Assembly (NCBI RefSeq): GCF_002729955.1
Contig: NZ_PBYA01000053.1
Coordinates: forward strand, 1 to 64,000
Source of the DNA: Salinisphaera sp.
Lineage (GTDB): Bacteria; Pseudomonadota; Gammaproteobacteria; Nevskiales; Salinisphaeraceae
DNA: 64,000 bases
Reading direction: 5' to 3'
Every line of letters begins with the position of its first letter. The first letter of the stretch is position 1. The notes beneath the pieces are model-generated. The model was not told where the DNA came from. It ran no database searches and saw only the letters and a list, made by a program, of their open reading frames with translations. Below are positions 1 through 64,000 of this stretch, one piece after another. A program made the position numbers and the translations under genes.

Positions 1-112
1 CGCCACCGAAGTGTCGAACATGTCCAAGGCCCAGATCCTGCAGCAGGCCGGTACCTCCGTGCTGGCCCAGGCCAACCAGAGCACCCAGGGCGTTCTCTCC
101 CTGCTCCGGTAA
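1..112 (+). CDS. fliC: Flagellin, C-terminal end (5' part lies outside the window)
   Basis: Only the last 36 codons are present, read from position 2, ending in TAA at 110-112. The peptide has the conserved flagellin D0 C-terminal helix pattern (ATEVSNMSKAQILQQAGTSV, then LAQANQSTQGVLSLLR). In flagellins this helix packs in the filament core and carries the export and polymerisation interface. A strong intrinsic terminator follows at once, so this is the end of its transcript. The promoter and most of the gene are upstream and unseen. A nearly identical 112-base stretch recurs at 1108-1219 (see the truncated copy). Identification is secure, but completeness cannot be judged. Confidence 0.95.
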   Translation, partial: ATEVSNMSKAQILQQAGTSVLAQANQSTQGVLSLLR

Positions 113-150
113 ATCCTTGGCTAAAAGCCTTCGCTATACGCGAAACACAA

Positions 151-176
151 AGGGCGCCTGCGGGCGCCCTTTTTTT
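151..176 (+). terminator. Intrinsic terminator of the flagellin gene
   Basis: An 8-bp GC-rich stem (AGGGCGCC at 151-158 pairing with GGCGCCCT at 163-170) has a 4-nt loop and is followed by a run of T to 176. It lies 38 bases after the flagellin stop codon. Confidence 0.85.
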
Positions 177-322
177 GCCCTGGTCTATTGCCCTGGCATG
201 AAATTGACTATTTATCAGCGTTAATAGCGCGCGTAGGCATACGTATGTGTATTCGCACAACGATCAAGAAGTCGTTGTAAACAGCTTATAAGGCCGACTG
301 TTTCGGCGCTGGGTTCATTGCG

Positions 323-622
323 TCAGAAACCCAGGAACAGCATATCCAGCGCAGCTGAAATGGCGTGCTGTTGCTCGGCAAGGCTGCATACCGTCGGGCC
401 TAGCTCGGACTCGGGCACGGCTGCCATGTACTGCGTGGCCATGACCACTTGGGTTCGTTTGATTTCGAACTCGGGATTCAACCTTTCGGCAGGACGCGGC
501 GCCGCGGCTTTCGGCAACAGGGGCACGACCATACGGGTATTCAGGCCGCTGAGAAGATCCGATTGAACGTCCAGCAGATACCCGCTTCCACCTTGGTTTC
601 GGCACACCTCGAAACGCGCCAT
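323..622 (-). CDS. ccdB: CcdB-family toxin (DNA gyrase inhibitor)
   Basis: This 99-aa protein aligns by eye along its whole length with F-plasmid CcdB. It shares the early LLDVQSDLL and RMVVPLLP segments, a central MATQYMAAVP segment and the C-terminal DMLFLGF, which matches the NLMFWGI end of CcdB. In F CcdB those last residues (W99, G100, I101) contact the gyrase A subunit; here the Trp is replaced by Leu (L97), which could weaken killing. The ATG overlaps the ccdA TAA by one base (TAATG), so translation is coupled to the antitoxin. The region is less GC-rich than the flagellar genes, which suggests acquisition. Family assignment is firm. Activity is inferred. Confidence 0.9.
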   Translation of the reverse strand: MARFEVCRNQGGSGYLLDVQSDLLSGLNTRMVVPLLPKAAAPRPAERLNPEFEIKRTQVVMATQYMAAVPESELGPTVCSLAEQQHAISAALDMLFLGF

Positions 623-861
623 TAGAACTGGCGATGTCGGGAGAGCGGCAGCCCATTCAATGCAACATATTCGTTGGAGCTATCCAATGCTGCTTGATTG
701 GCCTGAAGCCACCGTTGCTGTTTCGACCGTCTCACCGCTTCAGCAATACCGGCCTCAGCGGATCGCGACATATTTACCCCCAGTGCCTTAGCCTCTTCAA
801 GCAAGGCGCTATCCAAAGATAAGTTCGTCGGTCTTCTCGCGTGCTTGATCGATTCAGTCAC
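622..861 (-). CDS. ccdA: CcdA-family antitoxin
   Basis: This 79-aa protein lies directly upstream of ccdB in the order usual for the family. The N-terminal half (NLSLDSALLEEAKALGVNMS) looks like the ribbon-helix-helix DNA-binding domain. The C-terminal half has the CcdA toxin-wrapping pattern: RW-x2-NQ about residues 50-55, then EYVALNG at about 68-74, which parallels FIEMNG in F CcdA. In the family, CcdA neutralises CcdB and autorepresses the operon. The module lies between two flagellin 3' ends, so it is a chromosomal copy in a variable site, not a plasmid maintenance locus. A short palindrome upstream (907-923) is a candidate autoregulatory operator. Confidence 0.9.
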   Translation of the reverse strand: MTESIKHARRPTNLSLDSALLEEAKALGVNMSRSAEAGIAEAVRRSKQQRWLQANQAALDSSNEYVALNGLPLSRHRQF

Positions 862-906
862 GGGCGGCTCCCTACTTCCAACTGATTAGACACCCGCATA
901 CTCTAC

Positions 907-923
907 GCGCATGCAATATGCGC
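907..923 (-). promoter_or_regulatory. Palindrome upstream of ccdAB, possible operator
   Basis: The perfect 6-bp inverted repeat GCGCAT-N5-ATGCGC starts 46 bases before the ccdA start codon, where an autorepressor would bind. CcdA is known to bind palindromic operators, but this site is suggested by position and symmetry only. Confidence 0.35.
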
Positions 924-1219
924 ATCAATCTTCGCATCGTGCGAGCCTATCCAAAGTATCTAACGGGGCCAAACCCACTCAGAAGACCGCCGATCTGCGC
1001 TCGGATCTCGGTGCGGTCCAGAACCGTCTGGACTCGGCGATCAACAACATCTCCACCACCGAAATCAACATCTCGTCGGCCCGTTCGCGCATCACCGATG
1101 CCGACTACGCCACCGAAGTGTCGATCATGTCCAAGGCCCAGATCCTGCAGCAGGCCGGTACCTCCGTGCTGGCCCAGGCCAACCAGAGCACTCAGGGCGT
1201 GCTCTCCCTGCTCCGCTAA
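911..1219 (+). pseudogene. Truncated flagellin: C-terminal D0 region only
   Basis: From about 998 to the TAA at 1217-1219 the reading frame encodes the last ~74 residues of a flagellin (SDLGAVQNRLDSAINNIS, RITDADYATEVSIMSKAQ, LLR end). The 29 residues before that (911-997) do not resemble flagellin, and no Shine-Dalgarno sequence precedes the ATG at 911. The N-terminal D0/D1 helices, which are needed for assembly, are absent. Bases 1108-1219 match bases 1-112 at 108 of 112 positions, and three of the four differences are synonymous. This suggests the copies diverged while both were functional. I read it as the remnant of a second flagellin gene that lost its 5' part when the ccdAB segment arrived. 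Confidence 0.85.
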
Positions 1220-1250
1220 GCAGCGGATCGTCTCGCAGGAGACAAAAAAA

Positions 1251-1276
1251 GAGGGCGGCCCAGGGCGCCCTCTTTC
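1251..1276. terminator. Bidirectional terminator between the flagellin remnant and fliE
   Basis: GAGGGCG (1251-1257) pairs with CGCCCTC (1266-1272). An A-run lies on its left (1244-1250) and TTT on its right, so it can stop transcription from the flagellin remnant (plus) and from fliE (minus), which converge here. Confidence 0.7.
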
Positions 1277-1296
1277 GTTGCAGCGCGTGAACAGCG

Positions 1297-1659
1297 CTAC
1301 ACCTGCATGTTCATGATCTCGCGATACGCGCTTACGACACGGTTGCGCACCTGCACGCCCATTTCGAATCCGAGACTGGCCTTCTGCATATCGACCATCA
1401 CATCGTTGATGCCCACCCCCGGCACGCCACGCTCGAAGGCATGCCCTTGCGCGTGTGCGGCCTGTTTCATGCCGTCGATACGGTCGATCGCTGCGACCAG
1501 CGCGTTGGAAAAGTCCACGGCTTCGGCCTTTTCGCCGCTCTTCGCGACCGCCTGGGGACCGGTCTGCACGCCAGGCTGCACGCCGCCCGGGCCGGCCTGA
1601 TTCGCAGTGGACTGAAGCTGTTGCAACACGCTGTTGAGATTGACTGCGGAGATACTCAT
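1297..1659 (-). CDS. fliE: Flagellar hook-basal body protein FliE
   Basis: This 120-aa protein has the FliE C-terminal signature: GVGINDVMVDMQKASLGFEM followed by GVQVRNRVVSAYREIMNMQV at the extreme C terminus. FliE joins the MS ring to the proximal rod and is exported early by the flagellar type III system. The N-terminal ~50 residues are low-complexity, rich in Gly, Gln and Pro, as is common. Good Shine-Dalgarno bases (GAGGG) precede the ATG. It is divergent from fliF, the same arrangement as in Escherichia coli and Salmonella. The 282-bp gap to fliF must hold promoters for both. Confidence 0.95.
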   Translation of the reverse strand: MSISAVNLNSVLQQLQSTANQAGPGGVQPGVQTGPQAVAKSGEKAEAVDFSNALVAAIDRIDGMKQAAHAQGHAFERGVPGVGINDVMVDMQKASLGFEMGVQVRNRVVSAYREIMNMQV

Positions 1660-1941
1660 TAAGCCCTACCCTCGTGAAATGCGACCGGGGCACGTCGGCC
1701 GAATTGGCACGGCGCCCCATTTGACGAATTGCAGAGTAGCGCAGACGCAAGCGATCTAATCCGCTCAATTGCCGCCCAAAAAGTGGGCTTATTCCTCCTT
1801 TGATTTTTTCTCAGTGCTGAATAATGGCCTTCGTCCTGCTGGGGCTGCGGCGCACGTGTGCGGCATCATCGGCAGGTGGCAGGGGCCGGGCTCGACTACG
1901 ACAAGCCGCGGCAATCGCACATCAAGCAACGAGGAAAGAGC

Positions 1942-3615
1942 ATGGCGACAGCGGATACGGCAGTCGCAGCAGCCGAGGCCAAGCCCGGCGTGCTGGAGCA
2001 GCTACGCGCAAACCCGCGTCTGCCGTTGATCGTGGGTGTCGCGATCGCCGTGACACTGCTGGTGGCCATGGCGATGTGGTCCATGGGTCCTAGTTACGGC
2101 GTATTGTTCTCGAACTTGAACGATCGCGACGGCGGCGAAATCATCGCCAAACTCGAACAGATGCAGGTCCCCTACGAGTTCGCGGGCAATGGCAACACGA
2201 TCATGGTGCCCACGGACATGATCGACCGCACGCGCCTGACCCTGGCCGGCGAAGGCCTGCCCAACGGCGGCGGCGTGGGCTTCGAGCTGATGGACAACCA
2301 GTCCTTCGGCATCAGCCAGTTCGCCGAACACGTCAACTACAAGCGCGCGCTCGAAGGCGAGCTGGCGCGTTCCATCGAAAGCATGGACGCGGTGGCCAAG
2401 GCGCGCGTCCATCTGGCCATTCCCGAATCATCGGTGTTCGTGCGCGAGCGCGAAAAGCCGAGCGCCTCGATCGTGCTCGACCTGTATCGCGGCCGCGCTC
2501 TGGGCGACGGCCAGGTGACGGCAATCGTCAACCTCGTGGCCAGCAGTGTGACCAACCTGCCCACCGAAGGCGTCACCGTGGTCGACGGCTCCGGGAAACT
2601 GCTGTCCAACAACGCGGCCACAGCCGGCAACGCCACCGATGGCTCGCAGCTGGAATACGTCGACCGTATCGAGCGCAGCTATCGCGAACGTATCGAATCC
2701 ATCCTCGCGCCCATCGTCGGCCGCGACAACATCCGTGCACGCGTGGTCGCCGACGTTGATTTCTCGTCGAACGAGCAGACCGAAGAACTCTATGCCCCGA
2801 ACGGCGACCCGGCCCAGGCCGCGATCCGCAGCGAACAGCGCAGTGCCACGCGCTCGAACGGCGGCCCGGGGACGGGCGGCGTTCCCGGTGCGCTGAGCAA
2901 CCAGCCGAGTCCGGAAATCGACTCGCCGATCAATAACAAGACCACCACCACGACCGGCAACAACAACGCGGAAGGCGCCAAGGGCTCCACGGTCAGCAAC
3001 GCTACCATCAATTACGAGGTGAACCGCACCATTCGCCATACGCGCGAACAGAGTGGCCAGGTCGAACGGCTGTCGGCCGCGGTGGTGGTCAACTACCCGA
3101 TGCAGGCGAACGCGGACGGCGAGATGCAGCCGATGCCGCTGGCCGAAGAGCAGATGAACCAGATCAAGAGCCTGGTACGCGAGGCGATGGGTTTTTCGGT
3201 CGCGCGCGGCGACTCGCTGGAAGTCATCAACATGCCGTTCACCGACCAGCCGGATACCGTGGTCGAACCCGGTATACCGTGGTGGCAGGATCGTCAACTC
3301 ATCGCCATGGTCGAGACTGCGGTCAAGTATCTGCTGCTCGCCATCGCTGCCTGGATCGTATGGCGTCGGCTGATCAAGCCGCTGCTCGATCAGGTGCCGC
3401 GTGCTCCGGTGCGCCTGGCGGATGCGAAAGCCGAAGCCGGCGCCGTGGCCGAGGACTCGGACGAAGGTAATGAAGACCTGCGCGCGGCCATCGAAGCCGG
3501 CCGTGGCAAACGCCGCCAACAGGATGCGCTGCTAACCACGACCCGCGAAGCCGCCAAGAACGACCCGAAACTGGTCGCCGCCATCATCAAGAGCTGGATG
3601 CATAGCAATGCCTAG
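1942..3615 (+). CDS. fliF: Flagellar MS-ring protein FliF
   Basis: This 557-aa protein forms the inner-membrane MS ring on which the motor is built. The first hydrophobic segment spans about residues 27-50 and the second about 453-474. Between them are the periplasmic ring-building domains with the usual Asn/Thr/Gly-rich variable loop near residues 310-350. The C-terminal tail (to residue 557) is the FliG-binding region. I chose the ATG at 1942 because GAGGAAAGAG sits just before it. An in-frame start 28 codons upstream has no such site and would add a non-conserved basic tail. It is the first gene of the long fliF-R operon, and fliG overlaps its end by 8 bases. Confidence 0.97.
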   Translation: MATADTAVAAAEAKPGVLEQLRANPRLPLIVGVAIAVTLLVAMAMWSMGPSYGVLFSNLNDRDGGEIIAKLEQMQVPYEFAGNGNTIMVPTDMIDRTRLTLAGEGLPNGGGVGFELMDNQSFGISQFAEHVNYKRALEGELARSIESMDAVAKARVHLAIPESSVFVREREKPSASIVLDLYRGRALGDGQVTAIVNLVASSVTNLPTEGVTVVDGSGKLLSNNAATAGNATDGSQLEYVDRIERSYRERIESILAPIVGRDNIRARVVADVDFSSNEQTEELYAPNGDPAQAAIRSEQRSATRSNGGPGTGGVPGALSNQPSPEIDSPINNKTTTTTGNNNAEGAKGSTVSNATINYEVNRTIRHTREQSGQVERLSAAVVVNYPMQANADGEMQPMPLAEEQMNQIKSLVREAMGFSVARGDSLEVINMPFTDQPDTVVEPGIPWWQDRQLIAMVETAVKYLLLAIAAWIVWRRLIKPLLDQVPRAPVRLADAKAEAGAVAEDSDEGNEDLRAAIEAGRGKRRQQDALLTTTREAAKNDPKLVAAIIKSWMHSNA

Positions 3616-4612
3616 ACAAATGTTCAACGAAGCCGGCAGCGAGCGCGGTGCCATCCTCATGATGACGCTGGACGAGGACACCGCGGCCGATGTGTTCAAG
3701 CATCTGTCCACGCGTGACGCCCAGGAACTGGGCACGCGCATGGCCGGCCTGCGCAATATCTCGAACGAACAGATCACCGAGGTACTCAACGAATTCCACG
3801 AGGAATTCGAGCAGGTCAGCGCGGTCAGCATGAACTCGAGCGAACATATCCGCTCGGTGCTGACCAAGGCCATGGGCGCCGAACGCGCGGCCAGCCTTCT
3901 CGAGGACATCTTCGACGCCCAGGAAGGCACCGGCATCGATGCGCTCAACATGATGGAGCCGACGGTCGTTGCCGAGATGATTCGCGACGAGCATCCGCAG
4001 ATCATCGCCACGATCATGGTCCACCTCGAGCGCGCCCAGGCCGCGGAAGTGCTCATGCTCTTCGACGAGCACCTGCGCAACGACGTGGTACTGCGTGTAT
4101 CGACCTTTTCCGGCGTGCAGCCGGCCGCGCTGCAGGAGCTCACGGAAGTGCTCTCCGGCCTGCTCGACGGCCAGAACCTCAAGCGCAGCAAGATGGGCGG
4201 CGTACAGACGGCTGCTGAGATCCTCAATCTGATGAACTCTGCCAACGAGGAAAGCGTGCTCGAGAGCGTGCGCGCCCATGACGACAATCTGGCCCAGAAA
4301 ATCCTCGATCAGATGTTCGTGTTCGAGGATCTGGCCAGCGCGGACGACCGCACCATCCAGCGCCTGCTCCAGGAAGTCGACCAGAACAGCCTGGTGGTCG
4401 CGCTCAAGGGCACGCCGGAAGAGCTGATTTCGCGCTTTACCTCGAACATGGCCAATCGCGCGGCGGAAATGCTGCGCGAAGACATGGAGCTGCGTGGCCC
4501 GATTCGCGTGTCCCAGGTCGAGAACGAGCGCAAGGCGATCTTGCAGACGGTGCGCCGTCTGGCCGACGCTGGCGAAATCACCTTGAGCAAGGAAGACGAC
4601 GAATATGTCTGA
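3608..4612 (+). CDS. fliG: Flagellar motor switch protein FliG
   Basis: This 334-aa protein has the normal family length. It contains the middle-domain EHPQ-I/T-A-I-MVHL segment (EHPQIIATIMVHLE) and a C-terminal domain with alternating charged residues (EELISRF, RAAEMLREDME). That domain is the torque-generating face that meets MotA in the family. FliG binds FliF through its N-terminal domain and FliM through the middle domain. It overlaps fliF by 8 bases and fliH by 8 bases, so translation is probably coupled. Nothing unusual is seen. Confidence 0.97.
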   Translation: MPRQMFNEAGSERGAILMMTLDEDTAADVFKHLSTRDAQELGTRMAGLRNISNEQITEVLNEFHEEFEQVSAVSMNSSEHIRSVLTKAMGAERAASLLEDIFDAQEGTGIDALNMMEPTVVAEMIRDEHPQIIATIMVHLERAQAAEVLMLFDEHLRNDVVLRVSTFSGVQPAALQELTEVLSGLLDGQNLKRSKMGGVQTAAEILNLMNSANEESVLESVRAHDDNLAQKILDQMFVFEDLASADDRTIQRLLQEVDQNSLVVALKGTPEELISRFTSNMANRAAEMLREDMELRGPIRVSQVENERKAILQTVRRLADAGEITLSKEDDEYV

Positions 4613-5297
4613 TCGTTCCAGCGCGCGAAAGGATGCCTGGCGTCCCTGGCAGATGGGCGCGCTGGAACGGCGTATGCCGCGCCGGAATACGGGCGAGGGC
4701 GAAGACGCCCCCGCCCGGCGGCGCGAAGACGGCATCAGCTTCGCGCTATTCGAACTGGCCAAGGAAGAAGCCGTCGCCAAGGGCCATGAGGCCGGCTATG
4801 CCCAGGGCCTGGAACAGGGCCGTGCCGAAGCCAAGGCCGAGGCCAAGGCAGAGCACGAACAACGCTTGGCCGCCGAACTCGACACCCTGCTCGCGCCCAT
4901 ACGCGAGTTGAGCGAGGCCTATCGAGCGGCCGTGAACAGCCTCAACGACAAGGTTTCCTACGAACTGGTGGAACTCGCGCTCGAAGCCGGGCACCAGCTG
5001 GCCGGCCGCGCGCTGCAACTCCAGCCGGAACATATCATCGAGGAGATCGAAGCGTTGATGGCCGAAAACGCAACCATCGGCGGCAAGCCGACGCTGTACG
5101 TGAACATCGACGATCATGCGCTGATCGAATCGCATCTGGCACAGACGCTGGATGCCGCCGGCTGGGAACTGCGACCCGACATGGGCCTGGCCCGCGGCGA
5201 CTGCCGGGTCGAGAGCGAACAGCGCGCCATCGATGCCACCGTGGGCGATCGCTGGAAACGGCTGTTGCACACCGTAGGTCACGGAGAAGACGTATGA
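4605..5297 (+). CDS. fliH: Flagellar assembly protein FliH (ATPase regulator)
   Basis: This 230-aa protein has a charged N terminus, a glycine-containing helical repeat ([13 protein letters not shown], about residues 63-75) and an Ala/Glu/Lys-rich coiled-coil stretch. These match the FliH stalk, which resembles the b/delta stalk of F-type ATPases. The C-terminal part binds the FliI N terminus in the family. It shares ATGA with fliI (5294-5297), so the two are translationally coupled, which fits their stoichiometric complex. The sequence is typical but poorly conserved, so the call rests on both sequence pattern and position. Confidence 0.93.
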
Positions 5298-6679
5298 CCG
5301 GCAATCCCAACCCCGTGGCGCAATGGCTCGACGACCTGCGCGAGGCCCGCCAACAGGTCAGCCACCTGTCGCGCACGCGCCAGGGCGGCCGGCTCACCCG
5401 CGCCACCGGGCTGGTACTGGAAGCCGTCGGCCTGCAGCTGCCCCTGGGGGCCCACTGTATTGTCGAGATCCGCGGCGGCAGCGATTTCGCGGAGGCCGAG
5501 GTGGTGGGCTTCAATCAGGAAAAACTGCTGCTGATGCCGTTTGTCGACACCGCCGAGATGGTGCCGGGCGCGCGCGTGTGGGCCACGCTGCCGCCACCCG
5601 GCGCACAGGCGATCGGCAGCAAGCGCGTGCCCGTGGGCGACAGCCTGCTCGGACGCGTGGTCGATGCGCGCGGGCGCGTGCTCGACGGGCGCGGTCCGCT
5701 TCACGACCCGGCCCATGCAACGTTGGCAGCCCCGCGTCTGAACCCGCTCGATCGCGAGCCCATCCACGATGTGCTGGATGTGGGCGTGCGCGCGATCAAT
5801 GCGCTGCTCACCGTCGGGCGCGGTCAGCGCCTGGGGCTGTTCGCGGGTTCGGGCGTGGGCAAGAGCGTGCTGCTGGGCATGATGGCCCGGTTCACCCAGG
5901 CCGACGTCATCGTGGTCGGGCTCATCGGTGAGCGCGGGCGCGAGGTCAAGGACTTCATCGACAACATCCTCGGCACCGAAGGCCTCAAACGCGCGGTGGT
6001 TGTGGCCGCCCCGGCCGACGACTCCGCCCTGCTACGCCTGCAGGGCGCGGATTATGCGACCCGTCTGGCCGAGGATTTTCGCGAGCGCGGCAAAAACGTG
6101 CTGCTGATCATGGATTCGCTGACACGCTATGCCATGGCCCAGCGTGAAATCGCCCTGGCCATCGGCGAGCCGCCGGCGACCAAGGGCTACCCGCCCTCGG
6201 TATTCGCCAAACTGCCCAAGCTGGTCGAACGCGCCGGCAACGATGCGCCGGGCAAGGGCTCGATCACGGCCTTCTATACCGTGCTCACCGAAGGCGACGA
6301 CCAGCAGGACCCGATCGCCGACTCCGCACGTGCCATTCTGGACGGGCATTTCGTGCTTTCGCGCCAGCTCGCCGAATCCGGTCACTACCCGGCCATCGAT
6401 ATCGAAGCCTCGATAAGCCGCGCAATGACCGCGCTTATCGACGAAATACATCTGTCGCGTATCCAGTACTTTAAGCAAATGCTCTCTCGTTACCAGCGCA
6501 ACCGCGATCTGATCAGCGTGGGCGCCTATGCGAAGGGTAGCGATCCGCTGCTCGACCAGGCCATCGAAATGTATCCGCAGCTCGAGGCCTTTTTGCAGCA
6601 ATCGATGAACCAACGCGCCGATTTCGAACATGCCAGCCAGCAACTGGCCGAACTGCTACCGCAGAGGACAGCACACTGA
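5294..6679 (+). CDS. fliI: Flagellum-specific export ATPase FliI
   Basis: This 461-aa protein resembles the F1-ATPase beta subunit and powers flagellar type III export. The Walker A loop GSGVGKS is near residues 184-190, and the Walker B strand with the catalytic-site context ([16 protein letters not shown]) is near 269-284. The segment [20 protein letters not shown] is characteristic of FliI and related type III ATPases. It lies between fliH and fliJ, its two partners in the soluble export complex. Start and stop agree with tight packing in the operon. Confidence 0.97.
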
Positions 6680-6680
6680 T

Positions 6681-7127
6681 ATGGCCAAGACTTCCGCACT
6701 CGACACGCTCATCGATCTGGCAACCGACGACCGCGACGCGGCCGCCGCCACGCTCGGGCGTCTGCGCCGGGATCATCAGCAGACCGAACAGAAGCTCGAA
6801 GCCCTGCTGACCTATCACGCGGAATATCAGCGCCGTCTCGACGACGCCATGGCGATGGGCATGAGCATTGCCACCCTGCAGAACTACCAGCGTTTCATTG
6901 CTTCGCTTGAGCGTGCCATCGAGCAGCAACGTGGGGCGGTCAACCAGAGCGAGCGCCGGGTCGAGCATGGCAACGAGGATTGGCGCGACCGCCAGAAACG
7001 CCTGAATTCCTATGATGTATTGGCAGTGCGTCGACGCGAGGCCGCCCAGCAGGCCGAGGCCCGCCGCGAGCAGCGCCAGACCGACGAATTCGCCAGCCGC
7101 GCGCTCTCTGCCGGCCTTTATCAATAG
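6681..7127 (+). CDS. fliJ: Flagellar export chaperone/stalk protein FliJ
   Basis: This 148-aa protein is predicted to be almost all helix and rich in Gln, Arg and Glu. It forms the two-helix coiled coil that resembles the gamma subunit of F1-ATPase and sits in the FliI hexamer. I chose the ATG at 6681, one base after the fliI stop, because AGAGGA lies 13 bases upstream. A longer in-frame start inside fliI has no support. FliJ sequences diverge greatly, so the call depends partly on position between fliI and fliK. Confidence 0.9.
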   Translation: MAKTSALDTLIDLATDDRDAAAATLGRLRRDHQQTEQKLEALLTYHAEYQRRLDDAMAMGMSIATLQNYQRFIASLERAIEQQRGAVNQSERRVEHGNEDWRDRQKRLNSYDVLAVRRREAAQQAEARREQRQTDEFASRALSAGLYQ

Positions 7128-7153
7128 CGTTCGCCGCGAACGGGTATCGTTTT

Positions 7154-8713
7154 ATGAGTATTCAGCTTCTCACTGCCGTAAAAACCGCGCCGGCCGAGGC
7201 CGGTGCCAAGAATGCGGCGTCCGGCGACAAGCCCGAAGGCAAGCTCAGCTTTTCGGCCGTACTGGCCGATCGACGCCAGGCCAACAGCCAGAGCGATAGC
7301 GCCGCCGATACGAGCGCTGCGAACACCGCTCGCCGGCCCGGCCAGGCAGCATCCAAGCGCGACGCCGCCCCGGGCGTGCAGGCGCCGCAGCCCCTGATCG
7401 ATGCCAAGCCGAACGCGCTCAAGGCCGGTTCGCGCATGGGCATCGATGCGCGCACCGCGCCGTTGTCGGATACCTCGAGCGGCGAGTTGCGAGCCACGGG
7501 CGGCGGGGAAACGAACAAGGCGCTCACCCAGGCCGGTCGCCAGGGCGACGCGCAACCGCTCGACGCGCGAACCAACGACAAAGCGGCCGCCGACCTGCGC
7601 GCGCTCGATCGCGGCCAGGCTGGCGACAAGGCGCTTGTCGCCGAGCCGGCCCTCGATAGCGCACCCGCTCGCGACGGCGAAACGCCGGCCGATAGCGAAC
7701 GCACGGCCGAAGACGACGCAATCGTGTGTGCCGACATGCGCGGCATCGGTCTGGCCCTGTCGGTCCAGCAGCGTGGTGCAGGGTCGGCGGGCGCGAAGGC
7801 CGATACCGGCGCGACGCGTCTGGCGCCGGCTACGGCCGACGTGCAGCTTTCGCTGCAAACGGCCGGTCAGGCCCAGGCAGACACGCCCGCCACCGACGGC
7901 CATACCCGCCTGCTGGATGCCCGCGCTCTGCAGGCCGGCGACAAGAACGCCGACAACCCGCTACGATTTGCCGTCGACCGCGACGGGTTGGCCAAACAGG
8001 GCGAAGACGCCCTGGCCGGCGACCGGGCCCGCATGGCAGCCGCCGCACAGAATACGTCGACCGATATCCGCAATCCGGCGGCCTGGGCCGCTTTTGCCGG
8101 GGACACGTTCCAGCCCGGCCGCGGCACGCGCTTCATGACGGCAGGTAGCGAGGGCGAGTTGTCCGACAAACTCGATCTGAAATCGTTGCCGGCGGCGGCC
8201 GCCACCGTTCAAGGTGCCACGAGCACCAGTTTCGCCGTTTCGGCCCAGCCGGGTGCGCTGGCGGCACACGTGCAGGCACCGCTGGGCAGCGAAGCCTGGA
8301 AACAGGCGGTCAACCAGCAGGCGCTGCGCCTGACCCATGTCGGCGACGGCGCGGCCGAACTCACGCTCTATCCGCGCGAACTCGGCCAGCTTCACGTATC
8401 GCTCAAGATGGGTGAACAGGCCCAGCTGCACTTTACTTCGGCGCATGCGGACGTACGCGCCGCAGTCGAAGCGGCTCTGCCGCAGCTGCGCCATGCCTTT
8501 GCCGAAAGCGGTATCAATCTCGGCCAGACGTCGGTGAGCGACCAGGGCGCAAACCCGAATTCGTCGAACAACAATGGCAACGGTCGCTCTCAGGCCGGCG
8601 CCGGCGCGGCCGATAGCGGGGACGTTGCGACCACCGAGGCATTGACCGCGCCGGTCGCAGTGACGACGCTGGCCGGACGCACCCTCGACGGCGGCATCGA
8701 CATTTTCGCCTAG
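7154..8713 (+). CDS. fliK: Flagellar hook-length control protein FliK
   Basis: This 519-aa protein has a long, low-complexity N-terminal region rich in Ala, Asp and Gln. It also has a compact C-terminal hook-length domain at about residues 375-460, with the AELTLYPRELGQLHVSLKM motif. In the family the N-terminal part is the molecular ruler and the C-terminal domain contacts FlhB to switch export from hook to filament substrates. A second gene with the same C-terminal architecture is present at 40704-41849. The domain is followed by an Asn/Ser/Gly-rich tail. Confidence 0.93.
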   Translation: MSIQLLTAVKTAPAEAGAKNAASGDKPEGKLSFSAVLADRRQANSQSDSAADTSAANTARRPGQAASKRDAAPGVQAPQPLIDAKPNALKAGSRMGIDARTAPLSDTSSGELRATGGGETNKALTQAGRQGDAQPLDARTNDKAAADLRALDRGQAGDKALVAEPALDSAPARDGETPADSERTAEDDAIVCADMRGIGLALSVQQRGAGSAGAKADTGATRLAPATADVQLSLQTAGQAQADTPATDGHTRLLDARALQAGDKNADNPLRFAVDRDGLAKQGEDALAGDRARMAAAAQNTSTDIRNPAAWAAFAGDTFQPGRGTRFMTAGSEGELSDKLDLKSLPAAAATVQGATSTSFAVSAQPGALAAHVQAPLGSEAWKQAVNQQALRLTHVGDGAAELTLYPRELGQLHVSLKMGEQAQLHFTSAHADVRAAVEAALPQLRHAFAESGINLGQTSVSDQGANPNSSNNNGNGRSQAGAGAADSGDVATTEALTAPVAVTTLAGRTLDGGIDIFA

Positions 8714-8767
8714 TCCCCCACATGGCGGCCTCTGCCGCCGACCCGTTTTCAAGGATACCCATCGCTC

Positions 8768-9253
8768 ATGGCCACTTCGCCCCCCAACGCTTCCGGCAAC
8801 AACCGCATGCTCTGGCTCATCATCATGGCGCTGGCGCTTGTCATCGTCACCGGTGCGGCGATCGGCGGCACCTATTTCTTCATGAATGATGGCGACAAGG
8901 AAGCCGCCGCCCCGGCCCATGCGCCGGTCGTGCCCAAGCCCGCGCCGGTATTCGTGCAGATCGATCCGTTCACGGCCAACCTCAGCGACCCGCGTGGGCG
9001 TATCCTTTACGTGCGCATTGCGGTTAAGGTCGACGACAGCAAGGCCGCAGAAAAGCTCGCCGAACACATGCCCGAAGTCCGCAACCGTATTCTCATGACG
9101 ATAGCCGATACACAGGCCGACAACCTCAGCAGCGCAAGCGGCAAGCAGTCGCTGGCCGAATCGCTGCAGGTGGCCATCGCCCAGCCCTTCTACGAGGACG
9201 AAGACGCCATCGGCGTGCAGGAAGTCCTCTTCACCGACTTCATCGTTCAATAG
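8768..9253 (+). CDS. fliL: Flagellar basal body-associated protein FliL
   Basis: This 161-aa single-pass inner-membrane protein has a short cytoplasmic N terminus, a hydrophobic helix at about residues 14-38, and a periplasmic domain (VQIDPFTANLSDPRGRILYV) ending in VLFTDFIVQ, the conserved FliL end. FliL associates with the stator and basal body and influences torque. It begins the fliLMNOPQR part of the operon, where spacing becomes very short. Confidence 0.95.
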   Translation: MATSPPNASGNNRMLWLIIMALALVIVTGAAIGGTYFFMNDGDKEAAAPAHAPVVPKPAPVFVQIDPFTANLSDPRGRILYVRIAVKVDDSKAAEKLAEHMPEVRNRILMTIADTQADNLSSASGKQSLAESLQVAIAQPFYEDEDAIGVQEVLFTDFIVQ

Positions 9254-9262
9254 GCAGCGCTC

Positions 9263-10273
9263 GTGTCCAACGACGACATGCTTTCGCAGGACGAAATCGA
9301 TTCGCTGATGCTGGGCGTCAGCGGCGACGATGAACCGTCCGCGAACAGCCAGGATGCCGGCGGCAAGCGAATCCGCGCCTTCGACCCGAACGACCAGCAA
9401 CGGGTTGTGCACGGGCGTCTGCATGCGTTCGACATCATCAACGAGCGCTTCGCGCGGCGTTTTCGCATGTCGCTGTTCAACCTGATCCGGCGTAACGCGG
9501 ATATCACGGTCGGCCGCCTCAAGATTCAGAAATACAAGGACTTCACCCGTAATCTGCCGGTGCCGACCAATATCAATCTGATCAGCATCAAGCCGCTGCG
9601 CGGCAATGCGCTGGTGGTGTTTCCGCCGAATCTGGTCTATCTGGTGGTCGACAGCCTGTTCGGCGGCGACGGGCGTTTTCTGACCCGTTCCGAAGGGCGT
9701 GAATTCACCCATACCGAGCAGCGCATCATCCGGCGGCTCATGTCGCTGGCGCTGGAAAGCTATCAGGAAGGCTGGAAGAGCGTTTACCCGGTGGAGCTGG
9801 AATATCAGCGCGCCGAAATGCAGGTGAAGTTCACCAACATCACCAGTAACGACAACGAGCTGGTGATCAGCTCGACCTTTCATGTCGAGGTGGGCGCCTT
9901 CGGCAGCGATTTCCAGATCTGCATGCCCTATTCCATGATCGAACCGATCAAGGATCTTCTGTCCGGGCCGCTACAGAAACGCGACCCTGAAGAGGAACGC
10001 CAGCGCACGCAGCAGCTGGCCGGCGAGATCAAGCAGAGCAACATCAGGCTGGTGGCCGATTTCACTGAAATCGAAACCACGCTCGGCCGTATCGCCCAGC
10101 TGGAAGTCGGCGATGTGCTGCCCATCGAACTGCCCCGTGCCATCACCGCCCGCGTTGACGGCGTACCGGTGCTCGAATGCGACTACGGTCGGCTCAACGA
10201 CCGCAAGGCGCTACGCGTAACCCGTGTCATCAACCAAGAGGCTTCCAAGTCCAACCAGGGACCGAAAAAATGA
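9263..10273 (+). CDS. fliM: Flagellar motor switch protein FliM (GTG start)
   Basis: This 336-aa protein starts with GTG at 9263. The N-terminal LSQDEIDSLM (residues 7-16) is the conserved peptide that binds phosphorylated CheY. The middle domain of CheC-like fold contacts FliG. The C-terminal SpoA-like domain (IELPRAITARVDGVPVLECD) assembles with FliN in the C ring. It overlaps fliN by ATGA (10270-10273). Confidence 0.97.
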   Translation: MSNDDMLSQDEIDSLMLGVSGDDEPSANSQDAGGKRIRAFDPNDQQRVVHGRLHAFDIINERFARRFRMSLFNLIRRNADITVGRLKIQKYKDFTRNLPVPTNINLISIKPLRGNALVVFPPNLVYLVVDSLFGGDGRFLTRSEGREFTHTEQRIIRRLMSLALESYQEGWKSVYPVELEYQRAEMQVKFTNITSNDNELVISSTFHVEVGAFGSDFQICMPYSMIEPIKDLLSGPLQKRDPEEERQRTQQLAGEIKQSNIRLVADFTEIETTLGRIAQLEVGDVLPIELPRAITARVDGVPVLECDYGRLNDRKALRVTRVINQEASKSNQGPKK

Positions 10274-10761
10274 ACGACGACAAGGCCCAGAGCGGCGCCG
10301 ACGACGATTGGGCCGCCGCCCTCGCCGAACAGACTGGCGAACAGTCGAACAACGACGGCGACAGCATGGAAGACGTCTGGGGCGATGCCATGGCCGAACA
10401 GGCCGAAGTCGAATCCGACAAGGCCGCTTCCTCCAAGGCCACGAGCGCCGGCGACAGCGTGTTCAAGCCGCTGGCCGACGAGGCCAAGGCCGGCACGCCG
10501 CGCGAACTCGACATGATCATGGAGATCCCGGTCACCCTGTCGGTGGAGTTGGGCCAGACCCGGTTGACCATCCGCGAACTGCTCGATCTGGCCCAGGGCT
10601 CGGTGGTGGAACTCGACGGCCTGGCCGGCGAACCGATGTCGATCCTGGTCAACGGTTATCTCATCGCCCAGGGCGAAGTGGTGGTGGTCGACGAAAAATA
10701 CGGCATCCGCATTACGGAAATCGTCACCCGCTCGGAACGCATTCATAAACTCAACAAATGA
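10270..10761 (+). CDS. fliN: Flagellar motor switch protein FliN
   Basis: This 163-aa protein has an acidic, variable N-terminal half and a C-terminal SpoA domain from about residue 80. The domain contains MEIPVTLSVELGQTRLTIRE and the segment with VNGYLIAQGEVVVVDEKYGI. FliN forms the base of the C ring and docks FliH at the export gate. The ATG at 10270 overlaps the fliM stop. A longer frame reaching into fliM is rejected because the conserved N terminus and coupling fit this start. It is somewhat longer than the 137-aa enterobacterial FliN because of the acidic N-terminal part. Confidence 0.96.
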   Translation: MNDDKAQSGADDDWAAALAEQTGEQSNNDGDSMEDVWGDAMAEQAEVESDKAASSKATSAGDSVFKPLADEAKAGTPRELDMIMEIPVTLSVELGQTRLTIRELLDLAQGSVVELDGLAGEPMSILVNGYLIAQGEVVVVDEKYGIRITEIVTRSERIHKLNK

Positions 10762-11270
10762 ACGACGACGAGACACAACAGACCCTGAACGCGGCACAGG
10801 ATGCGCCGCGTACCGGTTCTGCCGACTGGCTCCACGGCCAGACCCAGACCGGCGCCGACATGCCGTCCACGGCCGTGCCGCGGGCCAATGGTTCGCTGGG
10901 CATGGAAAGCATCGGCCGCACCTCGCTGGGGCTGATCGCGGTCATCGCGCTGATCTTCATCTGTAGTGCCCTGCTCAAGCGTTTCGGCCCCTACCGCAAC
11001 CGCGGCGGCCGCTCTCTGGACATCATCGCCAGTCAGAGCCTCGGCCCGCGCGAACGCGTGGTGGTGGTGGAAGTGGAAGACACCTGGCTGGTGCTGGGTG
11101 TCGCCCCCAATAGCGTCAACAAGCTACACAGCATGCCCGCGGGCGAGCGCGAGGTGGCCGAGCCCGGCAGCGGCCGCACAACAGACGCCAACCCGAGCTT
11201 CGGGGAAGCCCTGGCCGAGAATCTGCGCCGCGCCGGTTCGCGCTTCAGCCGTAACGATCGAGGCCGCTGA
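10758..11270 (+). CDS. fliO: Flagellar biosynthesis protein FliO
   Basis: This 170-aa protein has one membrane helix near residues 57-73 ([19 protein letters not shown]) followed by a cytoplasmic domain with the FliO pattern [20 protein letters not shown]. FliO helps assemble the FliP pentamer in the export gate. It shares ATGA with fliN and overlaps fliP by one base. The N-terminal 55 residues, polar and periplasmic, are longer than in E. coli FliO. Confidence 0.93.
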
Positions 11271-12028
11271 TGGCGCGTTGGCCGATTCGCCTGCTGCTGG
11301 CATTGCTGGCGCTGAGCGCAAGCTTTGCCGTGGGCGCCCAGGAACCCGGTTCGCTGCCCGGCGTGGTGGCACGCCCGCTCGAGAATGGCGGCCAGTCGTG
11401 GACGCTGTCGGTCCAAACCCTCGTGCTGCTCACGGCCATGGCGTTCCTGCCGGCCGTGCTGCTGATGATGACCGGCTTCACCCGTATCATCATCGTATTG
11501 AGCCTGCTGCGCAGCGCGATCGGCACGCCGACCGCGCCGCCCAATCAGGTGCTGCTGGGGCTGGCGCTGTTCTTGACGTTCTTCGTGATGTCGCCGGTAT
11601 TCGAGCGCATCTACGACGTGGCCTACGAACCGCTGTCGCGCGACGAGATCACCTTCCAGCAGGCGCTGCAGAACGGCGTACAGCCGCTGCGTGAATTCAT
11701 GCTGCGCCAGACTCGCGAAAGCGATCTGGCCATGTTTGCCAACCTCGGCGATATTCCGCCCATGCAGGGGCCGGAAGACGTACCGTTGCGGCTGTTGCTG
11801 CCGGCGTTCGTGACCAGCGAACTGAAAACGGCTTTTCAGGTCGGCTTCATGATCTTCATCCCGTTTCTGATCATCGACCTGGTCGTGGCCAGCGTGCTGA
11901 TGTCGCTGGGCATGATGATGGTGCCGCCAGCCACCATATCCCTGCCGTTCAAGCTCATGCTGTTCGTGCTGGTGGATGGCTGGACACTGCTGATCGGCTC
12001 GCTGGCCGACAGCTTCTTCATGAGCTAG
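11270..12028 (+). CDS. fliP: Flagellar export gate protein FliP
   Basis: This 252-aa polytopic membrane protein begins with a cleavable signal sequence ([17 protein letters not shown]), as is known for FliP. The family hallmarks are present: [19 protein letters not shown], a conserved [18 protein letters not shown] segment, and a C-terminal [20 protein letters not shown]. FliP pentamers with FliQ and FliR form the export channel. TGATG at 11269-11273 couples it to fliO. Confidence 0.97.
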
Positions 12029-12041
12029 GGGAAAGGCGCAC

Positions 12042-12311
12042 ATGAGTCCCGCAACTGTCATGGAACTGGCCTATCAGGGGATGAGAGTCACCCTGCTGAT
12101 GGCCACGCCCCTGCTGCTGACCGCGCTGCTCGTGGGCCTGGTGGTGAGCCTGTTTCAGGCCGCGACCCAGATCAACGAAATGACGCTGTCGTTCATCCCC
12201 AAGATCCTGGCCGTGTTCGCCGTACTCATCGTAGCCGGGCCCTGGATGCTCGGCCTGATTCAGGATTTCACCCGCGATCTGTTTCTGAGCATTCCCGGCC
12301 TGATCGGCTAA
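12042..12311 (+). CDS. fliQ: Flagellar export gate protein FliQ
   Basis: This 89-aa protein has two membrane helices separated by a short loop with QAATQINEMTLSFIPKI, the FliQ/SctS signature. It forms part of the helical export gate with FliP and FliR. A good ribosome site (GGGGAAAGG) precedes the ATG, 13 bases after the fliP stop. Confidence 0.96.
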   Translation: MSPATVMELAYQGMRVTLLMATPLLLTALLVGLVVSLFQAATQINEMTLSFIPKILAVFAVLIVAGPWMLGLIQDFTRDLFLSIPGLIG

Positions 12312-12323
12312 GCCCCGTCTGCG

Positions 12324-13115
12324 ATGATCGAGTTCACCACGAGCCAGATCACGCCCTGGGTGATGTCGCTGTTCTGGCCGTTCGTGCGCATCCTCGCCTT
12401 CGTCGCGGTCGCGCCCATCCTGGGCGAAAACAGCCTGTCACGGGTGGCCAAGGTCGGTGTCGCGGTGCTGCTGGCGTTCATCATCGCGCCCACGCTCCCC
12501 CCGCCGCCGGATATACCGCCGGTATCCTATGTCGGCATATGGCTGATCGTGCAACAGATCCTCATCGGCATTGCCATGGGTCTGGTCATGCGCGTGGTGT
12601 TCGCGGCGGTGCGCGCCGCGGGCGACTATATCGGCCTGCAGATGGGTCTTGGCTTCGCCTCGTTCTATTCGGCCGCCATGGGCGCCAATATCATGGTGCT
12701 GGCCCAGATCCTGAATGTGTTCGCCCTGCTGTTCTTCCTCGCATTCGATGGCCATCTGATGATGATCCGGGTGCTCGCCTTCACCTTCTTCGAGCTGCCC
12801 GTGGGGGCCGGTTCGCTCGATGCCGAGGGCTGGTACACGCTGGTGCACTGGGCCGGCACCGTATTCAGCGCCGGCCTGGGGCTCGCGCTGCCGCTGGTCA
12901 CCGCCCTGCTCACCATCAATATGGCCCTGGGCATTCTCAACCGCGCCTCGCCGCAGCTCTCCATCTTTTCGATCGGTTTCCCGCTCACGCTGCTTTCGGG
13001 CATCGTGCTGCTGTTCTTCATGGTGCCCGAACTCGGCGGGCTGTTCGGCCAGATGTTCGCCAACGGCATCGACGCCATGGGTGCCGTACTGAGCGCGCTC
13101 GCGGGTAACGGCTAG
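12324..13115 (+). CDS. fliR: Flagellar export gate protein FliR
   Basis: This 263-aa protein has about six hydrophobic segments, starting WVMSLFWPFVRILAFVAVAP, as in FliR/SctT proteins. It completes the FliPQR gate. It is the last gene of the fliF-R run. Downstream is a 265-bp gap with GC-rich inverted repeats (for example CGGCCT paired with AGGCCG near 13142-13164) but no T-tract, then the convergent flgL terminator. Confidence 0.96.
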   Translation: MIEFTTSQITPWVMSLFWPFVRILAFVAVAPILGENSLSRVAKVGVAVLLAFIIAPTLPPPPDIPPVSYVGIWLIVQQILIGIAMGLVMRVVFAAVRAAGDYIGLQMGLGFASFYSAAMGANIMVLAQILNVFALLFFLAFDGHLMMIRVLAFTFFELPVGAGSLDAEGWYTLVHWAGTVFSAGLGLALPLVTALLTINMALGILNRASPQLSIFSIGFPLTLLSGIVLLFFMVPELGGLFGQMFANGIDAMGAVLSALAGNG

Positions 13116-13324
13116 CCGGGCGAGCACGGGGATTTTGTAACGGCCTCGGGCCTCGGCCAGGCCGTATGGATCGGCACAGGCTCACCAGGCAAGCATCGAG
13201 AGTACGGTCGCGCCTGCGCGCCGATGGAGGTAGCGGCCGGCCGGAACGAGTCAGCCAGGGTTTGTCGTTACGCGAGCGCGCACATCGCGTCCGGGCCGGC
13301 CCGCATCATTTATAGCGGTCGCAT

Positions 13325-13358
13325 AAAAAAAGCCCGAGGCGTATGCACGCCGCGGGCT
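13325..13358 (-). terminator. Intrinsic terminator of flgKL
   Basis: On the minus strand, AGCCCG pairs with CGGGCT (outer arms 13331-13336 and 13353-13358) and GGCG/CGCC inside, followed by seven T (plus-strand A-run 13325-13331). It lies 22 bases after the flgL stop. Confidence 0.8.
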
Positions 13359-13380
13359 GTATACCGACGTTTGTCGATAA

Positions 13381-14601
13381 CTAGATATTGAGGCTGAACA
13401 TCGACAGCTTCTGAATATCGGTGAACGTCTTCTGAGAGAACTGCAGGGCCACCTGGGCGAGGCTGTAGTCCGAATAGGCCGACATATAGTCGAGATCCTC
13501 AAGCTGCGAGCGCGTCATGTCGTAGTTGAGACCGCGCGCCGCGCCGACTGTGTCAAGGGTATCCAGCTCGTTGAGGCGGGAACCCAGCGAAGCGCGTACC
13601 GTCAACACGTTGTCGAGCGAGTTCGCGACCTTGCGATGGGCGCTGTTCAAGCCGTTTTCCAGCGCCGCACGCGAGGCCGGTGTATCGGTGCCGGTCTTGA
13701 GTACGTCGATCACTTCGGCCAGCGTGTTGAGGATGTTGTTGTCCTCTTCGCGATCGCGGGCAAAGGTGAAACCATCGCCGTCGGCGGGCGTGCCCTTGAT
13801 GGTCACGCGCATGCTCTCGCCCAGTTCGATCGGCTCGCCGGCGACATAGGGTTGATCCGCCACCAGCGTTTCGCCGGTGGTGGCATTGGCCACGCTATAG
13901 CGCACCTCACCGTCGGTTTCGCTGAAGCTGAGCTGGAACTCGTTACCGAAATCGGCGCTGCTCGCATCGGCCACGTTGATCGAACCGAACACGCCGGTGC
14001 CCGCATTGCCGCCATCGGCCGTACCCACGTACTGGGCGCTTTCGGTGACGGAGGTAAACACGCGGCTGCCGGTGTCGTTGATCGCCATCATGCGCGAGGC
14101 GTCCACACGCAGATTCTGCAGTCCCTCGTCGCCCTGATAGCTCACACGGCCACCGGACTCGACGAACGGCGTTTTGTCGCCGTCGTGACCGGCGAATATA
14201 AAGCGCCCGTTGCCGTCCTGTGCGTTGGCACTGCCGAGCATCTGGGCATAAATACCTTCGAGATCGGTCGCGATCGAGTTGCGATCGGCATCGCTGAGCG
14301 TGCCGTTGCCGGCCTTGACCAGCTGCGGCGTGACCGCCTGCAGCGCCCGAGTGACCTGGTCAAGCTGGGTCTCCTCCGCCGAGATACTGCGACGGGCCGA
14401 GGTCCGACTGGCTTCGAACTGGTCGTTGACCGCACTGGCCTGTGAGACCACGAGCGCCTGCGAAGCGGCGCGCGGGTCATCGGCGGGGGTTACGATCTTC
14501 TTGCCACTGGCGAGCTGTTGGCCGATGCCCGCGACCTGACCCTGCTGGCGCAAGATCGACTGCGTGCTCATGCTGTAGATCGAATTGGTGCTCAAGCGCA
14601 T
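13381..14601 (-). CDS. flgL: Flagellar hook-associated protein FlgL (HAP3)
   Basis: This 406-aa protein has a flagellin-like D0 N terminus (MRLSTNSIYSMSTQSILRQQ) and a matching C-terminal helix (ALQFSQKTFTDIQKLSMFSL), with a variable centre. FlgL caps the hook-filament junction beside FlgK. It lies 34 bases downstream of flgK, with AAAGG as ribosome site, and is the last gene before an intrinsic terminator. Transcription probably comes from the sigma-28 site upstream of flgK. Confidence 0.96.
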   Translation of the reverse strand: MRLSTNSIYSMSTQSILRQQGQVAGIGQQLASGKKIVTPADDPRAASQALVVSQASAVNDQFEASRTSARRSISAEETQLDQVTRALQAVTPQLVKAGNGTLSDADRNSIATDLEGIYAQMLGSANAQDGNGRFIFAGHDGDKTPFVESGGRVSYQGDEGLQNLRVDASRMMAINDTGSRVFTSVTESAQYVGTADGGNAGTGVFGSINVADASSADFGNEFQLSFSETDGEVRYSVANATTGETLVADQPYVAGEPIELGESMRVTIKGTPADGDGFTFARDREEDNNILNTLAEVIDVLKTGTDTPASRAALENGLNSAHRKVANSLDNVLTVRASLGSRLNELDTLDTVGAARGLNYDMTRSQLEDLDYMSAYSDYSLAQVALQFSQKTFTDIQKLSMFSLNI

Positions 14602-14618
14602 GACGTGTGCCTTTCAGT

Positions 14619-14642
14619 TAAAACTAGGCGTAAAACTAGGCG
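14619..14642. repeat. Exact tandem 12-bp duplication over the flgK stop codon
   Basis: TAAAACTAGGCG occurs twice in direct succession (14619-14630 and 14631-14642). The right-hand copy contains the flgK TAG stop (14636-14638 on the plus strand reads CTA), so the unit duplicated the end of the gene and moved flgL 12 bases away. Confidence 0.8.
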
Positions 14643-16264
14643 CGGATGCCGAGCAGCGTATCGAACAGGCTTGCCGCCGTTTCGATGACCTTGGCATTCG
14701 CTTGATACATTTGCTGGTAATACAGCAGGTTGACGCGCTCTTCATCGAGGTTCACGCCGGATACCGACTGCTGTGCGGTTTCGAGTTCGCTGGTGAGCAT
14801 CTGCTGGGCGCTGCTGTTGACCTGGAGCGAGCGCGTCTTGTTGCCGATATCGCTCACCAGGCGTGCATAACCGCTGTTGAAACTGCTTTCGCCTTCGATC
14901 GCGGTTTCGTCCTGCAGGGCCGCCATGGCCAGCGCATTGCGGTTGTCGCCCGTACCGCCGCCCTGAGCGGCTGCAATCTCGGACGTGCTCTTGACCGCAA
15001 CTTCCATCTCGGCCGCGGCGCGATCGAGCGGCTTGATGACGAACGCATCGCCATCGGCAACGGCGCCCTGCACCCGCACCTCGACGCCGTCGAACTGCAA
15101 CGGCGATTCGTCACCGCCGAAAAAGCGCTTGTCGCCGTCGCTCGTGCGCGTCAATGCATAGGAGTTGGTGTCTCCGTTGTATTCCAGCCGGTAGTTGCTG
15201 GCACGCACTTCGGCGCTTGCGCCCTCGGTGAACGTTACCTCGAGCGTGGCCGTTCCGTTGTTGTTCGCGTCGCTGAAGCTCACCGGGCTTGCCGTTTCGA
15301 AGAACGCGCCACCGGCCTGGCCCTTGTACGTGGTACCGCCCTGGTGGACTTCGTTAATGCGCGCAGAAAGCGTATGCGCAAGCTGGTCCAGACGCTGCTG
15401 TGCAGGCTCGAGCGAGTCCTTGCGAAACGCCATCAGGCCGCCGATAGACCCGCCCTTGATGCTGTTCTCCGAGAGTTCGCGCAGCTGACCATTGCCGACA
15501 TCGAAGGCGATCGCCGAACGGGTCGGATCCGCCGCCGAATCCACCAGCTTGAGCGATTTGGCGCCGTTGGCGTCGACCAGCGGCTGGCCGGCCACCATCA
15601 CATGGTAGGAATTGCCGTCCTGAACCGAGAGCTTGACGTCGACCAGATCGCCCAGCGCGGAGACCAGCTGGTCGCGCTGGTCCAGCAGATTGTTCGGCGG
15701 CTGGCCGGTCTTGGCCTCGGCCTGCACGATCTGCGTATTGAGGTTGGAAATCTGTTCGGCGTAGTTGTTGACCTGGGTGATCCCGCCCTTGAGCTGCGAC
15801 TCGACGCTTTCGCCCATGTCGGACAGATATTCCGAGAACGCGCGAAACTGCGCGGTCATGCTGTTGGCATCGCCCAGCAGCGACTCGCGCGCGGCGGAGT
15901 CCGCCGGGTTGGCCGACAGCGTCTGCAGGCCGCCGAAGAACTTCTGCATCAGCGGTGCCAGGCCGGCTTCGCTATCGCCCAGCAGGTTGTTGATCTGCGA
16001 GATCTGGCCCAGGTGGCTGTCCAGCGCGCTGGAGCGGCTCTGTGCATCGTTGAGCTGGCCGGTCAGATACTGCTGATACTGGCGCTCCACGCCCGTGGTG
16101 CGGACTCCGCCCCCCTGGCCATTGCCTTCCTGCGACGTGCTCAACCCCACCACTTGCCGGCTGTAACCCGGCGTTCTGACGTTGCTGATGTTGTTGCTGG
16201 TCGTGGAAAGCGCGGTCTGCGCTGCTCCCAGGCCACTCAAGCCGATGCCGAATAGATTGGACAT
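14636..16264 (-). CDS. flgK: Flagellar hook-associated protein FlgK (HAP1)
   Basis: This 542-aa protein has the rod/hook-family N terminus (GLGAAQTALSTTSNNISNV, then TPGYSRQ) and a C-terminal helix with NLLYYQQMYQANAKVIETAA. These form the D0 coiled coil. FlgK is the first hook-filament junction protein. Upstream, a sigma-28-like promoter at 16316-16342 gives flgKL its own late promoter. A mobile repeat lies beyond it and separates flgK from flgJ. Confidence 0.97.
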   Translation of the reverse strand: MSNLFGIGLSGLGAAQTALSTTSNNISNVRTPGYSRQVVGLSTSQEGNGQGGGVRTTGVERQYQQYLTGQLNDAQSRSSALDSHLGQISQINNLLGDSEAGLAPLMQKFFGGLQTLSANPADSAARESLLGDANSMTAQFRAFSEYLSDMGESVESQLKGGITQVNNYAEQISNLNTQIVQAEAKTGQPPNNLLDQRDQLVSALGDLVDVKLSVQDGNSYHVMVAGQPLVDANGAKSLKLVDSAADPTRSAIAFDVGNGQLRELSENSIKGGSIGGLMAFRKDSLEPAQQRLDQLAHTLSARINEVHQGGTTYKGQAGGAFFETASPVSFSDANNNGTATLEVTFTEGASAEVRASNYRLEYNGDTNSYALTRTSDGDKRFFGGDESPLQFDGVEVRVQGAVADGDAFVIKPLDRAAAEMEVAVKSTSEIAAAQGGGTGDNRNALAMAALQDETAIEGESSFNSGYARLVSDIGNKTRSLQVNSSAQQMLTSELETAQQSVSGVNLDEERVNLLYYQQMYQANAKVIETAASLFDTLLGIRA

Positions 16265-16315
16265 GATCGCTCTACAAGTTTGGCATGCGCACCGACGGTG
16301 CTCTCATACCTGGAA

Positions 16316-16342
16316 ATAACGGCCGAAGCGCGAAAAAGTTAA
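16316..16342 (-). promoter_or_regulatory. Sigma-28 (FliA) promoter of flgKL
   Basis: On the minus strand TTAACTTT-N11-GCCGTTAT matches the known sigma-28 consensus TAAAGTTT-N11-GCCGATAA at 12 of 16 bases with exact spacing. It ends 51 bases before the flgK ATG and lies between flgK and the mobile repeat. Confidence 0.6.
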
Positions 16343-16368
16343 ACCCCTCAAGCGCCCGTGTGGCCTAG

Positions 16369-16632
16369 GGCGTGTCGTCATAAGATAAGGCGGCGCATCG
16401 GCGGCCAAGCCGCGGCAAGACAAGGCATCGCGAGCGTCGCGTGGTTGTTCCACGTAAGCGAGCGATAACGATGGATTGCCGGGGCTTGGCCGTCGACCCG
16501 TCGGGTTGCCCGCGCCGGACGCGCCATGCGGCGTTGCGGGCCTTGACCGTGGCGCGCCACGCTCGGCGGCCCGCGCCTTGCCTGACACGCCCGGCGCGGG
16601 CAATGCGACGTCATATCTCATGACGACACGCC
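16369..16632. mobile_element. MITE-like element with CTAG target duplication
   Basis: This 264-bp non-coding segment has terminal inverted repeats: the first 34 bases match the reverse complement of the last 34 at 28 positions, with the outer 13 identical (GGCGTGTCGTCAT). It is flanked on both sides by CTAG (16365-16368 and 16633-16636), as expected of a 4-bp target duplication. CTAG/YTAR targets are known for the IS5 superfamily. It has no convincing ORF, so it would need a transposase in trans. The right CTAG contains the flgJ stop codon TAG. It separates flgJ from flgK within an otherwise tight gene run. Confidence 0.8.
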
Positions 16633-17721
16633 CTAGAAAAGACGGCTCAGATCAGCGCCTTCGGCCCGGGCGAACTGCGCGGGTTCAGAGGCGGGCGCCG
16701 GCATATCCGCCGGCAACGTCTTCATGATCGAAACCAGCTTGTTGGCATAGGCAGGATCAGTGGCATAACCGCAGTTCTGCAGCGCCCGCGCGGCGTGTTC
16801 GGCCGTGGGTGCATCCACCACCGGCTTGTAGCGCGGCGACTGGGTCAGAAGGCGGGCGTAATCCGAGAATGCCTGCTCGTAGGAGTCGTAGGCACGGAAT
16901 TCGGCCTGCGTGGTATAGCGCTTCGAGCCGGCATATTCGGTGGTCGTTACGCGGGCGGCATCGCCGTCCCAGCCGGTGGCCTTGATATTGAATACGTTGA
17001 AGCTCGGACGGCCGTCGGCACGTGTGATTTCGTGTTTGCCCCAGCCGGTTTCCAGGGCGGCCTGGGCAAGAATCAGACGTTTCGGAATGCCGGTTTCGCG
17101 GGCGGCGACCGCAGCCGCGGATTCCATGCGATCCAGAAAATCGTTCACGTGATCCGGCAATACGGCACGGCGTACAGTTTCCGAGGCCGAGACTGAAGCC
17201 GAGGCCTGAGTGTCGGCCACACTGCGGCGCGGCGATACCGCCTCGTTCACGGCCGCCTGCAACGGCGGACGCGGAAATTCCTTGCGCGCCAGATCGTCCG
17301 CCGGAGCCTTATCGGCCCGACGTGCTTCGACCGGATCCGAGGCCCGCAGCGGCTGCGGCGTGGCGTTCGGAATCGAGGCCAGGAAGGAATCCACCGAATC
17401 CGCGGGCGCGGCCGAGGCACTGCCCTTGCCCTGCAGCTGCTGGGTCAACATGTCGGCCAGACCGATGCCGCGCTGCGACAGCGTCTGTGCCCATTGCTGA
17501 TCCATGAGCGACTGATACATTTCCGAGCGCTGGCTGTTGAGCAGGCCGCTCTGCGGAATCGCGTCGCGCATCTGCTTGAGCATTTTCTGCAGAAAAACGG
17601 CCTCGAACTGCTTGGCGGCCTCCTTGATGCCTTCATCCGGCGAGTTGCGCGCCGAATACTTGAGCTTGGAGACGCCATTCATGCTCAGGGCGAAATCGCC
17701 GGTGTTGCCTGCGCCCGTCAT
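16633..17721 (-). CDS. flgJ: Flagellar rod-assembly protein/peptidoglycan hydrolase FlgJ
   Basis: This 362-aa two-domain protein is the bifunctional type. An N-terminal rod-capping domain spans about residues 25-95 (FEAVFLQKMLKQMRDAIPQS). A variable Ala/Ser-rich linker follows, then a C-terminal glucosaminidase domain from about residue 205, with the catalytic Glu in QAALETGWGKHEI. It bores through peptidoglycan so that the rod can grow. The ATG directly abuts the flgI stop. Its TAG stop lies in the CTAG target of the neighbouring mobile repeat, so the reading frame is intact. Confidence 0.96.
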   Translation of the reverse strand: MTGAGNTGDFALSMNGVSKLKYSARNSPDEGIKEAAKQFEAVFLQKMLKQMRDAIPQSGLLNSQRSEMYQSLMDQQWAQTLSQRGIGLADMLTQQLQGKGSASAAPADSVDSFLASIPNATPQPLRASDPVEARRADKAPADDLARKEFPRPPLQAAVNEAVSPRRSVADTQASASVSASETVRRAVLPDHVNDFLDRMESAAAVAARETGIPKRLILAQAALETGWGKHEITRADGRPSFNVFNIKATGWDGDAARVTTTEYAGSKRYTTQAEFRAYDSYEQAFSDYARLLTQSPRYKPVVDAPTAEHAARALQNCGYATDPAYANKLVSIMKTLPADMPAPASEPAQFARAEGADLSRLF

Positions 17722-18837
17722 CTAGATGATCTCCAGCTCGGCATTCAGGGCGCCCGCGGATTTGAGCGCCTCCAGAATGGCCATCAGATCGGTCGGCGTG
17801 GCGCCCAGGCGGTTGAGAGCATCCACCACCTGACGCAGCGACGCACTCTCGCTAATGGTATGCAGCGTGCCGCTGCCTTCCTGCACGGAGATATCGGCAT
17901 TGGGCACGACCGCCGTCTGTCCGCCCGACAAGGCATTCGGCTGGCTGACGATCGGGTTCGAGTCGATGACCACCGACAGGCTGCCGTGGGCGATCGCGGC
18001 GCTGTTGAGCGTGACGTTGCGATTCATCACCACCGAACCGGTACGCGAGTTGATGACCACTCGCGGCACATCCTGGCCCGGCGTGACGTCCAGATCCTGT
18101 ACACGGGCGAGAAACGCGACCTTGGCGCCCTCGTCCACCGGCGCGCGCAGTGTGATCGTGCGGGAGTTCTTGGCGGTGGCCACATCGGAGCCGAAGGCCT
18201 GATTGATGGCGTTCATCGTCCGCAGCGCGGTGTTGAAGTCGGCGCGCTTGAGCGCGAGATCGATTTCGCCGCCCATGGCCAGCTGCGTGGGTACGGTGCG
18301 CTCGATGGTCGCGCCTTCCGGGATACGACCGGCGCCGGTCTGGTTGACCTGCACGCTGCTGCCGCCCGCGCTGGCGCTGATGCCGGGGGCCAGGATATTG
18401 CCCTGGGCCAGCGCATAGATATTGCCATCTGCGCCCTTCAGGGGCGTCATCAGCAGGGTACCGCCGCTCAGGCTCTTGGCGTTACCCACCGAGGAGACGG
18501 TGACATCCAGCTGCTGGCCGGTACCCGCGAACGGGGGCAGTTCCGCGGTGACCATTACCGCAGCCACATTCTTGAGCTGCATGTTGGTCCCGGGCGGCAC
18601 GGTCACGCCGAGCTGGGTGAGCATGTTCTTGAGCGCCTGACCCGTGAACGGGGTCTGCGTGGTCTGGTCGCCGGTATTGCCCAGACCCACGACGAGGCCG
18701 TAGCCGACCAGCGGGTTCGAGCGTACGCCGCTGAAGGTGGCGATATCGCCCAGGCGAGCCGCCTGAGCCGTGCCGACCATCAACAGCGCGCCGGCAAGCG
18801 CCAGCAGCAAGCGTTTGCAGTGGCCGATCTGGATCAT
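17722..18837 (-). CDS. flgI: Flagellar P-ring protein FlgI
   Basis: This 371-aa periplasmic protein has a signal peptide (LLLALAGALLMVGTAQA) and then the FlgI start ARLGDIATFSGVRSNPLVGY. It forms the P ring in the peptidoglycan layer around the distal rod, and FlgA acts as its chaperone. I chose the ATG at 18837. A TTG 14 codons upstream is in frame but would extend the signal peptide with a non-conserved stretch. It ends next to flgJ with no gap. Confidence 0.96.
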   Translation of the reverse strand: MIQIGHCKRLLLALAGALLMVGTAQAARLGDIATFSGVRSNPLVGYGLVVGLGNTGDQTTQTPFTGQALKNMLTQLGVTVPPGTNMQLKNVAAVMVTAELPPFAGTGQQLDVTVSSVGNAKSLSGGTLLMTPLKGADGNIYALAQGNILAPGISASAGGSSVQVNQTGAGRIPEGATIERTVPTQLAMGGEIDLALKRADFNTALRTMNAINQAFGSDVATAKNSRTITLRAPVDEGAKVAFLARVQDLDVTPGQDVPRVVINSRTGSVVMNRNVTLNSAAIAHGSLSVVIDSNPIVSQPNALSGGQTAVVPNADISVQEGSGTLHTISESASLRQVVDALNRLGATPTDLMAILEALKSAGALNAELEII

Positions 18838-18883
18838 GTCTTGTCTCGCTCGTGGAAGATGGAACAAACGATTCGTCAAACGC

Positions 18884-19573
18884 TTACAGCGGCGACAGGT
18901 TCAGGAACACGCGCTGCAGCCAGCCCATGCGCTGAGCCTCGTCGATATAGCCATCGCCGTAGTATTCGAGCCGGGCATTGGCCACCTGGGTCGAAACCAC
19001 GGTGCTGTCGGCCGAGACCGTGCGCGGATTGACCACGCCCGAGAACAGGATGTATTCCACGCCCTGGTTGATGCCGATACGCTTTTCGCCGGCCACCTGC
19101 AGATTGCCGTTGGGCAGCACGTCCATCACGGTCACGGTGATCGTGCCGGTGAAGTTGTTGGAAGCATTCGCGCCGCCGCTGCCGTTGAAGCTGTTGGCGC
19201 CGGAAATATCGGTGCCCTGGGCTTCCAGCAGGCTTTGCAGTGCTTCCGGAATCTGGGTGGGCGTGAACTCGACCGAGCCGTTGCGGCTGGCCTTGGCCGC
19301 CGAACTTTTGGAGGCGCTTACCGCCTCGTCGAGCACGATGGTGAGAATATCGCCAACCTGGGTCGGACGCCGGTCTTCGAACAGCGGCTTGGTATAGCTG
19401 GCGCGGAAGATGGAGCCGTCCGCCGGCGGCGCCGGCGGCAGCTGCGGCGGTGCCGTGGTCGGACCTTCGACCACGTTCTTGCGCGGCAGCTGGGCACAGG
19501 CCGACAGCACGCCCAGCGCCGCCACGATGGCGACCAGACGTAGAATCCGCGAAGGCAGGCGCGTGCTAGACAT
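18884..19573 (-). CDS. flgH: Flagellar L-ring lipoprotein FlgH
   Basis: This 229-aa protein has a lipoprotein signal peptide with lipobox LSAC (Cys at about residue 26). It ends with the conserved [20 protein letters not shown] and a C-terminal hydrophobic strand. FlgH forms the L ring in the outer membrane, which implies a Gram-negative envelope. It lies between flgG and flgI with 10-46-base gaps. Confidence 0.96.
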
Positions 19574-19583
19574 TGTCGGCTCG

Positions 19584-20366
19584 TTACAGCTGGGCCAGAC
19601 GCTGGAGCATCTGGTCGGAGGTTTCGACCGCCTTGGAGTTGATCTCGTAGGCGCGCTGGGTGGCGATCATGTTCACCATTTCCTCGACCACGTTCACGTT
19701 CGAGGTTTCCACGAACTTGTGCCGCAGCAGACCCGTGCCATTGAGGCCCGGAATGCTGTCGTTGCGCGGGCCCGAGGCCGTGGTTTCACGATAGAGGTTG
19801 TCGCCGATGCTCTGCAGACCGGTCGGGTTGATGAACGTGGTCAGCTGCATCTGGCCGACCTGAACGTTCTCGGCCGTGCCCGGCTGGGTCACCGACACGG
19901 TGCCGTCGGTGGCCACGCTGATCGACAGCGCGTTTTCCGGGATGGTGATCGCCGGCTCGACCGGAAAGCCGGTGGCGGTGACCAGCTGACCGTTCTGGTC
20001 GATCTGGAACGAGCCGTCACGCGTGTAGGCATTGGTGCCGTCGGGCATCTGCACGGCAAAGAAACCGCGGCCGTCGATGGCGACATCCTTGGAATTGCCG
20101 GTCTGCTCGAGGTTGCCCTGCGAGTGCAGGCGCTCGTTGGCCACCGGCTGCACGCCGGAGCCGATCTGCAGGCCGGAGGGCAGGTTGGTCTGTACCGACG
20201 ACAGGGCGCCCGGCTGGCGCATGTCCTGGTAGAGCAGATCCTGAAAAACCGCGCGCGAGCGCTTGAAGCCGTTGGTCGACACGTTCGCCAGGTTGTTGGC
20301 GATGGTGTCGAGTTTGACCTGCTGGGATTCCAGACCGGTCTTGGCAATCCAGAGTGAGCGAATCAT
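19584..20366 (-). CDS. flgG: Flagellar distal rod protein FlgG
   Basis: This 260-aa protein has exactly the enterobacterial length. It has the N-terminal rod motif ([20 protein letters not shown]) and a C-terminal helix ([20 protein letters not shown]). It polymerises into the distal rod. Ribosome bases GAGGGAAA precede the ATG, and the same ACGAGGGA motif recurs before flgC and flgE in this operon. Confidence 0.97.
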
Positions 20367-20424
20367 GCGTTTTCCCTCGTTGCGCCGGGCGGCGTGCCCG
20401 TGCGCGATTCGTATCTAAAAAAAC

Positions 20425-21183
20425 CTAGCTCAGCGAGAGCAGCTTGTTGGCGCTCTGATCGTTTTCGTCGATGCTGCTGATCATCTTCATCTGCATCTCG
20501 AAGCGACGCGCGTTTTCGATCATCGACACCATGGCTTCCGTGGGGTCGACGTTGCTGGACTCGATCGCGCCACTGACCACGCGGACCGTGTCGTCAGCAG
20601 CGAACGGCGCGCCGGGCGTGCCGTCTTCGTTGTTACGCGGATGGAACAGATTGTCCCCGCCGCGTGCGATCTGATCGGCTTCCGGATTGACCAGCTTCAG
20701 GCGACCGATCTCGGCAATGGCATCGGGCTGATCGCCCGCACCGATGGCCGAAATCGTGCCATCCGGCGCGATCGTCACCTGGGCCCCGAGAGGCAGCACC
20801 AGCGGCGCACCGAACTCGCTGAGCACCACGTTGCCGTTGCTGCGCAGCAGGCCGGTGGAATCCATCTGCAGCCCGCCGGCGCGGGTATAGGCTTCCTCAC
20901 CGTTCTGATCCTGTACCGCAAGCCAGCCGTCACCGTCGATGGCCACGTCGAGACTACGGCCGGTGTTGGTCATGTCCCCGGGGGTCAGATCGGCCCCCGG
21001 GGTGGTGCTGGCCGTGATCGCCCGCGTTGCCAGACCGTCGCCGTTGACCGGCACCGCCCGAAACATCGACAGCTGGCCACGAAAACCCGGGGTCGAGGCG
21101 TTGGCCATGTTGTTGGCCACGACGGCCTGGCGTTCCAGGGTCTGGGTAGCGCCGCTGAGAGCGGTATAAATCAGTCGATCCAT
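20425..21183 (-). CDS. flgF: Flagellar proximal rod protein FlgF
   Basis: This 252-aa protein has the rod/hook-family N terminus (RQAVVANNMANASTPGFRGQ) and a C-terminal helix with MVSMIENARRFEMQMKMISS. That C terminus distinguishes FlgF from FlgG. It forms part of the proximal rod. Order and length match the enterobacterial operon. Confidence 0.95.
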   Translation of the reverse strand: MDRLIYTALSGATQTLERQAVVANNMANASTPGFRGQLSMFRAVPVNGDGLATRAITASTTPGADLTPGDMTNTGRSLDVAIDGDGWLAVQDQNGEEAYTRAGGLQMDSTGLLRSNGNVVLSEFGAPLVLPLGAQVTIAPDGTISAIGAGDQPDAIAEIGRLKLVNPEADQIARGGDNLFHPRNNEDGTPGAPFAADDTVRVVSGAIESSNVDPTEAMVSMIENARRFEMQMKMISSIDENDQSANKLLSLS

Positions 21184-21227
21184 GGCGTGACGTCCGGCGG
21201 TTGAAGCGGGCTAACGATCAGCTGCGA

Positions 21228-22643
21228 CTAGCGCAGGTTGACCGCGGTCTGCAGGACCTGATCCTGCGTCTTGATGGTCTGCGCGTTGGCCTGGTAATTG
21301 CGCTGCGCGATGATCATCTCCACGAGCTGCTGGGACAGATCCACGTTGGAAGCCTCGAGGGTCGAACCCAGCAGGCTGCCGAACTGACCGGTACCGGCCA
21401 CACCCAGACCGGCCTGGCCGGAAGCTGCGGTTTCCACCCAGGCATTGCCGCCCACCGGGGACAGACCCTGCTCGTTACGGAAGCTGGCCAGCGCGATCTG
21501 GCCGAGGTTGATGGCCTGACCGTTGGAGTAGCTGCCACGGATCATGCCGTCCTTGCCGACGTTGATCGCGGTCAGGTCACCCGACACATAGCCGTTCTGC
21601 TGCGGCGTGCTGGCCGAGAACTCCTGAGCGGTCTGCGAGGAGCCGCCGAAATCGAAGGTGAAGTCCATCGGCGCCGAACCGTTCTGCGCGTTCAGGCTAT
21701 AGGCCACCGACGAGGCGCCCAGCGTATCGGCCTTGTTCTGCTGGCCGGCTTCGACCAGGTTGCCGTTGGCGTTGAAGCTCAGGGTGCTGGCCGGCAGGTT
21801 CTGCACATAACGGATCTGGCCGCCCGAGAAGCTGCCGTCCGGATTGGCGCTGGCGCCCGAAACATAGGCGGTGTAGTTGTTGCCATCCTCACTGAAGTTA
21901 TAGCGGCCGTTGCCGCCCGCCACCGGGTCGAAGCCGTTGTAGGTTTCGTTGGCATCGACCGTACGCGGCAGGTTGGACTCATCGCCCAGCGCCATTTCGC
22001 CGTTCACGCTCCAGCTGTTGGACGCGGTCTTGGTGAAGAACAGGTTCACGCTATGCGCGTTGCCCAGCGAATCGAACACGGTATTGGGCGTGCTCCAGTT
22101 GTAGCTTTCGGCGTTGTCCGCATTGAACGGGCCCGCCTTGGTTTCGGCGCCGGCATCCAGCGCGGTGGCCAGCGAGGCTTGCGTGGTGGCCTTGGCATTC
22201 ATGCGCTCGGTCGGGATGACCAGGGGCACCGGGTTGCCGCCGGCTTCCACGGTCGGCTCGGCCGCCGGGTTGTTGAAGTTGGTCACGTTGTAACCGGTCA
22301 GCAGCGCACCCTGGGCGTTGGCGATATTGCCGTCCTTGGTCTGCTGGAATTCGCCGTTACGCGAATACAGCGTCTGGGCACCGTCGGTCAGACGGAAGAA
22401 ACCGCCGCCGTCGATCGCGATGTCGAGGTTACGGCCGGTGTTGTTGAGCGCACCGCCGGCGAAGTTCTGGGTGACGCCGGATACGGTGGCGCCCAGGCCG
22501 GTCTTGGCACCGGCATAGATGTCGGCGAATTCGCTGCGACCGGACTTGAAGCCCACGGTCTGCGAGTTGGCGATGTTGTTACCGATACTGCTCAGGCTGC
22601 TGTTGGCCGCGTTGAGACCGCTGACCCCTTGCGAAAAACTCAT
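21228..22643 (-). CDS. flgE: Flagellar hook protein FlgE
   Basis: This 471-aa hook subunit has the N-terminal pattern SSLSSIGNNIANSQTVGFKS and the C-terminal VEMIIAQRNYQANAQTIKTQ, which form the D0 coiled coil. It is longer than E. coli FlgE (about 400 aa); the extra length is in the surface-exposed centre, rich in Asn, Gly and Ala. A strong GAGGGAAG ribosome site fits the high output required. Confidence 0.96.
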   Translation of the reverse strand: MSFSQGVSGLNAANSSLSSIGNNIANSQTVGFKSGRSEFADIYAGAKTGLGATVSGVTQNFAGGALNNTGRNLDIAIDGGGFFRLTDGAQTLYSRNGEFQQTKDGNIANAQGALLTGYNVTNFNNPAAEPTVEAGGNPVPLVIPTERMNAKATTQASLATALDAGAETKAGPFNADNAESYNWSTPNTVFDSLGNAHSVNLFFTKTASNSWSVNGEMALGDESNLPRTVDANETYNGFDPVAGGNGRYNFSEDGNNYTAYVSGASANPDGSFSGGQIRYVQNLPASTLSFNANGNLVEAGQQNKADTLGASSVAYSLNAQNGSAPMDFTFDFGGSSQTAQEFSASTPQQNGYVSGDLTAINVGKDGMIRGSYSNGQAINLGQIALASFRNEQGLSPVGGNAWVETAASGQAGLGVAGTGQFGSLLGSTLEASNVDLSQQLVEMIIAQRNYQANAQTIKTQDQVLQTAVNLR

Positions 22644-22744
22644 GGTGCTTCCCTCGTGGTTCGAGTGTTGAGTATTGCCCGATCACGGGCGTGATGATTG
22701 GTCGATTAGCGTGCGTTTACGCCCGCAATTCGTGATACCTGGAA

Positions 22745-23422
22745 CTAGATGATCTGGCGGATGGCGTCGAGATCGACCAGGCCCTTGTGCGGGCCGAGAT
22801 CGAGCTTGGCGCCGTTATCGCCGGCGACCACGCCACTGACATAGCCGGTCGACAACGGCTCGACCTTCACCGCCTCGCCGTTGGGCCCGACGGCCTCGAT
22901 GGCAAAGCGGTAGTTACCCTTGGTCACGACGTTGCCGGAGGTATCCGTGCCATCCCAGGAGAACGACTGCGTACCGGCCGGCTGGTCCTTGTAGGAGGAT
23001 TCGTGCACCACGGCGCCGCTGCCATCGGTGATGATGAGCTTGACCTGACTTGCCGGGCCGTCCAGGTCCATGCCGAACGGCAGCGACGAGCCCTGCTCGC
23101 CCACGCTGATGTCGTTGCCCGGCACCAGCACGCCGCGCCCGATCAGGGCACTGGCCTGGAGCTGCTGCGACTTGCCGATCTGGCCATTGATCGCGGCCAG
23201 GGTGTCGTTGAGGTCGTTGATGCCGCTCACGGTGTTGATCTGCGCGATCTGCGAGGTCACCTGCGAGTTATCCATCGGATTGAGCGGGTCCTGGTTCTGC
23301 ATTTGTGCAACCAGCAGCGTCATGAACTGTTCGCTCATGTCTTTCGCGCGGGTGCGCGACGCCGAGGTATTGGCGCTCGCGCCGCTCGACGCATTCAAGG
23401 AACCCAGAATATCGGTAGCCAT
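22745..23422 (-). CDS. flgD: Flagellar hook-capping protein FlgD
   Basis: This 225-aa protein carries the FlgD N-terminal motif FMTLLVAQMQNQDPLNPMDN (about residues 33-52), needed for export and assembly. Its C-terminal half has Ig-like and tudor-like folds (YRFAIEAVGPNGEAV). FlgD caps the growing hook and is discarded afterwards. A 101-bp gap separates it from flgE. Confidence 0.95.
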   Translation of the reverse strand: MATDILGSLNASSGASANTSASRTRAKDMSEQFMTLLVAQMQNQDPLNPMDNSQVTSQIAQINTVSGINDLNDTLAAINGQIGKSQQLQASALIGRGVLVPGNDISVGEQGSSLPFGMDLDGPASQVKLIITDGSGAVVHESSYKDQPAGTQSFSWDGTDTSGNVVTKGNYRFAIEAVGPNGEAVKVEPLSTGYVSGVVAGDNGAKLDLGPHKGLVDLDAIRQII

Positions 23423-23440
23423 AGTGATTGGACCTTGTTG

Positions 23441-23845
23441 TTATTCGCCCAGCGACAACGTCCGAAGCGCCAGCTCTTTGCCGGTATTGAGCACTTCGAT
23501 GTTGGCCTGGTAGGAACGCGACGACGAGATCATGTTGATCATTTCGTCGGTGGGATTGACGTTGGGCATTTCGACATAACCCTTGTCGTCGGCCAGGGCA
23601 TGACCCGGGTTGTATTCCTGACGAAAAGGCGCATCGCTTTCGATGACGTTGGACACACGCACACCGCCGATGCCTTCGGCGCTGCCGGCATTGAGTTCGA
23701 ACATGACCTGCTTGGCGCGATACGGCTCGCCGTTCGGCCCGGCCACGCTGTCGGCGTTGGCCATGTTGCTGGCCGCCACGTTCATGCGCTGGGCCTGGGC
23801 GGTCAGCGCCGAACCCGCGGTGTTGAAAAGATTGGAAATCGACAT
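23441..23845 (-). CDS. flgC: Flagellar proximal rod protein FlgC
   Basis: This 134-aa protein has the normal family length. Its N-terminal rod motif is [20 protein letters not shown] and its C-terminal helix contains [20 protein letters not shown]. It forms the proximal rod with FlgB and FlgF. A GAGGGATAA ribosome site lies just before the ATG. Confidence 0.96.
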
Positions 23846-23871
23846 TCTTATCCCTCGTGGTTAGACGCTGA

Positions 23872-24294
23872 TCAGCGCTCGGGCTGCATGGCGGCGCGCA
23901 GACCCTTGATCTGCGAGCCGAGGATCTGGAGGTTGGCGCGGTAGTGAACAGCGTTGTTCATGAATTCGACGCGCTCGACGTCCATATCCACGGTGTTGCC
24001 GTCCAGGCTCGGCTGGGCCGCATTGCGATAGGCCAGCTGGGTGCCATCCAGGCTGCCGGGGCTGGCCGCGCTCATATGCCCTGCCGAGGTGGTCTTCAAC
24101 GCCACGGCCGGGGTGGCGTTATTGCCGGCGCTCCCGAGTACGCGGTCGAGTTCTGCCCGGAAATCGAAGTCCCGTGCCTTGTAACCGGGCGTATCGGAAT
24201 TGGCGATATTCGCCGACAGCACGTCCTGGCGCTTGTCGCGCAGATCGAGTGCCTGTTTATAGAAACTCAGCGATGCTTCGAGTCGATCGAGCAT
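23872..24294 (-). CDS. flgB: Flagellar proximal rod protein FlgB
   Basis: This 140-aa protein is the first gene of flgB-L. It contains RQDVLSANIANSDTPGYKAR near residues 26-45, the rod-family signature, and a C-terminal helix. I chose the ATG at 24294 because GAGGGGAG lies 8 bases upstream. An ATG six codons earlier has no ribosome site and lies inside that motif. It is divergent from flgA; the 178 bp between them should hold both early promoters. Confidence 0.95.
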   Translation of the reverse strand: MLDRLEASLSFYKQALDLRDKRQDVLSANIANSDTPGYKARDFDFRAELDRVLGSAGNNATPAVALKTTSAGHMSAASPGSLDGTQLAYRNAAQPSLDGNTVDMDVERVEFMNNAVHYRANLQILGSQIKGLRAAMQPER

Positions 24295-24472
24295 GGTGGC
24301 TGCTCCCCTCATGGCCTGCAGATGGTTTTGCGAGGCTCATACTAAGAGGGCCTACGGCAAGGCCATGAGCAGAACAGGCACCAATTTGGGCTCTAATTCA
24401 CCGGATGGTACGAACACGGCCGTCCGTAGAATTCGCCAACACAGGATCACCGCCCATACGAGCCACGACCGC

Positions 24473-25177
24473 ATGAACCCGGCCCCGACCCGTCGCAACG
24501 CAGGCATTGCACTACGGCTTTTCGCCGTGGCGCTGTTCGGCTGTGTGGCGTGGACGGCCCAGGCCGACGATACGGCCATGCAGCAGCTGCTCACCGAATA
24601 CCTGCGCAGCCAGGCGCCGGCATCGGGCCAGGTCGATGTTTCGGTCACCATGCCCGCGGTTGCCATGCCCGCATGCAACAGCCCGCGGCCGTTTCTGCCC
24701 GGGCGCAACCCGCGCATTGCCGGCAATATCACGGTCGGCGTGCAATGCCCGGGCGATCGTCCGGCCACGCGCTATTTTCAGGCACGCGTGAATGTGATCT
24801 CCGACTACTACGTGGCCGCGCGCGATCTCATGCCCGGCGATGTGCTCGGCATGAACGATATTCGGCGCGAACAGGGCGACCTGTCTCGCCTGCCCGGTAA
24901 TGTCGCGACCCAGCCCGAGGCGCTGCTCGGCATGTCGGTCAGTCGGCGCGTGGCGGCCGGGCGCGTGCTCAGCGAATCCACGGTGCATGCACCGGTCGCG
25001 ATCAAGCGCGGCGAGCTGGTACGCGTGGTGGCCGTGGGACCGGGCTTTTCGATTACGACCGAGGGCAAGGCCCTCAACGCCGCGCCGCTGGGCGGCGACG
25101 TGCGCGTGAGTACACGGGAGGGTTCGATTGTCATCGGCCGGAGCACGAACGAGAATACGGTAACGATCACGCGTTGA
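24473..25177 (+). CDS. flgA: Flagellar P-ring assembly chaperone FlgA
   Basis: This 234-aa secreted protein has a signal peptide (ALRLFAVALFGCVAWTAQA) and C-terminal SAF-type domains (RDLMPGDVLGMNDI, RRVAAGRVLSES, VGPGFSITTEGKALN). FlgA is the periplasmic chaperone for P-ring assembly by FlgI. I chose the start at 24473 because it places the signal peptide at the N terminus. Longer in-frame starts reach into the flgB promoter region. It is followed by flgM and flgN in the same direction. Confidence 0.93.
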   Translation: MNPAPTRRNAGIALRLFAVALFGCVAWTAQADDTAMQQLLTEYLRSQAPASGQVDVSVTMPAVAMPACNSPRPFLPGRNPRIAGNITVGVQCPGDRPATRYFQARVNVISDYYVAARDLMPGDVLGMNDIRREQGDLSRLPGNVATQPEALLGMSVSRRVAAGRVLSESTVHAPVAIKRGELVRVVAVGPGFSITTEGKALNAAPLGGDVRVSTREGSIVIGRSTNENTVTITR

Positions 25178-25207
25178 TCCGTTGCGCGCGATATCGAGTT
25201 TTCGGAT

Positions 25208-25234
25208 TAAAGAAATAAATCCGAGCGCCGATGT
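25208..25234 (+). promoter_or_regulatory. Sigma-28 (FliA) promoter of flgMN
   Basis: TAAAGAAA-N11-GCCGATGT matches the sigma-28 consensus TAAAGTTT-N11-GCCGATAA at 12 of 16 positions, with the exact spacer and the GCCGAT core intact. It lies between the flgA stop and the flgM GTG. It therefore gives flgM a late promoter in addition to read-through from flgA, as known in Salmonella. Confidence 0.75.
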
Positions 25235-25288
25235 TTGCGCCATGGCACGCACAATCGTTCCCGGTAGGAACGTTCGAGGAATACAGCC

Positions 25289-25564
25289 GTGAATATCGAC
25301 CCGACCCAGAACACACCGCGTATCGTCAGCACCGAGGTGCGCGACATCAAGAAAGCCGACGAGGCCAAACCCGGCGCCCAGGCGCCTGCCGCGTCGGCCC
25401 GTTTTCAGGCCTCCGGCATTTCGGATGCCTCGCAGGATATCGACATGGCCCGCGTGAACGAAATTCGTGACGCGATCAGCCAGGGCAAGCTCGAGATCCG
25501 TTCCGACAAGATCGCCGACGGCCTGATTGCCAGCGCCCAGGCATTGGTTTCCGGTAAGTCATAA
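25289..25564 (+). CDS. flgM: Anti-sigma-28 factor FlgM (GTG start)
   Basis: This 91-aa protein starts with GTG. The C-terminal half carries the FlgM sigma-binding pattern: DMARVNEIRDAISQGKLEIR followed by SDKIADGLIASAQALV. FlgM binds and inactivates FliA until the hook is complete and it is exported through the flagellum, which releases late-gene transcription. The N-terminal half is disordered-looking, as known for FlgM. It lies just downstream of a strong sigma-28 site and 12 bases before flgN. Confidence 0.95.
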   Translation: MNIDPTQNTPRIVSTEVRDIKKADEAKPGAQAPAASARFQASGISDASQDIDMARVNEIRDAISQGKLEIRSDKIADGLIASAQALVSGKS

Positions 25565-25576
25565 CAGGACAACATC

Positions 25577-26038
25577 ATGAACGACCCCTTCGCGATCAAT
25601 CTGCAACAGCATCACGACGCCCTGGGTGAGTTCATGACCGTGCTCGACAAGGAGCAGGCGTTGTTCACCGAGGCGCCGGTCGCCGTCGACGCGCTGTCGC
25701 GGCTGACCGAGCGCAAGGCTGCCCAGGCCAAAACGCTTGAGCAGCTCGACGGTCAGCGTCGGGCGATGCTGGCCGAGCGCGGCTACGATACCGGCCGCGA
25801 AGGCGCAAGCGAACTGGCCGCGTCGCTGGGCTGCGACGCCATCTGGCAGGCGCTGCTGGAACGTATCGAAGCGGCTCGTACGCAAAACCAGATCAACGGC
25901 CTGGCCATCGGCACCCGGCTGGATCACACCAACCGTACGCTGAGCTTCCTCCAGCGTGAGACGGGCCAGACGCTGTACGGGCCGAACGGGCGCACCCGCG
26001 CCTACGGCCCGAACCATAGCCTGCGCAACGGCGTCTAG
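25577..26038 (+). CDS. flgN: Flagellar export chaperone FlgN
   Basis: This 153-aa helical protein has the FlgN pattern (EFMTVLDKEQALF, then LTERKAAQAKTLEQLDGQR, and later NQINGLAIGTRLDHTNRTLS). FlgN is the chaperone for FlgK and FlgL in the cytoplasm. The C-terminal tail ends GPNHSLRNGV, a motif type seen in many FlgN proteins. Its TAG stop (26036-26038) forms part of a CTAG that borders a mobile repeat, with no loss of coding sequence. Confidence 0.93.
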   Translation: MNDPFAINLQQHHDALGEFMTVLDKEQALFTEAPVAVDALSRLTERKAAQAKTLEQLDGQRRAMLAERGYDTGREGASELAASLGCDAIWQALLERIEAARTQNQINGLAIGTRLDHTNRTLSFLQRETGQTLYGPNGRTRAYGPNHSLRNGV

Positions 26039-26323
26039 GAAAGCTCTGCACAACCTGTCGCGGTCGCGCCGGCGTGCTTTGCGTGTGGCTGGCGAGCAAA
26101 TGTGCGCGTAGCGTGCCAAAGCCAATAACAAGCGCTCGCCAGCGCGCCTTGACAAAGACCAGGCGCGCGCAAAGCCGGCGGCCCGAAGGGGTTCGGCCTC
26201 ACAGACGCCGCGACTGCGTTGTGGAGCTTGACCTGCACATGAGGCAGGCGCTGCGCTCGCACGCCTTGCCGCATCGTCTGCGAGGACTCGAACGCGAACC
26301 GCGAGAGGTTACGCAAAGCTTCC
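26039..26323. mobile_element. MITE-like element A with CTAG target duplication
   Basis: This 285-bp non-coding segment is flanked by CTAG at 26035-26038 and 26324-26327. Counting the CTAG, the left 30 bases match the reverse complement of the right 30 at 25 positions (left GAAAGCTCTGCACAACCTG, right reverse complement GGAAGCTTTGCGTAACCTC). This is a second family, unrelated in its ends to the element at 16369-16632, but with the same target. The left CTAG holds the flgN stop. No transposase ORF is convincing. Confidence 0.75.
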
Positions 26324-26396
26324 CTAGCCGACGTTGCATTTTCAGCCGGGCAACGCAATGCCCGGCCCGGCTGCTATTCGCAGCCGCCTCGCCCGA

Positions 26397-26586
26397 CTAA
26401 CCCTGTACTACCTCTCGCGGATCGAGCTCGCATGCTCGAATGCGTCGATACAGCGCGTTCGAGCACAGTGCTTGACGCATTGGCACGCCCCGCTCCGCAA
26501 AGCGGTAGCGGCGCGTTTGACGCCGAACCGCTCGCGGGCCGCGGCTTAGCACGCGGCACTACCGCGCCAGGCCGTGCAGAGCCTGC
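26397..26586. mobile_element. Degenerate or partial copy of the same MITE-like family (B)
   Basis: The right end, read on the minus strand from the CTAG at 26587-26590 (CTAGGCAGGCTCTGCACGGC), matches the left end of element A at 25 of 30 bases. The left limit is uncertain: a weak partner CCCTGTACTACCTCTCGCGG begins at 26401 and matches 14 of 20. The CTAG at 26587-26590 contains the flhE stop codon. The 69 bp between A and B contain a perfect 8-bp hairpin (GCCGGGCA/TGCCCGGC, 26345-26366) that could help terminate flgN transcripts. Confidence 0.5.
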
Positions 26587-27006
26587 CTAGCGGAAGTTGA
26601 CCATCAGACTGAGCGCCCTGCCCTCGAGGGGCGCACGCGCCGCGGGCGGGCCATCGAGCAGAAACTCGAACCGGAACGCGGTCGCGACCGGCAGGCCGGC
26701 GAACGCCATGCTCTGCCCCTGCGCATTCGCGGCATCGATACAGCGACCGCCCCCGCAAAGCCGTACCCTGAGCTCACGCGGCCGCCAGCCGGCAAAGCCG
26801 TAGCGCCATTCGACACGCGTGATCGCCTCGCCTGCCAGCGGCGTATCCCGGTCCGGCGATAGCCGGTCGCTTTCATAGCGAAGCCCCTGCTGGCGCAGGG
26901 TGGGCGTCTGGCTTTCTGCAATCCAGCGCCCGGCCGCCTGGGCCGGCAGGCATGCGCCGGCGACCAGCAGCGCCAGGAGCAGCACGCCACGGCGTTTCGC
27001 GCGCAT
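26587..27006 (-). CDS. flhE: Flagellar protein FlhE
   Basis: This 139-aa secreted protein has a signal peptide (GVLLLALLVAGACLPAQA). The mature part matches enterobacterial FlhE by eye: TRVEWRYGF, LRVRLCGGGRCIDA with the conserved Cys pair, GQSMAFAGLP, and the terminal LSLMVNFR, which parallels NQVIVNYR. FlhE is a periplasmic protein reported to act on proton leakage through the export apparatus. It lies 10 bases after flhA, as in E. coli and Salmonella. Its stop lies in a CTAG bordering a mobile repeat. Confidence 0.88.
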   Translation of the reverse strand: MRAKRRGVLLLALLVAGACLPAQAAGRWIAESQTPTLRQQGLRYESDRLSPDRDTPLAGEAITRVEWRYGFAGWRPRELRVRLCGGGRCIDAANAQGQSMAFAGLPVATAFRFEFLLDGPPAARAPLEGRALSLMVNFR

Positions 27007-27016
27007 GCGGCCGCGC

Positions 27017-29101
27017 CTAGCGCCCGCCGATGAGCATGTTCACCCGCACGCTGCGATCGTCGGGGATTTCGTTTTGCGACAGCACCACGAGCTGACGCAT
27101 GCGACGCCGCAGAAAACGGGTGAGCAACGGCCGCAGCTCGTGTTGAACCACAAGCACCGGCGGCAGGCCCCGTTCTTCCTGACGCGCGACGGAATTCTCG
27201 ACCTGCTGGACGAGCGTGTCCGCCAGTCCCGGCTCCATGCCACCGCCGTTGTGCAGTGCCTGCATGAGCATCTGTTCGAGCTTGGCGTCGAGCGTCATGA
27301 CTTCCAGCTGCGGGGCCGCCCCATACCAGTGCTGCACGATCGAACGGCCGAGCGCCATACGCACCATGGCCGTGAGTTCGTTGACGTCCTGGGTATGGCT
27401 GGCGTTGCCGGCCAGCACATCCAGAATACGACGCATATCGCGGATCGAGACATCCTCTTCGAGCAGGTTCTGCAGAATGCTCGTGATCGTGCTCAGGGGC
27501 ACCAGCTTCGGCACCACGTCGTCGACGAGCGCCGCATTGTCGGTCTTGACCCGGTCGAGCAACGACTGGGTCTCGCTGCGCCCGAGCATGTCGCTGGCGT
27601 GCTGGGCGAGCAGATGATTGATATGCGTCGCGATCACCGTCGATGCATCGACCACGGTAAAGCCCTGCATCTCGGCCTGTTCACGATGGCCGTCCTCGAT
27701 CCATACCGCCGGCAGGCCGAAGGCCGGATCGGTGCCGGCACGGCCTTCCAGCGTGCCGTGGGCCTGGCCGGGATCGATCGCCAGCCACTGGCCGGGATAG
27801 GCCTCGCCACGGCCGATCTCGACGCCGTTGAGGGCCAGGCTGTAGCTGTGCGGCTGGAATTCCAGGTTGTCGCGAATATGCACCACAGGCGGCAGGAAGC
27901 CGACTTCCTGGGCAAATTTCTTGCGCACGCCCTTGATGCGCTTGAGCAGCTCGCCGTCCTGATGCGCGTCCACGAGCGGGATCAAGCGGTAGCCCACCTC
28001 AAGACTCAAGGGATCGACCAGCTGGACATCGTCCCAGCTCGCCTCCTTGGTCTCGGCCGGAACCGGCGCGGCCGGGGCCTGCTGCTCGGCCTGGGCCTGG
28101 GCTTCGCGCGCCTGCTTTTGCAGGTACCAGCCCAGCCCGCCCAGCAGCGCGGTGAAGAACAGAAACACCAGGTTCGGCATACCCGGCACCAGGCCCAGCA
28201 TGCCGAGCACGCCGGCCGACAGATACAGCACCTGCGGGTTAGTGAACAGCTGGGCCAGCATCTGCTGGCCGACATCCTGATCGGTGCTCACGCGCGACAC
28301 GGTCACGCCGGCCGCGGTGGAGATCACCAGCGCCGGCACCTGGGCGACCAGGCCGTCGCCGATGGTCAAAAGCGTATAGGTACGGGCCGCCTCGCTGGCC
28401 GACAGACTGTGTTCGCCCATGCCGATGATCAGCCCGCCTATGAGGTTGATGACCATGATCAGGATGCCGGCGATGGCGTCACCGCGAACGAACTTGCTGG
28501 CACCGTCCATGGAGCCGAAGAAGTCGGCTTCCTGGGCGATCTCCTGGCGGCGCTCCTTGGCCTGCTGTTCGTTGATGAGGCCGGCGTTGAGATCGGCGTC
28601 GATGGCCATCTGCTTGCCGGGCATGGCATCGAGGGTGAAGCGCGCGCCGACCTCGGCGATACGCCCCGCGCCCTTGGTGATGACCATGAAGTTGATCACG
28701 ATCAGAATGCCGAACACGACCAGGCCCACGGCGAAGTTGCCGCCCACGAGGAACTGGCCGAAGGCTTCGATGACCTGGCCGGCCGCACCCGCGCCGGAAT
28801 GGCCGTTCATGAGCACCACGCGGGTCGAGGCCACGTTGAGCGACAGCCGCAGCAGCGTTGCGAACAGCAGCACGGTGGGAAAGGCAGCGAAATCCAGCGG
28901 CTTCTGGGTGAACATGGCGACCAGCAGCACCATGATCGAGAGCGCGATATTGAAGGTGAAGAACAGATCCAGCACGAACGGCGGCAGCGGCAGGATCATC
29001 ATCGCCATGATCATGATGATCAGAACCGGCCCGGCCAGCATCTTGTACTGGCCGGCGCCGCCTGCCCCGAGGCGGCCGAACATGGTGTTTAAAGCGTTCA
29101 T
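27017..29101 (-). CDS. flhA: Flagellar export gate protein FlhA
   Basis: This 694-aa protein has an N-terminal half with about eight membrane helices (LAGPVLIIMIMAMMILPLPP onward) and a conserved cytoplasmic loop (GAGRIAEVGARFTLDAMPGK). The C-terminal cytoplasmic domain docks substrate-chaperone complexes in the family. FlhA forms the nonameric ring and couples export to the proton-motive force. Length equals that of the Salmonella protein. Its start overlaps flhB by ATGA. Confidence 0.97.
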   Translation of the reverse strand: MNALNTMFGRLGAGGAGQYKMLAGPVLIIMIMAMMILPLPPFVLDLFFTFNIALSIMVLLVAMFTQKPLDFAAFPTVLLFATLLRLSLNVASTRVVLMNGHSGAGAAGQVIEAFGQFLVGGNFAVGLVVFGILIVINFMVITKGAGRIAEVGARFTLDAMPGKQMAIDADLNAGLINEQQAKERRQEIAQEADFFGSMDGASKFVRGDAIAGILIMVINLIGGLIIGMGEHSLSASEAARTYTLLTIGDGLVAQVPALVISTAAGVTVSRVSTDQDVGQQMLAQLFTNPQVLYLSAGVLGMLGLVPGMPNLVFLFFTALLGGLGWYLQKQAREAQAQAEQQAPAAPVPAETKEASWDDVQLVDPLSLEVGYRLIPLVDAHQDGELLKRIKGVRKKFAQEVGFLPPVVHIRDNLEFQPHSYSLALNGVEIGRGEAYPGQWLAIDPGQAHGTLEGRAGTDPAFGLPAVWIEDGHREQAEMQGFTVVDASTVIATHINHLLAQHASDMLGRSETQSLLDRVKTDNAALVDDVVPKLVPLSTITSILQNLLEEDVSIRDMRRILDVLAGNASHTQDVNELTAMVRMALGRSIVQHWYGAAPQLEVMTLDAKLEQMLMQALHNGGGMEPGLADTLVQQVENSVARQEERGLPPVLVVQHELRPLLTRFLRRRMRQLVVLSQNEIPDDRSVRVNMLIGGR

Positions 29102-30246
29102 GCGTTGCTGTCTTCCTCGTCCGGGTCAAGCCCCGGCGGCACGGCGATCGCCGTGGGTTTGACCGGCGGCACACCGCCGCCCTGTTGATAGCGTTTGAGC
29201 TGGAATACCCAGGCCAGCACTTCCGCCACCGCGGTATACAGCGCGGCCGGAATTTCCGTATCCAGGTCGCCGTGGCGATACAGCGCGCGTGCCAGCGGCG
29301 GTGACTCAAGCAAGGGTACGCCGGATTCCGCCCCCAGTTCACGAATCTTGGCTGCAACATTATCAGCGCCCTTGGCCACCACGCGCGGCGCGTTCATCTC
29401 GCCGTCGCGATAGGACAGGGCCACCGCATAATGGGTCGGGTTGGTCACGATGACGTCGGCGGTGGGCACTTCGCTCATCATGCGCCCGCGGGCCATCGCC
29501 TGCTGCTGCTGACGAATCTTGGCCTTGAGCTGCGGATCGCCCTCGGACTCCTTGTGTTCGTCCTTGATCTCCTGGCGGCTCATGCGCAGCTTCTTGTGGT
29601 GGCTCCACAGCTGGTAGGGCACGTCGATACCCACCACCACCGTGAATGCCAGCAGCATCAGCGCGCAACAGGTCACGATCAGGGTCAGCGCATGCAGCAG
29701 CGCGCCGCGCCCCTGTTCCTGGGCCAGTGCGAGCAGCTGGTCGAGATGGGTATAGACGAACCAGACCGCCACCGCGCCGATCAGCACGGACTTGGCGATC
29801 GCCTTGACGAGTTCGATCACGCCCTGGGAGGAAAAGACACGGCCCAGGCCCTTGATCGGGTCGAGCTTCTTGGCATCGAACTTGATGGACTTGGCCGAGA
29901 ACAGCCAGCCGCCGAGCAGCGTGGGTGCCAGCAGTGCCACCACCACCAGAGGCAGGGTAATCGGGGCGAGCGCGCCGAGGGTGGTCAACACCTGGGCCCA
30001 TTGATGATCGAGCAGGCGGCTGCTGTCCATGGCCATGGCCGCATCGAAGCGCATGCTCGCCTGCATGACGGTCATCATCTGCTCGCCCATCCAGCCGGAC
30101 ATCAGCCAGAGGCTGGCCAGCCCGACGCACAGCAGCAGGAAAGTCGCCAGTTCGCGCGAACGCGGAACCTGGCCGTCCTCGCGCGCCTTTTCCAGGCGCC
30201 GCGGGGTTGCCGGTTCTGTTTTTTCGGCATCGCTTTCGTTGGACAT
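29098..30246 (-). CDS. flhB: Flagellar export switch protein FlhB
   Basis: This 382-aa protein has four membrane helices and a cytoplasmic C-terminal domain with the self-cleavage site NPTH near residue 268 (VIVTNPTHYAVALSYRDGEM). Cleavage and interaction with FliK switch export specificity from hook to filament. The first residues (SDAEKTEPATPRRLEKARED) are a family hallmark. No Shine-Dalgarno sequence is obvious, and the leader can fold into a long hairpin that ends just before the ATG. A separate short homologue of its C-terminal part is encoded at 40411-40707. Confidence 0.97.
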   Translation of the reverse strand: MSNESDAEKTEPATPRRLEKAREDGQVPRSRELATFLLLCVGLASLWLMSGWMGEQMMTVMQASMRFDAAMAMDSSRLLDHQWAQVLTTLGALAPITLPLVVVALLAPTLLGGWLFSAKSIKFDAKKLDPIKGLGRVFSSQGVIELVKAIAKSVLIGAVAVWFVYTHLDQLLALAQEQGRGALLHALTLIVTCCALMLLAFTVVVGIDVPYQLWSHHKKLRMSRQEIKDEHKESEGDPQLKAKIRQQQQAMARGRMMSEVPTADVIVTNPTHYAVALSYRDGEMNAPRVVAKGADNVAAKIRELGAESGVPLLESPPLARALYRHGDLDTEIPAALYTAVAEVLAWVFQLKRYQQGGGVPPVKPTAIAVPPGLDPDEEDSNA

Positions 30247-30249
30247 GCG

Positions 30250-30303
30250 CTACTCGAGGGGCCGCTGCCCGTCAGAGCGGGCAACAGCCGAAGTTTCGAG
30301 TAG
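30250..30303 (-). promoter_or_regulatory. Folded leader in front of flhB
   Basis: CTACTCGA (30250-30257) is the perfect inverse of TCGAGTAG (30296-30303), and GCCCG/CGGGC pair inside. The structure ends 3 bases before the flhB start codon and covers the ribosome-binding region. A TGCATAAT extended -10-like element lies just upstream (CATAAT = plus-strand ATTATG, 30306-30311). Confidence 0.5.
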
Positions 30304-30407
30304 GCATTATGCAAAGCGCGCGCGCGATGCGATTGCGCGAACAGCGGCGTTAATGCGCGCTTATCGTCGGATGCTGGCGGTCGCGGGCGCCCTCGCGCCC
30401 GCCTTGA

Positions 30408-31082
30408 TCAGAAACCGAGGCTGTCCAGCAGGTCGTCGACCTGGGCCTGATCGGTCACGATTTCAGTATTGCCTTCGGTCTGGATCTGCGGGCCGTTGAG
30501 CAACGAGGCGTTCTCGCCGCTCTTCTCGCGCATCTCGGCCTCGCGCCCACGCACGCGATCCTCCGGCAGATACTGCAACAGCACGTCGATGAGCTGCTTT
30601 TCGATATCGCGGATGACGACCACGAGTTTCTTGATCACCTGGCCGGTCAGATCCTGAAAATCCTGAGCCATCATGATGTCGTGCAGCTGGCCGCTGGTCG
30701 CCTGCGTCTGTTCCGGCACCCACTGCAGGTAGCTGCGGGTATCGCGCACGAGTTCGCGCGCGTCGGCCAGTTCGATCGGCGACTCGAACCACGACTGCCA
30801 GCGCTCGTCGAGCTTGACCGCACGGTTTTCTATTTCGCTTTGCAGCGGCTGTGCGACTTCGATCGACGACAGCGCGGTTTCTGCCGCCTGTTCGGTCATG
30901 GTGGCGATGTAGTTGAGCCGATCACGCGCATCCGGGATGGCGTCGGCCGCTTTTTCCACTTCGCGATCCAGACCCAGCTCGCGCATGCTTTCGTTGAGCG
31001 CGCGTGTCAGGTGACCGATACGATCGATCAGCTCCTCGGCCTGCTCGGGGGCGGCCTTCTCGGCCGAATTACTGTGTTCCAT
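30408..31082 (-). CDS. cheZ: CheY-phosphate phosphatase CheZ
   Basis: This 224-aa helical protein has the CheZ active-site helix MAQDFQDLTGQVIKKLV, including the conserved Gln that orients water for CheY-P hydrolysis. Its C-terminal peptide QAQVDDLLDSLGF tethers CheY. A good ribosome site (GGAGAAGG) precedes the ATG. It is the last che gene. A GC-rich 8-bp hairpin (30383-30402) lies just past its stop but has no T-run. CheZ is typical of beta- and gammaproteobacteria. Confidence 0.96.
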   Translation of the reverse strand: MEHSNSAEKAAPEQAEELIDRIGHLTRALNESMRELGLDREVEKAADAIPDARDRLNYIATMTEQAAETALSSIEVAQPLQSEIENRAVKLDERWQSWFESPIELADARELVRDTRSYLQWVPEQTQATSGQLHDIMMAQDFQDLTGQVIKKLVVVIRDIEKQLIDVLLQYLPEDRVRGREAEMREKSGENASLLNGPQIQTEGNTEIVTDQAQVDDLLDSLGF

Positions 31083-31115
31083 GATGCTGCCTTCTCCTGC
31101 CCGTCGGGCACGCGC

Positions 31116-31505
31116 TTACATGCCGAGTTTGTCGAAGATCCGCTCGAGTTTTTCTTCCAGGGTGGCCGCCGAGAACGGCTTGACCACATAGCCACTGGCG
31201 CCTGCCTGGGCCGCGGCGACGATGTTTTCCTTCTTCGCTTCGGCGGTGACCATCAGTACCGGCAGATGCTTGAGCGTATCACTGGCGCGAATACGCTTGA
31301 GCATCTCCAGCCCGTCCAGGTTGGGCATGTTCCAGTCGGATACCACGAACTGGAATTTGCCGGTGTTGAGTTTTTCCAGTGCCTCGGCGCCATCTTCGGC
31401 TTCTTCGACATTGTTGTAGCCCAATTCCTTGAGCAGGTTGCGCACGATGCGGCGCATCGTGGAAAAGTCGTCGACGACGAGGAAGTTGAGGTTCTTGTCC
31501 GCCAT
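31116..31505 (-). CDS. cheY: Chemotaxis response regulator CheY
   Basis: This 129-aa single receiver domain has Asp12/Asp13 in [15 protein letters not shown], the phosphorylated Asp in [12 protein letters not shown], Thr in [12 protein letters not shown], and Lys in YVVKPF. These are all the catalytic positions. CheA phosphorylates it; it then binds FliM to change motor rotation. I chose the ATG at 31505. A start 21 codons upstream adds a His-rich, non-conserved tail. Confidence 0.97.
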
Positions 31506-31576
31506 GGCGATATCTCGGTTTGTTACTGGCCTGTGGGTGTGGGAGCGATGGTGATGGGCCTGGCCCATGCTAGGTT

Positions 31577-32650
31577 CTAGATGCGCAAAGCGCGACTTTC
31601 CGGGCCGCCGAGCAGCGCCAGCGCATGCCGCGCCATTTCGTCGATCGGCACGACCGCCTGGGCTGCGCCGATGGCGATGGCCTCGCGGGGCATGCCGAAG
31701 ACCACGCAGCTGGCTTCGTCCTGGGCGAGCGTGGCCGCACCGGCCTCGCGCATGCGCAGAAGCCCCTGGGCGCCGTCCTTGCCCATGCCGGTCATGAGGA
31801 TGCCGATCGCGTTGCGCCCGGCGTGTTTGGCGGCCGAGTCGAACAGGACATCGACCGAGGGCCGATGGCGGTTGACCGGGGGCCCGGCTTCAAGGGCGAC
31901 GACATAGTTCGCGCCGCTGCGCGCCAGGCGTAAGTGATTCTCGCCGCCGGGGGCGATATAGGCACGTCCGGGCAGCACCCGTTCGCCATGTTCGGCTTCC
32001 TTGACCTGGATACGGCACAGCGAATCCATGCGCTTGGCGAACGAGGCGGTGAATCCACCCGGCATATGCTGGGTGATCAGGATCGCCGGCGCATCGGCAG
32101 GCAGGGGCTCGAGAAATTCCCGAATGGCTTCCGTACCGCCGGTGGAGGCGCCCACGATGAACAGCTTCTCGCTGGAAACCCGAGGCGCGGTCAACGGCTG
32201 CGCGCCGGCAGGCCGGCTGGTGGGCCGACGCAGGGTCGCACGGGCAGCACCCCGGATCTTTTCCACGATTTCATGGCCGCTCTGAACCAGCCCGCGGCTG
32301 AGATCGAGTTTGGGCTTGGTCACGAAATCGACCGCCCCCAGCTCCAGCGCCTGCAAGGTGATATCGGAACCGCGGGCGGTCAGCGACGAAAGCATGATGA
32401 CCGGCATGGGCCGCAGACGCATGAGCTTGCCGAGAAAATCCAGCCCGTCCATGCGCGGCATTTCCACGTCCAGCGTCAGCACGTCGGGGTTGTGCTGTTT
32501 GATCAGCTCGCGAGCGACGAGCGGATCCGGGGCGGTGGCCACCATTTCCATATCGTCTTCGTTATTGACGATTTCGGTCACGAGTTTGCGAATGAGCGCC
32601 GAATCGTCGACGCACAGCACGCGGATGGGGCGTTGAGCAGTCGTGGTCAC
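31577..32650 (-). CDS. cheB: Chemoreceptor methylesterase CheB (GTG start)
   Basis: This 357-aa protein has an N-terminal receiver domain ([13 protein letters not shown]; phosphorylated Asp in [12 protein letters not shown]) and a C-terminal methylesterase domain. The catalytic Ser is in [12 protein letters not shown], the His in [14 protein letters not shown] and the Asp in [12 protein letters not shown]. It removes receptor methyl groups and deamidates receptors during adaptation. GTGA overlaps the cheD stop, with AAGGAG upstream. Confidence 0.97.
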
Positions 32651-33306
32651 GAGGCCGTCTCCTTGCGCCCAGTCTGGGTCGAGCCCTGCGCAGGGGCAAC
32701 CCGGGCCGCGACCGGCAGCACCGGCACGAGCCTGTTGGCCAACAACACATCCTGCTGAACCATGCGGCGCTCGCCGCCGCGCAGGCGACGCAGCTGTACC
32801 CGACCGGTAGCCGGGAAATAATGCACCTGGCGTGCACAGTCGCCCTTGAGCTCCTGGGAGAGCACGGCGATACCGCAGTCGTCCAGGTACTCGAGAATGA
32901 ATGCGGAATTGGCCTCGCCCACGCGTGCGCCCTGCACGCCGCTCATGAGCATGGCGCCGCCGAACACCTTCGCTTCGATACGCTCGCGGCGCGCGCCCTG
33001 GCGGTAGAGCGCCTCCAGCAGTGTATCCATGGCGTAGTCGCCATAGCGCATGGATCGCGCCTCGGCGGCGTTCACTTCAGCGCCCGCCGTGGGCAGCATG
33101 AAGTGGTTGAGCCCGCCGACGCCGGCAACCGGGTCGCGCAGACAGGCGGCCACGCAGGAGCCGAGCACCGTGGTCAGCACCACGTCTTCGCGGCTGATGG
33201 CGTATTCGTTGGGCAGCACGCGGATCGCGTCCATGCCGTGGCGCTGGTCGAAATAGGTATGCGTCGATCCCTTGTGAATCGACTGGCCCGTCAGACGCGC
33301 GCTCAT
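32647..33306 (-). CDS. cheD: Chemoreceptor glutamine deamidase CheD
   Basis: This 219-aa protein has the CheD active site, with the catalytic Cys in [15 protein letters not shown] and the His in GGLNHFMLP; the family Thr is probably in the FGGAMLMSG region. It deamidates glutamines on chemoreceptors. The ATG at 33306 overlaps the cheR stop (ATGA). The frame is open further upstream in cheR, but that part is only an antisense-type extension. Enterobacteria lack cheD, so its position between cheR and cheB is a difference from the E. coli locus. Confidence 0.95.
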
Positions 33307-34163
33307 GCGGACACCTTGGTCGCACGCAGCCCCTTGCCGAGGGCACGCTCGTAGACGGTATGGCTGCGCAGACGCAACGACTGGGTGATGTTGGAGAAGT
33401 TCTCGGAGTGGCCGGCAAACAGCAGGCCGTCCTCGCGCAGCAGCCCGGCGAAACGCTCCAGCAGGCGTGCCTGGGTGGCCTTGTCGAAATAGATCATCAG
33501 ATTCCGACAGAAGATCACATCGAGCGGACCTTCGATATTCCAGTTCGCATCGAGCAGGTTGAGCGCACGAAAGGTGATGTTCTGGCTCAGGCTCGGCTGT
33601 ACGCGCACCATGCCGGCGCGCTCGCCCGTGCCCTTGAGAAAGAACCGCTGCAGCCGCTCGGGGGTCATCTTGCTGACGTCGCTCATCGAATAGATGCCGC
33701 GGCGTGCGACTTCGATGGCACGGGTGTCGATATCGGTGGCGAGAATGCTCGGCGCACGCGCGCCGGTGCCCATGGCCTCGGCCAGCGTGATGGCAATGGA
33801 GTACGGCTCTTCGCCGGTGGATGCCGCACAGGTCCATACCTTGAGCGGCTCCTTACGTGCGTTCGCATGCGCCGCCAGCAAGGGGAAATGATGGGCTTCG
33901 CGAAAGAACGACGTCAGGTTGGTCGTCAACGCGTTGACGAACTGTTCCCACTCGGGATGATTCGCATCGGCCTGAAGCATCGCCAGATAGTCGCGAAAAC
34001 GCGTATGGCCGAGCACGCGTACACGCTTGGCCAGCCGGCTGTAGACCATTTCGGTCTTGTGAGGGGCCAGTGAAATACCCGCGCGCGCATGAATGAGCTT
34101 GCGCACGCACTCGAAGTCCTCTGGGGTGAGTAGTAAATCACGTTCGGTCTGAACAGCCAGCAC
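33303..34163 (-). CDS. cheR: Chemoreceptor methyltransferase CheR
   Basis: This 286-aa protein uses S-adenosylmethionine to methylate receptor glutamates. It has an N-terminal helical domain, then NALTTNLTSFFREAHHFP, the SAM-binding VWTCAASTGEEPYSIAI, and IFCRNLMIYFDK near the C terminus. I chose the GTG at 34163 because AAGGAGG lies 7 bases before it. An in-frame GTG 13 codons upstream lacks a ribosome site. It begins the cheRDBYZ block and is preceded by a sigma-28-like site. Confidence 0.95.
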   Translation of the reverse strand: MLAVQTERDLLLTPEDFECVRKLIHARAGISLAPHKTEMVYSRLAKRVRVLGHTRFRDYLAMLQADANHPEWEQFVNALTTNLTSFFREAHHFPLLAAHANARKEPLKVWTCAASTGEEPYSIAITLAEAMGTGARAPSILATDIDTRAIEVARRGIYSMSDVSKMTPERLQRFFLKGTGERAGMVRVQPSLSQNITFRALNLLDANWNIEGPLDVIFCRNLMIYFDKATQARLLERFAGLLREDGLLFAGHSENFSNITQSLRLRSHTVYERALGKGLRATKVSA

Positions 34164-34247
34164 GGGCGTGCCTCCTTGCGATACATGGCCTGCATGAATC
34201 ACCCGACGAAAACATGTGGCATCGACGGATGAGCAGGCCTGTAGCTA

Positions 34248-34274
34248 GGATCGACCGACAGCGGTTTTTCTTTA
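34248..34274 (-). promoter_or_regulatory. Sigma-28-like promoter of cheRDBYZ
   Basis: On the minus strand TAAAGAAA-N11-GTCGATCC matches the consensus at 10 of 16 positions with exact spacing; its -35 element is identical to that of flgM. It lies after the cheW terminator, so cheRDBYZ would otherwise be cut off from the upstream block. Confidence 0.5.
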
Positions 34275-34303
34275 ATGCGCTATTCATTCAAAAGGTTAGG
34301 AAA

Positions 34304-34338
34304 TAAAAAAAGCGCCACGCCGAGACGGCGCAGCGCTT
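34304..34338 (-). terminator. Intrinsic terminator after cheW
   Basis: On the minus strand AAGCGC pairs with GCGCTT, with a GCCG/GGC inner stem (34310-34338), followed by a T-run (plus-strand A-run 34304-34310). It ends the motA-cheW transcript. Confidence 0.8.
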
Positions 34339-34381
34339 TGCAGCGATGCCATGAATAAACCGGCTTTACACGAGGTCGCGT

Positions 34382-34882
34382 TCAGGCGATGGCCTCGACC
34401 TCTTCGACGATCGCCAGTTCGCTGCTGCTCATCATGCGATCGATATCCACGAGGATGAGCATGCGATCGTCGACGCTACCCAGGCCGAGCACATGGTCGG
34501 TTGCCGCGGCCACGCCGAAATCCGGTGCGGGCTTGATCTGCTCGGGGCTGAGCGTGAGCACATCGGATACGCTGTCGACGACCACGCCGACGACCCGCTC
34601 GCCGACGTTGAGTACGATCACGACGGTGTGCTGATCGTAGGCGGCATTTTCCAGACCGAACTTGATGCGTGCATCGATGATCGGAACGATACTGCCGCGC
34701 AGGTTGGTCACGCCCTTGACGAACTCGGGCACGTTGGCGATGCGTGTGACCTGGTTGTAGCCGCGGATTTCCTGCACCTTGAGGATATCCACGCCGTATT
34801 CTTCGCCACCGAGAGCGAAAACCAGGACTTCCATGTCCGCAGCCGCATCACGCGCTGCGTCGTTAGCAATGACTTCAGCCAT
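34382..34882 (-). CDS. cheW: Chemotaxis coupling protein CheW
   Basis: This 166-aa protein has the CheW fold signatures: [55 protein letters not shown] and the late LVDIDRM. It links chemoreceptors to CheA in the membrane array. I chose the ATG at 34882, with CGGAG 8 bases upstream, over one eight codons earlier that has no ribosome site. It is followed by an intrinsic terminator and then cheR. The tar/tap genes found here in E. coli are absent. Confidence 0.96.
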
Positions 34883-34918
34883 GTCGTTTACTCCGTGTAA
34901 CGTCATGTATGTATGGGA

Positions 34919-37003
34919 TCAGGCCAGCGCTGCCCGCTGTACCTGGGTTTCGCTCTGACGCCCTGCGCGAGACAGCGCAACCACGTCGAGAATCAGGGCG
35001 ACACTGCCGTCGCCGAGGATGGTGGCGGCCGAAATGCCGACCACCTTGCGGTAGTTGGTTTCCAGATTCTTGACCACCACCTGGCGCTGACCGAGCAGCT
35101 CGTCGACGAGCAGCGTGAAATAACGGCCCTCGCTTTCGATCACCATGACGATGCCGCGCAGCACATCGGACTGGGCGTTATCGATATCGAATACGCGATG
35201 CATCTCCACCAGCGGCAGATATTCGCCGCGTACGTAGACCAGCTGCTTGTCCTGGGCAACGCGCTTGAGTTGGTCGGCCTGGACCTGCATGGATTCCTTG
35301 ATCGCGCCGAGGGGCATGATGAACACTTCCTCACCCACGCGAATGAGCATGCCGTCCATGATCGCCAGCGTCAGCGGCAGTACGATGCGAATGGTGGTGC
35401 CCTGGCCAAACGTGGAACGAATATCCACGTGGCCGCCGAGCTCCTGAATATTGCGCTTGACCACGTCCATGCCGACGCCGCGTCCGGACACGTCGGTCAC
35501 CGCTTCCGCGGTGGAGAAACCGGGCGCGAAGATCAGCTGCCAGACTTCGTCATCGCTCATCGAATCGCTGACCGCGAGCCCGTTCTGGCGGGCCTTGGCC
35601 AGAATGCGCTCACGGTTGAGGCCGGCGCCGTCATCGGAAATATCGATGAGAATGCTGCCGCCCTGGTGTTGGGCGGCCAGCGTCAACGTGCCGGCCGCGG
35701 GTTTGCCGGCCGCCTTGCGCCGTTCGGGCGTTTCGATGCCGTGGTCGAGACTGTTGCGCACCAGATGGGTCATCGGATCCATGATCCGTTCGATCAGGCC
35801 CTTGTCGAGCTCGGTCGATTCACCCTCGGTGACCAGATTGATTTCCTTGCCGAGCTTGCTGCTGAGGTCGCGCACCAGGCGCGGGAAACGATTGAAGGCA
35901 TAGTCCATGGGCATCATGCGCACGGACATCACGGCTTCCTGCAAGTCGCGCGCATTGCGCTGGAGCTGATTGAGCCCTTCCAGCAGGGCCCCGTGGGCCT
36001 CGGTGTCCAGGCCGCCGATGGTCTGTTCGAGCATCGACTGGGTAATGACCAGCTCACCCACGAGGTTGATGATTTCGTCGACCTTCTCGGTCGATACGCG
36101 CAGCGAACTGGACTCGGCCGACGACTTGCCGGTGGCCTTGGGCTTGCTCGCCGCAGCGGTCGCGGCCACCGGCGCAGCCTCGGCCGGCGCCGTCGCTTTT
36201 TCCTGTGTCCGGTTGTCCTGGGGCCTGTGCTCGCGTTCGGCCGCAACCGCCTCGCTGACGGCCTGGGCCACGACATCCTCGGCCCCGGCCCCGTCCGCCG
36301 CGGTATTGCCGGCCGGCTCTGCCTGGGCAGCGCCGAAGCTCAGCTGATCGGCATCGACCACGAAGCACAGCACCGATTCGATATCGTCGGAGGCGGCCGG
36401 CTGGGCCAGCGTCACCGTCAACGTATCGCCTTCATAGGCCTGGCTTTCGATGTCGCCGAACAGACCGAGTTCTTCGACGAGGGTCGAACACTTGTCTTCT
36501 GCGATACCGCTGATCATCACCGTCCGGATCATGCCCTCGGGCAGGGCCACCGGCGCGGGTTTGGCCGGCTTGGCAGCGGGCTTGTCGCCGGCGGGCGCGG
36601 CCAGCGCGGCGCTGCCCTGCTCGTCGAGCGTTCGCAGACGCTGGGCCATGTCTTCGTAAGCCTGCTGGTCGGGCTCTTCCGAGGCCCGATAGGCATCGAT
36701 CTGGCCGGCGAGCACGTCGCGGCACTCTAGGAAGAGATCGATCGCGGTACGGTCGAGCACCAGCTCGCCATGGCGCGCGCGATCGAGCAGATTTTCCAGC
36801 AGATGCGTGGTTTCCTGCAGATGCGTGAAGCCGAAGGTACCGGCGCCGCCCTTGATTGAATGGGCCGCACGAAAGATTGCGTTGAGGTCTTCGCTATCAG
36901 GCGCATCGATATCGAGATTGATCAGCAAACGCTCCATCTCGTCGAGCAGCTCGTCCGCCTCATCGAAAAAGGTCTGATAGAACTCGGCGATATCTAGTGT
37001 CAT
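34919..37003 (-). CDS. cheA: Chemotaxis histidine kinase CheA
   Basis: This 694-aa protein shows the full domain order. P1 has the phosphorylated His48 (FRAAHSIKGGAGTFGF). P2 (about residues 155-235) docks CheY. P3 is the dimerisation domain. P4 is the kinase with N box HLVRNSLDHGIE, G1 DDGAGLN and G2 GRGVGMDVV. P5 is CheW-like and ends near the C terminus. A Lys/Ala-rich linker lies between P2 and P3. It reads signals from receptors and phosphorylates CheY and CheB. Confidence 0.97.
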   Translation of the reverse strand: MTLDIAEFYQTFFDEADELLDEMERLLINLDIDAPDSEDLNAIFRAAHSIKGGAGTFGFTHLQETTHLLENLLDRARHGELVLDRTAIDLFLECRDVLAGQIDAYRASEEPDQQAYEDMAQRLRTLDEQGSAALAAPAGDKPAAKPAKPAPVALPEGMIRTVMISGIAEDKCSTLVEELGLFGDIESQAYEGDTLTVTLAQPAASDDIESVLCFVVDADQLSFGAAQAEPAGNTAADGAGAEDVVAQAVSEAVAAEREHRPQDNRTQEKATAPAEAAPVAATAAASKPKATGKSSAESSSLRVSTEKVDEIINLVGELVITQSMLEQTIGGLDTEAHGALLEGLNQLQRNARDLQEAVMSVRMMPMDYAFNRFPRLVRDLSSKLGKEINLVTEGESTELDKGLIERIMDPMTHLVRNSLDHGIETPERRKAAGKPAAGTLTLAAQHQGGSILIDISDDGAGLNRERILAKARQNGLAVSDSMSDDEVWQLIFAPGFSTAEAVTDVSGRGVGMDVVKRNIQELGGHVDIRSTFGQGTTIRIVLPLTLAIMDGMLIRVGEEVFIMPLGAIKESMQVQADQLKRVAQDKQLVYVRGEYLPLVEMHRVFDIDNAQSDVLRGIVMVIESEGRYFTLLVDELLGQRQVVVKNLETNYRKVVGISAATILGDGSVALILDVVALSRAGRQSETQVQRAALA

Positions 37004-37094
37004 GCTTGATTATTCCGCTTGCACTGGTGAGCGAACTGTCGTAAGGAAATATCGTTCGATCGAGGGCCGGCTTTAGGCCTTGATCGGATATAAG

Positions 37095-37110
37095 TGGCAA
37101 TTCGTTGCCA
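37095..37110 (-). promoter_or_regulatory. Small hairpin between motB and cheA
   Basis: TGGCAA (37095-37100) and TTGCCA (37105-37110) form a perfect 6-bp stem with a 4-base loop, one base after the motB stop codon. There is no T-run, so a role in mRNA processing or partial attenuation is more likely than termination. Confidence 0.3.
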
Positions 37111-37111
37111 T

Positions 37112-38044
37112 TCAGCTCGATTGCCCCTCAACTTCAGCCTTATCCGCACCGGCCTTGACCACACTGGCCGGGGTCGGCGTTTGCGAGTCGGCGGACAGCG
37201 TTGCACCCACCGGCAGGCTCTCTTCTTCCAAGCGATGCTGGGCGTGCTCGTTGAGTACCAGAATGCTGATCCGCCGATTGGCAGGCGCGGCCGGTGAGTC
37301 GACGCCAGGCCGGCTCGCGGTCGCTGCCGCACCAATGACGCGTACGAGTTTTTCGGCCTGCATGCCGCCCTGGATGAGCGCACGCCGCGCCGCGTTGGCC
37401 CGGTCGGTCGACAGCTCCCAGTTGCTGTAAAGGCGATCGCCCGAGGCAAAGCGCAGGTCGTCGGTGTGTCCGGTCAATGTGATCGGGTTGGGAAACTCGT
37501 TGAGCTTGGGCGCGATCTTCGACAGCAGCGAACGGATATAGGGCGCCGGTTCCGCGCTGCCCAGCTCGAACATCGGCCGACGGTTGTCGTCGCTGATCTG
37601 AATCAGCAGCCCGTCCTCGACCACCTTGAGGCTGAGCTGCGAACTCAGATCGTCCAGGGCAGGATCGGAATGAATCATCGATTCCAGGCTGTTCTGCAGA
37701 TCGCGCAGCGGCCGATGGCTGGGGCGGTAGTTGGTCGCATTCGGCGACGTCAGCGACACCTCGCCTTCCGAATGCATGGGGTCGTCGCCGCCGCCGGGGA
37801 TGGCGCTGTTGCTGGCCGAGGCCTTGTCGCCCCCCATCATCGCCACCTTGAGCGGCGTACGGAAATACTCACCGACTTCCTTGCGTTCCGAGGCGCTCAG
37901 CCCTGACAGCAGCCACATGACCAGAAAGAACGCCATCATCGCCGTCATGAAATCGGCGTAAGCGATCTTCCAGGCGCCATGGGAGCCATGATTCGCCGCT
38001 TTCTTGCGGCGGATGACGATCGGCCGTTTATGCGGATCGCTCAC
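37112..38044 (-). CDS. motB: Flagellar stator protein MotB (GTG start)
   Basis: This 310-aa protein has one membrane helix with the proton-carrying Asp31 in WKIAYADFMTAMMAFFLVMW. It also has a C-terminal OmpA-like peptidoglycan-binding domain (ITLTGHTDDLRFAS, SNWELSTDRANAARRALI) that anchors the stator. GTG overlaps the motA stop (GTGA). The C-terminal ~35 residues are an Ala/Lys/Thr-rich tail. Confidence 0.96.
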   Translation of the reverse strand: MSDPHKRPIVIRRKKAANHGSHGAWKIAYADFMTAMMAFFLVMWLLSGLSASERKEVGEYFRTPLKVAMMGGDKASASNSAIPGGGDDPMHSEGEVSLTSPNATNYRPSHRPLRDLQNSLESMIHSDPALDDLSSQLSLKVVEDGLLIQISDDNRRPMFELGSAEPAPYIRSLLSKIAPKLNEFPNPITLTGHTDDLRFASGDRLYSNWELSTDRANAARRALIQGGMQAEKLVRVIGAAATASRPGVDSPAAPANRRISILVLNEHAQHRLEEESLPVGATLSADSQTPTPASVVKAGADKAEVEGQSS

Positions 38045-38925
38045 GACGACGAGGCCTGGGCAGAGCCGCCGCTCTTGACGCTGCGCACATGCTCTTCAAG
38101 CTCGCTGAAGGACGGACGCTCGGTCGAGAACAGGGCCTTGCGGCCGAACTCGATCGACAGCGGCGGCGCATAACCGTTGAGGTTGGCGAGCAGCGTCACC
38201 TTGACGCTCTGCATGATCTTGACGACTTCCTCCACCTGCGAACGCACCCGCGCCGCCAGCGGACTGACAAAGCCATAAGCCAGCAGAATACCCAGGAACG
38301 TGCCCACCATGGCATGGGCGATCAGCGGGCCGATTTCAGAAGGATCGAGCGCGGCCGAACCCAGGGCGTGCACCACGCCCATGACCGCGGCCACGATACC
38401 GAAGGCCGGCAACGAGTCGCCCATGGCCGCCAGGCCGTGGGCCGGGATCTCGGCCTCGTGCTGGAAGGTCTCGATCTCGTGGTCCATCAACGCTTCGATT
38501 TCGAAGGCGTCCATGTTGCCGCTGATCATCAGGCGCAGGTAATCGGTCAGAAAGTCCATCACCAGCTTGTCTTCGACCAGCTTGGGATAGGCCGAAAACA
38601 GCGTGCTCTCGCTCGGGTTCTCGATATCCTGCTCGAGCGACATCATGCCGGACTGGCGCGCCTTGGCCAGCAGCAGATAGAGCAGGGTCATCAGATCGAC
38701 GCAGATCTCCTTGGAGTACTGCGAACCACGCATCAGGCGTGGCAGCGTGCGCATCGTCGCGCCAATGCCCTTGCCATTGTTGGCCGCAACGAACGCGCCG
38801 ATACCGGCGCCGAAGATGATGACGAGCTCGGCGGGCTGATACAGCGCGCCCATATGCCCGCCCACCATGGCGTATCCGCCGAGCACGGATCCGATGACGA
38901 TGACGTAACCCACGAGTATTAGCAC
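38041..38925 (-). CDS. motA: Flagellar stator protein MotA (GTG start)
   Basis: This 294-aa protein has four membrane helices. The start I chose (GTG at 38925, with GGGAAGG upstream) gives an N terminus like MLILVGYVIVIGSVLGGYAM, aligned with E. coli MotA, which is 295 aa. The GDSLPAFGIVAAVMGVVHAL segment and the PERPSF-type end are conserved. MotA surrounds MotB and its cytoplasmic loop pushes on FliG. An upstream in-frame ATG would add 15 unrelated residues. Confidence 0.96.
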   Translation of the reverse strand: MLILVGYVIVIGSVLGGYAMVGGHMGALYQPAELVIIFGAGIGAFVAANNGKGIGATMRTLPRLMRGSQYSKEICVDLMTLLYLLLAKARQSGMMSLEQDIENPSESTLFSAYPKLVEDKLVMDFLTDYLRLMISGNMDAFEIEALMDHEIETFQHEAEIPAHGLAAMGDSLPAFGIVAAVMGVVHALGSAALDPSEIGPLIAHAMVGTFLGILLAYGFVSPLAARVRSQVEEVVKIMQSVKVTLLANLNGYAPPLSIEFGRKALFSTERPSFSELEEHVRSVKSGGSAQASSS

Positions 38926-38983
38926 TGTCGCCTTCCCTGACTGGATATGGCCGTAAATACGGACCGGCAATCTCTAGGAAGTG

Positions 38984-39010
38984 TTAGCGGCCGACAGGCT
39001 GCGAGCTTGA
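38984..39010 (-). promoter_or_regulatory. Sigma-28-like promoter of motAB-cheAW
   Basis: On the minus strand TCAA-N15-GCCGCTAA has 7 of 8 bases of the sigma-28 -10 consensus and the right spacing; the -35 is weak. It lies 59 bases before motA, the position of the FliA promoter in E. coli. Confidence 0.5.
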
Positions 39011-39048
39011 ATGAACCGATGCCACGAACTGGCACCAATAGCGCGGGC

Positions 39049-39600
39049 TTATCCCTTGGACGCGCGCTTTTTCGCCTTCTTGAGCGTCTTGCCGGCCCGC
39101 GACGGCGGCTGACAGATACCGCAGATGAAGTCCTGGTCCAGGCTATAGGCGCGGTTGACGAACTTGCCCTTGCAGCGGTTGCACACCGACAGCATCATCA
39201 TGTCGCTTTCGAAAAAACGCACCAGCATCCAGGCCCGGGTGAGGCTCAGTACCGGTTTGCCATCCTCCTGCAACGGCGTCTGCTCGTTGTAGAGCCGATA
39301 GGCGTTGACCACGGCCTCCATGCGACTGCGTTCCTCGCGCCGGCGCAGATAGCGATAGGTGTTATAGAACAGCGAAGAATGGATGTTCGGCAGCCAGGTC
39401 ACATACCAGTCGGTCGAGAACGGCAGCATGCCCTTCGGCGGCGAGACACCGTGGATTTCCTTGTACAGATTGATCAACCGTCGCCGGCTGATATCGGTTT
39501 CGGTCTGCAGCACCTGAAGACGCGCGCCCAGTTCGATCAGCTCGATGGCCAAGCCGATCTGCTTGGCTTCGTCTATGACGCTTTTGCTCGTAGTGCTCAT
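39049..39600 (-). CDS. flhC: Flagellar master regulator subunit FlhC
   Basis: This 183-aa protein forms with FlhD the FlhD4C2 activator that binds early (class II) flagellar promoters. The four zinc-binding cysteines are intact as C140-x2-C143 and C160-x2-C163 (SVCNRCKGK, DFICGICQ), close to the C137/C140/C157/C160 known in E. coli. The DNA-binding helix region SPPKGMLPFSTDWY is recognisable. It lies 11 bases after flhD and upstream of motA, as in E. coli. Confidence 0.96.
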   Translation of the reverse strand: MSTTSKSVIDEAKQIGLAIELIELGARLQVLQTETDISRRRLINLYKEIHGVSPPKGMLPFSTDWYVTWLPNIHSSLFYNTYRYLRRREERSRMEAVVNAYRLYNEQTPLQEDGKPVLSLTRAWMLVRFFESDMMMLSVCNRCKGKFVNRAYSLDQDFICGICQPPSRAGKTLKKAKKRASKG

Positions 39601-39611
39601 GCGGCTCGTGA

Positions 39612-40070
39612 TTACCCTTCGCCGCTACCGCTTTTGCGCTCGGCTTCGCGATCGGCTTCACGGCGCGGCTGCTTGCGCCGGGCGGGCACGTCGCCACTTT
39701 CAGCCGCCACCGGATCGCGGCGATCGCCGCCCTCGCGACGTTCGCCGCCGCGCCGATCGCTTTTGCGCTTGTTCTGCGACGACAAGAGGATGCCGGCATG
39801 CAGCCGCCGCATCTCGTCATCACGCGGCGCATTGACCAGCGCAAACAACTGCTCGGCGCTATCCAGCGAAAAATGGCAGAGAAGCTGGTTGCAACGGGCC
39901 AGCTTGGCCAGGTCGGCGACCGGGATCTGGCTGAGCAGATCCGCCATGTCTTCGTCGATCTTGAGCCGGAACATGGCCAGCTCTCGATCCGTATTGATCA
40001 AACGCTGCATCAGAATCAGATAGGACAGATTCAGATCGCGAACATCATCGAGTAGATGATCAACACTCAT
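39612..40070 (-). CDS. flhD: Flagellar master regulator subunit FlhD, with extended C terminus
   Basis: This 152-aa protein has a FlhD core at residues 1-97 that matches E. coli FlhD (DVRDLNLSYLILMQRLINTD, LAKLARCNQLLCHF, RLHAGILLS). E. coli FlhD ends about 20 residues later. Here about 55 residues follow, very rich in Arg, Lys, Glu and Gly (DRRGGERREGGDRRDP, QPRREADREAERKSGSGEG). This tail may be disordered and might bind DNA, RNA or protein. A very strong ribosome site (GAGGGGAGG) precedes the ATG. The long upstream region holds several palindromes. Confidence 0.93.
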   Translation of the reverse strand: MSVDHLLDDVRDLNLSYLILMQRLINTDRELAMFRLKIDEDMADLLSQIPVADLAKLARCNQLLCHFSLDSAEQLFALVNAPRDDEMRRLHAGILLSSQNKRKSDRRGGERREGGDRRDPVAAESGDVPARRKQPRREADREAERKSGSGEG

Positions 40071-40410
40071 TCATGCCTCCCCTCAGAAGCGCCGTGCTGC
40101 ACAAAGCGGCCTCTTGAATTGTGGGCGAATCGCCTGCTTTAAACGGCCGTCCTCTACGTGTGCGCCCTGCCTTTTCGCACCGACCTTGGATTATGTCCGT
40201 GAAACTTTCCACGTTTCAAATGTGAAAACGCACATTTCCCGGTTAAATATTCCCAAACACCATGATCAAAATGCTACAGGGCGCTGCAAAAAGCAAAGAC
40301 GTACAGCGTCGATCTGTCGCCATTAGGCGACAGCCCATTATTCCATATTGAATTGTGTACGGGTAAGACGAGCACAAAACGGTCGTCTATGACGCGACCT
40401 GCGCTGAGTT
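40071..40410 (-). promoter_or_regulatory. flhDC upstream regulatory region
   Basis: This stretch of 340 bp has no gene and is AT-richer than its surroundings. It holds three symmetric elements: AAATGTG-N6-CACATTT (40218-40237), TGAAAC-N7-GTTTCA (40200-40218) and a perfect 8-bp hairpin CTGTCGCC-ATTA-GGCGACAG (40314-40333). The first resembles a CRP site but its spacer is 2 bases short (TGTG-N6-CACA instead of N8). These are candidates for global control of the master operon. Confidence 0.5.
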
Positions 40411-40707
40411 CTACGCGTTCGCTTCGGCTGCGGTTTCCAGCCGGTATACCCAGGCCAGCAGCTCCGCGACGGCGAGATACAGCTCGGGCGGGATACGATC
40501 GTCGAGATCGACGCGCATGAGCAGACGCACCAGTTCGGGCGAACGGTGCACATGCAAACCGTGCTTTTGCGCGCGGTCCATGATGGCCTGGGCGATGTCG
40601 CCATAGCCCTTGGCCACGACGCGCGGTGCGTCGTCGTTTTCGCCGTAACGCAGGGCGACGACGCTGGCCCGGTCGTCGTCCATGCCGGACCGATCCAGTG
40701 CGCTCAT
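40411..40707 (-). CDS. FlhB C-terminal-like protein (FlhX type)
   Basis: This 98-aa protein aligns with the part of FlhB that follows the NPTH cleavage site: VVALRYGENDDAPRVVAKGY, then DRAQKHGLHVHRSPELVRLL, and IPPELYLAVAELLAWVYRLE. It has no membrane helices and no NPTH. Such orphan FlhB tails (called FlhX or FlhB2) occur in several bacteria and can, in the cases reported, replace the cleaved FlhB fragment. ATGA links it to the FliK-like gene upstream, so the pair is made together. It may influence the hook-to-filament switch. Confidence 0.85.
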   Translation of the reverse strand: MSALDRSGMDDDRASVVALRYGENDDAPRVVAKGYGDIAQAIMDRAQKHGLHVHRSPELVRLLMRVDLDDRIPPELYLAVAELLAWVYRLETAAEANA

Positions 40708-41849
40708 GCCGGATTCGCCTCCAGCAACTCGACATAGGCACGGGTGAATCCGGCCTGTTCGAAGCGCTCCTTCAATTCGCCGGTGGCCGGCGAAACCGCA
40801 GCAGCGCCCCGATCGCTCGATGCATAGGCATAGACTTCGATACCGCCACCCGCAAGATTGAGTGCGACTTCGATCATGCCGAGGTGGGGCAGGTCGAGGC
40901 TCAGACGGGTCGAGAACGACGGTTGATCATCGGCGGCGTCGGGCTTGCCCCGGCCTGCGGCCCCGTCTTCGTTGTTTTCGTGAATCTCCCAACGCATGTC
41001 CACGCCCGGCCAAGCCGCGCCATGCCAGCGAAACACCGGATTGCTGAGCACGTCGAGCTGTTGCCGTACGACCGAGAACAGCCGCTCATCGACGACATCG
41101 CCGCGGCCGCCGTCGCTTCGCGACTGGGCGCCCTGCTCGAAGGCCCCGGGCGCCAACAGTGCGGTAGCGGACGACTGGGCCAGGGCCTGGCGCATACCCT
41201 GCGCCGGCGCGCGGTTCGACGACTGCGCGGACTCATTCGCGGCCGAGCCGGCCGCGGGCTTTTGATTCTGCGGTTCCTGGAGCAGCTCCGACAGCGGGCG
41301 CTGGCCCTCGAACCACTTGCTCAGATGCGATTCGTAGAACAGGCCGCTGTGTGCGACCTGCTGCCCCAGAATGGAGGCGAGAATAGGCGTGGCCGGCACG
41401 CGTGCAGCCCCGAACAGGGCGGCCGCATGCGCTGGCGTGGTATGGGCAACCGGCGCATCTCGGCGGGCCAGCAACGATGCGATCAGCCCGCCTTCGCGGC
41501 TGAGCTGGGCACGCGCGGATTCCCCCGTCTGGCCCGCACCCGCTTCGGGCCGGGCCGCCGGCAGGTAACGTGCGCTCTGGCTGATTTCACGCGTGGCCGG
41601 CCTGTCGGCTGCCGGGCGTGAACCCGGCCCGCCTGCCGCGGCCTCGTCGGCCGGCGCACCGCGCCCCCGCAGGCCGTCCGACGCCGTACCCGGCGTGGGT
41701 CGATCGAAACCGTCGGTTCTTACGCTGGCCACGGGGTCGACCGGCCCGAGCGGAACATTCACCCGCGCACCGGTAAACCGCGCCATGTCCGCACGGCGCC
41801 CGAGCACCTGCGGCAACAGCGTATCGAGCATCGGCGTGATCGTGCTCAC
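40704..41849 (-). CDS. Second FliK-like protein (flagellar hook-length domain)
   Basis: This 381-aa protein has a variable, Ala/Gly/Arg-rich N-terminal part and a C-terminal region (from about residue 300) with the FliK domain pattern FSTRLSLDLPHLGMIEVALN followed by TGELKERFEQAGFTRAYVEL. Its overall architecture is like that of FliK at 7154-8713, but the sequence is distant. It may begin at the GTG (41849) or at an ATG six codons later; neither has a good ribosome site. Linked by ATGA to the FlhB-like gene, it may act with it in export. Confidence 0.75.
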   Translation of the reverse strand: MSTITPMLDTLLPQVLGRRADMARFTGARVNVPLGPVDPVASVRTDGFDRPTPGTASDGLRGRGAPADEAAAGGPGSRPAADRPATREISQSARYLPAARPEAGAGQTGESARAQLSREGGLIASLLARRDAPVAHTTPAHAAALFGAARVPATPILASILGQQVAHSGLFYESHLSKWFEGQRPLSELLQEPQNQKPAAGSAANESAQSSNRAPAQGMRQALAQSSATALLAPGAFEQGAQSRSDGGRGDVVDERLFSVVRQQLDVLSNPVFRWHGAAWPGVDMRWEIHENNEDGAAGRGKPDAADDQPSFSTRLSLDLPHLGMIEVALNLAGGGIEVYAYASSDRGAAAVSPATGELKERFEQAGFTRAYVELLEANPA

Positions 41850-41891
41850 AGCAGCATCATCGCTTGAACGTTAGAACCGGCACGACCGGCG

Positions 41892-42233
41892 CTAGCCGAT
41901 CGCGGCCTTTTCGTAGGCGTTCTTGACCCGCCGCTGCGAGCGCGCCTGACAGATGGCGCCGGACAGTTCGTCCATACGCTGCTGCAGGCGATCGCGCAGC
42001 TCCTGTTCACTGGCCGCAATCTGGATCAGCACGGCACGCTTGGCTTCACGAAAGGCTTCGTTGACGTTCACGTCGTACTCGATATTCATCAGCGTTTCCA
42101 CCTGGCATAGGTGTTCGCTTTTCATTTCGACCAGATCTTCCCACTCGCCGGCGACCGCGATCTCGATCATCCGCTTGTTGAGTTCCAGAAGGGCGGCGTA
42201 GCCGGCGACGATGTCCTGTTGCTGCTGATTCAT
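41892..42233 (-). CDS. fliT: Flagellar export chaperone FliT
   Basis: This 113-aa protein is predicted to be wholly helical (IVAGYAALLELNKRMIEIAV, EWEDLVEMKSEHLCQVETLM). It sits directly after fliS, 4 bases away, as expected for FliT, the chaperone of FliD that also binds FlhDC in Salmonella. I chose the ATG at 42233. A longer frame reads into fliS. FliT proteins are weakly conserved, so position supports the call. Confidence 0.88.
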   Translation of the reverse strand: MNQQQQDIVAGYAALLELNKRMIEIAVAGEWEDLVEMKSEHLCQVETLMNIEYDVNVNEAFREAKRAVLIQIAASEQELRDRLQQRMDELSGAICQARSQRRVKNAYEKAAIG

Positions 42234-42237
42234 GGTC

Positions 42238-42684
42238 TCAGGCCTGCTGTAGCGAAGGGGCGGATTGGACGGCGGCGATCGAGGGCATGGCCGGGGCGGT
42301 GCCGATCTGCTTCCATGCCGAACCAATGTCATCGAGCAGTGTGTCCACGTGCGCGATCTTCGAGGCATCGCTATCGATATTGGCACGGATCAAGGTACGG
42401 GTCATATAGTCGTAAAGCGAATCCAGGCGCTCGGCAATCTCGCCGCCGCGCTCGATGTCCAGCGCCGCGCGCAGGCCCAGTTCGATGATATCGATGGCCT
42501 TGGACAACGCCTGGCCCTTGCCGGCCGAGTCGTTCTGGGAGATCGCCCACTGCGCACGCCCGAGAGCGCTGCGCGCGCCGTCGAACAGCAGTACGATCAA
42601 CTGGTGCGGGCTGGCACTCATGGCGTCGGTTTCGACGCCGAGTTTCTTGTATGCACTTGCCGCGCGATTTGCGTAAGAAGCCAT
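42238..42684 (-). CDS. fliS: Flagellin export chaperone FliS
   Basis: This 148-aa helical protein has the FliS pattern: YKKLGVETDAMSASPHQLIV, LLFDGARSALGRAQ, and LDSLYDYMTRTLIRANID. It binds the flagellin C-terminal helix in the cytoplasm and stops premature polymerisation. AAGGAA precedes the ATG. It is the second gene of fliDST. Confidence 0.96.
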   Translation of the reverse strand: MASYANRAASAYKKLGVETDAMSASPHQLIVLLFDGARSALGRAQWAISQNDSAGKGQALSKAIDIIELGLRAALDIERGGEIAERLDSLYDYMTRTLIRANIDSDASKIAHVDTLLDDIGSAWKQIGTAPAMPSIAAVQSAPSLQQA

Positions 42685-42706
42685 GAGCGTTCCTTGCTAT
42701 TAATGC

Positions 42707-44116
42707 CTAATCGCTCGATTTGTTGAGCGATGCGAATTGCTGGGTGAGGTAATTGCTGGTCGAGTTGATCGACGCCATGATCGAGTCGAGCTGCACGAAC
42801 TGCTTCTGATAGCGCGCGATGGTGGAATCGATCGACTCCTGTTCGCGTTCCATGCTTTCAGTAAGATTGTCGATACGGGTTTTCATGCCGTTGCTGGCCG
42901 ATTGCAGCAGCCCCTGTTCGCCGGCGACGGCATCCAGCGTGGATACCAGCACCTTGGACAGGCCGCCGCTTTCGTCCTTGCCGGCCAGCAGCTGACCGAC
43001 ATCGGCGAGGTTGTTCGCCAGCGCCTTGTCGAGCTTTTCGTCGTCGATCTTCATGGTGCCGTCGCGCTGCAGGCTGACACCGATTTCAGCCAGGCTGGAA
43101 AAGGCACCGCCGCTGATCGCCGTATTCAGTGCGCCGCGCACCCGCGTTTCTGCGGTACGCGCGGTCGAATCACCGAGCAGGACGCCGCTGATCTCTTTTT
43201 CACTGTCAAAGGCCGTGAGCTTGTCGGACAGCGTATTGACGCTGTTATAAGCCTTGACGAACCGATCCAGCGCCGCCTTCACCGAGTCCGTATCGCGGGT
43301 GGCGGTCAGCGACTGGGGCTCGCTGGTGGTCTTGCTCAGGGTGAGGGTCACGCCTTCGATGGCTTCCTCGACCCGGTTCGTCTGGCTGACGATCTCGATG
43401 CCGTTCACCGAAAGCTTGGCGTCACGCGCGGCCACGGTCTGGTTCATCGCACCGCTGCCGGCCGTGCTGTCGTAGTTGAGCAGGTCGCCCAGCGGCGTGG
43501 AACCGTCGCCATTGTTTTCGGCCACGCTCACCGAGATCTGCGAGGCAGTGCCCGTGGTGTTGGAGGACAGCACCAGCCGGTAGGGGGTGCCGCTGCCGTC
43601 GTTGACGATCGACGCATTGACGCCGATATCCGCGGCGTTGATCGCATCGCGGATGCCGGACAGGCTGCTGTCGGCGTCGGCCAGATCGATATCGACCGTT
43701 TCGCTGACGTTGCCGGCCCCATCGCCGAGCGAAAGGGTGATCTTGCCGCCGCTGCCGATCTTGTCGTCCACGCCGGCCTGGCCCGCGCTGACCAGCGACT
43801 GGCTGCGTGCCAGCTGCTGGACTTCGATGCTGTAACTGCCCGGATCGGCTTTTTCGTTGGCAACCGCCTTGAAGGCATCGCTATCGGTGGTGGTCTTCAC
43901 GCCCTCGTAGAGGCTTGCCTTGCCCAGCGCTTCGGCGGCGGTCTGGAAATTGGCCAGCGAGCTCTGAAGGGTGCCGTAGGCAGACAGCTTGGTGTTGTAG
44001 CTGCTTGCCTGTCGCTGCAACGGAACCAGGCGCTGCTGCTCGGAGCTGCGCAGCCCGTCGAGCAACGAGCTCAGATCCAGTCCGGAGCCGATTCCGAGTG
44101 ACGATGTAATAGCCAT
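42707..44116 (-). CDS. fliD: Flagellar filament cap protein FliD
   Basis: This 469-aa protein has the FliD N terminus (SSLGIGSGLDLSSLLDGLRS) and C-terminal coiled coil (NLTESMEREQESIDSTIARY, QKQFVQLDSIMASINSTSNY). It caps the filament and folds incoming flagellin. I chose the ATG at 44116. A TTG 11 codons upstream adds unrelated residues. A sigma-28-like promoter lies 52-79 bases upstream. It starts the fliDST transcript, which may continue into the FliK-like and FlhB-like genes. Confidence 0.96.
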   Translation of the reverse strand: MAITSSLGIGSGLDLSSLLDGLRSSEQQRLVPLQRQASSYNTKLSAYGTLQSSLANFQTAAEALGKASLYEGVKTTTDSDAFKAVANEKADPGSYSIEVQQLARSQSLVSAGQAGVDDKIGSGGKITLSLGDGAGNVSETVDIDLADADSSLSGIRDAINAADIGVNASIVNDGSGTPYRLVLSSNTTGTASQISVSVAENNGDGSTPLGDLLNYDSTAGSGAMNQTVAARDAKLSVNGIEIVSQTNRVEEAIEGVTLTLSKTTSEPQSLTATRDTDSVKAALDRFVKAYNSVNTLSDKLTAFDSEKEISGVLLGDSTARTAETRVRGALNTAISGGAFSSLAEIGVSLQRDGTMKIDDEKLDKALANNLADVGQLLAGKDESGGLSKVLVSTLDAVAGEQGLLQSASNGMKTRIDNLTESMEREQESIDSTIARYQKQFVQLDSIMASINSTSNYLTQQFASLNKSSD

Positions 44117-44167
44117 GGCGTACCTGCGAATAACACGTGCTCGATACAACGAGCTGGGTTGCAGAGC

Positions 44168-44195
44168 CTATCGGCGACGGCGGCCCAATCCTTTA
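44168..44195 (-). promoter_or_regulatory. Sigma-28 promoter of fliDST
   Basis: On the minus strand TAAAG and GCCGATAG match the sigma-28 consensus. The -10 has 7 of 8 bases. The spacing between TAAA and GCCG is 16 instead of 15 bases. It lies 52 bases before the fliD ATG. Confidence 0.6.
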
Positions 44196-44260
44196 ACGTA
44201 TGAGCCGCCTTGTGAAACTTTTTTTGCCGCGCCCGCCCGCAGGCCGACGAAACAAGGCTT

Positions 44261-44644
44261 TCAGGGCGTGGTGGACCAGCGCCGGCCGCCTTCGACGGCC
44301 TTCTGGCCCTCGGGGCACTCGACCTGGCGTGTCGAATAGGTACGCCCGCTTTCGCCTTCGCAGCGAGTGGGCCGATCGGGCTGGCCGTCGTAGCCGTTCA
44401 GCTGATAGTTGTCCGGCCAGTAGTTGGACGGCCAGTGCTCGGTTTCCGGCTGCACATAGATATGCACGCCTGCATCCGAATCGTCGTGCTTATAGCGCGG
44501 ATGCGGCGCATAGCCGTGGGCGCCCGTTCGCGGCTGCGCGGCTTGCGGCTGAGCGGACTGCGCCCATAGCGGCGACAGACCGAAGAGCGTCAGCCCGAGA
44601 ATCAGCGCACCCGCGCCGGTAGCGATTGGATTGAGACGTTTCAT
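44261..44644 (-). CDS. Small secreted protein of unknown function
   Basis: I do not recognise this 127-aa protein. It has a clear signal peptide (ATGAGALILGLTLFGLSPLWA, cleavage near AQS). The mature part is rich in Tyr, Pro, His and Asn (HGYAPHPRYKHDD, WPSNYWPDNYQLNGYDGQP) with two cysteines (TRCEGESG and VECPEGQ) that could form one disulphide near the C terminus. No membrane helix follows, so it is probably periplasmic. It lies in the gap between the flagellar cluster and hemD, 52 bases downstream of the next gene pair, and may be cotranscribed with it. Confidence 0.6.
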   Translation of the reverse strand: MKRLNPIATGAGALILGLTLFGLSPLWAQSAQPQAAQPRTGAHGYAPHPRYKHDDSDAGVHIYVQPETEHWPSNYWPDNYQLNGYDGQPDRPTRCEGESGRTYSTRQVECPEGQKAVEGGRRWSTTP

Positions 44645-44696
44645 CCCGGGATTAACGGCTGCGTGGTTTCATTCTTGAGCCGACCTGCCTCGGCTG

Positions 44697-45119
44697 TCAG
44701 GGTTCGTCGCCCGAGCGATCGCGCCGGTCGGTGGAATCCTGCTTTTCACGCCATTCTTCGAGGCTTTCGCTGTGTTTTTTCGGGCCCGGCGCAAACAGGC
44801 CCGAGAGGGCGCGACCGACGTTGCGATTGAATGCACGCACGTTGTCGTAGATGCCATCGGCGCTGTGCTGCGAGCCGAGCCAGCCCGATATCGTGCGATG
44901 TGCCGTCTGCAGCCCCACTGTGCCGGTATCCACGACCTGCTCGACGCTTTCCTGGCGACGACGGAAGCGATTTCGCGCGCTCACCAGCAGGCCGGCATCA
45001 CCATAGCCGGCGGCCAGCACCCGAAAACGTTCACGGGTGTCGGCAATGGCCATGTTCAGCCGTACCGCCGCGACGATCACGGCCACGAAGGCGATGGCTA
45101 CGGCGGCGATGACGATCAT
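44697..45119 (-). CDS. Inner-membrane protein of unknown function
   Basis: This 140-aa protein starts with a hydrophobic helix (MIVIAAVAIAFVAVIVAAVR). Then comes a helical region with charged residues (DTRERFRVLAAGYGDAGLL, ARNRFRRRQESVEQVVDTG) and a polar tail with KKHSESLEEWREKQ. The ATG overlaps the stop of the next gene upstream (ATGA), so they are cotranslated. I do not know the family. The open frame continues much further upstream, but only antisense to hemD, and that part is not real. Confidence 0.65.
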   Translation of the reverse strand: MIVIAAVAIAFVAVIVAAVRLNMAIADTRERFRVLAAGYGDAGLLVSARNRFRRRQESVEQVVDTGTVGLQTAHRTISGWLGSQHSADGIYDNVRAFNRNVGRALSGLFAPGPKKHSESLEEWREKQDSTDRRDRSGDEP

Positions 45120-45490
45120 GAGCCGGTGGGATGAAAGATATCCAGATGCGCTTCGACCCCCTGGGCAGCCAGCTGCTGCTTCATTTCGCGCGCGACGATC
45201 TCGTAGACCCGTCGCCGAATCATGCGCGGGGCCACGCCCACCAGCGCCGCGCCCCAGCGTGACCGCGCCCGGGCCAGGGTCATGGGGTTGATCACCTCTA
45301 CGATGATGCGACTGCCGCTGACCTCGGCGAGCACCCCGGCCAGTTCCTCGTTGGCGTGTTCGAGATCGTGCGCGAGCTGCGCGATCTCGGCGTTGAGCGC
45401 ATCGAGCCGACGATAGGCACGCCAGAGCAGATAGCCCGTGGCTGCCAGAGCGAGCGCGAATACGATGCTGATACCGACTGCAAGCGTCAT
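45116..45490 (-). CDS. Single-pass membrane protein with coiled coil, unknown function
   Basis: This 124-aa protein has an N-terminal membrane helix (LAVGISIVFALALAATGYLLW) and then a coiled-coil segment of heptad type (RLDALNAEIAQLAHDLEHAN). A basic C-terminal part follows (RMIRRRVYEIVAREMKQQLA). I chose the ATG at 45490; an upstream in-frame start eight codons earlier adds a polar stretch. It shares ATGA with the next gene and is divergent from hemD. The pair could act at the inner membrane together. Confidence 0.65.
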   Translation of the reverse strand: MTLAVGISIVFALALAATGYLLWRAYRRLDALNAEIAQLAHDLEHANEELAGVLAEVSGSRIIVEVINPMTLARARSRWGAALVGVAPRMIRRRVYEIVAREMKQQLAAQGVEAHLDIFHPTGS

Positions 45491-45614
45491 GGACCGTGTT
45501 CCTGACCGTGCCAATAGTCGATGTCAGTGTGACGCCATCCATCGCGCCATGGCAACTGTCGTGCGCCGCAGCACTCGGTACACTGGCGGTATTGGCTTTT
45601 CGTGGGATACAACC

Positions 45615-46454
45615 ATGACGACAACGCCCGAAGCCCGGGATCTCGAAGGCTGCCGGATCGGCGTGCCCGAGTCGCGCCAGCTCGACCTGTTCGCCGACAT
45701 GCTCGAACGTCGCGGCGCGCAGACGCTGCGCTGCCCGCTGGTGGATATCCGCGACACGCCGGACCAGGCGCACGTGCGGCGCTGGCTCGACGACGTGATC
45801 GACAACGGCCTGGACGAGATGATCTGGCTGACCGGCGAAGGCCTGCGCCGTCTGCGCGACTTTGCCGAGCGCGACGGTCAGGCGCGACTGACGGCGTTTG
45901 TCGAACGACTCGGTCAGGCCCGCGCCATCACCCGCGGGCCCAAACCCGTACGCGAGTTGCGCGCGCTCAAGCTGCGCAGCGATGTAGCCGCCACCCAGCC
46001 GACCACGGCCGGGGTGATCGAAGCGCTGGCCGATGCCGATCTGGCCGGCCATCGCGTCGGGGTCCAGCTGTATGGCACCGACCCGAACACCCCGCTCATG
46101 GATTTTCTTGGCGACAAGCAGGCCGAGGTCAAGGCGGTGGCGCCCTATGTCTATGCCGACGAGACCGAAACGCCGCAGGTGCTGGCCTTCATCGAGCGCA
46201 TCGTGGCCGGCGAAGTGGACGCAGTGGCATTCACCAGTTCGCCGCAGATCAAGCGGCTCTACAAGGTCGCCCGGGCCCACGAGCAGGCCGAGGCGCTCAC
46301 GCGCGCCCTGAATGGGCTCTGCGTAGCCGCCGTCGGGCCGCTCGTGGGCGAACGCCTCGAAGCCGAAGGCGTGCAGGTCACGCTCATGCCCGAAAGCAAC
46401 TATTTCATGAAGCCGCTGGTGCGCGCGATGGTGGCCCACTTCAAGCCGGCATGA
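45615..46454 (+). CDS. hemD: Uroporphyrinogen-III synthase (HemD family)
   Basis: This 279-aa protein has the HemD bilobed pattern. In the second lobe are LAGHRVGVQLYGTDPNTPLM, VAPYVYADETETPQ, a DAVAFTSSPQIKRLYKVA segment, LCVAAVGPLVGERL and VTLMPESNYFMKPLV. HemD cyclises hydroxymethylbilane to uroporphyrinogen III for haem and related tetrapyrroles. This subtype, with DPN and SSPQ motifs, differs from E. coli HemD. No hemC or hemX neighbour is present, so it may be a second, specialised copy. Confidence 0.8.
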   Translation: MTTTPEARDLEGCRIGVPESRQLDLFADMLERRGAQTLRCPLVDIRDTPDQAHVRRWLDDVIDNGLDEMIWLTGEGLRRLRDFAERDGQARLTAFVERLGQARAITRGPKPVRELRALKLRSDVAATQPTTAGVIEALADADLAGHRVGVQLYGTDPNTPLMDFLGDKQAEVKAVAPYVYADETETPQVLAFIERIVAGEVDAVAFTSSPQIKRLYKVARAHEQAEALTRALNGLCVAAVGPLVGERLEAEGVQVTLMPESNYFMKPLVRAMVAHFKPA

Positions 46455-46494
46455 GCGAGTAAGATCGCGTTTCGCCCACTACTCAACGCTTCCC

Positions 46495-46941
46495 ATGGCC
46501 AAGAAAAGATCCGCCCTGCCCGTTGCCTGCGCCCTCGGTCTACTGGCCCTGCTGCCGTTCGTCGCGGGCCTCTATCATGCCTACAGCGGCTACTCGCTGG
46601 ATGCCCGCACCGCATTGCGCTGGCTGCTGCCCTATCTGGCCACCATCGTGGCCTTCATCGGCGGCGTGCAATGGGGGCGCATGCTCTCCGCCGGGCGCGC
46701 CTCGGGGCTGGACATGACGCTGGCCGTTCTGCCGGCCATCATTGCCTGGGGCGCGCTGCTCACGGCGGCCCCCTGGCGGGCCATCCTGCTGATCGCGGCT
46801 TTGCTGTTCGCCTGGCTGATCGACGAACACGGCGCCCGGCGCGGCTGGCAGAGCCGGGGTTTTCTGCAGCTGCGCCGGCTGCTCACGCTCGTGGTGACGT
46901 TCTGCGTGGTCGCGATCGCCTGGCGCGTCGCCCGTGGCTGA
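46495..46941 (+). CDS. DUF3429-family membrane protein
   Basis: This 148-aa protein has about four membrane helices (LGLLALLPFVAGLYHAY; ALRWLLPYLATIVAFIGGVQWG; LAVLPAIIAWGALLTAA; LTLVVTFCVVAIAW). The IVAFIGGVQWG motif is typical of the DUF3429 family, whose function is unknown. It lies 40 bases after hemD and overlaps the alpha/beta hydrolase start, so the three genes look like one operon. Confidence 0.75.
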   Translation: MAKKRSALPVACALGLLALLPFVAGLYHAYSGYSLDARTALRWLLPYLATIVAFIGGVQWGRMLSAGRASGLDMTLAVLPAIIAWGALLTAAPWRAILLIAALLFAWLIDEHGARRGWQSRGFLQLRRLLTLVVTFCVVAIAWRVARG

Positions 46942-47821
46942 CACGGCCCTGGCGCCGCTGGCAATCACCGAGCATACGCTCGCAGCCAACGACGGCGGCT
47001 GTTGCCGTGTGACCACGGTACGCGCCGAAGGCGTCGCGGCCCGTGCGCCGGTGGTGCTGGTATCGGGCATGTTCACCGGCCGGCGCTTCTGGCTTTCGGA
47101 CAAGCAGATCGGCCTGGCCGCCTATCTCGCCCGGCGCGGCTACGCGGCCTTCATCGTTCAGCGCCGGGGGCTGTCCGACTCCCCGCCCTGTAGCGCCCGT
47201 GCCGGGCTGATCGACCATGTGAAATACGATCTGCCCGCCGTACAAGCCCATATCAACGCGCGACATCGCCAGCCTGCATTCTGGATCGGCCACTCCTTCG
47301 GCGGCGTCATGTGTGCGCTTGCCTGCGCGCGTTATCTGGATACGGACAGCATCGCGGGGCTGGTACTTTTCGCCAGCCAGTTCGAGGTCGGCAAACGCAT
47401 GCTGGACTGGCCCGCCAACCGCATCACCCGGGGTCTGGCTCGCCTACTGGGTTATTTTCCTGCCCGCGCGGCGGGCCTGGGCCCGGAGAATGAACCGAGT
47501 GCGGCCTTGCTGGATGCGACCCACTGGGTCGAGACCGGGCGCCGAAACGCCTATCTACGTGACACCCTGAGCCGTATCACCCAGCCGGTGCTCGCCGTGT
47601 CGGGGACGGCCGACCGGGTCGACCCCAGCGCAGGATGCCGACGTTTCGTTGGGCATTTTTCGAGTACCGACACCCGGTTCGAGCAGGCCGGTATCGCCAC
47701 CGGCTACAGCATCGATTTCGACCATCCCGGCGTCGTGGTGAGCAAGCCCGCCCAGGCCGAAATCTGGCCGCTCGTGGCCGACTGGCTGGACGCACGTACA
47801 GACATGAAAAAGCCGGCCTGA
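46934..47821 (+). CDS. Alpha/beta hydrolase (GTG start)
   Basis: This 295-aa protein has the nucleophile elbow GHSFGG at about residues 119-124, the HG-like oxyanion segment GMFTGRRFW and a terminal His within FDHPGVVVSKP, which complete a plausible Ser-Asp-His triad. It begins with GTG and overlaps the DUF3429 gene by 8 bases. It has no signal peptide, so it is cytoplasmic. The substrate is unknown; esters or acyl-CoA are possible. Its stop codon lies in the terminator hairpin shared with the convergent fabG. Confidence 0.8.
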   Translation: MADTALAPLAITEHTLAANDGGCCRVTTVRAEGVAARAPVVLVSGMFTGRRFWLSDKQIGLAAYLARRGYAAFIVQRRGLSDSPPCSARAGLIDHVKYDLPAVQAHINARHRQPAFWIGHSFGGVMCALACARYLDTDSIAGLVLFASQFEVGKRMLDWPANRITRGLARLLGYFPARAAGLGPENEPSAALLDATHWVETGRRNAYLRDTLSRITQPVLAVSGTADRVDPSAGCRRFVGHFSSTDTRFEQAGIATGYSIDFDHPGVVVSKPAQAEIWPLVADWLDARTDMKKPA

Positions 47822-47835
47822 AAACAGGCCGGCTC
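47812..47835. terminator. Terminator between alpha/beta hydrolase and fabG
   Basis: AGCCGGCCTG-AAAA-CAGGCCGGCT is a perfect 10-bp hairpin. An A-run on its left gives a T-tract for the minus-strand fabG transcript, so it is a strong terminator in that direction. The plus-strand gene ends inside it. Confidence 0.85.
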
Positions 47836-47864
47836 AAGGTCATCCCTGCGGATGGCAGCGGCGC

Positions 47865-49229
47865 TCAGGCGCCGATCAGGCTCTGGCCGCAGACGCGCAG
47901 CACGTTGCCCGAAATACCGCCGGCGCCCGGCGTCGACAGGAAGGTGATCGCTTCGGCCACGTCCCGGGGCGTACCGCCCTGCGACAGCGACGACAGACGA
48001 CGGCCGCCTTCGCGTACGCCAAACGGCATTTCGGCGGTCATGCGGGTTTCGATGAAGCCCGGCGCCACGGCGTTGACGGTGACGCCACGATCGCGATCGG
48101 TGGCACCGCGGCGTTCCACGAAACCGATCAGGCCGGCCTTGGTCGCGCCGTAGTTGGTCTGGCCGCGGTTGCCGGCGATACCGCCGATCGAGCACAGGCA
48201 GATCACGCGGCCGTGCTCGTTGATGACGTTTTCGTCGTTGAGCAGCGCATCGACCTTGATGATGGCCTGCAGGTTGATGCTCATCACCATGTCCCAGTAG
48301 TGATCGGGCATGTTGGCCAGCGTCTTGTCGCGGGTCACGCCGGCGTTATGGACGACGATATCCACGCCGCCGAATTTGCTCTGCAGGAAATCGGCGATCT
48401 GGCGCGGCGCATCGTCTGCGGTGATGTCCAGCGGCAGGGCCGTGCCGCCGAAGCCGGCCACCGTTTCCTCAAGCGTTTCCTGATCCTGGGGGATATCCAG
48501 GCACACCACGCTCGCGCCTTCACGTGCCAGACGCTCGGCAGTGGCCGCACCGATACCGCGGGCACCGCCGGTGACCAGCGCGACCTTGTTCTTGAGCGGC
48601 TGGGTGTCGGGCACGGCGTCGGGCATGCGCCCGGCCTTGGTCACCGTCAGCGGCTGGCCGTCGACAAAGGTGCTGTAGTCCGAAAGCAGGAAGCGCAGCG
48701 GCGTGGCCACGCGATCTTCCGCGCCCGGCTCGACATAGAGCATGTTCGCGGTCGACCCGAGCTGGCCGATTTCCTTGGCCAGCGAGCGCACGAAGCCTTC
48801 CACGGCGCGTGCTGCGGCAGCGGCGGAGACACTCTCCATCGCAGACGGCAGGCTCGACAGCACCACGATACGGGCGTTGCGCGTGAGCTTGCGTGCGACC
48901 GGGTGGAAGAAGTCGTAGAGCGCGTTGAGTTCGGCGACATCGGCCATGTTCGTGGCATCGAAAACCAGCGCATCGAACTTGTCTTCATCGCCCGGGGTGG
49001 GCTTGTCCGCGCGCTGCACGTTGGCGCCCGCGGCTTCCAGCGTGGTACCGATGCTCGCGATTACGCTCGCGTTGGCCGTGGCACCGGTCAGAATCTTCTC
49101 GTTGTCGAGAAAGCGCTCCTGGTAGGCGCCTTCGTCACGCGCGAGCTCCGTTGGGGTCGGCAGGCCCAGCGTCTTGATGACATTACGAACCGTCGAGTTC
49201 GACGACGCCCGGACTAGAAAATCACTCAT
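47865..49229 (-). CDS. fabG: High-molecular-weight 3-oxoacyl-ACP/CoA reductase (FabG family)
   Basis: This 454-aa protein has two Rossmann-like domains. The N-terminal one (about residues 1-210) has no intact nucleotide motif. The C-terminal one is a true SDR, with the cofactor motif TGGARGIG near residue 219, NNAG-type VHNAGVT, and catalytic Tyr/Lys in YGATK near residue 360. This arrangement matches HMW FabG (such as mycobacterial FabG4), which reduces 3-oxoacyl thioesters with NADH. GAGGAG before the ATG at 49229 fixes the start. It lies next to the lipid-metabolism genes. Confidence 0.88.
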   Translation of the reverse strand: MSDFLVRASSNSTVRNVIKTLGLPTPTELARDEGAYQERFLDNEKILTGATANASVIASIGTTLEAAGANVQRADKPTPGDEDKFDALVFDATNMADVAELNALYDFFHPVARKLTRNARIVVLSSLPSAMESVSAAAAARAVEGFVRSLAKEIGQLGSTANMLYVEPGAEDRVATPLRFLLSDYSTFVDGQPLTVTKAGRMPDAVPDTQPLKNKVALVTGGARGIGAATAERLAREGASVVCLDIPQDQETLEETVAGFGGTALPLDITADDAPRQIADFLQSKFGGVDIVVHNAGVTRDKTLANMPDHYWDMVMSINLQAIIKVDALLNDENVINEHGRVICLCSIGGIAGNRGQTNYGATKAGLIGFVERRGATDRDRGVTVNAVAPGFIETRMTAEMPFGVREGGRRLSSLSQGGTPRDVAEAITFLSTPGAGGISGNVLRVCGQSLIGA

Positions 49230-49289
49230 TTCGACTCCTCGATTGATTGGCGCTGACTCGGCCCAGAGCCGGTCATCGTGCACCGCAAC

Positions 49290-49325
49290 ATGATTAGGTT
49301 TAGGGCACCCGCTTGTCAAAACAAG
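49290..49325 (-). promoter_or_regulatory. fabG promoter with palindrome over the -35
   Basis: On the minus strand TTGACA (plus 49314-49319), spacer 18, then AATCAT as -10. The palindrome CTTGT-N4-ACAAG (49312-49325) covers the -35, a likely repressor site. Confidence 0.45.
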
Positions 49326-49521
49326 TCGCATAACGCCTTATTTTTGGCAAAAACGGGCGTGCAGACAGAGGCGGGTTGCGCGCTGGCAGCGATCGCGTTT
49401 TCAAGCGGTCCGGCCTGCGTATTGCCACCCCTTGATGTAGCATCGGGTGAGCATCGATTTTTCGAGCGCGTAGATCGCGCCCGCAATGCGCCGGCGCACG
49501 GCGCACGAGGCTTGCAGCCCC

Positions 49522-49737
49522 ATGAATCGCGACGACGATCGCCTGCCGCTGGATTCGCGTACCCAGGCCGTGGTCGATGGCCTGCCCCCGGATGAACGTG
49601 AACACCTGCAGGCGCTGATCAGAAAAGCGGCCCGTCACCAGCGCACTCTGCTCGAAACCGCGCTCGACGAAGCCGTGGGCATGGTGCCCTCACCGCTGCG
49701 AAAACGCGTGCAGAAACTGTTTTTGGGCTCCTCATGA
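49522..49737 (+). CDS. Small hypothetical protein, coupled to the next gene
   Basis: I do not recognise this 71-aa charged, helical protein (LPPDEREHLQALIRKAARHQ, then RTLLETALDEAVG, and a basic PLRKRVQKLFLGSS tail). It has no membrane helix or signal peptide. Its stop overlaps the next start (ATGA), which suggests they work together. The ATG at 49522 is chosen over a start 12 codons earlier because the earlier residues are not conserved-looking. Confidence 0.6.
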   Translation: MNRDDDRLPLDSRTQAVVDGLPPDEREHLQALIRKAARHQRTLLETALDEAVGMVPSPLRKRVQKLFLGSS

Positions 49738-50882
49738 GAAACCTGGCCACCCAGGCGGAACTGGTCAAACTCGCGCGCATTCTGCAAACCGAAACCGGCG
49801 AACTCGAACATCTGGACTACCTCGAGGCCGAACGGCTGCGCACACTGCGTGAAGGCATCACCGAGGCGCTTTTCGAAAAATTCCGGCCGACCTTCACCGG
49901 CTTCGCCCGCCTGTCCTCGATCGTGCCGTTGGCGATGAGCGCGCGCATAGCCGAGCGGGTGCTCGGCCCGTTGTTGGCGGGGCGTATTGCCGGCGAGATG
50001 CCGCCGGACAAGGCAATCGATATGGCCGGGCGACTGTCGGACGATTTTCTTGCCGATACCTGCCTGCATATCGATCCGGTGCGCGCAAAGCCCATCATCG
50101 CCGGCTTTCCCGTGGATCGGGCCATCGCGATCACACGCGTGCTCCTTGCACGCGGCGAGACCATCACCATGAGCCGGTTCGTGGACGTGCTGCCCGAACA
50201 CACCCTGTTCGCGGCGACCGACGCCATCGAGAATGAAAGCGATCTGCTCGAGATCGGTTTTTTCGTCGAGAACAGCGCCCAGCTGGATCGCGTGATCGAA
50301 CATCTGAACAGCGACCGCCGCGAGGCCATCGTGGCCGCGGCGGCCAGCGAGCAGCTCTGGCCGGAAGTGCTCGCCACGCTGCTGCGCATCGGCCAGGACG
50401 CTCGCCTTGCGATGGCCGAACTGGCCATGGCCCAGGATGCGGCCATACTCGACTCGCTCATTCGCGCAGCCGCCCAGGACGATCTGTGGCCCGCGCTTTT
50501 GCAGATCGCCGACGAAATGCCGAGCAGCGTCATCGGCACGCTCGCCCGCGAACCGGCCTTTGCCGACGCAGGCGTGATCCGCAGCGTCATCGACTCGGTG
50601 ATCGCCAACGACCTTTGGGCCCGGTTTCGCAACCAGACCCCGGCCATGGGCGCCGAGCGCCTCGCCCGCGTGCTGGAGGTGGCCGCCAACGAGCGCAAGC
50701 CCTTCCTCTGGGAGCTGGACCGGCGCCTCAAAGCGGACGACGCCGATCGCGCGGCCCTGGCCGAGGCCGTTGAACGGCTTTCTGGCGAAACGCGACAACG
50801 CGCGCAGGCCGCCTGCGACAAGGGTCTGCTCGCCGACACGCTTGCCGCAGCCGGTTCCAGCAATCCAGGCAGCTCGCGCTGA
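49734..50882 (+). CDS. Helical-repeat protein of unknown function
   Basis: This 382-aa protein looks all-helical, with repeated segments of about 40 residues (for example AIAITRVLLARGETITMSRF, LLEIGFFVENSAQLDRVIEH, QDDLWPALLQIADEMPSSVI, ARVLEVAANERKPFLWELDR). There is no signal peptide. A hydrophobic region near residues 57-88 (GFARLSSIVPLAMSARIAER) might attach it to a membrane. I cannot name the family. It lies beside, and convergent with, the fatty-acid operon, and is coupled to a 71-aa partner. Confidence 0.6.
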   Translation: MRNLATQAELVKLARILQTETGELEHLDYLEAERLRTLREGITEALFEKFRPTFTGFARLSSIVPLAMSARIAERVLGPLLAGRIAGEMPPDKAIDMAGRLSDDFLADTCLHIDPVRAKPIIAGFPVDRAIAITRVLLARGETITMSRFVDVLPEHTLFAATDAIENESDLLEIGFFVENSAQLDRVIEHLNSDRREAIVAAAASEQLWPEVLATLLRIGQDARLAMAELAMAQDAAILDSLIRAAAQDDLWPALLQIADEMPSSVIGTLAREPAFADAGVIRSVIDSVIANDLWARFRNQTPAMGAERLARVLEVAANERKPFLWELDRRLKADDADRAALAEAVERLSGETRQRAQAACDKGLLADTLAAAGSSNPGSSR

Positions 50883-50959
50883 ATCGCCGGGCGCTGGCCG
50901 CGCTGGCCTGTCCCGAAGCCCAACCATAGCGCCGGCGCGCATGCAGGCCGCTTACCGGC

Positions 50960-51238
50960 CTAGCCGTATTCGGCTTCGACCTTGTCCACTTCGGCGATGT
51001 ATTCCTGCATCGCCTCTTCGCTGCTCTTGCCTTTCATATCGGCCCAGGCCTGCCATTTGTAGCGGGCAATCGGGTTGAGCATACCCGGCTTTTTGCCCTG
51101 GACGTCACCATCGGTCGCCTGCCGATAGAGCGCATACATCTTGAGCTTGTAGTCGTTTGAAGGCTTGAAACCACCGTCTTCGGGGGCATTGCGCACTTTT
51201 TCGACGGCTTCCTGAAAACGGCTTTCCAGATCGGACAT
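50960..51238 (-). CDS. Acyl-CoA-binding protein (ACBP)
   Basis: This 92-aa protein has the full ACBP fold signature: DYKLKMYALYRQATDGDVQG, then KKPGMLNPIARYKWQAWADM, KGKSSEEAMQEYI. These carry the Tyr, Lys and Trp residues that bind acyl-CoA in eukaryotic ACBP. It probably carries long-chain acyl-CoA esters in the cytoplasm. ACBP is much less common in bacteria than in eukaryotes. It is the last gene of the operon fadE-esterase-lipase-ACBP, 24 bases after the lipase; AGGAGTC precedes its ATG. Confidence 0.92.
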   Translation of the reverse strand: MSDLESRFQEAVEKVRNAPEDGGFKPSNDYKLKMYALYRQATDGDVQGKKPGMLNPIARYKWQAWADMKGKSSEEAMQEYIAEVDKVEAEYG

Positions 51239-51262
51239 AGAGACAAGACTCCTGTTTTCGGA

Positions 51263-52564
51263 TTAATGCGTGACCGGTGCCAGACGCGGTGCCAGCCACT
51301 CATGGATCGCGGCATAGACATCGTCGTGATGCACCAGCGCGAAGTGGTTCATTCCGTAGAAGATGCGCCCATCCTGATCGCGGGGGTTAAACCGCCGATC
51401 CGGCGCATCGGCATGGCCGACCGCGCTCGACACGGGCACGAGCAGATCGCCGAACCAGCGGCCGACCGGATCGTCGCCGCGTCGTCCCAGGGTCGCCGCG
51501 ACCAGAAAATGGCCGACGTGATCAGGCGAGGCGAGCGCCTCGGGCGGTGTGGGCCGGGCCTGCGTATCCTGCTGCCAGTCTTCGTCGCGAAGATAGCCCA
51601 GACTGAGATCCTTTACCCCCGCACTACGGATTTCGCCGAGCACGGACAGGGGCCGCGTATACGACAGCCGTGTGAGCGTGTGGGTGACCTGGCGACCGAG
51701 ACGCTCGAGCGGTGCGCCAAGATGCGGCGAGCCCAGCAGCACCAGGTCGGCAAGCGTATCGACCCAGTCATGGCCCGCCTGCTCGGCGTAGTGGCAGGCG
51801 CTGCGCGCGACCAGCCCGCCCATACTGTGGCCGACGATGGTCAGCCGCTCGATCGCGGTCGGATAATGGGTGTGCAGCGCCTGCAGCAGCGCCGCGAAAT
51901 CGCGCCCGTTCTGGGAAATATGACGGCCGCTGTTGTAGCGAAGACGCAGCGCCGTATAGCCGAAATCGCGCGTCAGGCGCTGGCCGAAGTCGTCGCGACC
52001 GGCCTGGCGCCATTGCTGGTCGTTCATGCCCAGACCGTGTACCAGAATCACCACACGTGAACTGGGTTCGGGCAAGGCAGCGCGCAGGCCGGCCGCACTG
52101 GCCTCTATTTCGCGCCCGGCATCGTCGACGAGCGTCATGGTGAGCGCGAGCTCGTTGTCGCTGCGTTCGAGATAATCGCCGAATGCGCCGTTGAGCGCGC
52201 TGTGAACGCCCAGGGCGAGGCGCTGCGGCATGTCTCGTTTGCGCCCGGGCACCAGCGTTTCGGCCAGCCCGGCCATCTGGCGCACACCAAAGAAGCTAAG
52301 CCGCCCGATATCGCGTACGCGCCCGTAGACGAAATCGCTGCCGCGGCCAATCGGACGGGCCGGCGGAGCCAGGCGGCTGACGGTGCGGGTTACGGCCTGA
52401 TGGATACCGTTGACGATATTCACCGAGCCGACGAACGCATCCGAGGCCATGGACAGACCGCCACGCAGCCAGACGCCGCGATCGGCAGCGGTGCGCGGCG
52501 CCAGGGGTTGATGCACCATCTCTGTCGCGCGTGATGCTTGTCTTGTCGTTTTCGGATCAGCCAT
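51263..52564 (-). CDS. Lipase/esterase, alpha/beta hydrolase of PGAP1-like type
   Basis: This 433-aa protein has the lipase nucleophile elbow GHSMGG near residue 244 (ERLTIVGHSMGGLVARSACH), an oxyanion HGLGMNDQQW, and a late His in GMNHFALVHHDD. These form a probable catalytic triad. The N-terminal 120 residues are helical and lack a clear signal peptide. I chose the ATG at 52564. A start six codons upstream overlaps the esterase gene by 13 bases. In the family such proteins hydrolyse long-chain esters. Confidence 0.82.
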   Translation of the reverse strand: MADPKTTRQASRATEMVHQPLAPRTAADRGVWLRGGLSMASDAFVGSVNIVNGIHQAVTRTVSRLAPPARPIGRGSDFVYGRVRDIGRLSFFGVRQMAGLAETLVPGRKRDMPQRLALGVHSALNGAFGDYLERSDNELALTMTLVDDAGREIEASAAGLRAALPEPSSRVVILVHGLGMNDQQWRQAGRDDFGQRLTRDFGYTALRLRYNSGRHISQNGRDFAALLQALHTHYPTAIERLTIVGHSMGGLVARSACHYAEQAGHDWVDTLADLVLLGSPHLGAPLERLGRQVTHTLTRLSYTRPLSVLGEIRSAGVKDLSLGYLRDEDWQQDTQARPTPPEALASPDHVGHFLVAATLGRRGDDPVGRWFGDLLVPVSSAVGHADAPDRRFNPRDQDGRIFYGMNHFALVHHDDVYAAIHEWLAPRLAPVTH

Positions 52565-52569
52565 ACAGG

Positions 52570-53829
52570 TCAACCTCGACATTGCCAGGACAAGGTACTC
52601 AAGAGCTGGCCGAGCGCGAGCAGATGGCCACCGAGAATGGCCTTGCCGGTCACCAGCAGCGATACGGCGATATCGCGATCCGGATCGGCCCAGCCGAGTA
52701 TGTTCATGAACCCCAGGTGGCCGTAGGCGCTACCCGTCATCGGCCCGTACAGGCCGAACGGGTTGACGCCCAGCATCAGCCCCTCGCTGTAACGCATGGG
52801 AATCTTGAGCGTGTGGTCATAGCGCAGGCGCACCGCGGGCTTGACCGCGCGTCGGATCGTGGCCTGCTGCATGACCTGACGGCCTTCATAGCGGCCGCCG
52901 TCCAGCAGCATCTGATAGAAGCGCGACAATTCTTCCGCCGTCGAATAGAGGTTGCCGGCGGGAACCACGGCATCCATGAAGTAATCGCGATTGGAAATAT
53001 CGACCACTTCCGAGAAATCGGCCGACAGCGCCTGTTTGGCAAGCATGGAAATCGGAAACCGCACCGGCTGACCGGCGACATAGTTTCTTGCCACCCGCGG
53101 GCGCGAACGGCCATCCAGCCCGTAGGTGAAATAGCGCATGCCCAGGGGCTGGCGAAAACGCGTATCCAGATAGTCGGTGAAGGACATACCGGTTACACGC
53201 CGAATGATCTCGGCCAGAATGAAGCCGCCGGTTATCGCGTGATAGGCCAGGCGCTTGCCGCCGTTTTCCGCCGGCGCGGCGCAAATCAGTTCGATACAGC
53301 GCTCCCAGTCGAGCAAGGTCTCCGGGCCATCGGCCGGGTCCACGTCGAACATGGGGAATCCGCCCTGATGCGAAAGCACCTGGGCGATGGTCGTACGGTC
53401 CTTGCCGCCGCCGGTGAACTCGGGCAGGTAATACGACACCCGATTGTCCAGATCGACACCGCCCTCTTCGGCAAGCTTGTGCATCAGCATGGCGGTGACC
53501 GCCTTGCTGGCCGAGAACAGACAGATCGGGGTATCGGGCTCGGCCAGACGCGCGTGCGGCCCGCGGCTTTCGCCGGGGCCGCCGCCTTGTGCATAGCCAA
53601 TGGATCGATTCAGCACGATCCGCCCGCGCCGACGAAGACAGAAAGTCACCGCCGGAAAAGCGCCCGTCCGGTAGAGCGCTTCCACGCTCGACCAGATGGA
53701 ATCGACCGCGCCTGCCGTCAGCCCGACACGCTGGGGCGCGACTTCGGCGGCGGCATCCACACCCGTGATCCGGGCAAGACTGCCGTCGCCGACGTCGACC
53801 AGCCGGGCGCCGAGCAAGCTCCGCGTCAT
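52570..53829 (-). CDS. Serine hydrolase of the beta-lactamase/family VIII esterase group
   Basis: This 419-aa protein has the catalytic SxxK motif as SASK (Ser106, Lys109), with a Tyr in LAYHAITGGFILAEII serving as the second catalytic residue. The third element expected near the C terminus is probably within the SAYGHLGF region. Such proteins are related to class C beta-lactamases but usually act as esterases (EstB) or on acyl thioesters. It has no signal peptide, so a resistance role is unlikely. ATGA overlap with fadE places it in the same operon. Confidence 0.82.
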   Translation of the reverse strand: MTRSLLGARLVDVGDGSLARITGVDAAAEVAPQRVGLTAGAVDSIWSSVEALYRTGAFPAVTFCLRRRGRIVLNRSIGYAQGGGPGESRGPHARLAEPDTPICLFSASKAVTAMLMHKLAEEGGVDLDNRVSYYLPEFTGGGKDRTTIAQVLSHQGGFPMFDVDPADGPETLLDWERCIELICAAPAENGGKRLAYHAITGGFILAEIIRRVTGMSFTDYLDTRFRQPLGMRYFTYGLDGRSRPRVARNYVAGQPVRFPISMLAKQALSADFSEVVDISNRDYFMDAVVPAGNLYSTAEELSRFYQMLLDGGRYEGRQVMQQATIRRAVKPAVRLRYDHTLKIPMRYSEGLMLGVNPFGLYGPMTGSAYGHLGFMNILGWADPDRDIAVSLLVTGKAILGGHLLALGQLLSTLSWQCRG

Positions 53830-56324
53830 GAGGCGATACGCAAATCCGCCGGCCGGCCCTCTTCACGGCGCGCCTTTTCAGACAGCGGGTTTGCCAGGTA
53901 TTCCTTGCTGAAGTCGTCGGTCAGCAGCACGTCGTAGCGCAGGCGATCGTATTCGCGAATCTGCTCGGCCTGATCGGCCGACAGCAGCTGCTTGGACACC
54001 GCGCTTTCGAGCTGCTGCTCGACGGTTTCGCCTTCGATCTCGCCGTGCTTCACGCCGCGCAGGAAATCGCTGTAGAAGCTGTCGACTTCATGGAGTTTCT
54101 CGAAGGCGTTCATCAGACGACCCGTCGGATCATTCTCGTCACGACCGATGTAGAGGTCATAGCTCATGCGCTTACCGAACGGCGTATCCAGCTTCATGTT
54201 GAGCATCATGTCGCAAACCGCGGCATTCATCGAGTCGGTCGGGCCGGAGAAACGACGACCGCTGGGCAATGCGACGAGCTTGAGCACCGGACGCGCGCCC
54301 TTGATCGGGTAGTTGCGCACGAACTCGTGGAACGCGTTCTCGATCTCGTGCAGGTGGTATTCCATCGCCCAGGTGGCATGCACCTTGTCTTCTTCGGTGC
54401 CGCCGTTGACCTCGTAGCCCTTGAGCGTGGCCGAAGCCATGTAGAGATGGCTGAGCACATCACCCAGACGCGCCGAGGTCGATTCCTTGAGCTTCAGGGC
54501 GCCGCCGAGCGTGCCCATGGACAGATCGGCGCAGAAGGCCAGCGCGGCCGAGAAACGCTCGAGATGACGGTAGTAACCGCTCATGGCGTTGTCGACCGGC
54601 GCCTTGGCCAGACGCGCGCCGGTGATGCCGAGGGTGAATGCACGCACGGCCCGGTTCACGGAATAGCCGATATGCGAGAACAGCAGGCGATCGAACTCCT
54701 GCAGCCCGGCGTTGAAGTCCGGGTTGTGGGCCGCTTCCATCTCGCTATAGACATAGGGATGGCAGCGAATCGCGCCCTGGCCGAAGACCATCAGGCTGCG
54801 CGTCATGATGTTCGCGCCCTCGACGGTGATGGCCACCGGCAGTGCCTGGTAGGCCGCTGCCAGATAGTTGCGCGGACCCATGATGATGCCGCGACCGGAA
54901 TGGATATCCATCGAGTGGGTAATGACCGTACGCATCATCTCGGTGGAGTGATACTTGATCATCGCCGTGACCACGCTCGGCGTGCAGTGATCCACGCCCG
55001 ACGCGGTGAGGTTACGCACGTTCTCCAGGATGTAGGCATAGCCGCCGATCACGCCCAGACCTTCACGCACACCTTCGAAGTTGCCGATCTCGGTGCCGAA
55101 CTGGCGACGGATACGCGAGTAGGCGGCGGTGATGCCGTACATGCCCTTGCCGGTGGCCGTGGATAGCGCCGGCAGCGAAATACCGCGGCCAGCCGACAGG
55201 CATTCGACCAGCATGCGCCAGCCCTTGCCGGCCTTGTCCGGCCCGCCGATGATCGAATCGATCGGCACGAATACGTCTTCGCCCTGAATCGGGCCGTTCA
55301 TGAACGTCGCACCCGGGAAGTGGCGACGACCGATCTTCACACCGGGCGTATCGGTGGCCAACAGCGCACAGGTAATGCCGTAATCGACCGTGTCGGGATC
55401 ACCCAGCAGGCCGTCCGGATCCTTGAGCTTGAAGGCCAGACCCATCATGGTGGCGACCGGCGCGAGGGTGATGTAGCGCTTGTTGAAGCTCAGCGAAAGC
55501 CCCAGCACTTCCTCGCCGTCGACGGTGCGCTTACACACGATGCCGGTATCGGGCATCTTGGTCGCGTCCGAACCCACTTCCACGCCGGTCAGCGCGAAGC
55601 AGGGAAGTTCCTTGCCCGAGGCAAGACCCGGCAGCCATTTTTCCTGCTGTTCCTTGGTCCCGTAATGGGTAAGCAGCTCACCCGGGCCGAGCGAGTTCGG
55701 CACCATCACGGTCACCGCCGCGGTCAGCGAGCGGGTCGCGATCTTGGCCACCACACAGGACTGGCCATAGGCCGAGAAGCCCAGGCCGCCATGCTTCTTG
55801 GGAATGAGCATGGCGAAGAAGCCGTTGTTGCGGATGAAGTCCCAGACGTCCTCGGGCAGATCCTTGAGTTCGAAGTTGACCTGCCAGTCGTCGATCATGG
55901 CGCACAGCTGTTCGGTCTCGTTGTCGAGAAACGACTGCTCTTCGGCCGTGAGCTTGGTCAGCTCGAAATCGTGCAGCTGCTTCCAGTCCGGACGGCCGCG
56001 AAACATCTCGGCTTCCCACCAGACGTCGCCGGCTTCGAGGGCTTCCTTTTCGGTGGGCCCCATTTCCGGAAGGATCTTGCGGAATACGCCGTACAGGCGC
56101 TTGGTCATCAGCGCGCGGCGCAGCGGCACCGTATTGAAGATGGCCAGCGGCACGCCAATCACCACGGCGGCCACGGCAACACCGATCGGGCCGAGCACAC
56201 CGACTGCCCATAGCGCAGCGACTGCGCCCACCGTCACTGCGGTGAATACAGCAAGCGACACGCCACGGTAGAGCAATGTCCAATACAGGCCGACCAGTAC
56301 TAATGCGACAATGAGTGCTGTCAT
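53826..56324 (-). CDS. fadE: Acyl-CoA dehydrogenase FadE (membrane-anchored, long form)
   Basis: This 832-aa protein resembles E. coli FadE (814 aa). The N-terminal part has two hydrophobic helices (ALIVALVLVGLYWTLLYRGV and AALWAVGVLGPIGVAVAAVV). The acyl-CoA dehydrogenase domain follows, with the FAD- and substrate-binding CFALTGVEVGSDATKMPD and later RRQFGTEIGNFEGV. It carries out the first oxidation step of beta-oxidation. I chose the ATG at 56324 because GGAAG lies 8 bases upstream. An ATG five codons earlier (56339) has no ribosome site but is possible. It is divergent from a TetR gene. Confidence 0.95.
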   Translation of the reverse strand: MTALIVALVLVGLYWTLLYRGVSLAVFTAVTVGAVAALWAVGVLGPIGVAVAAVVIGVPLAIFNTVPLRRALMTKRLYGVFRKILPEMGPTEKEALEAGDVWWEAEMFRGRPDWKQLHDFELTKLTAEEQSFLDNETEQLCAMIDDWQVNFELKDLPEDVWDFIRNNGFFAMLIPKKHGGLGFSAYGQSCVVAKIATRSLTAAVTVMVPNSLGPGELLTHYGTKEQQEKWLPGLASGKELPCFALTGVEVGSDATKMPDTGIVCKRTVDGEEVLGLSLSFNKRYITLAPVATMMGLAFKLKDPDGLLGDPDTVDYGITCALLATDTPGVKIGRRHFPGATFMNGPIQGEDVFVPIDSIIGGPDKAGKGWRMLVECLSAGRGISLPALSTATGKGMYGITAAYSRIRRQFGTEIGNFEGVREGLGVIGGYAYILENVRNLTASGVDHCTPSVVTAMIKYHSTEMMRTVITHSMDIHSGRGIIMGPRNYLAAAYQALPVAITVEGANIMTRSLMVFGQGAIRCHPYVYSEMEAAHNPDFNAGLQEFDRLLFSHIGYSVNRAVRAFTLGITGARLAKAPVDNAMSGYYRHLERFSAALAFCADLSMGTLGGALKLKESTSARLGDVLSHLYMASATLKGYEVNGGTEEDKVHATWAMEYHLHEIENAFHEFVRNYPIKGARPVLKLVALPSGRRFSGPTDSMNAAVCDMMLNMKLDTPFGKRMSYDLYIGRDENDPTGRLMNAFEKLHEVDSFYSDFLRGVKHGEIEGETVEQQLESAVSKQLLSADQAEQIREYDRLRYDVLLTDDFSKEYLANPLSEKARREEGRPADLRIAS

Positions 56325-56425
56325 GACTATGGCTTCCATCTTGAACGGGTTGTCATCACCACATATGCCCCTATCTCACTCGGGCAACTCAGCGAATCCC
56401 GTTTTCGAAAAAGAATTGTTTTCAG

Positions 56426-56453
56426 ATCATAGCAAGACGACTCGGCTCGTCAA
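56426..56453 (-). promoter_or_regulatory. fadE operon promoter with operator in the spacer
   Basis: On the minus strand TTGACG-N16-TATGAT, with TGC before the -10 (extended -10), is a strong sigma-70-type promoter. The palindrome GACGA-N6-TCGTC (56436-56451) lies wholly between and over these boxes, so a bound dimer, such as the adjacent TetR protein, would block RNA polymerase. Confidence 0.65.
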
Positions 56454-56467
56454 GCAGGCTCAAGCAC

Positions 56468-57187
56468 GTGAAAGAAACAGAACCCAAATCCTCCAGTCGT
56501 AAACCGCGCCGGCGCGTTTATCGCGGACTCAGCGCAGAACAGCTCAGAACTCAGCGCTATCAGCGACTTATAGCCGCCGGAACCGATTTGTTCGGAGAAC
56601 GCGGCTATGCAGCCACGCCGATCGAGGCGGTGTGTTCGCATGCCAAGGTATCCACACGGCATTTCTACGAACAGTTCGAAGGCCGCGAGTCGATCCTGCA
56701 TGCAGTGCACGCGGAGTTGGTGCAGCGAATGGACCAGATCGTGCGCGCATCCCTGAGTGAGACAGGCACGCCCTTGACCCAGCGGGTGGCCGATACCATC
56801 GAAGCAGCGGTGTATTTCCTGCTCGATGACCCGCGTCGTGGCCGTATTATCTGTATCGAGGCCGTGGGCGTATCCGAGGTGATGGAGAAAAAGCGCCGGG
56901 AAACCACGCACCAGCTGGCCGAGATCATCCGTCGCTATGCCGAACTGATGGCAGAAAACGGGGTCATTCCGGCACGCGACTACCACCTTCCCTCGGTGGC
57001 GCTGGTGGGCATGTTCAATGAGCTGATCGCCGAATGGCTGACCGAGAACACCGGCCTGAGCGCGGCCGAGATGGCGCGCGAGGCCAAGATTCTGTTCCGG
57101 GCGATGATCTTCGGCGCCCAGCATTACGAAGCCACGCAATCCGGCGACGACGATTTCGATACCGCCGCCACCGGCGCCGCGGGCTGA
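56468..57187 (+). CDS. TetR-family transcriptional regulator (GTG start)
   Basis: This 239-aa protein has an N-terminal TetR helix-turn-helix at about residues 36-80: LIAAGTDLFGERGYAATPIE then VSTRHFYEQFEGRESIL. A basic 20-residue tail precedes it. The C-terminal helical domain would bind a ligand, probably an acyl-CoA or fatty acid given the neighbours. GTG start. It is divergent from fadE, and the intergenic palindrome lies in the fadE promoter. Self-control is possible because its own start is 17 bases from the palindrome. Confidence 0.88.
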   Translation: MKETEPKSSSRKPRRRVYRGLSAEQLRTQRYQRLIAAGTDLFGERGYAATPIEAVCSHAKVSTRHFYEQFEGRESILHAVHAELVQRMDQIVRASLSETGTPLTQRVADTIEAAVYFLLDDPRRGRIICIEAVGVSEVMEKKRRETTHQLAEIIRRYAELMAENGVIPARDYHLPSVALVGMFNELIAEWLTENTGLSAAEMAREAKILFRAMIFGAQHYEATQSGDDDFDTAATGAAG

Positions 57188-57277
57188 CGCGCCGCCCGCA
57201 GCGGCTACGACGGCGCGCAGTCGCTCGCCCAACTGGCAGCGAGGCGCAGCAGCGGCTGCTGCGGATCGCTACCGGCC

Positions 57278-57316
57278 GCCGGCGTTGTCTCGCCACGCTG
57301 TGCGGACAACGCCGGC
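57278..57316. terminator. Stem-loop between convergent tetR and acyl-CoA synthetase
   Basis: GCCGGCGTTGTC (57278-57289) and GACAACGCCGGC (57305-57316) form a perfect 12-bp stem with a 15-base loop. No T-run follows on either strand, so it might protect mRNA ends or pause polymerase between the convergent genes rather than act as a classic terminator. Confidence 0.45.
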
Positions 57317-57334
57317 CGACCGGGCCGGCCGCGG

Positions 57335-59167
57335 CTAAAGGTTGATGTCGCCGTCGTCCAGCGCCTCGCGGGTGGCGTCGTCGATCGGCTCGTAGCGATC
57401 GGCGCCGCCCTTGAGCATATAGACCGGTTCGTCGCCCTCGGGGCTGTAGGCCTGCTTCTTGAGATCGACCTTGCGGTATTTCATGGTGCCGGTAACTTCC
57501 TGCTCCGGGCGCAGGCGGATGAACACCGGCACGGCGTAGTCGGGTAGCTCATCGCGCAGATGGCTTACCAGCGCGCCCCAGTCGATATCCTCCAGATCGC
57601 GTACCGGCGTGATCGCGGCCATGCCGGCCCGGCCATCGCTGTGCGGCACTTCCACGCCATAGACCACCGATTCCTCGATCTGGCTGAAGGCGTTGAGCGC
57701 ATTCTCGACCTGGGTGGTGGCCACGTTTTCGCCCTTCCAGCGGAAGGTATCGCCCAGGCGATCGACGAAGGCGATATGCCGCATGCCCTGCCGGCGCACG
57801 AGATCGCCGGTATTGAAGTAGCAGTCGTCCTTCTTGAACACGCCGCGGAATAGCTTCTTCTCGCTGGCTTCGGGGTCGGTATAACCCTCGAAGGGCGCGA
57901 AATCGGTCACCTTGTTGAGCAGCAGCCCGGTTTCGCCCTTCTTGACCTCTTTCATGCGGCCGTTGTCGTCGGTGACCGGCTCCTCGGTTTCCGGGTCGTA
58001 TTCCACCACGGCGAACGGCAGCGGGCAGAAGCCGGCCGTGCGATCCATGTTGAAGCCGTTTACGAAGATCAGGTTGCCCTCGCTGGCACCGTAGAATTCG
58101 CAGACCCGGTCGATACCGAAACGGGACTTGAACTCGTCCCAGATGTCCGGCCGCAGGCCGTTGCCGATTACGGCCCGAATGGAATGGTTGCGGTCGTTTT
58201 CATGCGGGTCGGCCTGCAGCAGATAGCGACACAGCTCGCCGATGTAGCAGAACACCGTCGCTTTGTGGTGACGCACATCCGGCCAGAAACCGCTCACGCT
58301 GAACTTCTTCGCGAGCGCGAAGGTCGCGCCGGCGCACAACACCGACGACCACGACACCGTCAGGGCGTTGTTGTGATAGAGCGGCAACGGGCAGTAGAAG
58401 CGGTCTTCCGGGGTCAGACGCAGGCCGGCCATGCCAAGGCCCGCGCCGCCGCGCAGCCAGCGTACGTGGCTCATGCGCGATGCCTTGGGCATGCCGGTGG
58501 TGCCCGAGGTGAAGATATAGAAGCAGGTGTCCTTGGAGGAAACCTCGGCGGCGTCGTCGAGATTGCCGGTCGGCTGGTTCGCCGCCTCGGCCACGAAATC
58601 GGTCCAGCCCTCGGGCGGCGGCGCGGTCGCCGCGCGGCTGTTGCTGGACACCAGCCACAGCGGGTTGAGTTCGGCGATACCGGACTCGTCCCGAATCTCC
58701 TCGAAGGCATCGAAAAGCTCGTCGCCCACGAGCATGGCTTTCGGCTTGACCGTGCTCAGGCTATGGGCGAGCACATCGCCGCGCTGCTTGGTATTGCACA
58801 TGGCGGCAGCCGCACCGAGCTTGGCCAATGCGGCCACGATGAACAGCGTTTCCGGTCGGTTGTCCAGCAGCACGCCCACCACGTCGCCTTTTTCTATGCC
58901 GCCCGCCTTGAGCGTGCGCGCATAGCGGTTCGCGTTGGCGTTGAGCTGGGCATAGGTATAACGCTCGTTCTCGAAGGTGATCGCGTCATGCTGCGGGCTT
59001 CGTCCGGCATGGCCTTCAATCAGCGTCGCAATCGTGATGTTGTCGCGGAACCTGGACTTGAGCAGGATGCCCGCGCCCATGAGCAGCCGGTCGACCCCGC
59101 TGAGTTTGTCGGCGGTGGGTTTCAACACATCCCAGACACTCAGCGTGTCGCGCTCGGATTCACTCAT
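57335..59167 (-). CDS. Long/very-long-chain acyl-CoA synthetase (FATP type)
   Basis: This 610-aa AMP-forming ligase has the phosphate-binding motif YIFTSGTTGMPKA near residue 215, CEFYGASEGN in the middle, and YFNTGDLVRRQGMRHIAFVD plus GDTFRWKGENVATTQVEN near the C terminus. The motif arrangement is that of the fatty-acid transport protein/very-long-chain synthetase branch, not E. coli FadD. It activates fatty acids with ATP and CoA for the neighbouring beta-oxidation genes. A palindrome (59191-59208) lies upstream. Confidence 0.9.
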   Translation of the reverse strand: MSESERDTLSVWDVLKPTADKLSGVDRLLMGAGILLKSRFRDNITIATLIEGHAGRSPQHDAITFENERYTYAQLNANANRYARTLKAGGIEKGDVVGVLLDNRPETLFIVAALAKLGAAAAMCNTKQRGDVLAHSLSTVKPKAMLVGDELFDAFEEIRDESGIAELNPLWLVSSNSRAATAPPPEGWTDFVAEAANQPTGNLDDAAEVSSKDTCFYIFTSGTTGMPKASRMSHVRWLRGGAGLGMAGLRLTPEDRFYCPLPLYHNNALTVSWSSVLCAGATFALAKKFSVSGFWPDVRHHKATVFCYIGELCRYLLQADPHENDRNHSIRAVIGNGLRPDIWDEFKSRFGIDRVCEFYGASEGNLIFVNGFNMDRTAGFCPLPFAVVEYDPETEEPVTDDNGRMKEVKKGETGLLLNKVTDFAPFEGYTDPEASEKKLFRGVFKKDDCYFNTGDLVRRQGMRHIAFVDRLGDTFRWKGENVATTQVENALNAFSQIEESVVYGVEVPHSDGRAGMAAITPVRDLEDIDWGALVSHLRDELPDYAVPVFIRLRPEQEVTGTMKYRKVDLKKQAYSPEGDEPVYMLKGGADRYEPIDDATREALDDGDINL

Positions 59168-59190
59168 CGACCGGTCTCCTCGTGGGTCAG

Positions 59191-59208
59191 GTTTCTGTAT
59201 GTAGAAAC
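59191..59208 (-). promoter_or_regulatory. Palindrome upstream of the acyl-CoA synthetase
   Basis: GTTTCT-N6-AGAAAC has perfect 6-bp arms, 23 bases before the ATG. The surrounding AT-rich stretch (TATATT-like at about 59209-59216) could be a -10 region, so a bound repressor would block transcription. It differs from the fadE palindrome. Confidence 0.4.
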
Positions 59209-59268
59209 GATATATTTTCGGCTTTATCAGCTTAACAGCACGACGCGCGCTCGGGCAGAGCCCACGCC

Positions 59269-60012
59269 CTAGCCACCGCCGGGCAACGGGCGTGCAGAGG
59301 CCGAATCCAGCGGCCGGCAGTCCTGCCAGAGGGCCTTGCCATAGTCGCTCAGGTGCACGCTAAAGCGTTGAAGCCGGGGATAAAGCCGCATGTCGCGGCG
59401 GACACGATCCATGGTGTTTCGCAGCTGGGTATCGGCCATCAGCAATTCGTACTGATCGGCCAGGCGATCGTCTTCGGGCCCCGCCTCGAACACGCCCAGA
59501 GCCAGCAGCTCGCTCATGTACTGCGGTACGTAGTCGCGCAACAGCACGCCCGCATCACGCCCCAGCGAGCTGGCGTTGGACAGCACCACCACGCTCACCG
59601 GCCCGGCCGGCAGACGGCCCGCGGCGATATGACACAGCGGCGCGATTTCGCGATCGGCCAACAGCGCCAGCATGGCCACCTGATCGGGTACGAGGCGTGC
59701 CAGGGTCTGGCGATACATCCATACCCGTGCCGCTTCCGGATCGACGCCGCGCGACTGTGCGATCAGCCGCGCCATCATCTCGCGCGGGGCCGGGCCTTCA
59801 ACGGCCGCAGCGCGCGTGCGCCCGCTATCGGGTGTGTCGTCCGACATGGAATCCAGACGCTGCTTGAGCTCGGCCATGGCCCAGGTTTCGGCATCCTGAA
59901 AACGACGAACCGCAGAACCGGCCACCGGCCATTCCTCGGCCGCACGCGCGGCCTGGCGCAAAAACTGGAACGCTCGCGGCGTTCGCACCGTCAGATTCTT
60001 CCTGCCCGCCAT
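59269..60012 (-). CDS. Hypothetical protein, cytoplasmic
   Basis: I do not recognise this 247-aa protein with certainty. It is helical. The central VPDQVAMLALLADREIAPLC segment and the conserved-looking LGVFEAGPEDDRLADQYELL recall DUF4393/Abi-alpha-like proteins, but that likeness is weak. No signal peptide or membrane helix is present. It lies after the DUF445 gene (53-base gap), in the same direction. Any role is unknown. Confidence 0.55.
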   Translation of the reverse strand: MAGRKNLTVRTPRAFQFLRQAARAAEEWPVAGSAVRRFQDAETWAMAELKQRLDSMSDDTPDSGRTRAAAVEGPAPREMMARLIAQSRGVDPEAARVWMYRQTLARLVPDQVAMLALLADREIAPLCHIAAGRLPAGPVSVVVLSNASSLGRDAGVLLRDYVPQYMSELLALGVFEAGPEDDRLADQYELLMADTQLRNTMDRVRRDMRLYPRLQRFSVHLSDYGKALWQDCRPLDSASARPLPGGG

Positions 60013-60065
60013 CGTCTATCTCCAAATCGAGTCGGCCGTGCACCGCACGGGCCCTGTACTCGGCC

Positions 60066-61334
60066 TCATCCCAGGCCGGTCACGCTGCCGAAGCGTTCCA
60101 TGAAAACGCTCGAGAAAAGCACGATCAACTGGAACCAGCCCACGGCCAGCCCCAGCGCCGCGCCCACCGCGATCAATATCCACTCGTCTTCCTCGAACGC
60201 CGGTCGCAGCATGCCCTCGAACTGGCGCGGCGTCAGGCTTTGCAAACGCGTGACCAGGGTCTCGCGTATGGCCATGGCGTCTTCGGCATAGCCGGTCATA
60301 TGCGATAGCGTCTGCGGCATGCGCGCCACGACTTCGGCCACCGCGTCGGCCTTGATCTGCTCGTATTCCTCGCTGCCCCACGTCCAGTTCACGAACGGCC
60401 GGGCCACGCTCGCACTGGAGTCGATCGCACGCTGTACCTCGGTCTGAACCAGCGCGAACAGTTTATCCGCATAGGGGCCGGTCAGAATCTCCTCGAGAAT
60501 ATTCGCCGGGGTGAGGATCTGGGTGGCCACGAGGTTGCCATAGTCCGCGGCGACTTCCTGCTGGCGCTTGAAGAACAGTCCCTGAATCTTGAAGCCGAGA
60601 ATACGAAAGCCGCGCTTGGGGTTGAAGATCATCTTCAACGCCAGCCAGTTGGTGGCCCAGCCCACGAGCAGCCCGAACAGCGGCAGCAGCCACCAGGCCT
60701 GGAAAAACACCCAGATGAGCATCTGGATCAGGCCGAAGGCAAAACCGAAATAGGCGCCGGAACGGCCGATGAAGATGAATTCGTTGCGCCCGGTTTCCAG
60801 AAAGATACGGTTGAGCAGGTTCTTTTCGCGCACCAGTACGCGCGTGATCATGCCCTTGAGATCGAACATGTAGCGCACATTGCTGCGCACTTCGTTCATC
60901 AGCTCACGAATGATCGTGGGCGCCTGGGCCCGTACGCGCCGCTTGACCTGGCTGCGCACCACCAGCGGCAGCGCCTCCCACAGCGTGGGATGGTGGCGAT
61001 ACATCACCGTATCGGTGATCTCGTCGGTCAGCTCGATCATCGGCGCTTCGAGTTCGTCTGCCACGCGAGCCGGGTCCAGCCGAGCGAAGATCTCGTCTTC
61101 GGTAATCAGCGATTCGGTGATGGTATCCACCGAAATGCCGGTCATCTTCGAGGCCTTGCGCGGCACGATGCCCTGCCAGCCGAGCCACGGCTTGAACGGC
61201 CCGATGAACTCCACGGGATAGAACATCATCTTGATCGCGACGACGTTGGTCACATAACCGACCACGGCGCTGATCACCGGCATGGAAATATATTTCCAGG
61301 TTTCGACACTCAGATAGAGAAAACTGCCGTCCAT
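60066..61334 (-). CDS. DUF445-family membrane protein
   Basis: This 422-aa protein has an N-terminal helix with the DUF445 hallmark VVGYVTNVVAIKMMFYPVEF. A second conserved segment, LVGWATNWLALKMIFNPKRG, repeats the TNxxAxKMxF pattern at about residues 225-245. A C-terminal membrane helix (IAVGAALGLAVGWFQLIVLF) ends the chain. The function is unknown; relatives are called YheB. An extended -10 promoter (TGC-TATGAT) lies about 115 bases upstream. Confidence 0.85.
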   Translation of the reverse strand: MDGSFLYLSVETWKYISMPVISAVVGYVTNVVAIKMMFYPVEFIGPFKPWLGWQGIVPRKASKMTGISVDTITESLITEDEIFARLDPARVADELEAPMIELTDEITDTVMYRHHPTLWEALPLVVRSQVKRRVRAQAPTIIRELMNEVRSNVRYMFDLKGMITRVLVREKNLLNRIFLETGRNEFIFIGRSGAYFGFAFGLIQMLIWVFFQAWWLLPLFGLLVGWATNWLALKMIFNPKRGFRILGFKIQGLFFKRQQEVAADYGNLVATQILTPANILEEILTGPYADKLFALVQTEVQRAIDSSASVARPFVNWTWGSEEYEQIKADAVAEVVARMPQTLSHMTGYAEDAMAIRETLVTRLQSLTPRQFEGMLRPAFEEDEWILIAVGAALGLAVGWFQLIVLFSSVFMERFGSVTGLG

Positions 61335-61449
61335 GCATCGGTGTGGCGCCTATCGCGGGACCGGCGCCATGCTCCTCGAACTTGTCGTCGTTATCATGAT
61401 CCGTTCAGCGCTGGCGGCGTATCGTCGCCGTTGTCATTGCGCGATGTCG

Positions 61450-61458
61450 ATCATAGCA
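61450..61458 (-). promoter_or_regulatory. Extended -10 promoter upstream of DUF445
   Basis: On the minus strand TGCTATGAT is the same extended -10 sequence used before fadE. The -35 is weak. It would give a leader of about 110 bases. Confidence 0.4.
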
Positions 61459-61509
61459 GCCGCACACCTTCGCACCGCCCGCTTCGACACACAAATACAA
61501 AGCGATCGG

Positions 61510-62940
61510 TCAGCCGGCAGTCCCTGCCTCGGGCGCACCGTGCAGCCGCGCATTGATCCGCGCCAGTTCGTCGAACCCCAGCACCCCGGCCGCCGCGCGC
61601 AGGCGCAGCCGTGCCAGGGCATGGTCGTACCAGGCCTGCTTGCGATCGGCGCGCCGCTGCACCAGCCCGATCTGCGCATCGATCACGTCGAGCACCGTTC
61701 GATTGCCCAAGCGATACCCCGCCTGGGCCGCCTCGAGCGCCGTCTGGCCGGAGGCGATGGCCCGATCCAGGGCGTCGAGCCGGCGCTGCGTGGCCTGGAC
61801 GTTGCGATAGGCGGTGTTGATATCGATGAGTAGCTGGCGGCGTGCCGATATCACGTCCAGGCGGGCCTGTTCGGCGTTGTATTCGGCTTCGGAAACCGCC
61901 GCGCGCGTGGCGCCACCGGCAAACAGCGGCATTTCCAGTTCGACCCCGACCGAGCGGGTTTCATCCACCAGATTGGCCTGCCCGCCGGCGCCCAGCGGAA
62001 ACAACTGCTCCTGCCGCCCCACGCGCCCGACCAGATTGACCGTGGGCAGAAGGCCGCCGCGTTCGGCGCCGATCTGTTCGCGGGCCGCGCGCCAGGCCGC
62101 TTCCGAGGCGGCCACCCGGGGCGAGCGTTCCAGCGCCACCGCGAGCCAGGCGTCGCGATCGCGTCCGCTGTTGTCCACTGCCGGCATGGCCTCGTCCACC
62201 TCGATACCGGACAGCGCCTGCGGCGAGCGCCCGGTCAGCGAGATCAACGCATCGCGGGCGCTGGCCAGTTGGTTCTCTGCATCGATGGAATCAACCAGCG
62301 CACTGTCGAGGCTGGACTGTGCCTCCTGCTGATCGGTGATCGGATCCAGACCGGCGTCGTAGGCCGCCTGGGCCCGGTCGAGCTGGCTTTGAATGGAGCG
62401 CTGCTGTTCACGCGCGGAGTTCAAGGCGTCGCGGGCGGCCAGCACATCGAAATACGCCTCGGCCACCCGCACGATGAGCATTTGTTCGGCGCTGGAAAGC
62501 GACAACACGGCCTGATCGCGGCGGGCGTTGGCGGCGTCCTTGTTCTGCCAGGCCGTCCAGTTGAACAGCGGCTGGGTCAGATTCAGCGAATAGCCCTGCT
62601 GATCGGAGGTGGTCGGTCCGTCGTTGCCGCCGAAAAAACCGGCGCCGCCGCCAAAGCCGCCATCACTGCCTTCCGGCGACTCGAAGGTCTGCTCCTGCTC
62701 CACGCGGGTATAGCTGGCGCTGGCCGATAACGACGGCAGCAGCTGCCCGCGTGCCTGCCGATAGCGTGCGTCGGCCGCTCCGGATTCGGCGCGCGCGGTG
62801 AGCAGCTCGGTGTCGTTGCGCAGGGCCTGGTCGTAGGTATCGAGCAGGTTCTGGGCCGCCTGGGCCGGCAGCACGCAAGCCATGGCCAGCAGCGCGGCAT
62901 GCATCGCCGGCCCGCGAGCGCGACCTAGCCATCGTTTCAT
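61510..62940 (-). CDS. TolC-family outer-membrane efflux protein
   Basis: This 476-aa protein has a signal peptide (AALLAMACVLPAQA) and two repeats of the TolC fold: long helices (LLTARAESGAADARYRQARG; ARDALNSAREQQRSIQSQLD; AQAAYDAGLDPITDQQEAQS; YRNVQATQRRLDALDRAIAS) with LPSLSASASYTR and LLPTVNLVGRVGR strands. It forms an outer-membrane channel for efflux. ATGA overlap with the RND permease gene upstream places them in one operon. A Gly/Ser-rich insertion lies near residues 91-112. I chose the ATG at 62940; the upstream frame is antisense-type. Confidence 0.9.
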   Translation of the reverse strand: MKRWLGRARGPAMHAALLAMACVLPAQAAQNLLDTYDQALRNDTELLTARAESGAADARYRQARGQLLPSLSASASYTRVEQEQTFESPEGSDGGFGGGAGFFGGNDGPTTSDQQGYSLNLTQPLFNWTAWQNKDAANARRDQAVLSLSSAEQMLIVRVAEAYFDVLAARDALNSAREQQRSIQSQLDRAQAAYDAGLDPITDQQEAQSSLDSALVDSIDAENQLASARDALISLTGRSPQALSGIEVDEAMPAVDNSGRDRDAWLAVALERSPRVAASEAAWRAAREQIGAERGGLLPTVNLVGRVGRQEQLFPLGAGGQANLVDETRSVGVELEMPLFAGGATRAAVSEAEYNAEQARLDVISARRQLLIDINTAYRNVQATQRRLDALDRAIASGQTALEAAQAGYRLGNRTVLDVIDAQIGLVQRRADRKQAWYDHALARLRLRAAAGVLGFDELARINARLHGAPEAGTAG

Positions 62941-64000
62941 GCCGTATCTCCGCGGCGTTTCGACACGCGCTCGCCCACGCGCGCCCCGAGCACGAGCAGG
63001 CAGGGGGTGAGCACCAGCGTGAGCAGCGTCGAGAACATCAAACCACCCACGATGGCCGTGGCCAGCTGGGTCCACCACTGGGTCGAGGGCGCGCCGAAGG
63101 TGATCGAACGGCCGACGATATCGATATTCATCTGCAATACCATGGGCAGCAGGCCGAGAATCGTGGTCACCGTGGTCAGCACCACCGGTCGCAGACGTTC
63201 CGCGCCGGTCTGGATCACCGCGTCCCAGGCATTCATGCCCGCCGCGCGATTCACGTTGTAGGTGTCAATGAGCACGATGTTGTTGTTGACCACGATACCG
63301 GCCAGCGCGATCACGCCGATACCGCTCATCACGACCCCGAACGGCTGCCCGGCGATCAACAGCCCCAACAGCACGCCGACGGTGGAAAAGACCACCGCCG
63401 ACAGGATCAGAAACGACTGATAGAAGCTGTTGAACTGGGTCAGCAGAATCACGCCGATAAGCGCGACCGCCACCCCGAAGGCCTTGGATAGAAAAGCCTC
63501 GGCGTCGCGCAGGTCTTCGTCCTCGCCCTTGAAGGCGATATCTACGCGCGGATTGAGCTGGGCGGCTTCGACGTGATCGCCGATCCAGGCGCGCAGGGCG
63601 TTGAGCTGGTCGGCGACCAGGGCCCCTTCGGCCACCCCGGACTCGATCGTGACCGTGCGCTGGCCGCCGGTGCGCTCGATATTCTCCACCTTGGGCGCGG
63701 CCACGCGGGTGACGAAGTTGGAGACGGGAACCTGACCGCTGTCGGTCTGCAGACGCAGATTGTCCAGCGCTTCGAGGCTGCGCGAGTCCTCGGGAAAACG
63801 CACGCGAATATCGATTTCGTCGCTGGCGTCGTCGGGCCGGTATTCGCCGACCTTGACCCCCTGGGTGACCAGCTGGATCGCCTGCCCGAGGGTGGACACA
63901 TTCGCGCCGTAGCGGCTGGCCTCGGCCCGGTCGACATCGATACGCCATTCCAGCCCCTGGCTGGAACGGGTGTCCTGAATATCGGTGAAACCGCCCACTT
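62937..64000 (-). CDS. RND efflux permease, C-terminal part (runs off the window)
   Basis: The last 354 codons of a large membrane transporter are visible. They contain periplasmic porter-domain sequence (RYGANVSTLGQAIQLVTQGV; EIDIRVRFPEDSRSLEALDN) and then the C-terminal membrane part with VALIGVILLTQFNSFYQSFL, GIVVNNNIVLIDTYN, GAERLRPVVLTTVTTILGLL. These match the AcrB/MexB-like RND superfamily. The start and the adaptor gene lie beyond 64000. The substrate cannot be inferred. It is followed by a TolC-family gene with ATGA overlap. Confidence 0.9.
   Translation of the reverse strand, partial: VGGFTDIQDTRSSQGLEWRIDVDRAEASRYGANVSTLGQAIQLVTQGVKVGEYRPDDASDEIDIRVRFPEDSRSLEALDNLRLQTDSGQVPVSNFVTRVAAPKVENIERTGGQRTVTIESGVAEGALVADQLNALRAWIGDHVEAAQLNPRVDIAFKGEDEDLRDAEAFLSKAFGVAVALIGVILLTQFNSFYQSFLILSAVVFSTVGVLLGLLIAGQPFGVVMSGIGVIALAGIVVNNNIVLIDTYNVNRAAGMNAWDAVIQTGAERLRPVVLTTVTTILGLLPMVLQMNIDIVGRSITFGAPSTQWWTQLATAIVGGLMFSTLLTLVLTPCLLVLGARVGERVSKRRGDTA

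Follow-up and report, generated by a model that had tools for sequence, protein, structure and literature searches.

Among short dispersed elements of bacteria, MITEs are commonly seen as insertion sequences that have shrunk and whose bodies do not last long, and ERIC measures 127 bp. MITEPsy1 of Pseudomonas syringae is, according to the accessible part of its description, a transposase-less element of 100 nt with IS5-type ends (GGAAGGTCTGAAAAAGCC) linked to ISPsy2, which duplicates a 4-bp target, CTAG or YTAA, and transposes in vivo (PMC3189936). Element A of the present study is like MITEPsy1 in lacking a transposase, in its IS5-type ends and in its 4-bp duplication. Going by the description, it is set apart by its length (293 versus 100 nt) and its two-armed body, a feature that the accessible part of PMC3189936 does not describe for MITEPsy1.

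Three other systems, likewise known to us from the accessible parts of their reports, invite comparison. ERIC is a short dispersed element of Gammaproteobacteria with a folded transcript and with some copies at gene 3' ends (PMC2229807, PMC10969869), and our element, whose transcript would fold likewise, resembles it in these respects; the termini of ERIC, however, are TA with 7-bp end repeats (PMC2229807), whereas ours are IS5-type ends of about 25 bp in YTAR, which places the element outside ERIC. The CIR of Caulobacter and Brucella, conserved between these genera, also has two long hairpin arms, joined by a linker (PMC2229807), but it is alphaproteobacterial, carries a GANTC motif and is tabled, with a footnote, as lacking the terminal inverted repeats that are present here, so that our element is not a CIR either. 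The R0 and R2 repeats of Pseudomonas fluorescens (PMC2718517) resemble our element in that their ends also occur on insertion sequences and in that they lie preferentially between convergent genes.

Short and without a transposase gene, with terminal inverted repeats shared with IS5 and a 4-bp YTAR duplication, the element is filed here as a variant of the IS5-type MITEs. A folded body that spans a class and carries different ends is not described in the accessible parts of PMC3189936, PMC2229807 and PMC2718517, nor was a description of this element found in the literature searched, which covered few subscription papers, so that a prior description is possible. In this element it is the body that is old and conserved, and the ends that vary. 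It offers a test case of whether the fold of a transposon interior is selected, and by what, and its covariance model allows annotation in a large share of Gammaproteobacteria.

Copies at flagellar stop codons

The DNA analysed, hereafter the window, is a stretch of 64,000 nucleotides from Salinisphaera sp. Two covariance models of the body were used, R1, built from 31 rows, and R2. The features discussed are the following.

16365 to 16636, plus strand: third, more distant copy, between flgJ and flgK (R1 E 9e-19, R2 E 8e-32)
16633 to 17721, minus strand: flgJ (TIGR02541), TAG stop within the right CTAG of the third copy
25577 to 26038, plus strand: flgN (Pfam PF05130), TAG stop within the left CTAG of A
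26035 to 26327, plus strand: element A, complete copy, 293 bp including flanks, CTAG at 26035-26038 and 26324-26327, bounded by terminal inverted repeats some 25 bp long or longer
26049 to 26313, plus strand: R1 body match in A (E 4e-66)
26077 to 26178, plus strand: arm 1 of A, first long hairpin of the predicted fold (approximate)
26180 to 26299, plus strand: small middle hairpin (CCCGAAGGGG) and arm 2 of A (approximate)
26328 to 26396: spacer between A and B, 69 bp
26397 to 26590, minus strand: element B, an eroded copy in inverted orientation that falls about 100 bp short of A; its outer end is CTAG 26587-26590 and its inner end CTAA 26397-26400
26406 to 26576, minus strand: R1 match in B (E 4e-21; R2 E 1.4e-9)
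26587 to 27006, minus strand: flhE (Pfam PF06366), TAG stop within the outer CTAG of B

A preliminary description of this DNA had reported related ends at 26035, 26327 and 26590, with two pairs matching at 25 of 30 bases. CTAG-anchored 30-mers bear this out: 26035 (plus) matches both 26327 (minus) and 26590 (minus) at 25/30, and the latter two match each other at 21/30, against 20/30 for the best other pair among all 62 such 30-mers on both strands of the window, the third copy excluded. All three ends are real, but the count is four, as B has a decayed inner end at 26397 (CTAA) that becomes visible when B is aligned with other copies, its 30-mer match being just 10-13/30. The outer CTAGs do hold the stop codons of flgN (26035-26038, plus) and flhE (26587-26590, minus), as had been stated, and Pfam confirms both genes; the third flagellar stop said to lie in such a site is that of flgJ, which ends in the right CTAG of the 16365-16636 copy. 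The inverted repeat of A reads CTAG-GGRAAGCTCTGCAYAACCT. B is 72% identical to A across 146 bp, and the third copy, with its own two ends 26/30 alike, has an end type unlike that of A (GGGCGTGTCGTCA...). R2 at E <= 1e-8 matches only these three places in the window, and the two ORFs overlapping A and the one overlapping the 16365 copy have no Pfam match (E 0.01). A, B and the 16365 copy belong to one superfamily of many copies without a transposase gene, bounded by IS5-type terminal inverted repeats and flanked by a 4-bp YTAR, often CTAG.

The view of A as one complete element and of B as one eroded copy is supported by the alignment of genomic copies, with others of which, in its own genome, A aligns end to end. 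When at most three mismatches are allowed, the 20-base end has one match in the window (shuffle mean 0.00) and 51 in the 3.84-Mb own genome, against 0 for a reversed-pattern control. The whole region gives 67 blast pieces in that genome, itself included, and 15 other places there align with A over at least 260 bp at 76-84% identity. Copies of A detectable by blast are present in 10 of 41 genomes (the own genome and 40 relatives), namely the own genome, eight more Salinisphaera and G023, which represents another family of the order. An exact search for a 20-base end in an 84,980-species collection, from which records of the own genome may be left out, returned 26 stretches, all in the Salinisphaera assemblies UBA1666 and UBA6602. 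The possibility that there were no other copies anywhere is excluded by these many dispersed copies in the own genome and in relatives. That the repeats are ordinary intergenic terminators or chance repeats, and no mobile element, would suit a position between convergent genes, but this is refuted by the scattered copies, dozens in number, that share their ends and are flanked by duplicated targets, and we consider it extremely improbable. The end sequence had no exact match in viral contigs; phages and complete E. coli genomes gave none by blastn with one class copy as query, and A matched plasmids twice, at E 0.3 and 0.9. In G006 and G009, many end matches fall within the first or last bases of contigs, and the element seems often to be what interrupts these Salinisphaera assemblies.

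Relatives provided element-free loci, although no strict empty site. In the flgN-flhE regions of six relatives the body model found nothing, and no CTAG empty site was seen in them. The closest relative read, G004, whose FlgN is 87% identical, has 68 bp between the flgN and flhE stops, both of which lie in TTAA, fitting YTAR. In the window the stops are 548 bp apart, of which the 69-bp spacer is not part of either element. From this agreement in length, 69 versus 68 bp, A and B were probably inserted one at each edge of a normal short intergenic region, and the spacer is probably what remains of the original flgN-flhE intergenic DNA; the two sequences themselves are not alike, their best ungapped match being reached by 437 of 500 shuffles. 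Hairpin-based termination of both genes, also envisaged in the preliminary description, gained no support, with one terminator-like site against 0.8 expected, and a promoter reading was likewise dropped, none being found. The genes on either side of the third copy, flgJ and flgK, are both encoded on the minus strand, which argues against strong termination unless flgK has its own promoter. The copies may affect flgN, flhE, flgJ or flgK.

The coincidence with stop codons has a simple account, which extends to flagellar and other genes alike. CTAG is depleted about threefold in the window (31 versus 88 in shuffles), and a simple gene call places gene stops at 16 of these 31 sites and a TAG stop in 21 of 55 window genes. 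Among the 21 own copies examined, 12 carry, on one side or on both, a stop that terminates an open frame of 140 codons or more. In three of them (L075, L038 and L040) this holds for both ends, which is the pattern to be expected if a single YTAR site is used by two convergent genes; gene calls and open frames came from simple scripts, so that the counts are approximate, GC-rich DNA giving long frames by chance. Active seeking of stop codons was dropped as an explanation, the share of copies at stops (12/21) resembling that of CTAGs at stops (16/31). Target choice is explanation enough, because CTAG is rare and often itself a stop. As YTAR is duplicated on insertion, neither gene loses its stop; an element could enter a stop codon, including one that two convergent genes have in common, without damage to the genes, and such copies would persist.

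IS5-type ends and the search for a parent

Copies flanked by the non-palindromic duplications TTAG/TTAG and CTAA/CTAA show that the duplicated target is a 4-bp YTAR, more than TA. Among 86 distinct copies, 42 have YTAR on both sides, 29 of them with the two sites identical, 30 have it on a single side and 14 on neither, a count to which a search procedure favouring YTAR contributes.

One and the same body carries different ends, which match different IS5 subfamilies. The end of A is found within one mismatch in 3 of 369 gammaproteobacterial genomes (the own genome, G146 and G164). G146, from another genus, has a full IS5 element with ends TAGGGAAGGTCTGCACAAC and CTAG on both sides, whose 327-aa transposase scores 355 bits with NCBIfam IS5_4 (cut-off 140) and whose ends agree with those of A at 16/20. 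The IS5_3 elements of Salinisphaera, about 860 bp long and inserted in CTAG or YTAR, have other ends (GGGCGTGTTG...), and these are matched by other copies of the body: those of G005 at 18/20 with an IS5_3 element of the same genome, one of G002 at 19/20 with a G006 element, and the third window copy at 15-16/20 with a G011 element. Because unlike IS5_3-type ends match crosswise at 15-17/20, assignment inside that group is loose and not exclusive; between A-type and IS5_3-type ends the match falls to 5-9/20. In G164, another gammaproteobacterium, a stretch of about 200 bp with IS5-type ends TAGGGAAGCTCTGCATAAG (L206 1503-1709) is not matched by R2.

The parental transposase for which the preliminary description proposed a test did not come to light: no intact transposase element with the ends of A is present in the Salinisphaera loci read (14 genomes, mostly drafts; flanks of 30 of 45 PF01609 hits and of 19 of 19 PF05598 hits). 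Used as a query, the G146 transposase found only two broken relatives in Salinisphaera. A broken relative at L216 470-950 (G011 contig 149), 49% identical over 100 aa, adjoins an end, CTAGGGAACCACTGAACAAC, that is 13/17 like the consensus of A, and may be what is left in Salinisphaera of the missing parental group. The own genome has two PF01609 hits, an IS5_3-type element and a 489-aa transposase-like frame, and neither qualifies as the parent of A, the ends of the former being different and those of the latter, CCCAGGCTGTGTGAAAACG, not fitting. The 489-aa frame with these ends lies around 23142-24359 of G000:C54 (L124, L157) and occurs in G000, G003, G006 and G008; G010 has a related frame of 425 aa. 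A pair of facing ends 2.2 kb apart on own contig 18 was also rejected, no recognisable transposase ORF being seen when the translations were read by eye.

As far as tested, the body is something other than IS interior sequence, since the model did not find it in 6 loci with IS5 elements and blastn yielded nothing there except one 22-bp hit outside the IS. The element seems to borrow the enzymes of other elements. Judged from sequence, IS5-family transposases would act in trans on the transposase-less copies and move them, and ends may have been exchanged between IS5 subfamilies on one body. Our main reading, to which we give a probability of about 0.75, is that of a transposase-less IS5-type element that is moved in trans, duplicates its YTAR target, often CTAG, and carries a conserved folded body.

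Shape and spread of the body

The body of about 250 bp is a conserved two-armed fold, a dumbbell, in which the end repeats form the closing stem around arm 1, a small CCCGAAGGG-type hairpin and arm 2, the latter resembling the reverse complement of arm 1. RNAalifold applied to 28 copies gave 65 pairs, 15 of them with double changes. Of 41 copies, 32 entered alignment A2 and 31 alignment A3, those with loop insertions or deletions, diverged ones and one near-duplicate being omitted; in A2, which covers the near-family, the result was 18 of 38 pairs, with 0 of 500 shuffles as high, in agreement with the larger alignment A5.

A5 comprises 60 rows from R1-found and earlier loci, 58 of them distinct when identical rows are taken once; being restricted to R1 matches with E <= 1e-26 in loci most of which were best hits, it leans to high scores. 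In these 58 copies, all from the order, double changes occur at 71 of 77 pairs, 94.9% of cells are paired compared with 64.4% in shuffles, and the covariation score is 0.745, against 0.192 for shuffled and at most 0.104 for slid versions. A5 was fitted to a model, whereas A7 was aligned without one; both exclude reverse-strand matches, and A7 also excludes L267 and L274 (own order) and L286 (a short locus). The 28 class copies in A7, all from outside the order and including Halomonas sp. PA16-9 and an Azotobacter chroococcum plasmid, have 107 pairs with 90.0% of cells paired and 87 pairs with double changes, while slid versions reach at most 42.5% and 58.

By R1, the body is present in 62 of 85 genomes of the order and in 20 of 21 genera. 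R2 finds it at E <= 1e-6 in 100 of 369 class genomes, or 96 of 365 outside the order, and with the stricter filters used finds none in the other 269 at this threshold. The folded body hence recurs in about a quarter of the sampled gammaproteobacterial genomes, joined to different transposon ends. Rfam 15 contains no family that reaches its gathering threshold in window positions 25900-26750 (E up to 5) or in 10 loci (E up to 1), and ten further loci at gathering level gave only RNase P and a tRNA outside the element. The best sub-threshold hits are to microRNA families, the strongest being mir-1397 in L231 (35.9 bits versus 70, E 3.5e-4), which we take as a chance likeness of long hairpins.

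Pairing, arm motif and possible roles of the fold

Around variable stems, arm 1 and the backward-read arm 2 have in common a motif CAAGG...AACGC(C/A)G. Since arm 2 is reversed, each strand has the motif in its first arm. Across Gammaproteobacteria the body has come through extensive paired changes, and its ends differ and match different IS5 subfamilies. In our main reading it is the folded single strand that would be preserved, and the CAAGG / AACGC motif in either arm would be a putative contact site for a common factor; with the motif in the first arm of each strand, the element could work in either orientation. We further propose, tentatively and at somewhat less than even odds, that a single folded module, apparently older than its host families and reaching as deep as the class, pairs with whichever IS5 ends are available, and that its arms present a conserved host-factor motif on either strand. 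If this is true, the element would be a portable parasite or tool made of structured nucleic acid, whose identity lies in the fold rather than in the ends.

The kind of pairing bears on how such a fold might act. Of 4,430 pairing cells in A5, 4,055 are Watson-Crick and 150 are G-U, a wobble share below what we would expect of an old RNA fold. Among the 58 distinct rows, G-U outnumbers A-C by 46:8 in arm 1 and by 64:35 in arm 2, while the end repeats stand at 36:34. For the two arms pooled, the motif strand gives 221:81 and the opposite strand 289:222, a modest asymmetry that hints at a single-strand role, although not decisively. The modesty of this asymmetry, the low wobble share and the scores of R1 and R2, high on the reverse strand as well, count against our main reading.

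The arms might act as RNA in transcripts entering from one or the other flanking gene, for instance as 3' hairpins that process, stabilise or insulate and are bound by a host protein through CAAGG/AACGC. Insertions at gene ends, including those between convergent genes, agree with such a role, as do the motif on the first arm of either strand, the excess of G-U in arm 1 over the near balance in the end repeats, and the fold z-scores (-5.5 for A, -17.3 for L231 and -12.0 for the third copy). The low wobble share speaks against it, and in arm 2 on the plus strand 47 of the 64 G-U cells come from one fixed pair, to be set against 35 A-C. Terminator-like sites, moreover, do not exceed shuffles, and the third copy either leaves the flgJ-flgK operon unblocked or flgK has a promoter of its own. 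We hold an RNA role to be possible, with the odds leaning away from it.

Alternatively, the fold could act as DNA, hairpins on the lagging strand or a cruciform joining the ends or attracting a host factor and so favouring transposition by a range of IS5 transposases, many in number. It would fit this account that the end repeats form the closing stem, that pairing is mostly Watson-Crick and that one body is found with several kinds of ends. Conserved motifs, on the other hand, are unnecessary for bringing ends together, and the body is absent from the 6 IS5-bearing loci tested. A DNA role is conceivable, and our confidence in it falls short of an even chance.

The low wobble share also leaves room for correction at the DNA level, by template switching in palindromes, which could produce a portion of the covariation without selection. 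The fold might then have no function, an inverted-duplication founder having been widely copied while template switching keeps the stems complementary. Up to four Watson-Crick types per pair with few wobble intermediates would be explained in this way, but conservation throughout the class extends to the arm motifs and to the small CCCGAAGGG-type hairpin, and arms 1 and 2 of one copy, at a mean identity of 44%, do not seem to convert each other. We regard a fold without function as unlikely.

Individual copies depart from the common shape. The arm 1 motif of A itself is partly decayed. In L072 and L265, both from G008, the middle hairpin is greatly lengthened, for example to CTTTTCTCGC-GTT-GCGAGAAAAG, and still paired. 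A subfamily, seen in L015, L042, L021, L050 and L084, has an extra CCTTGAAA...TTTTCAGG-type hairpin in arm 2.
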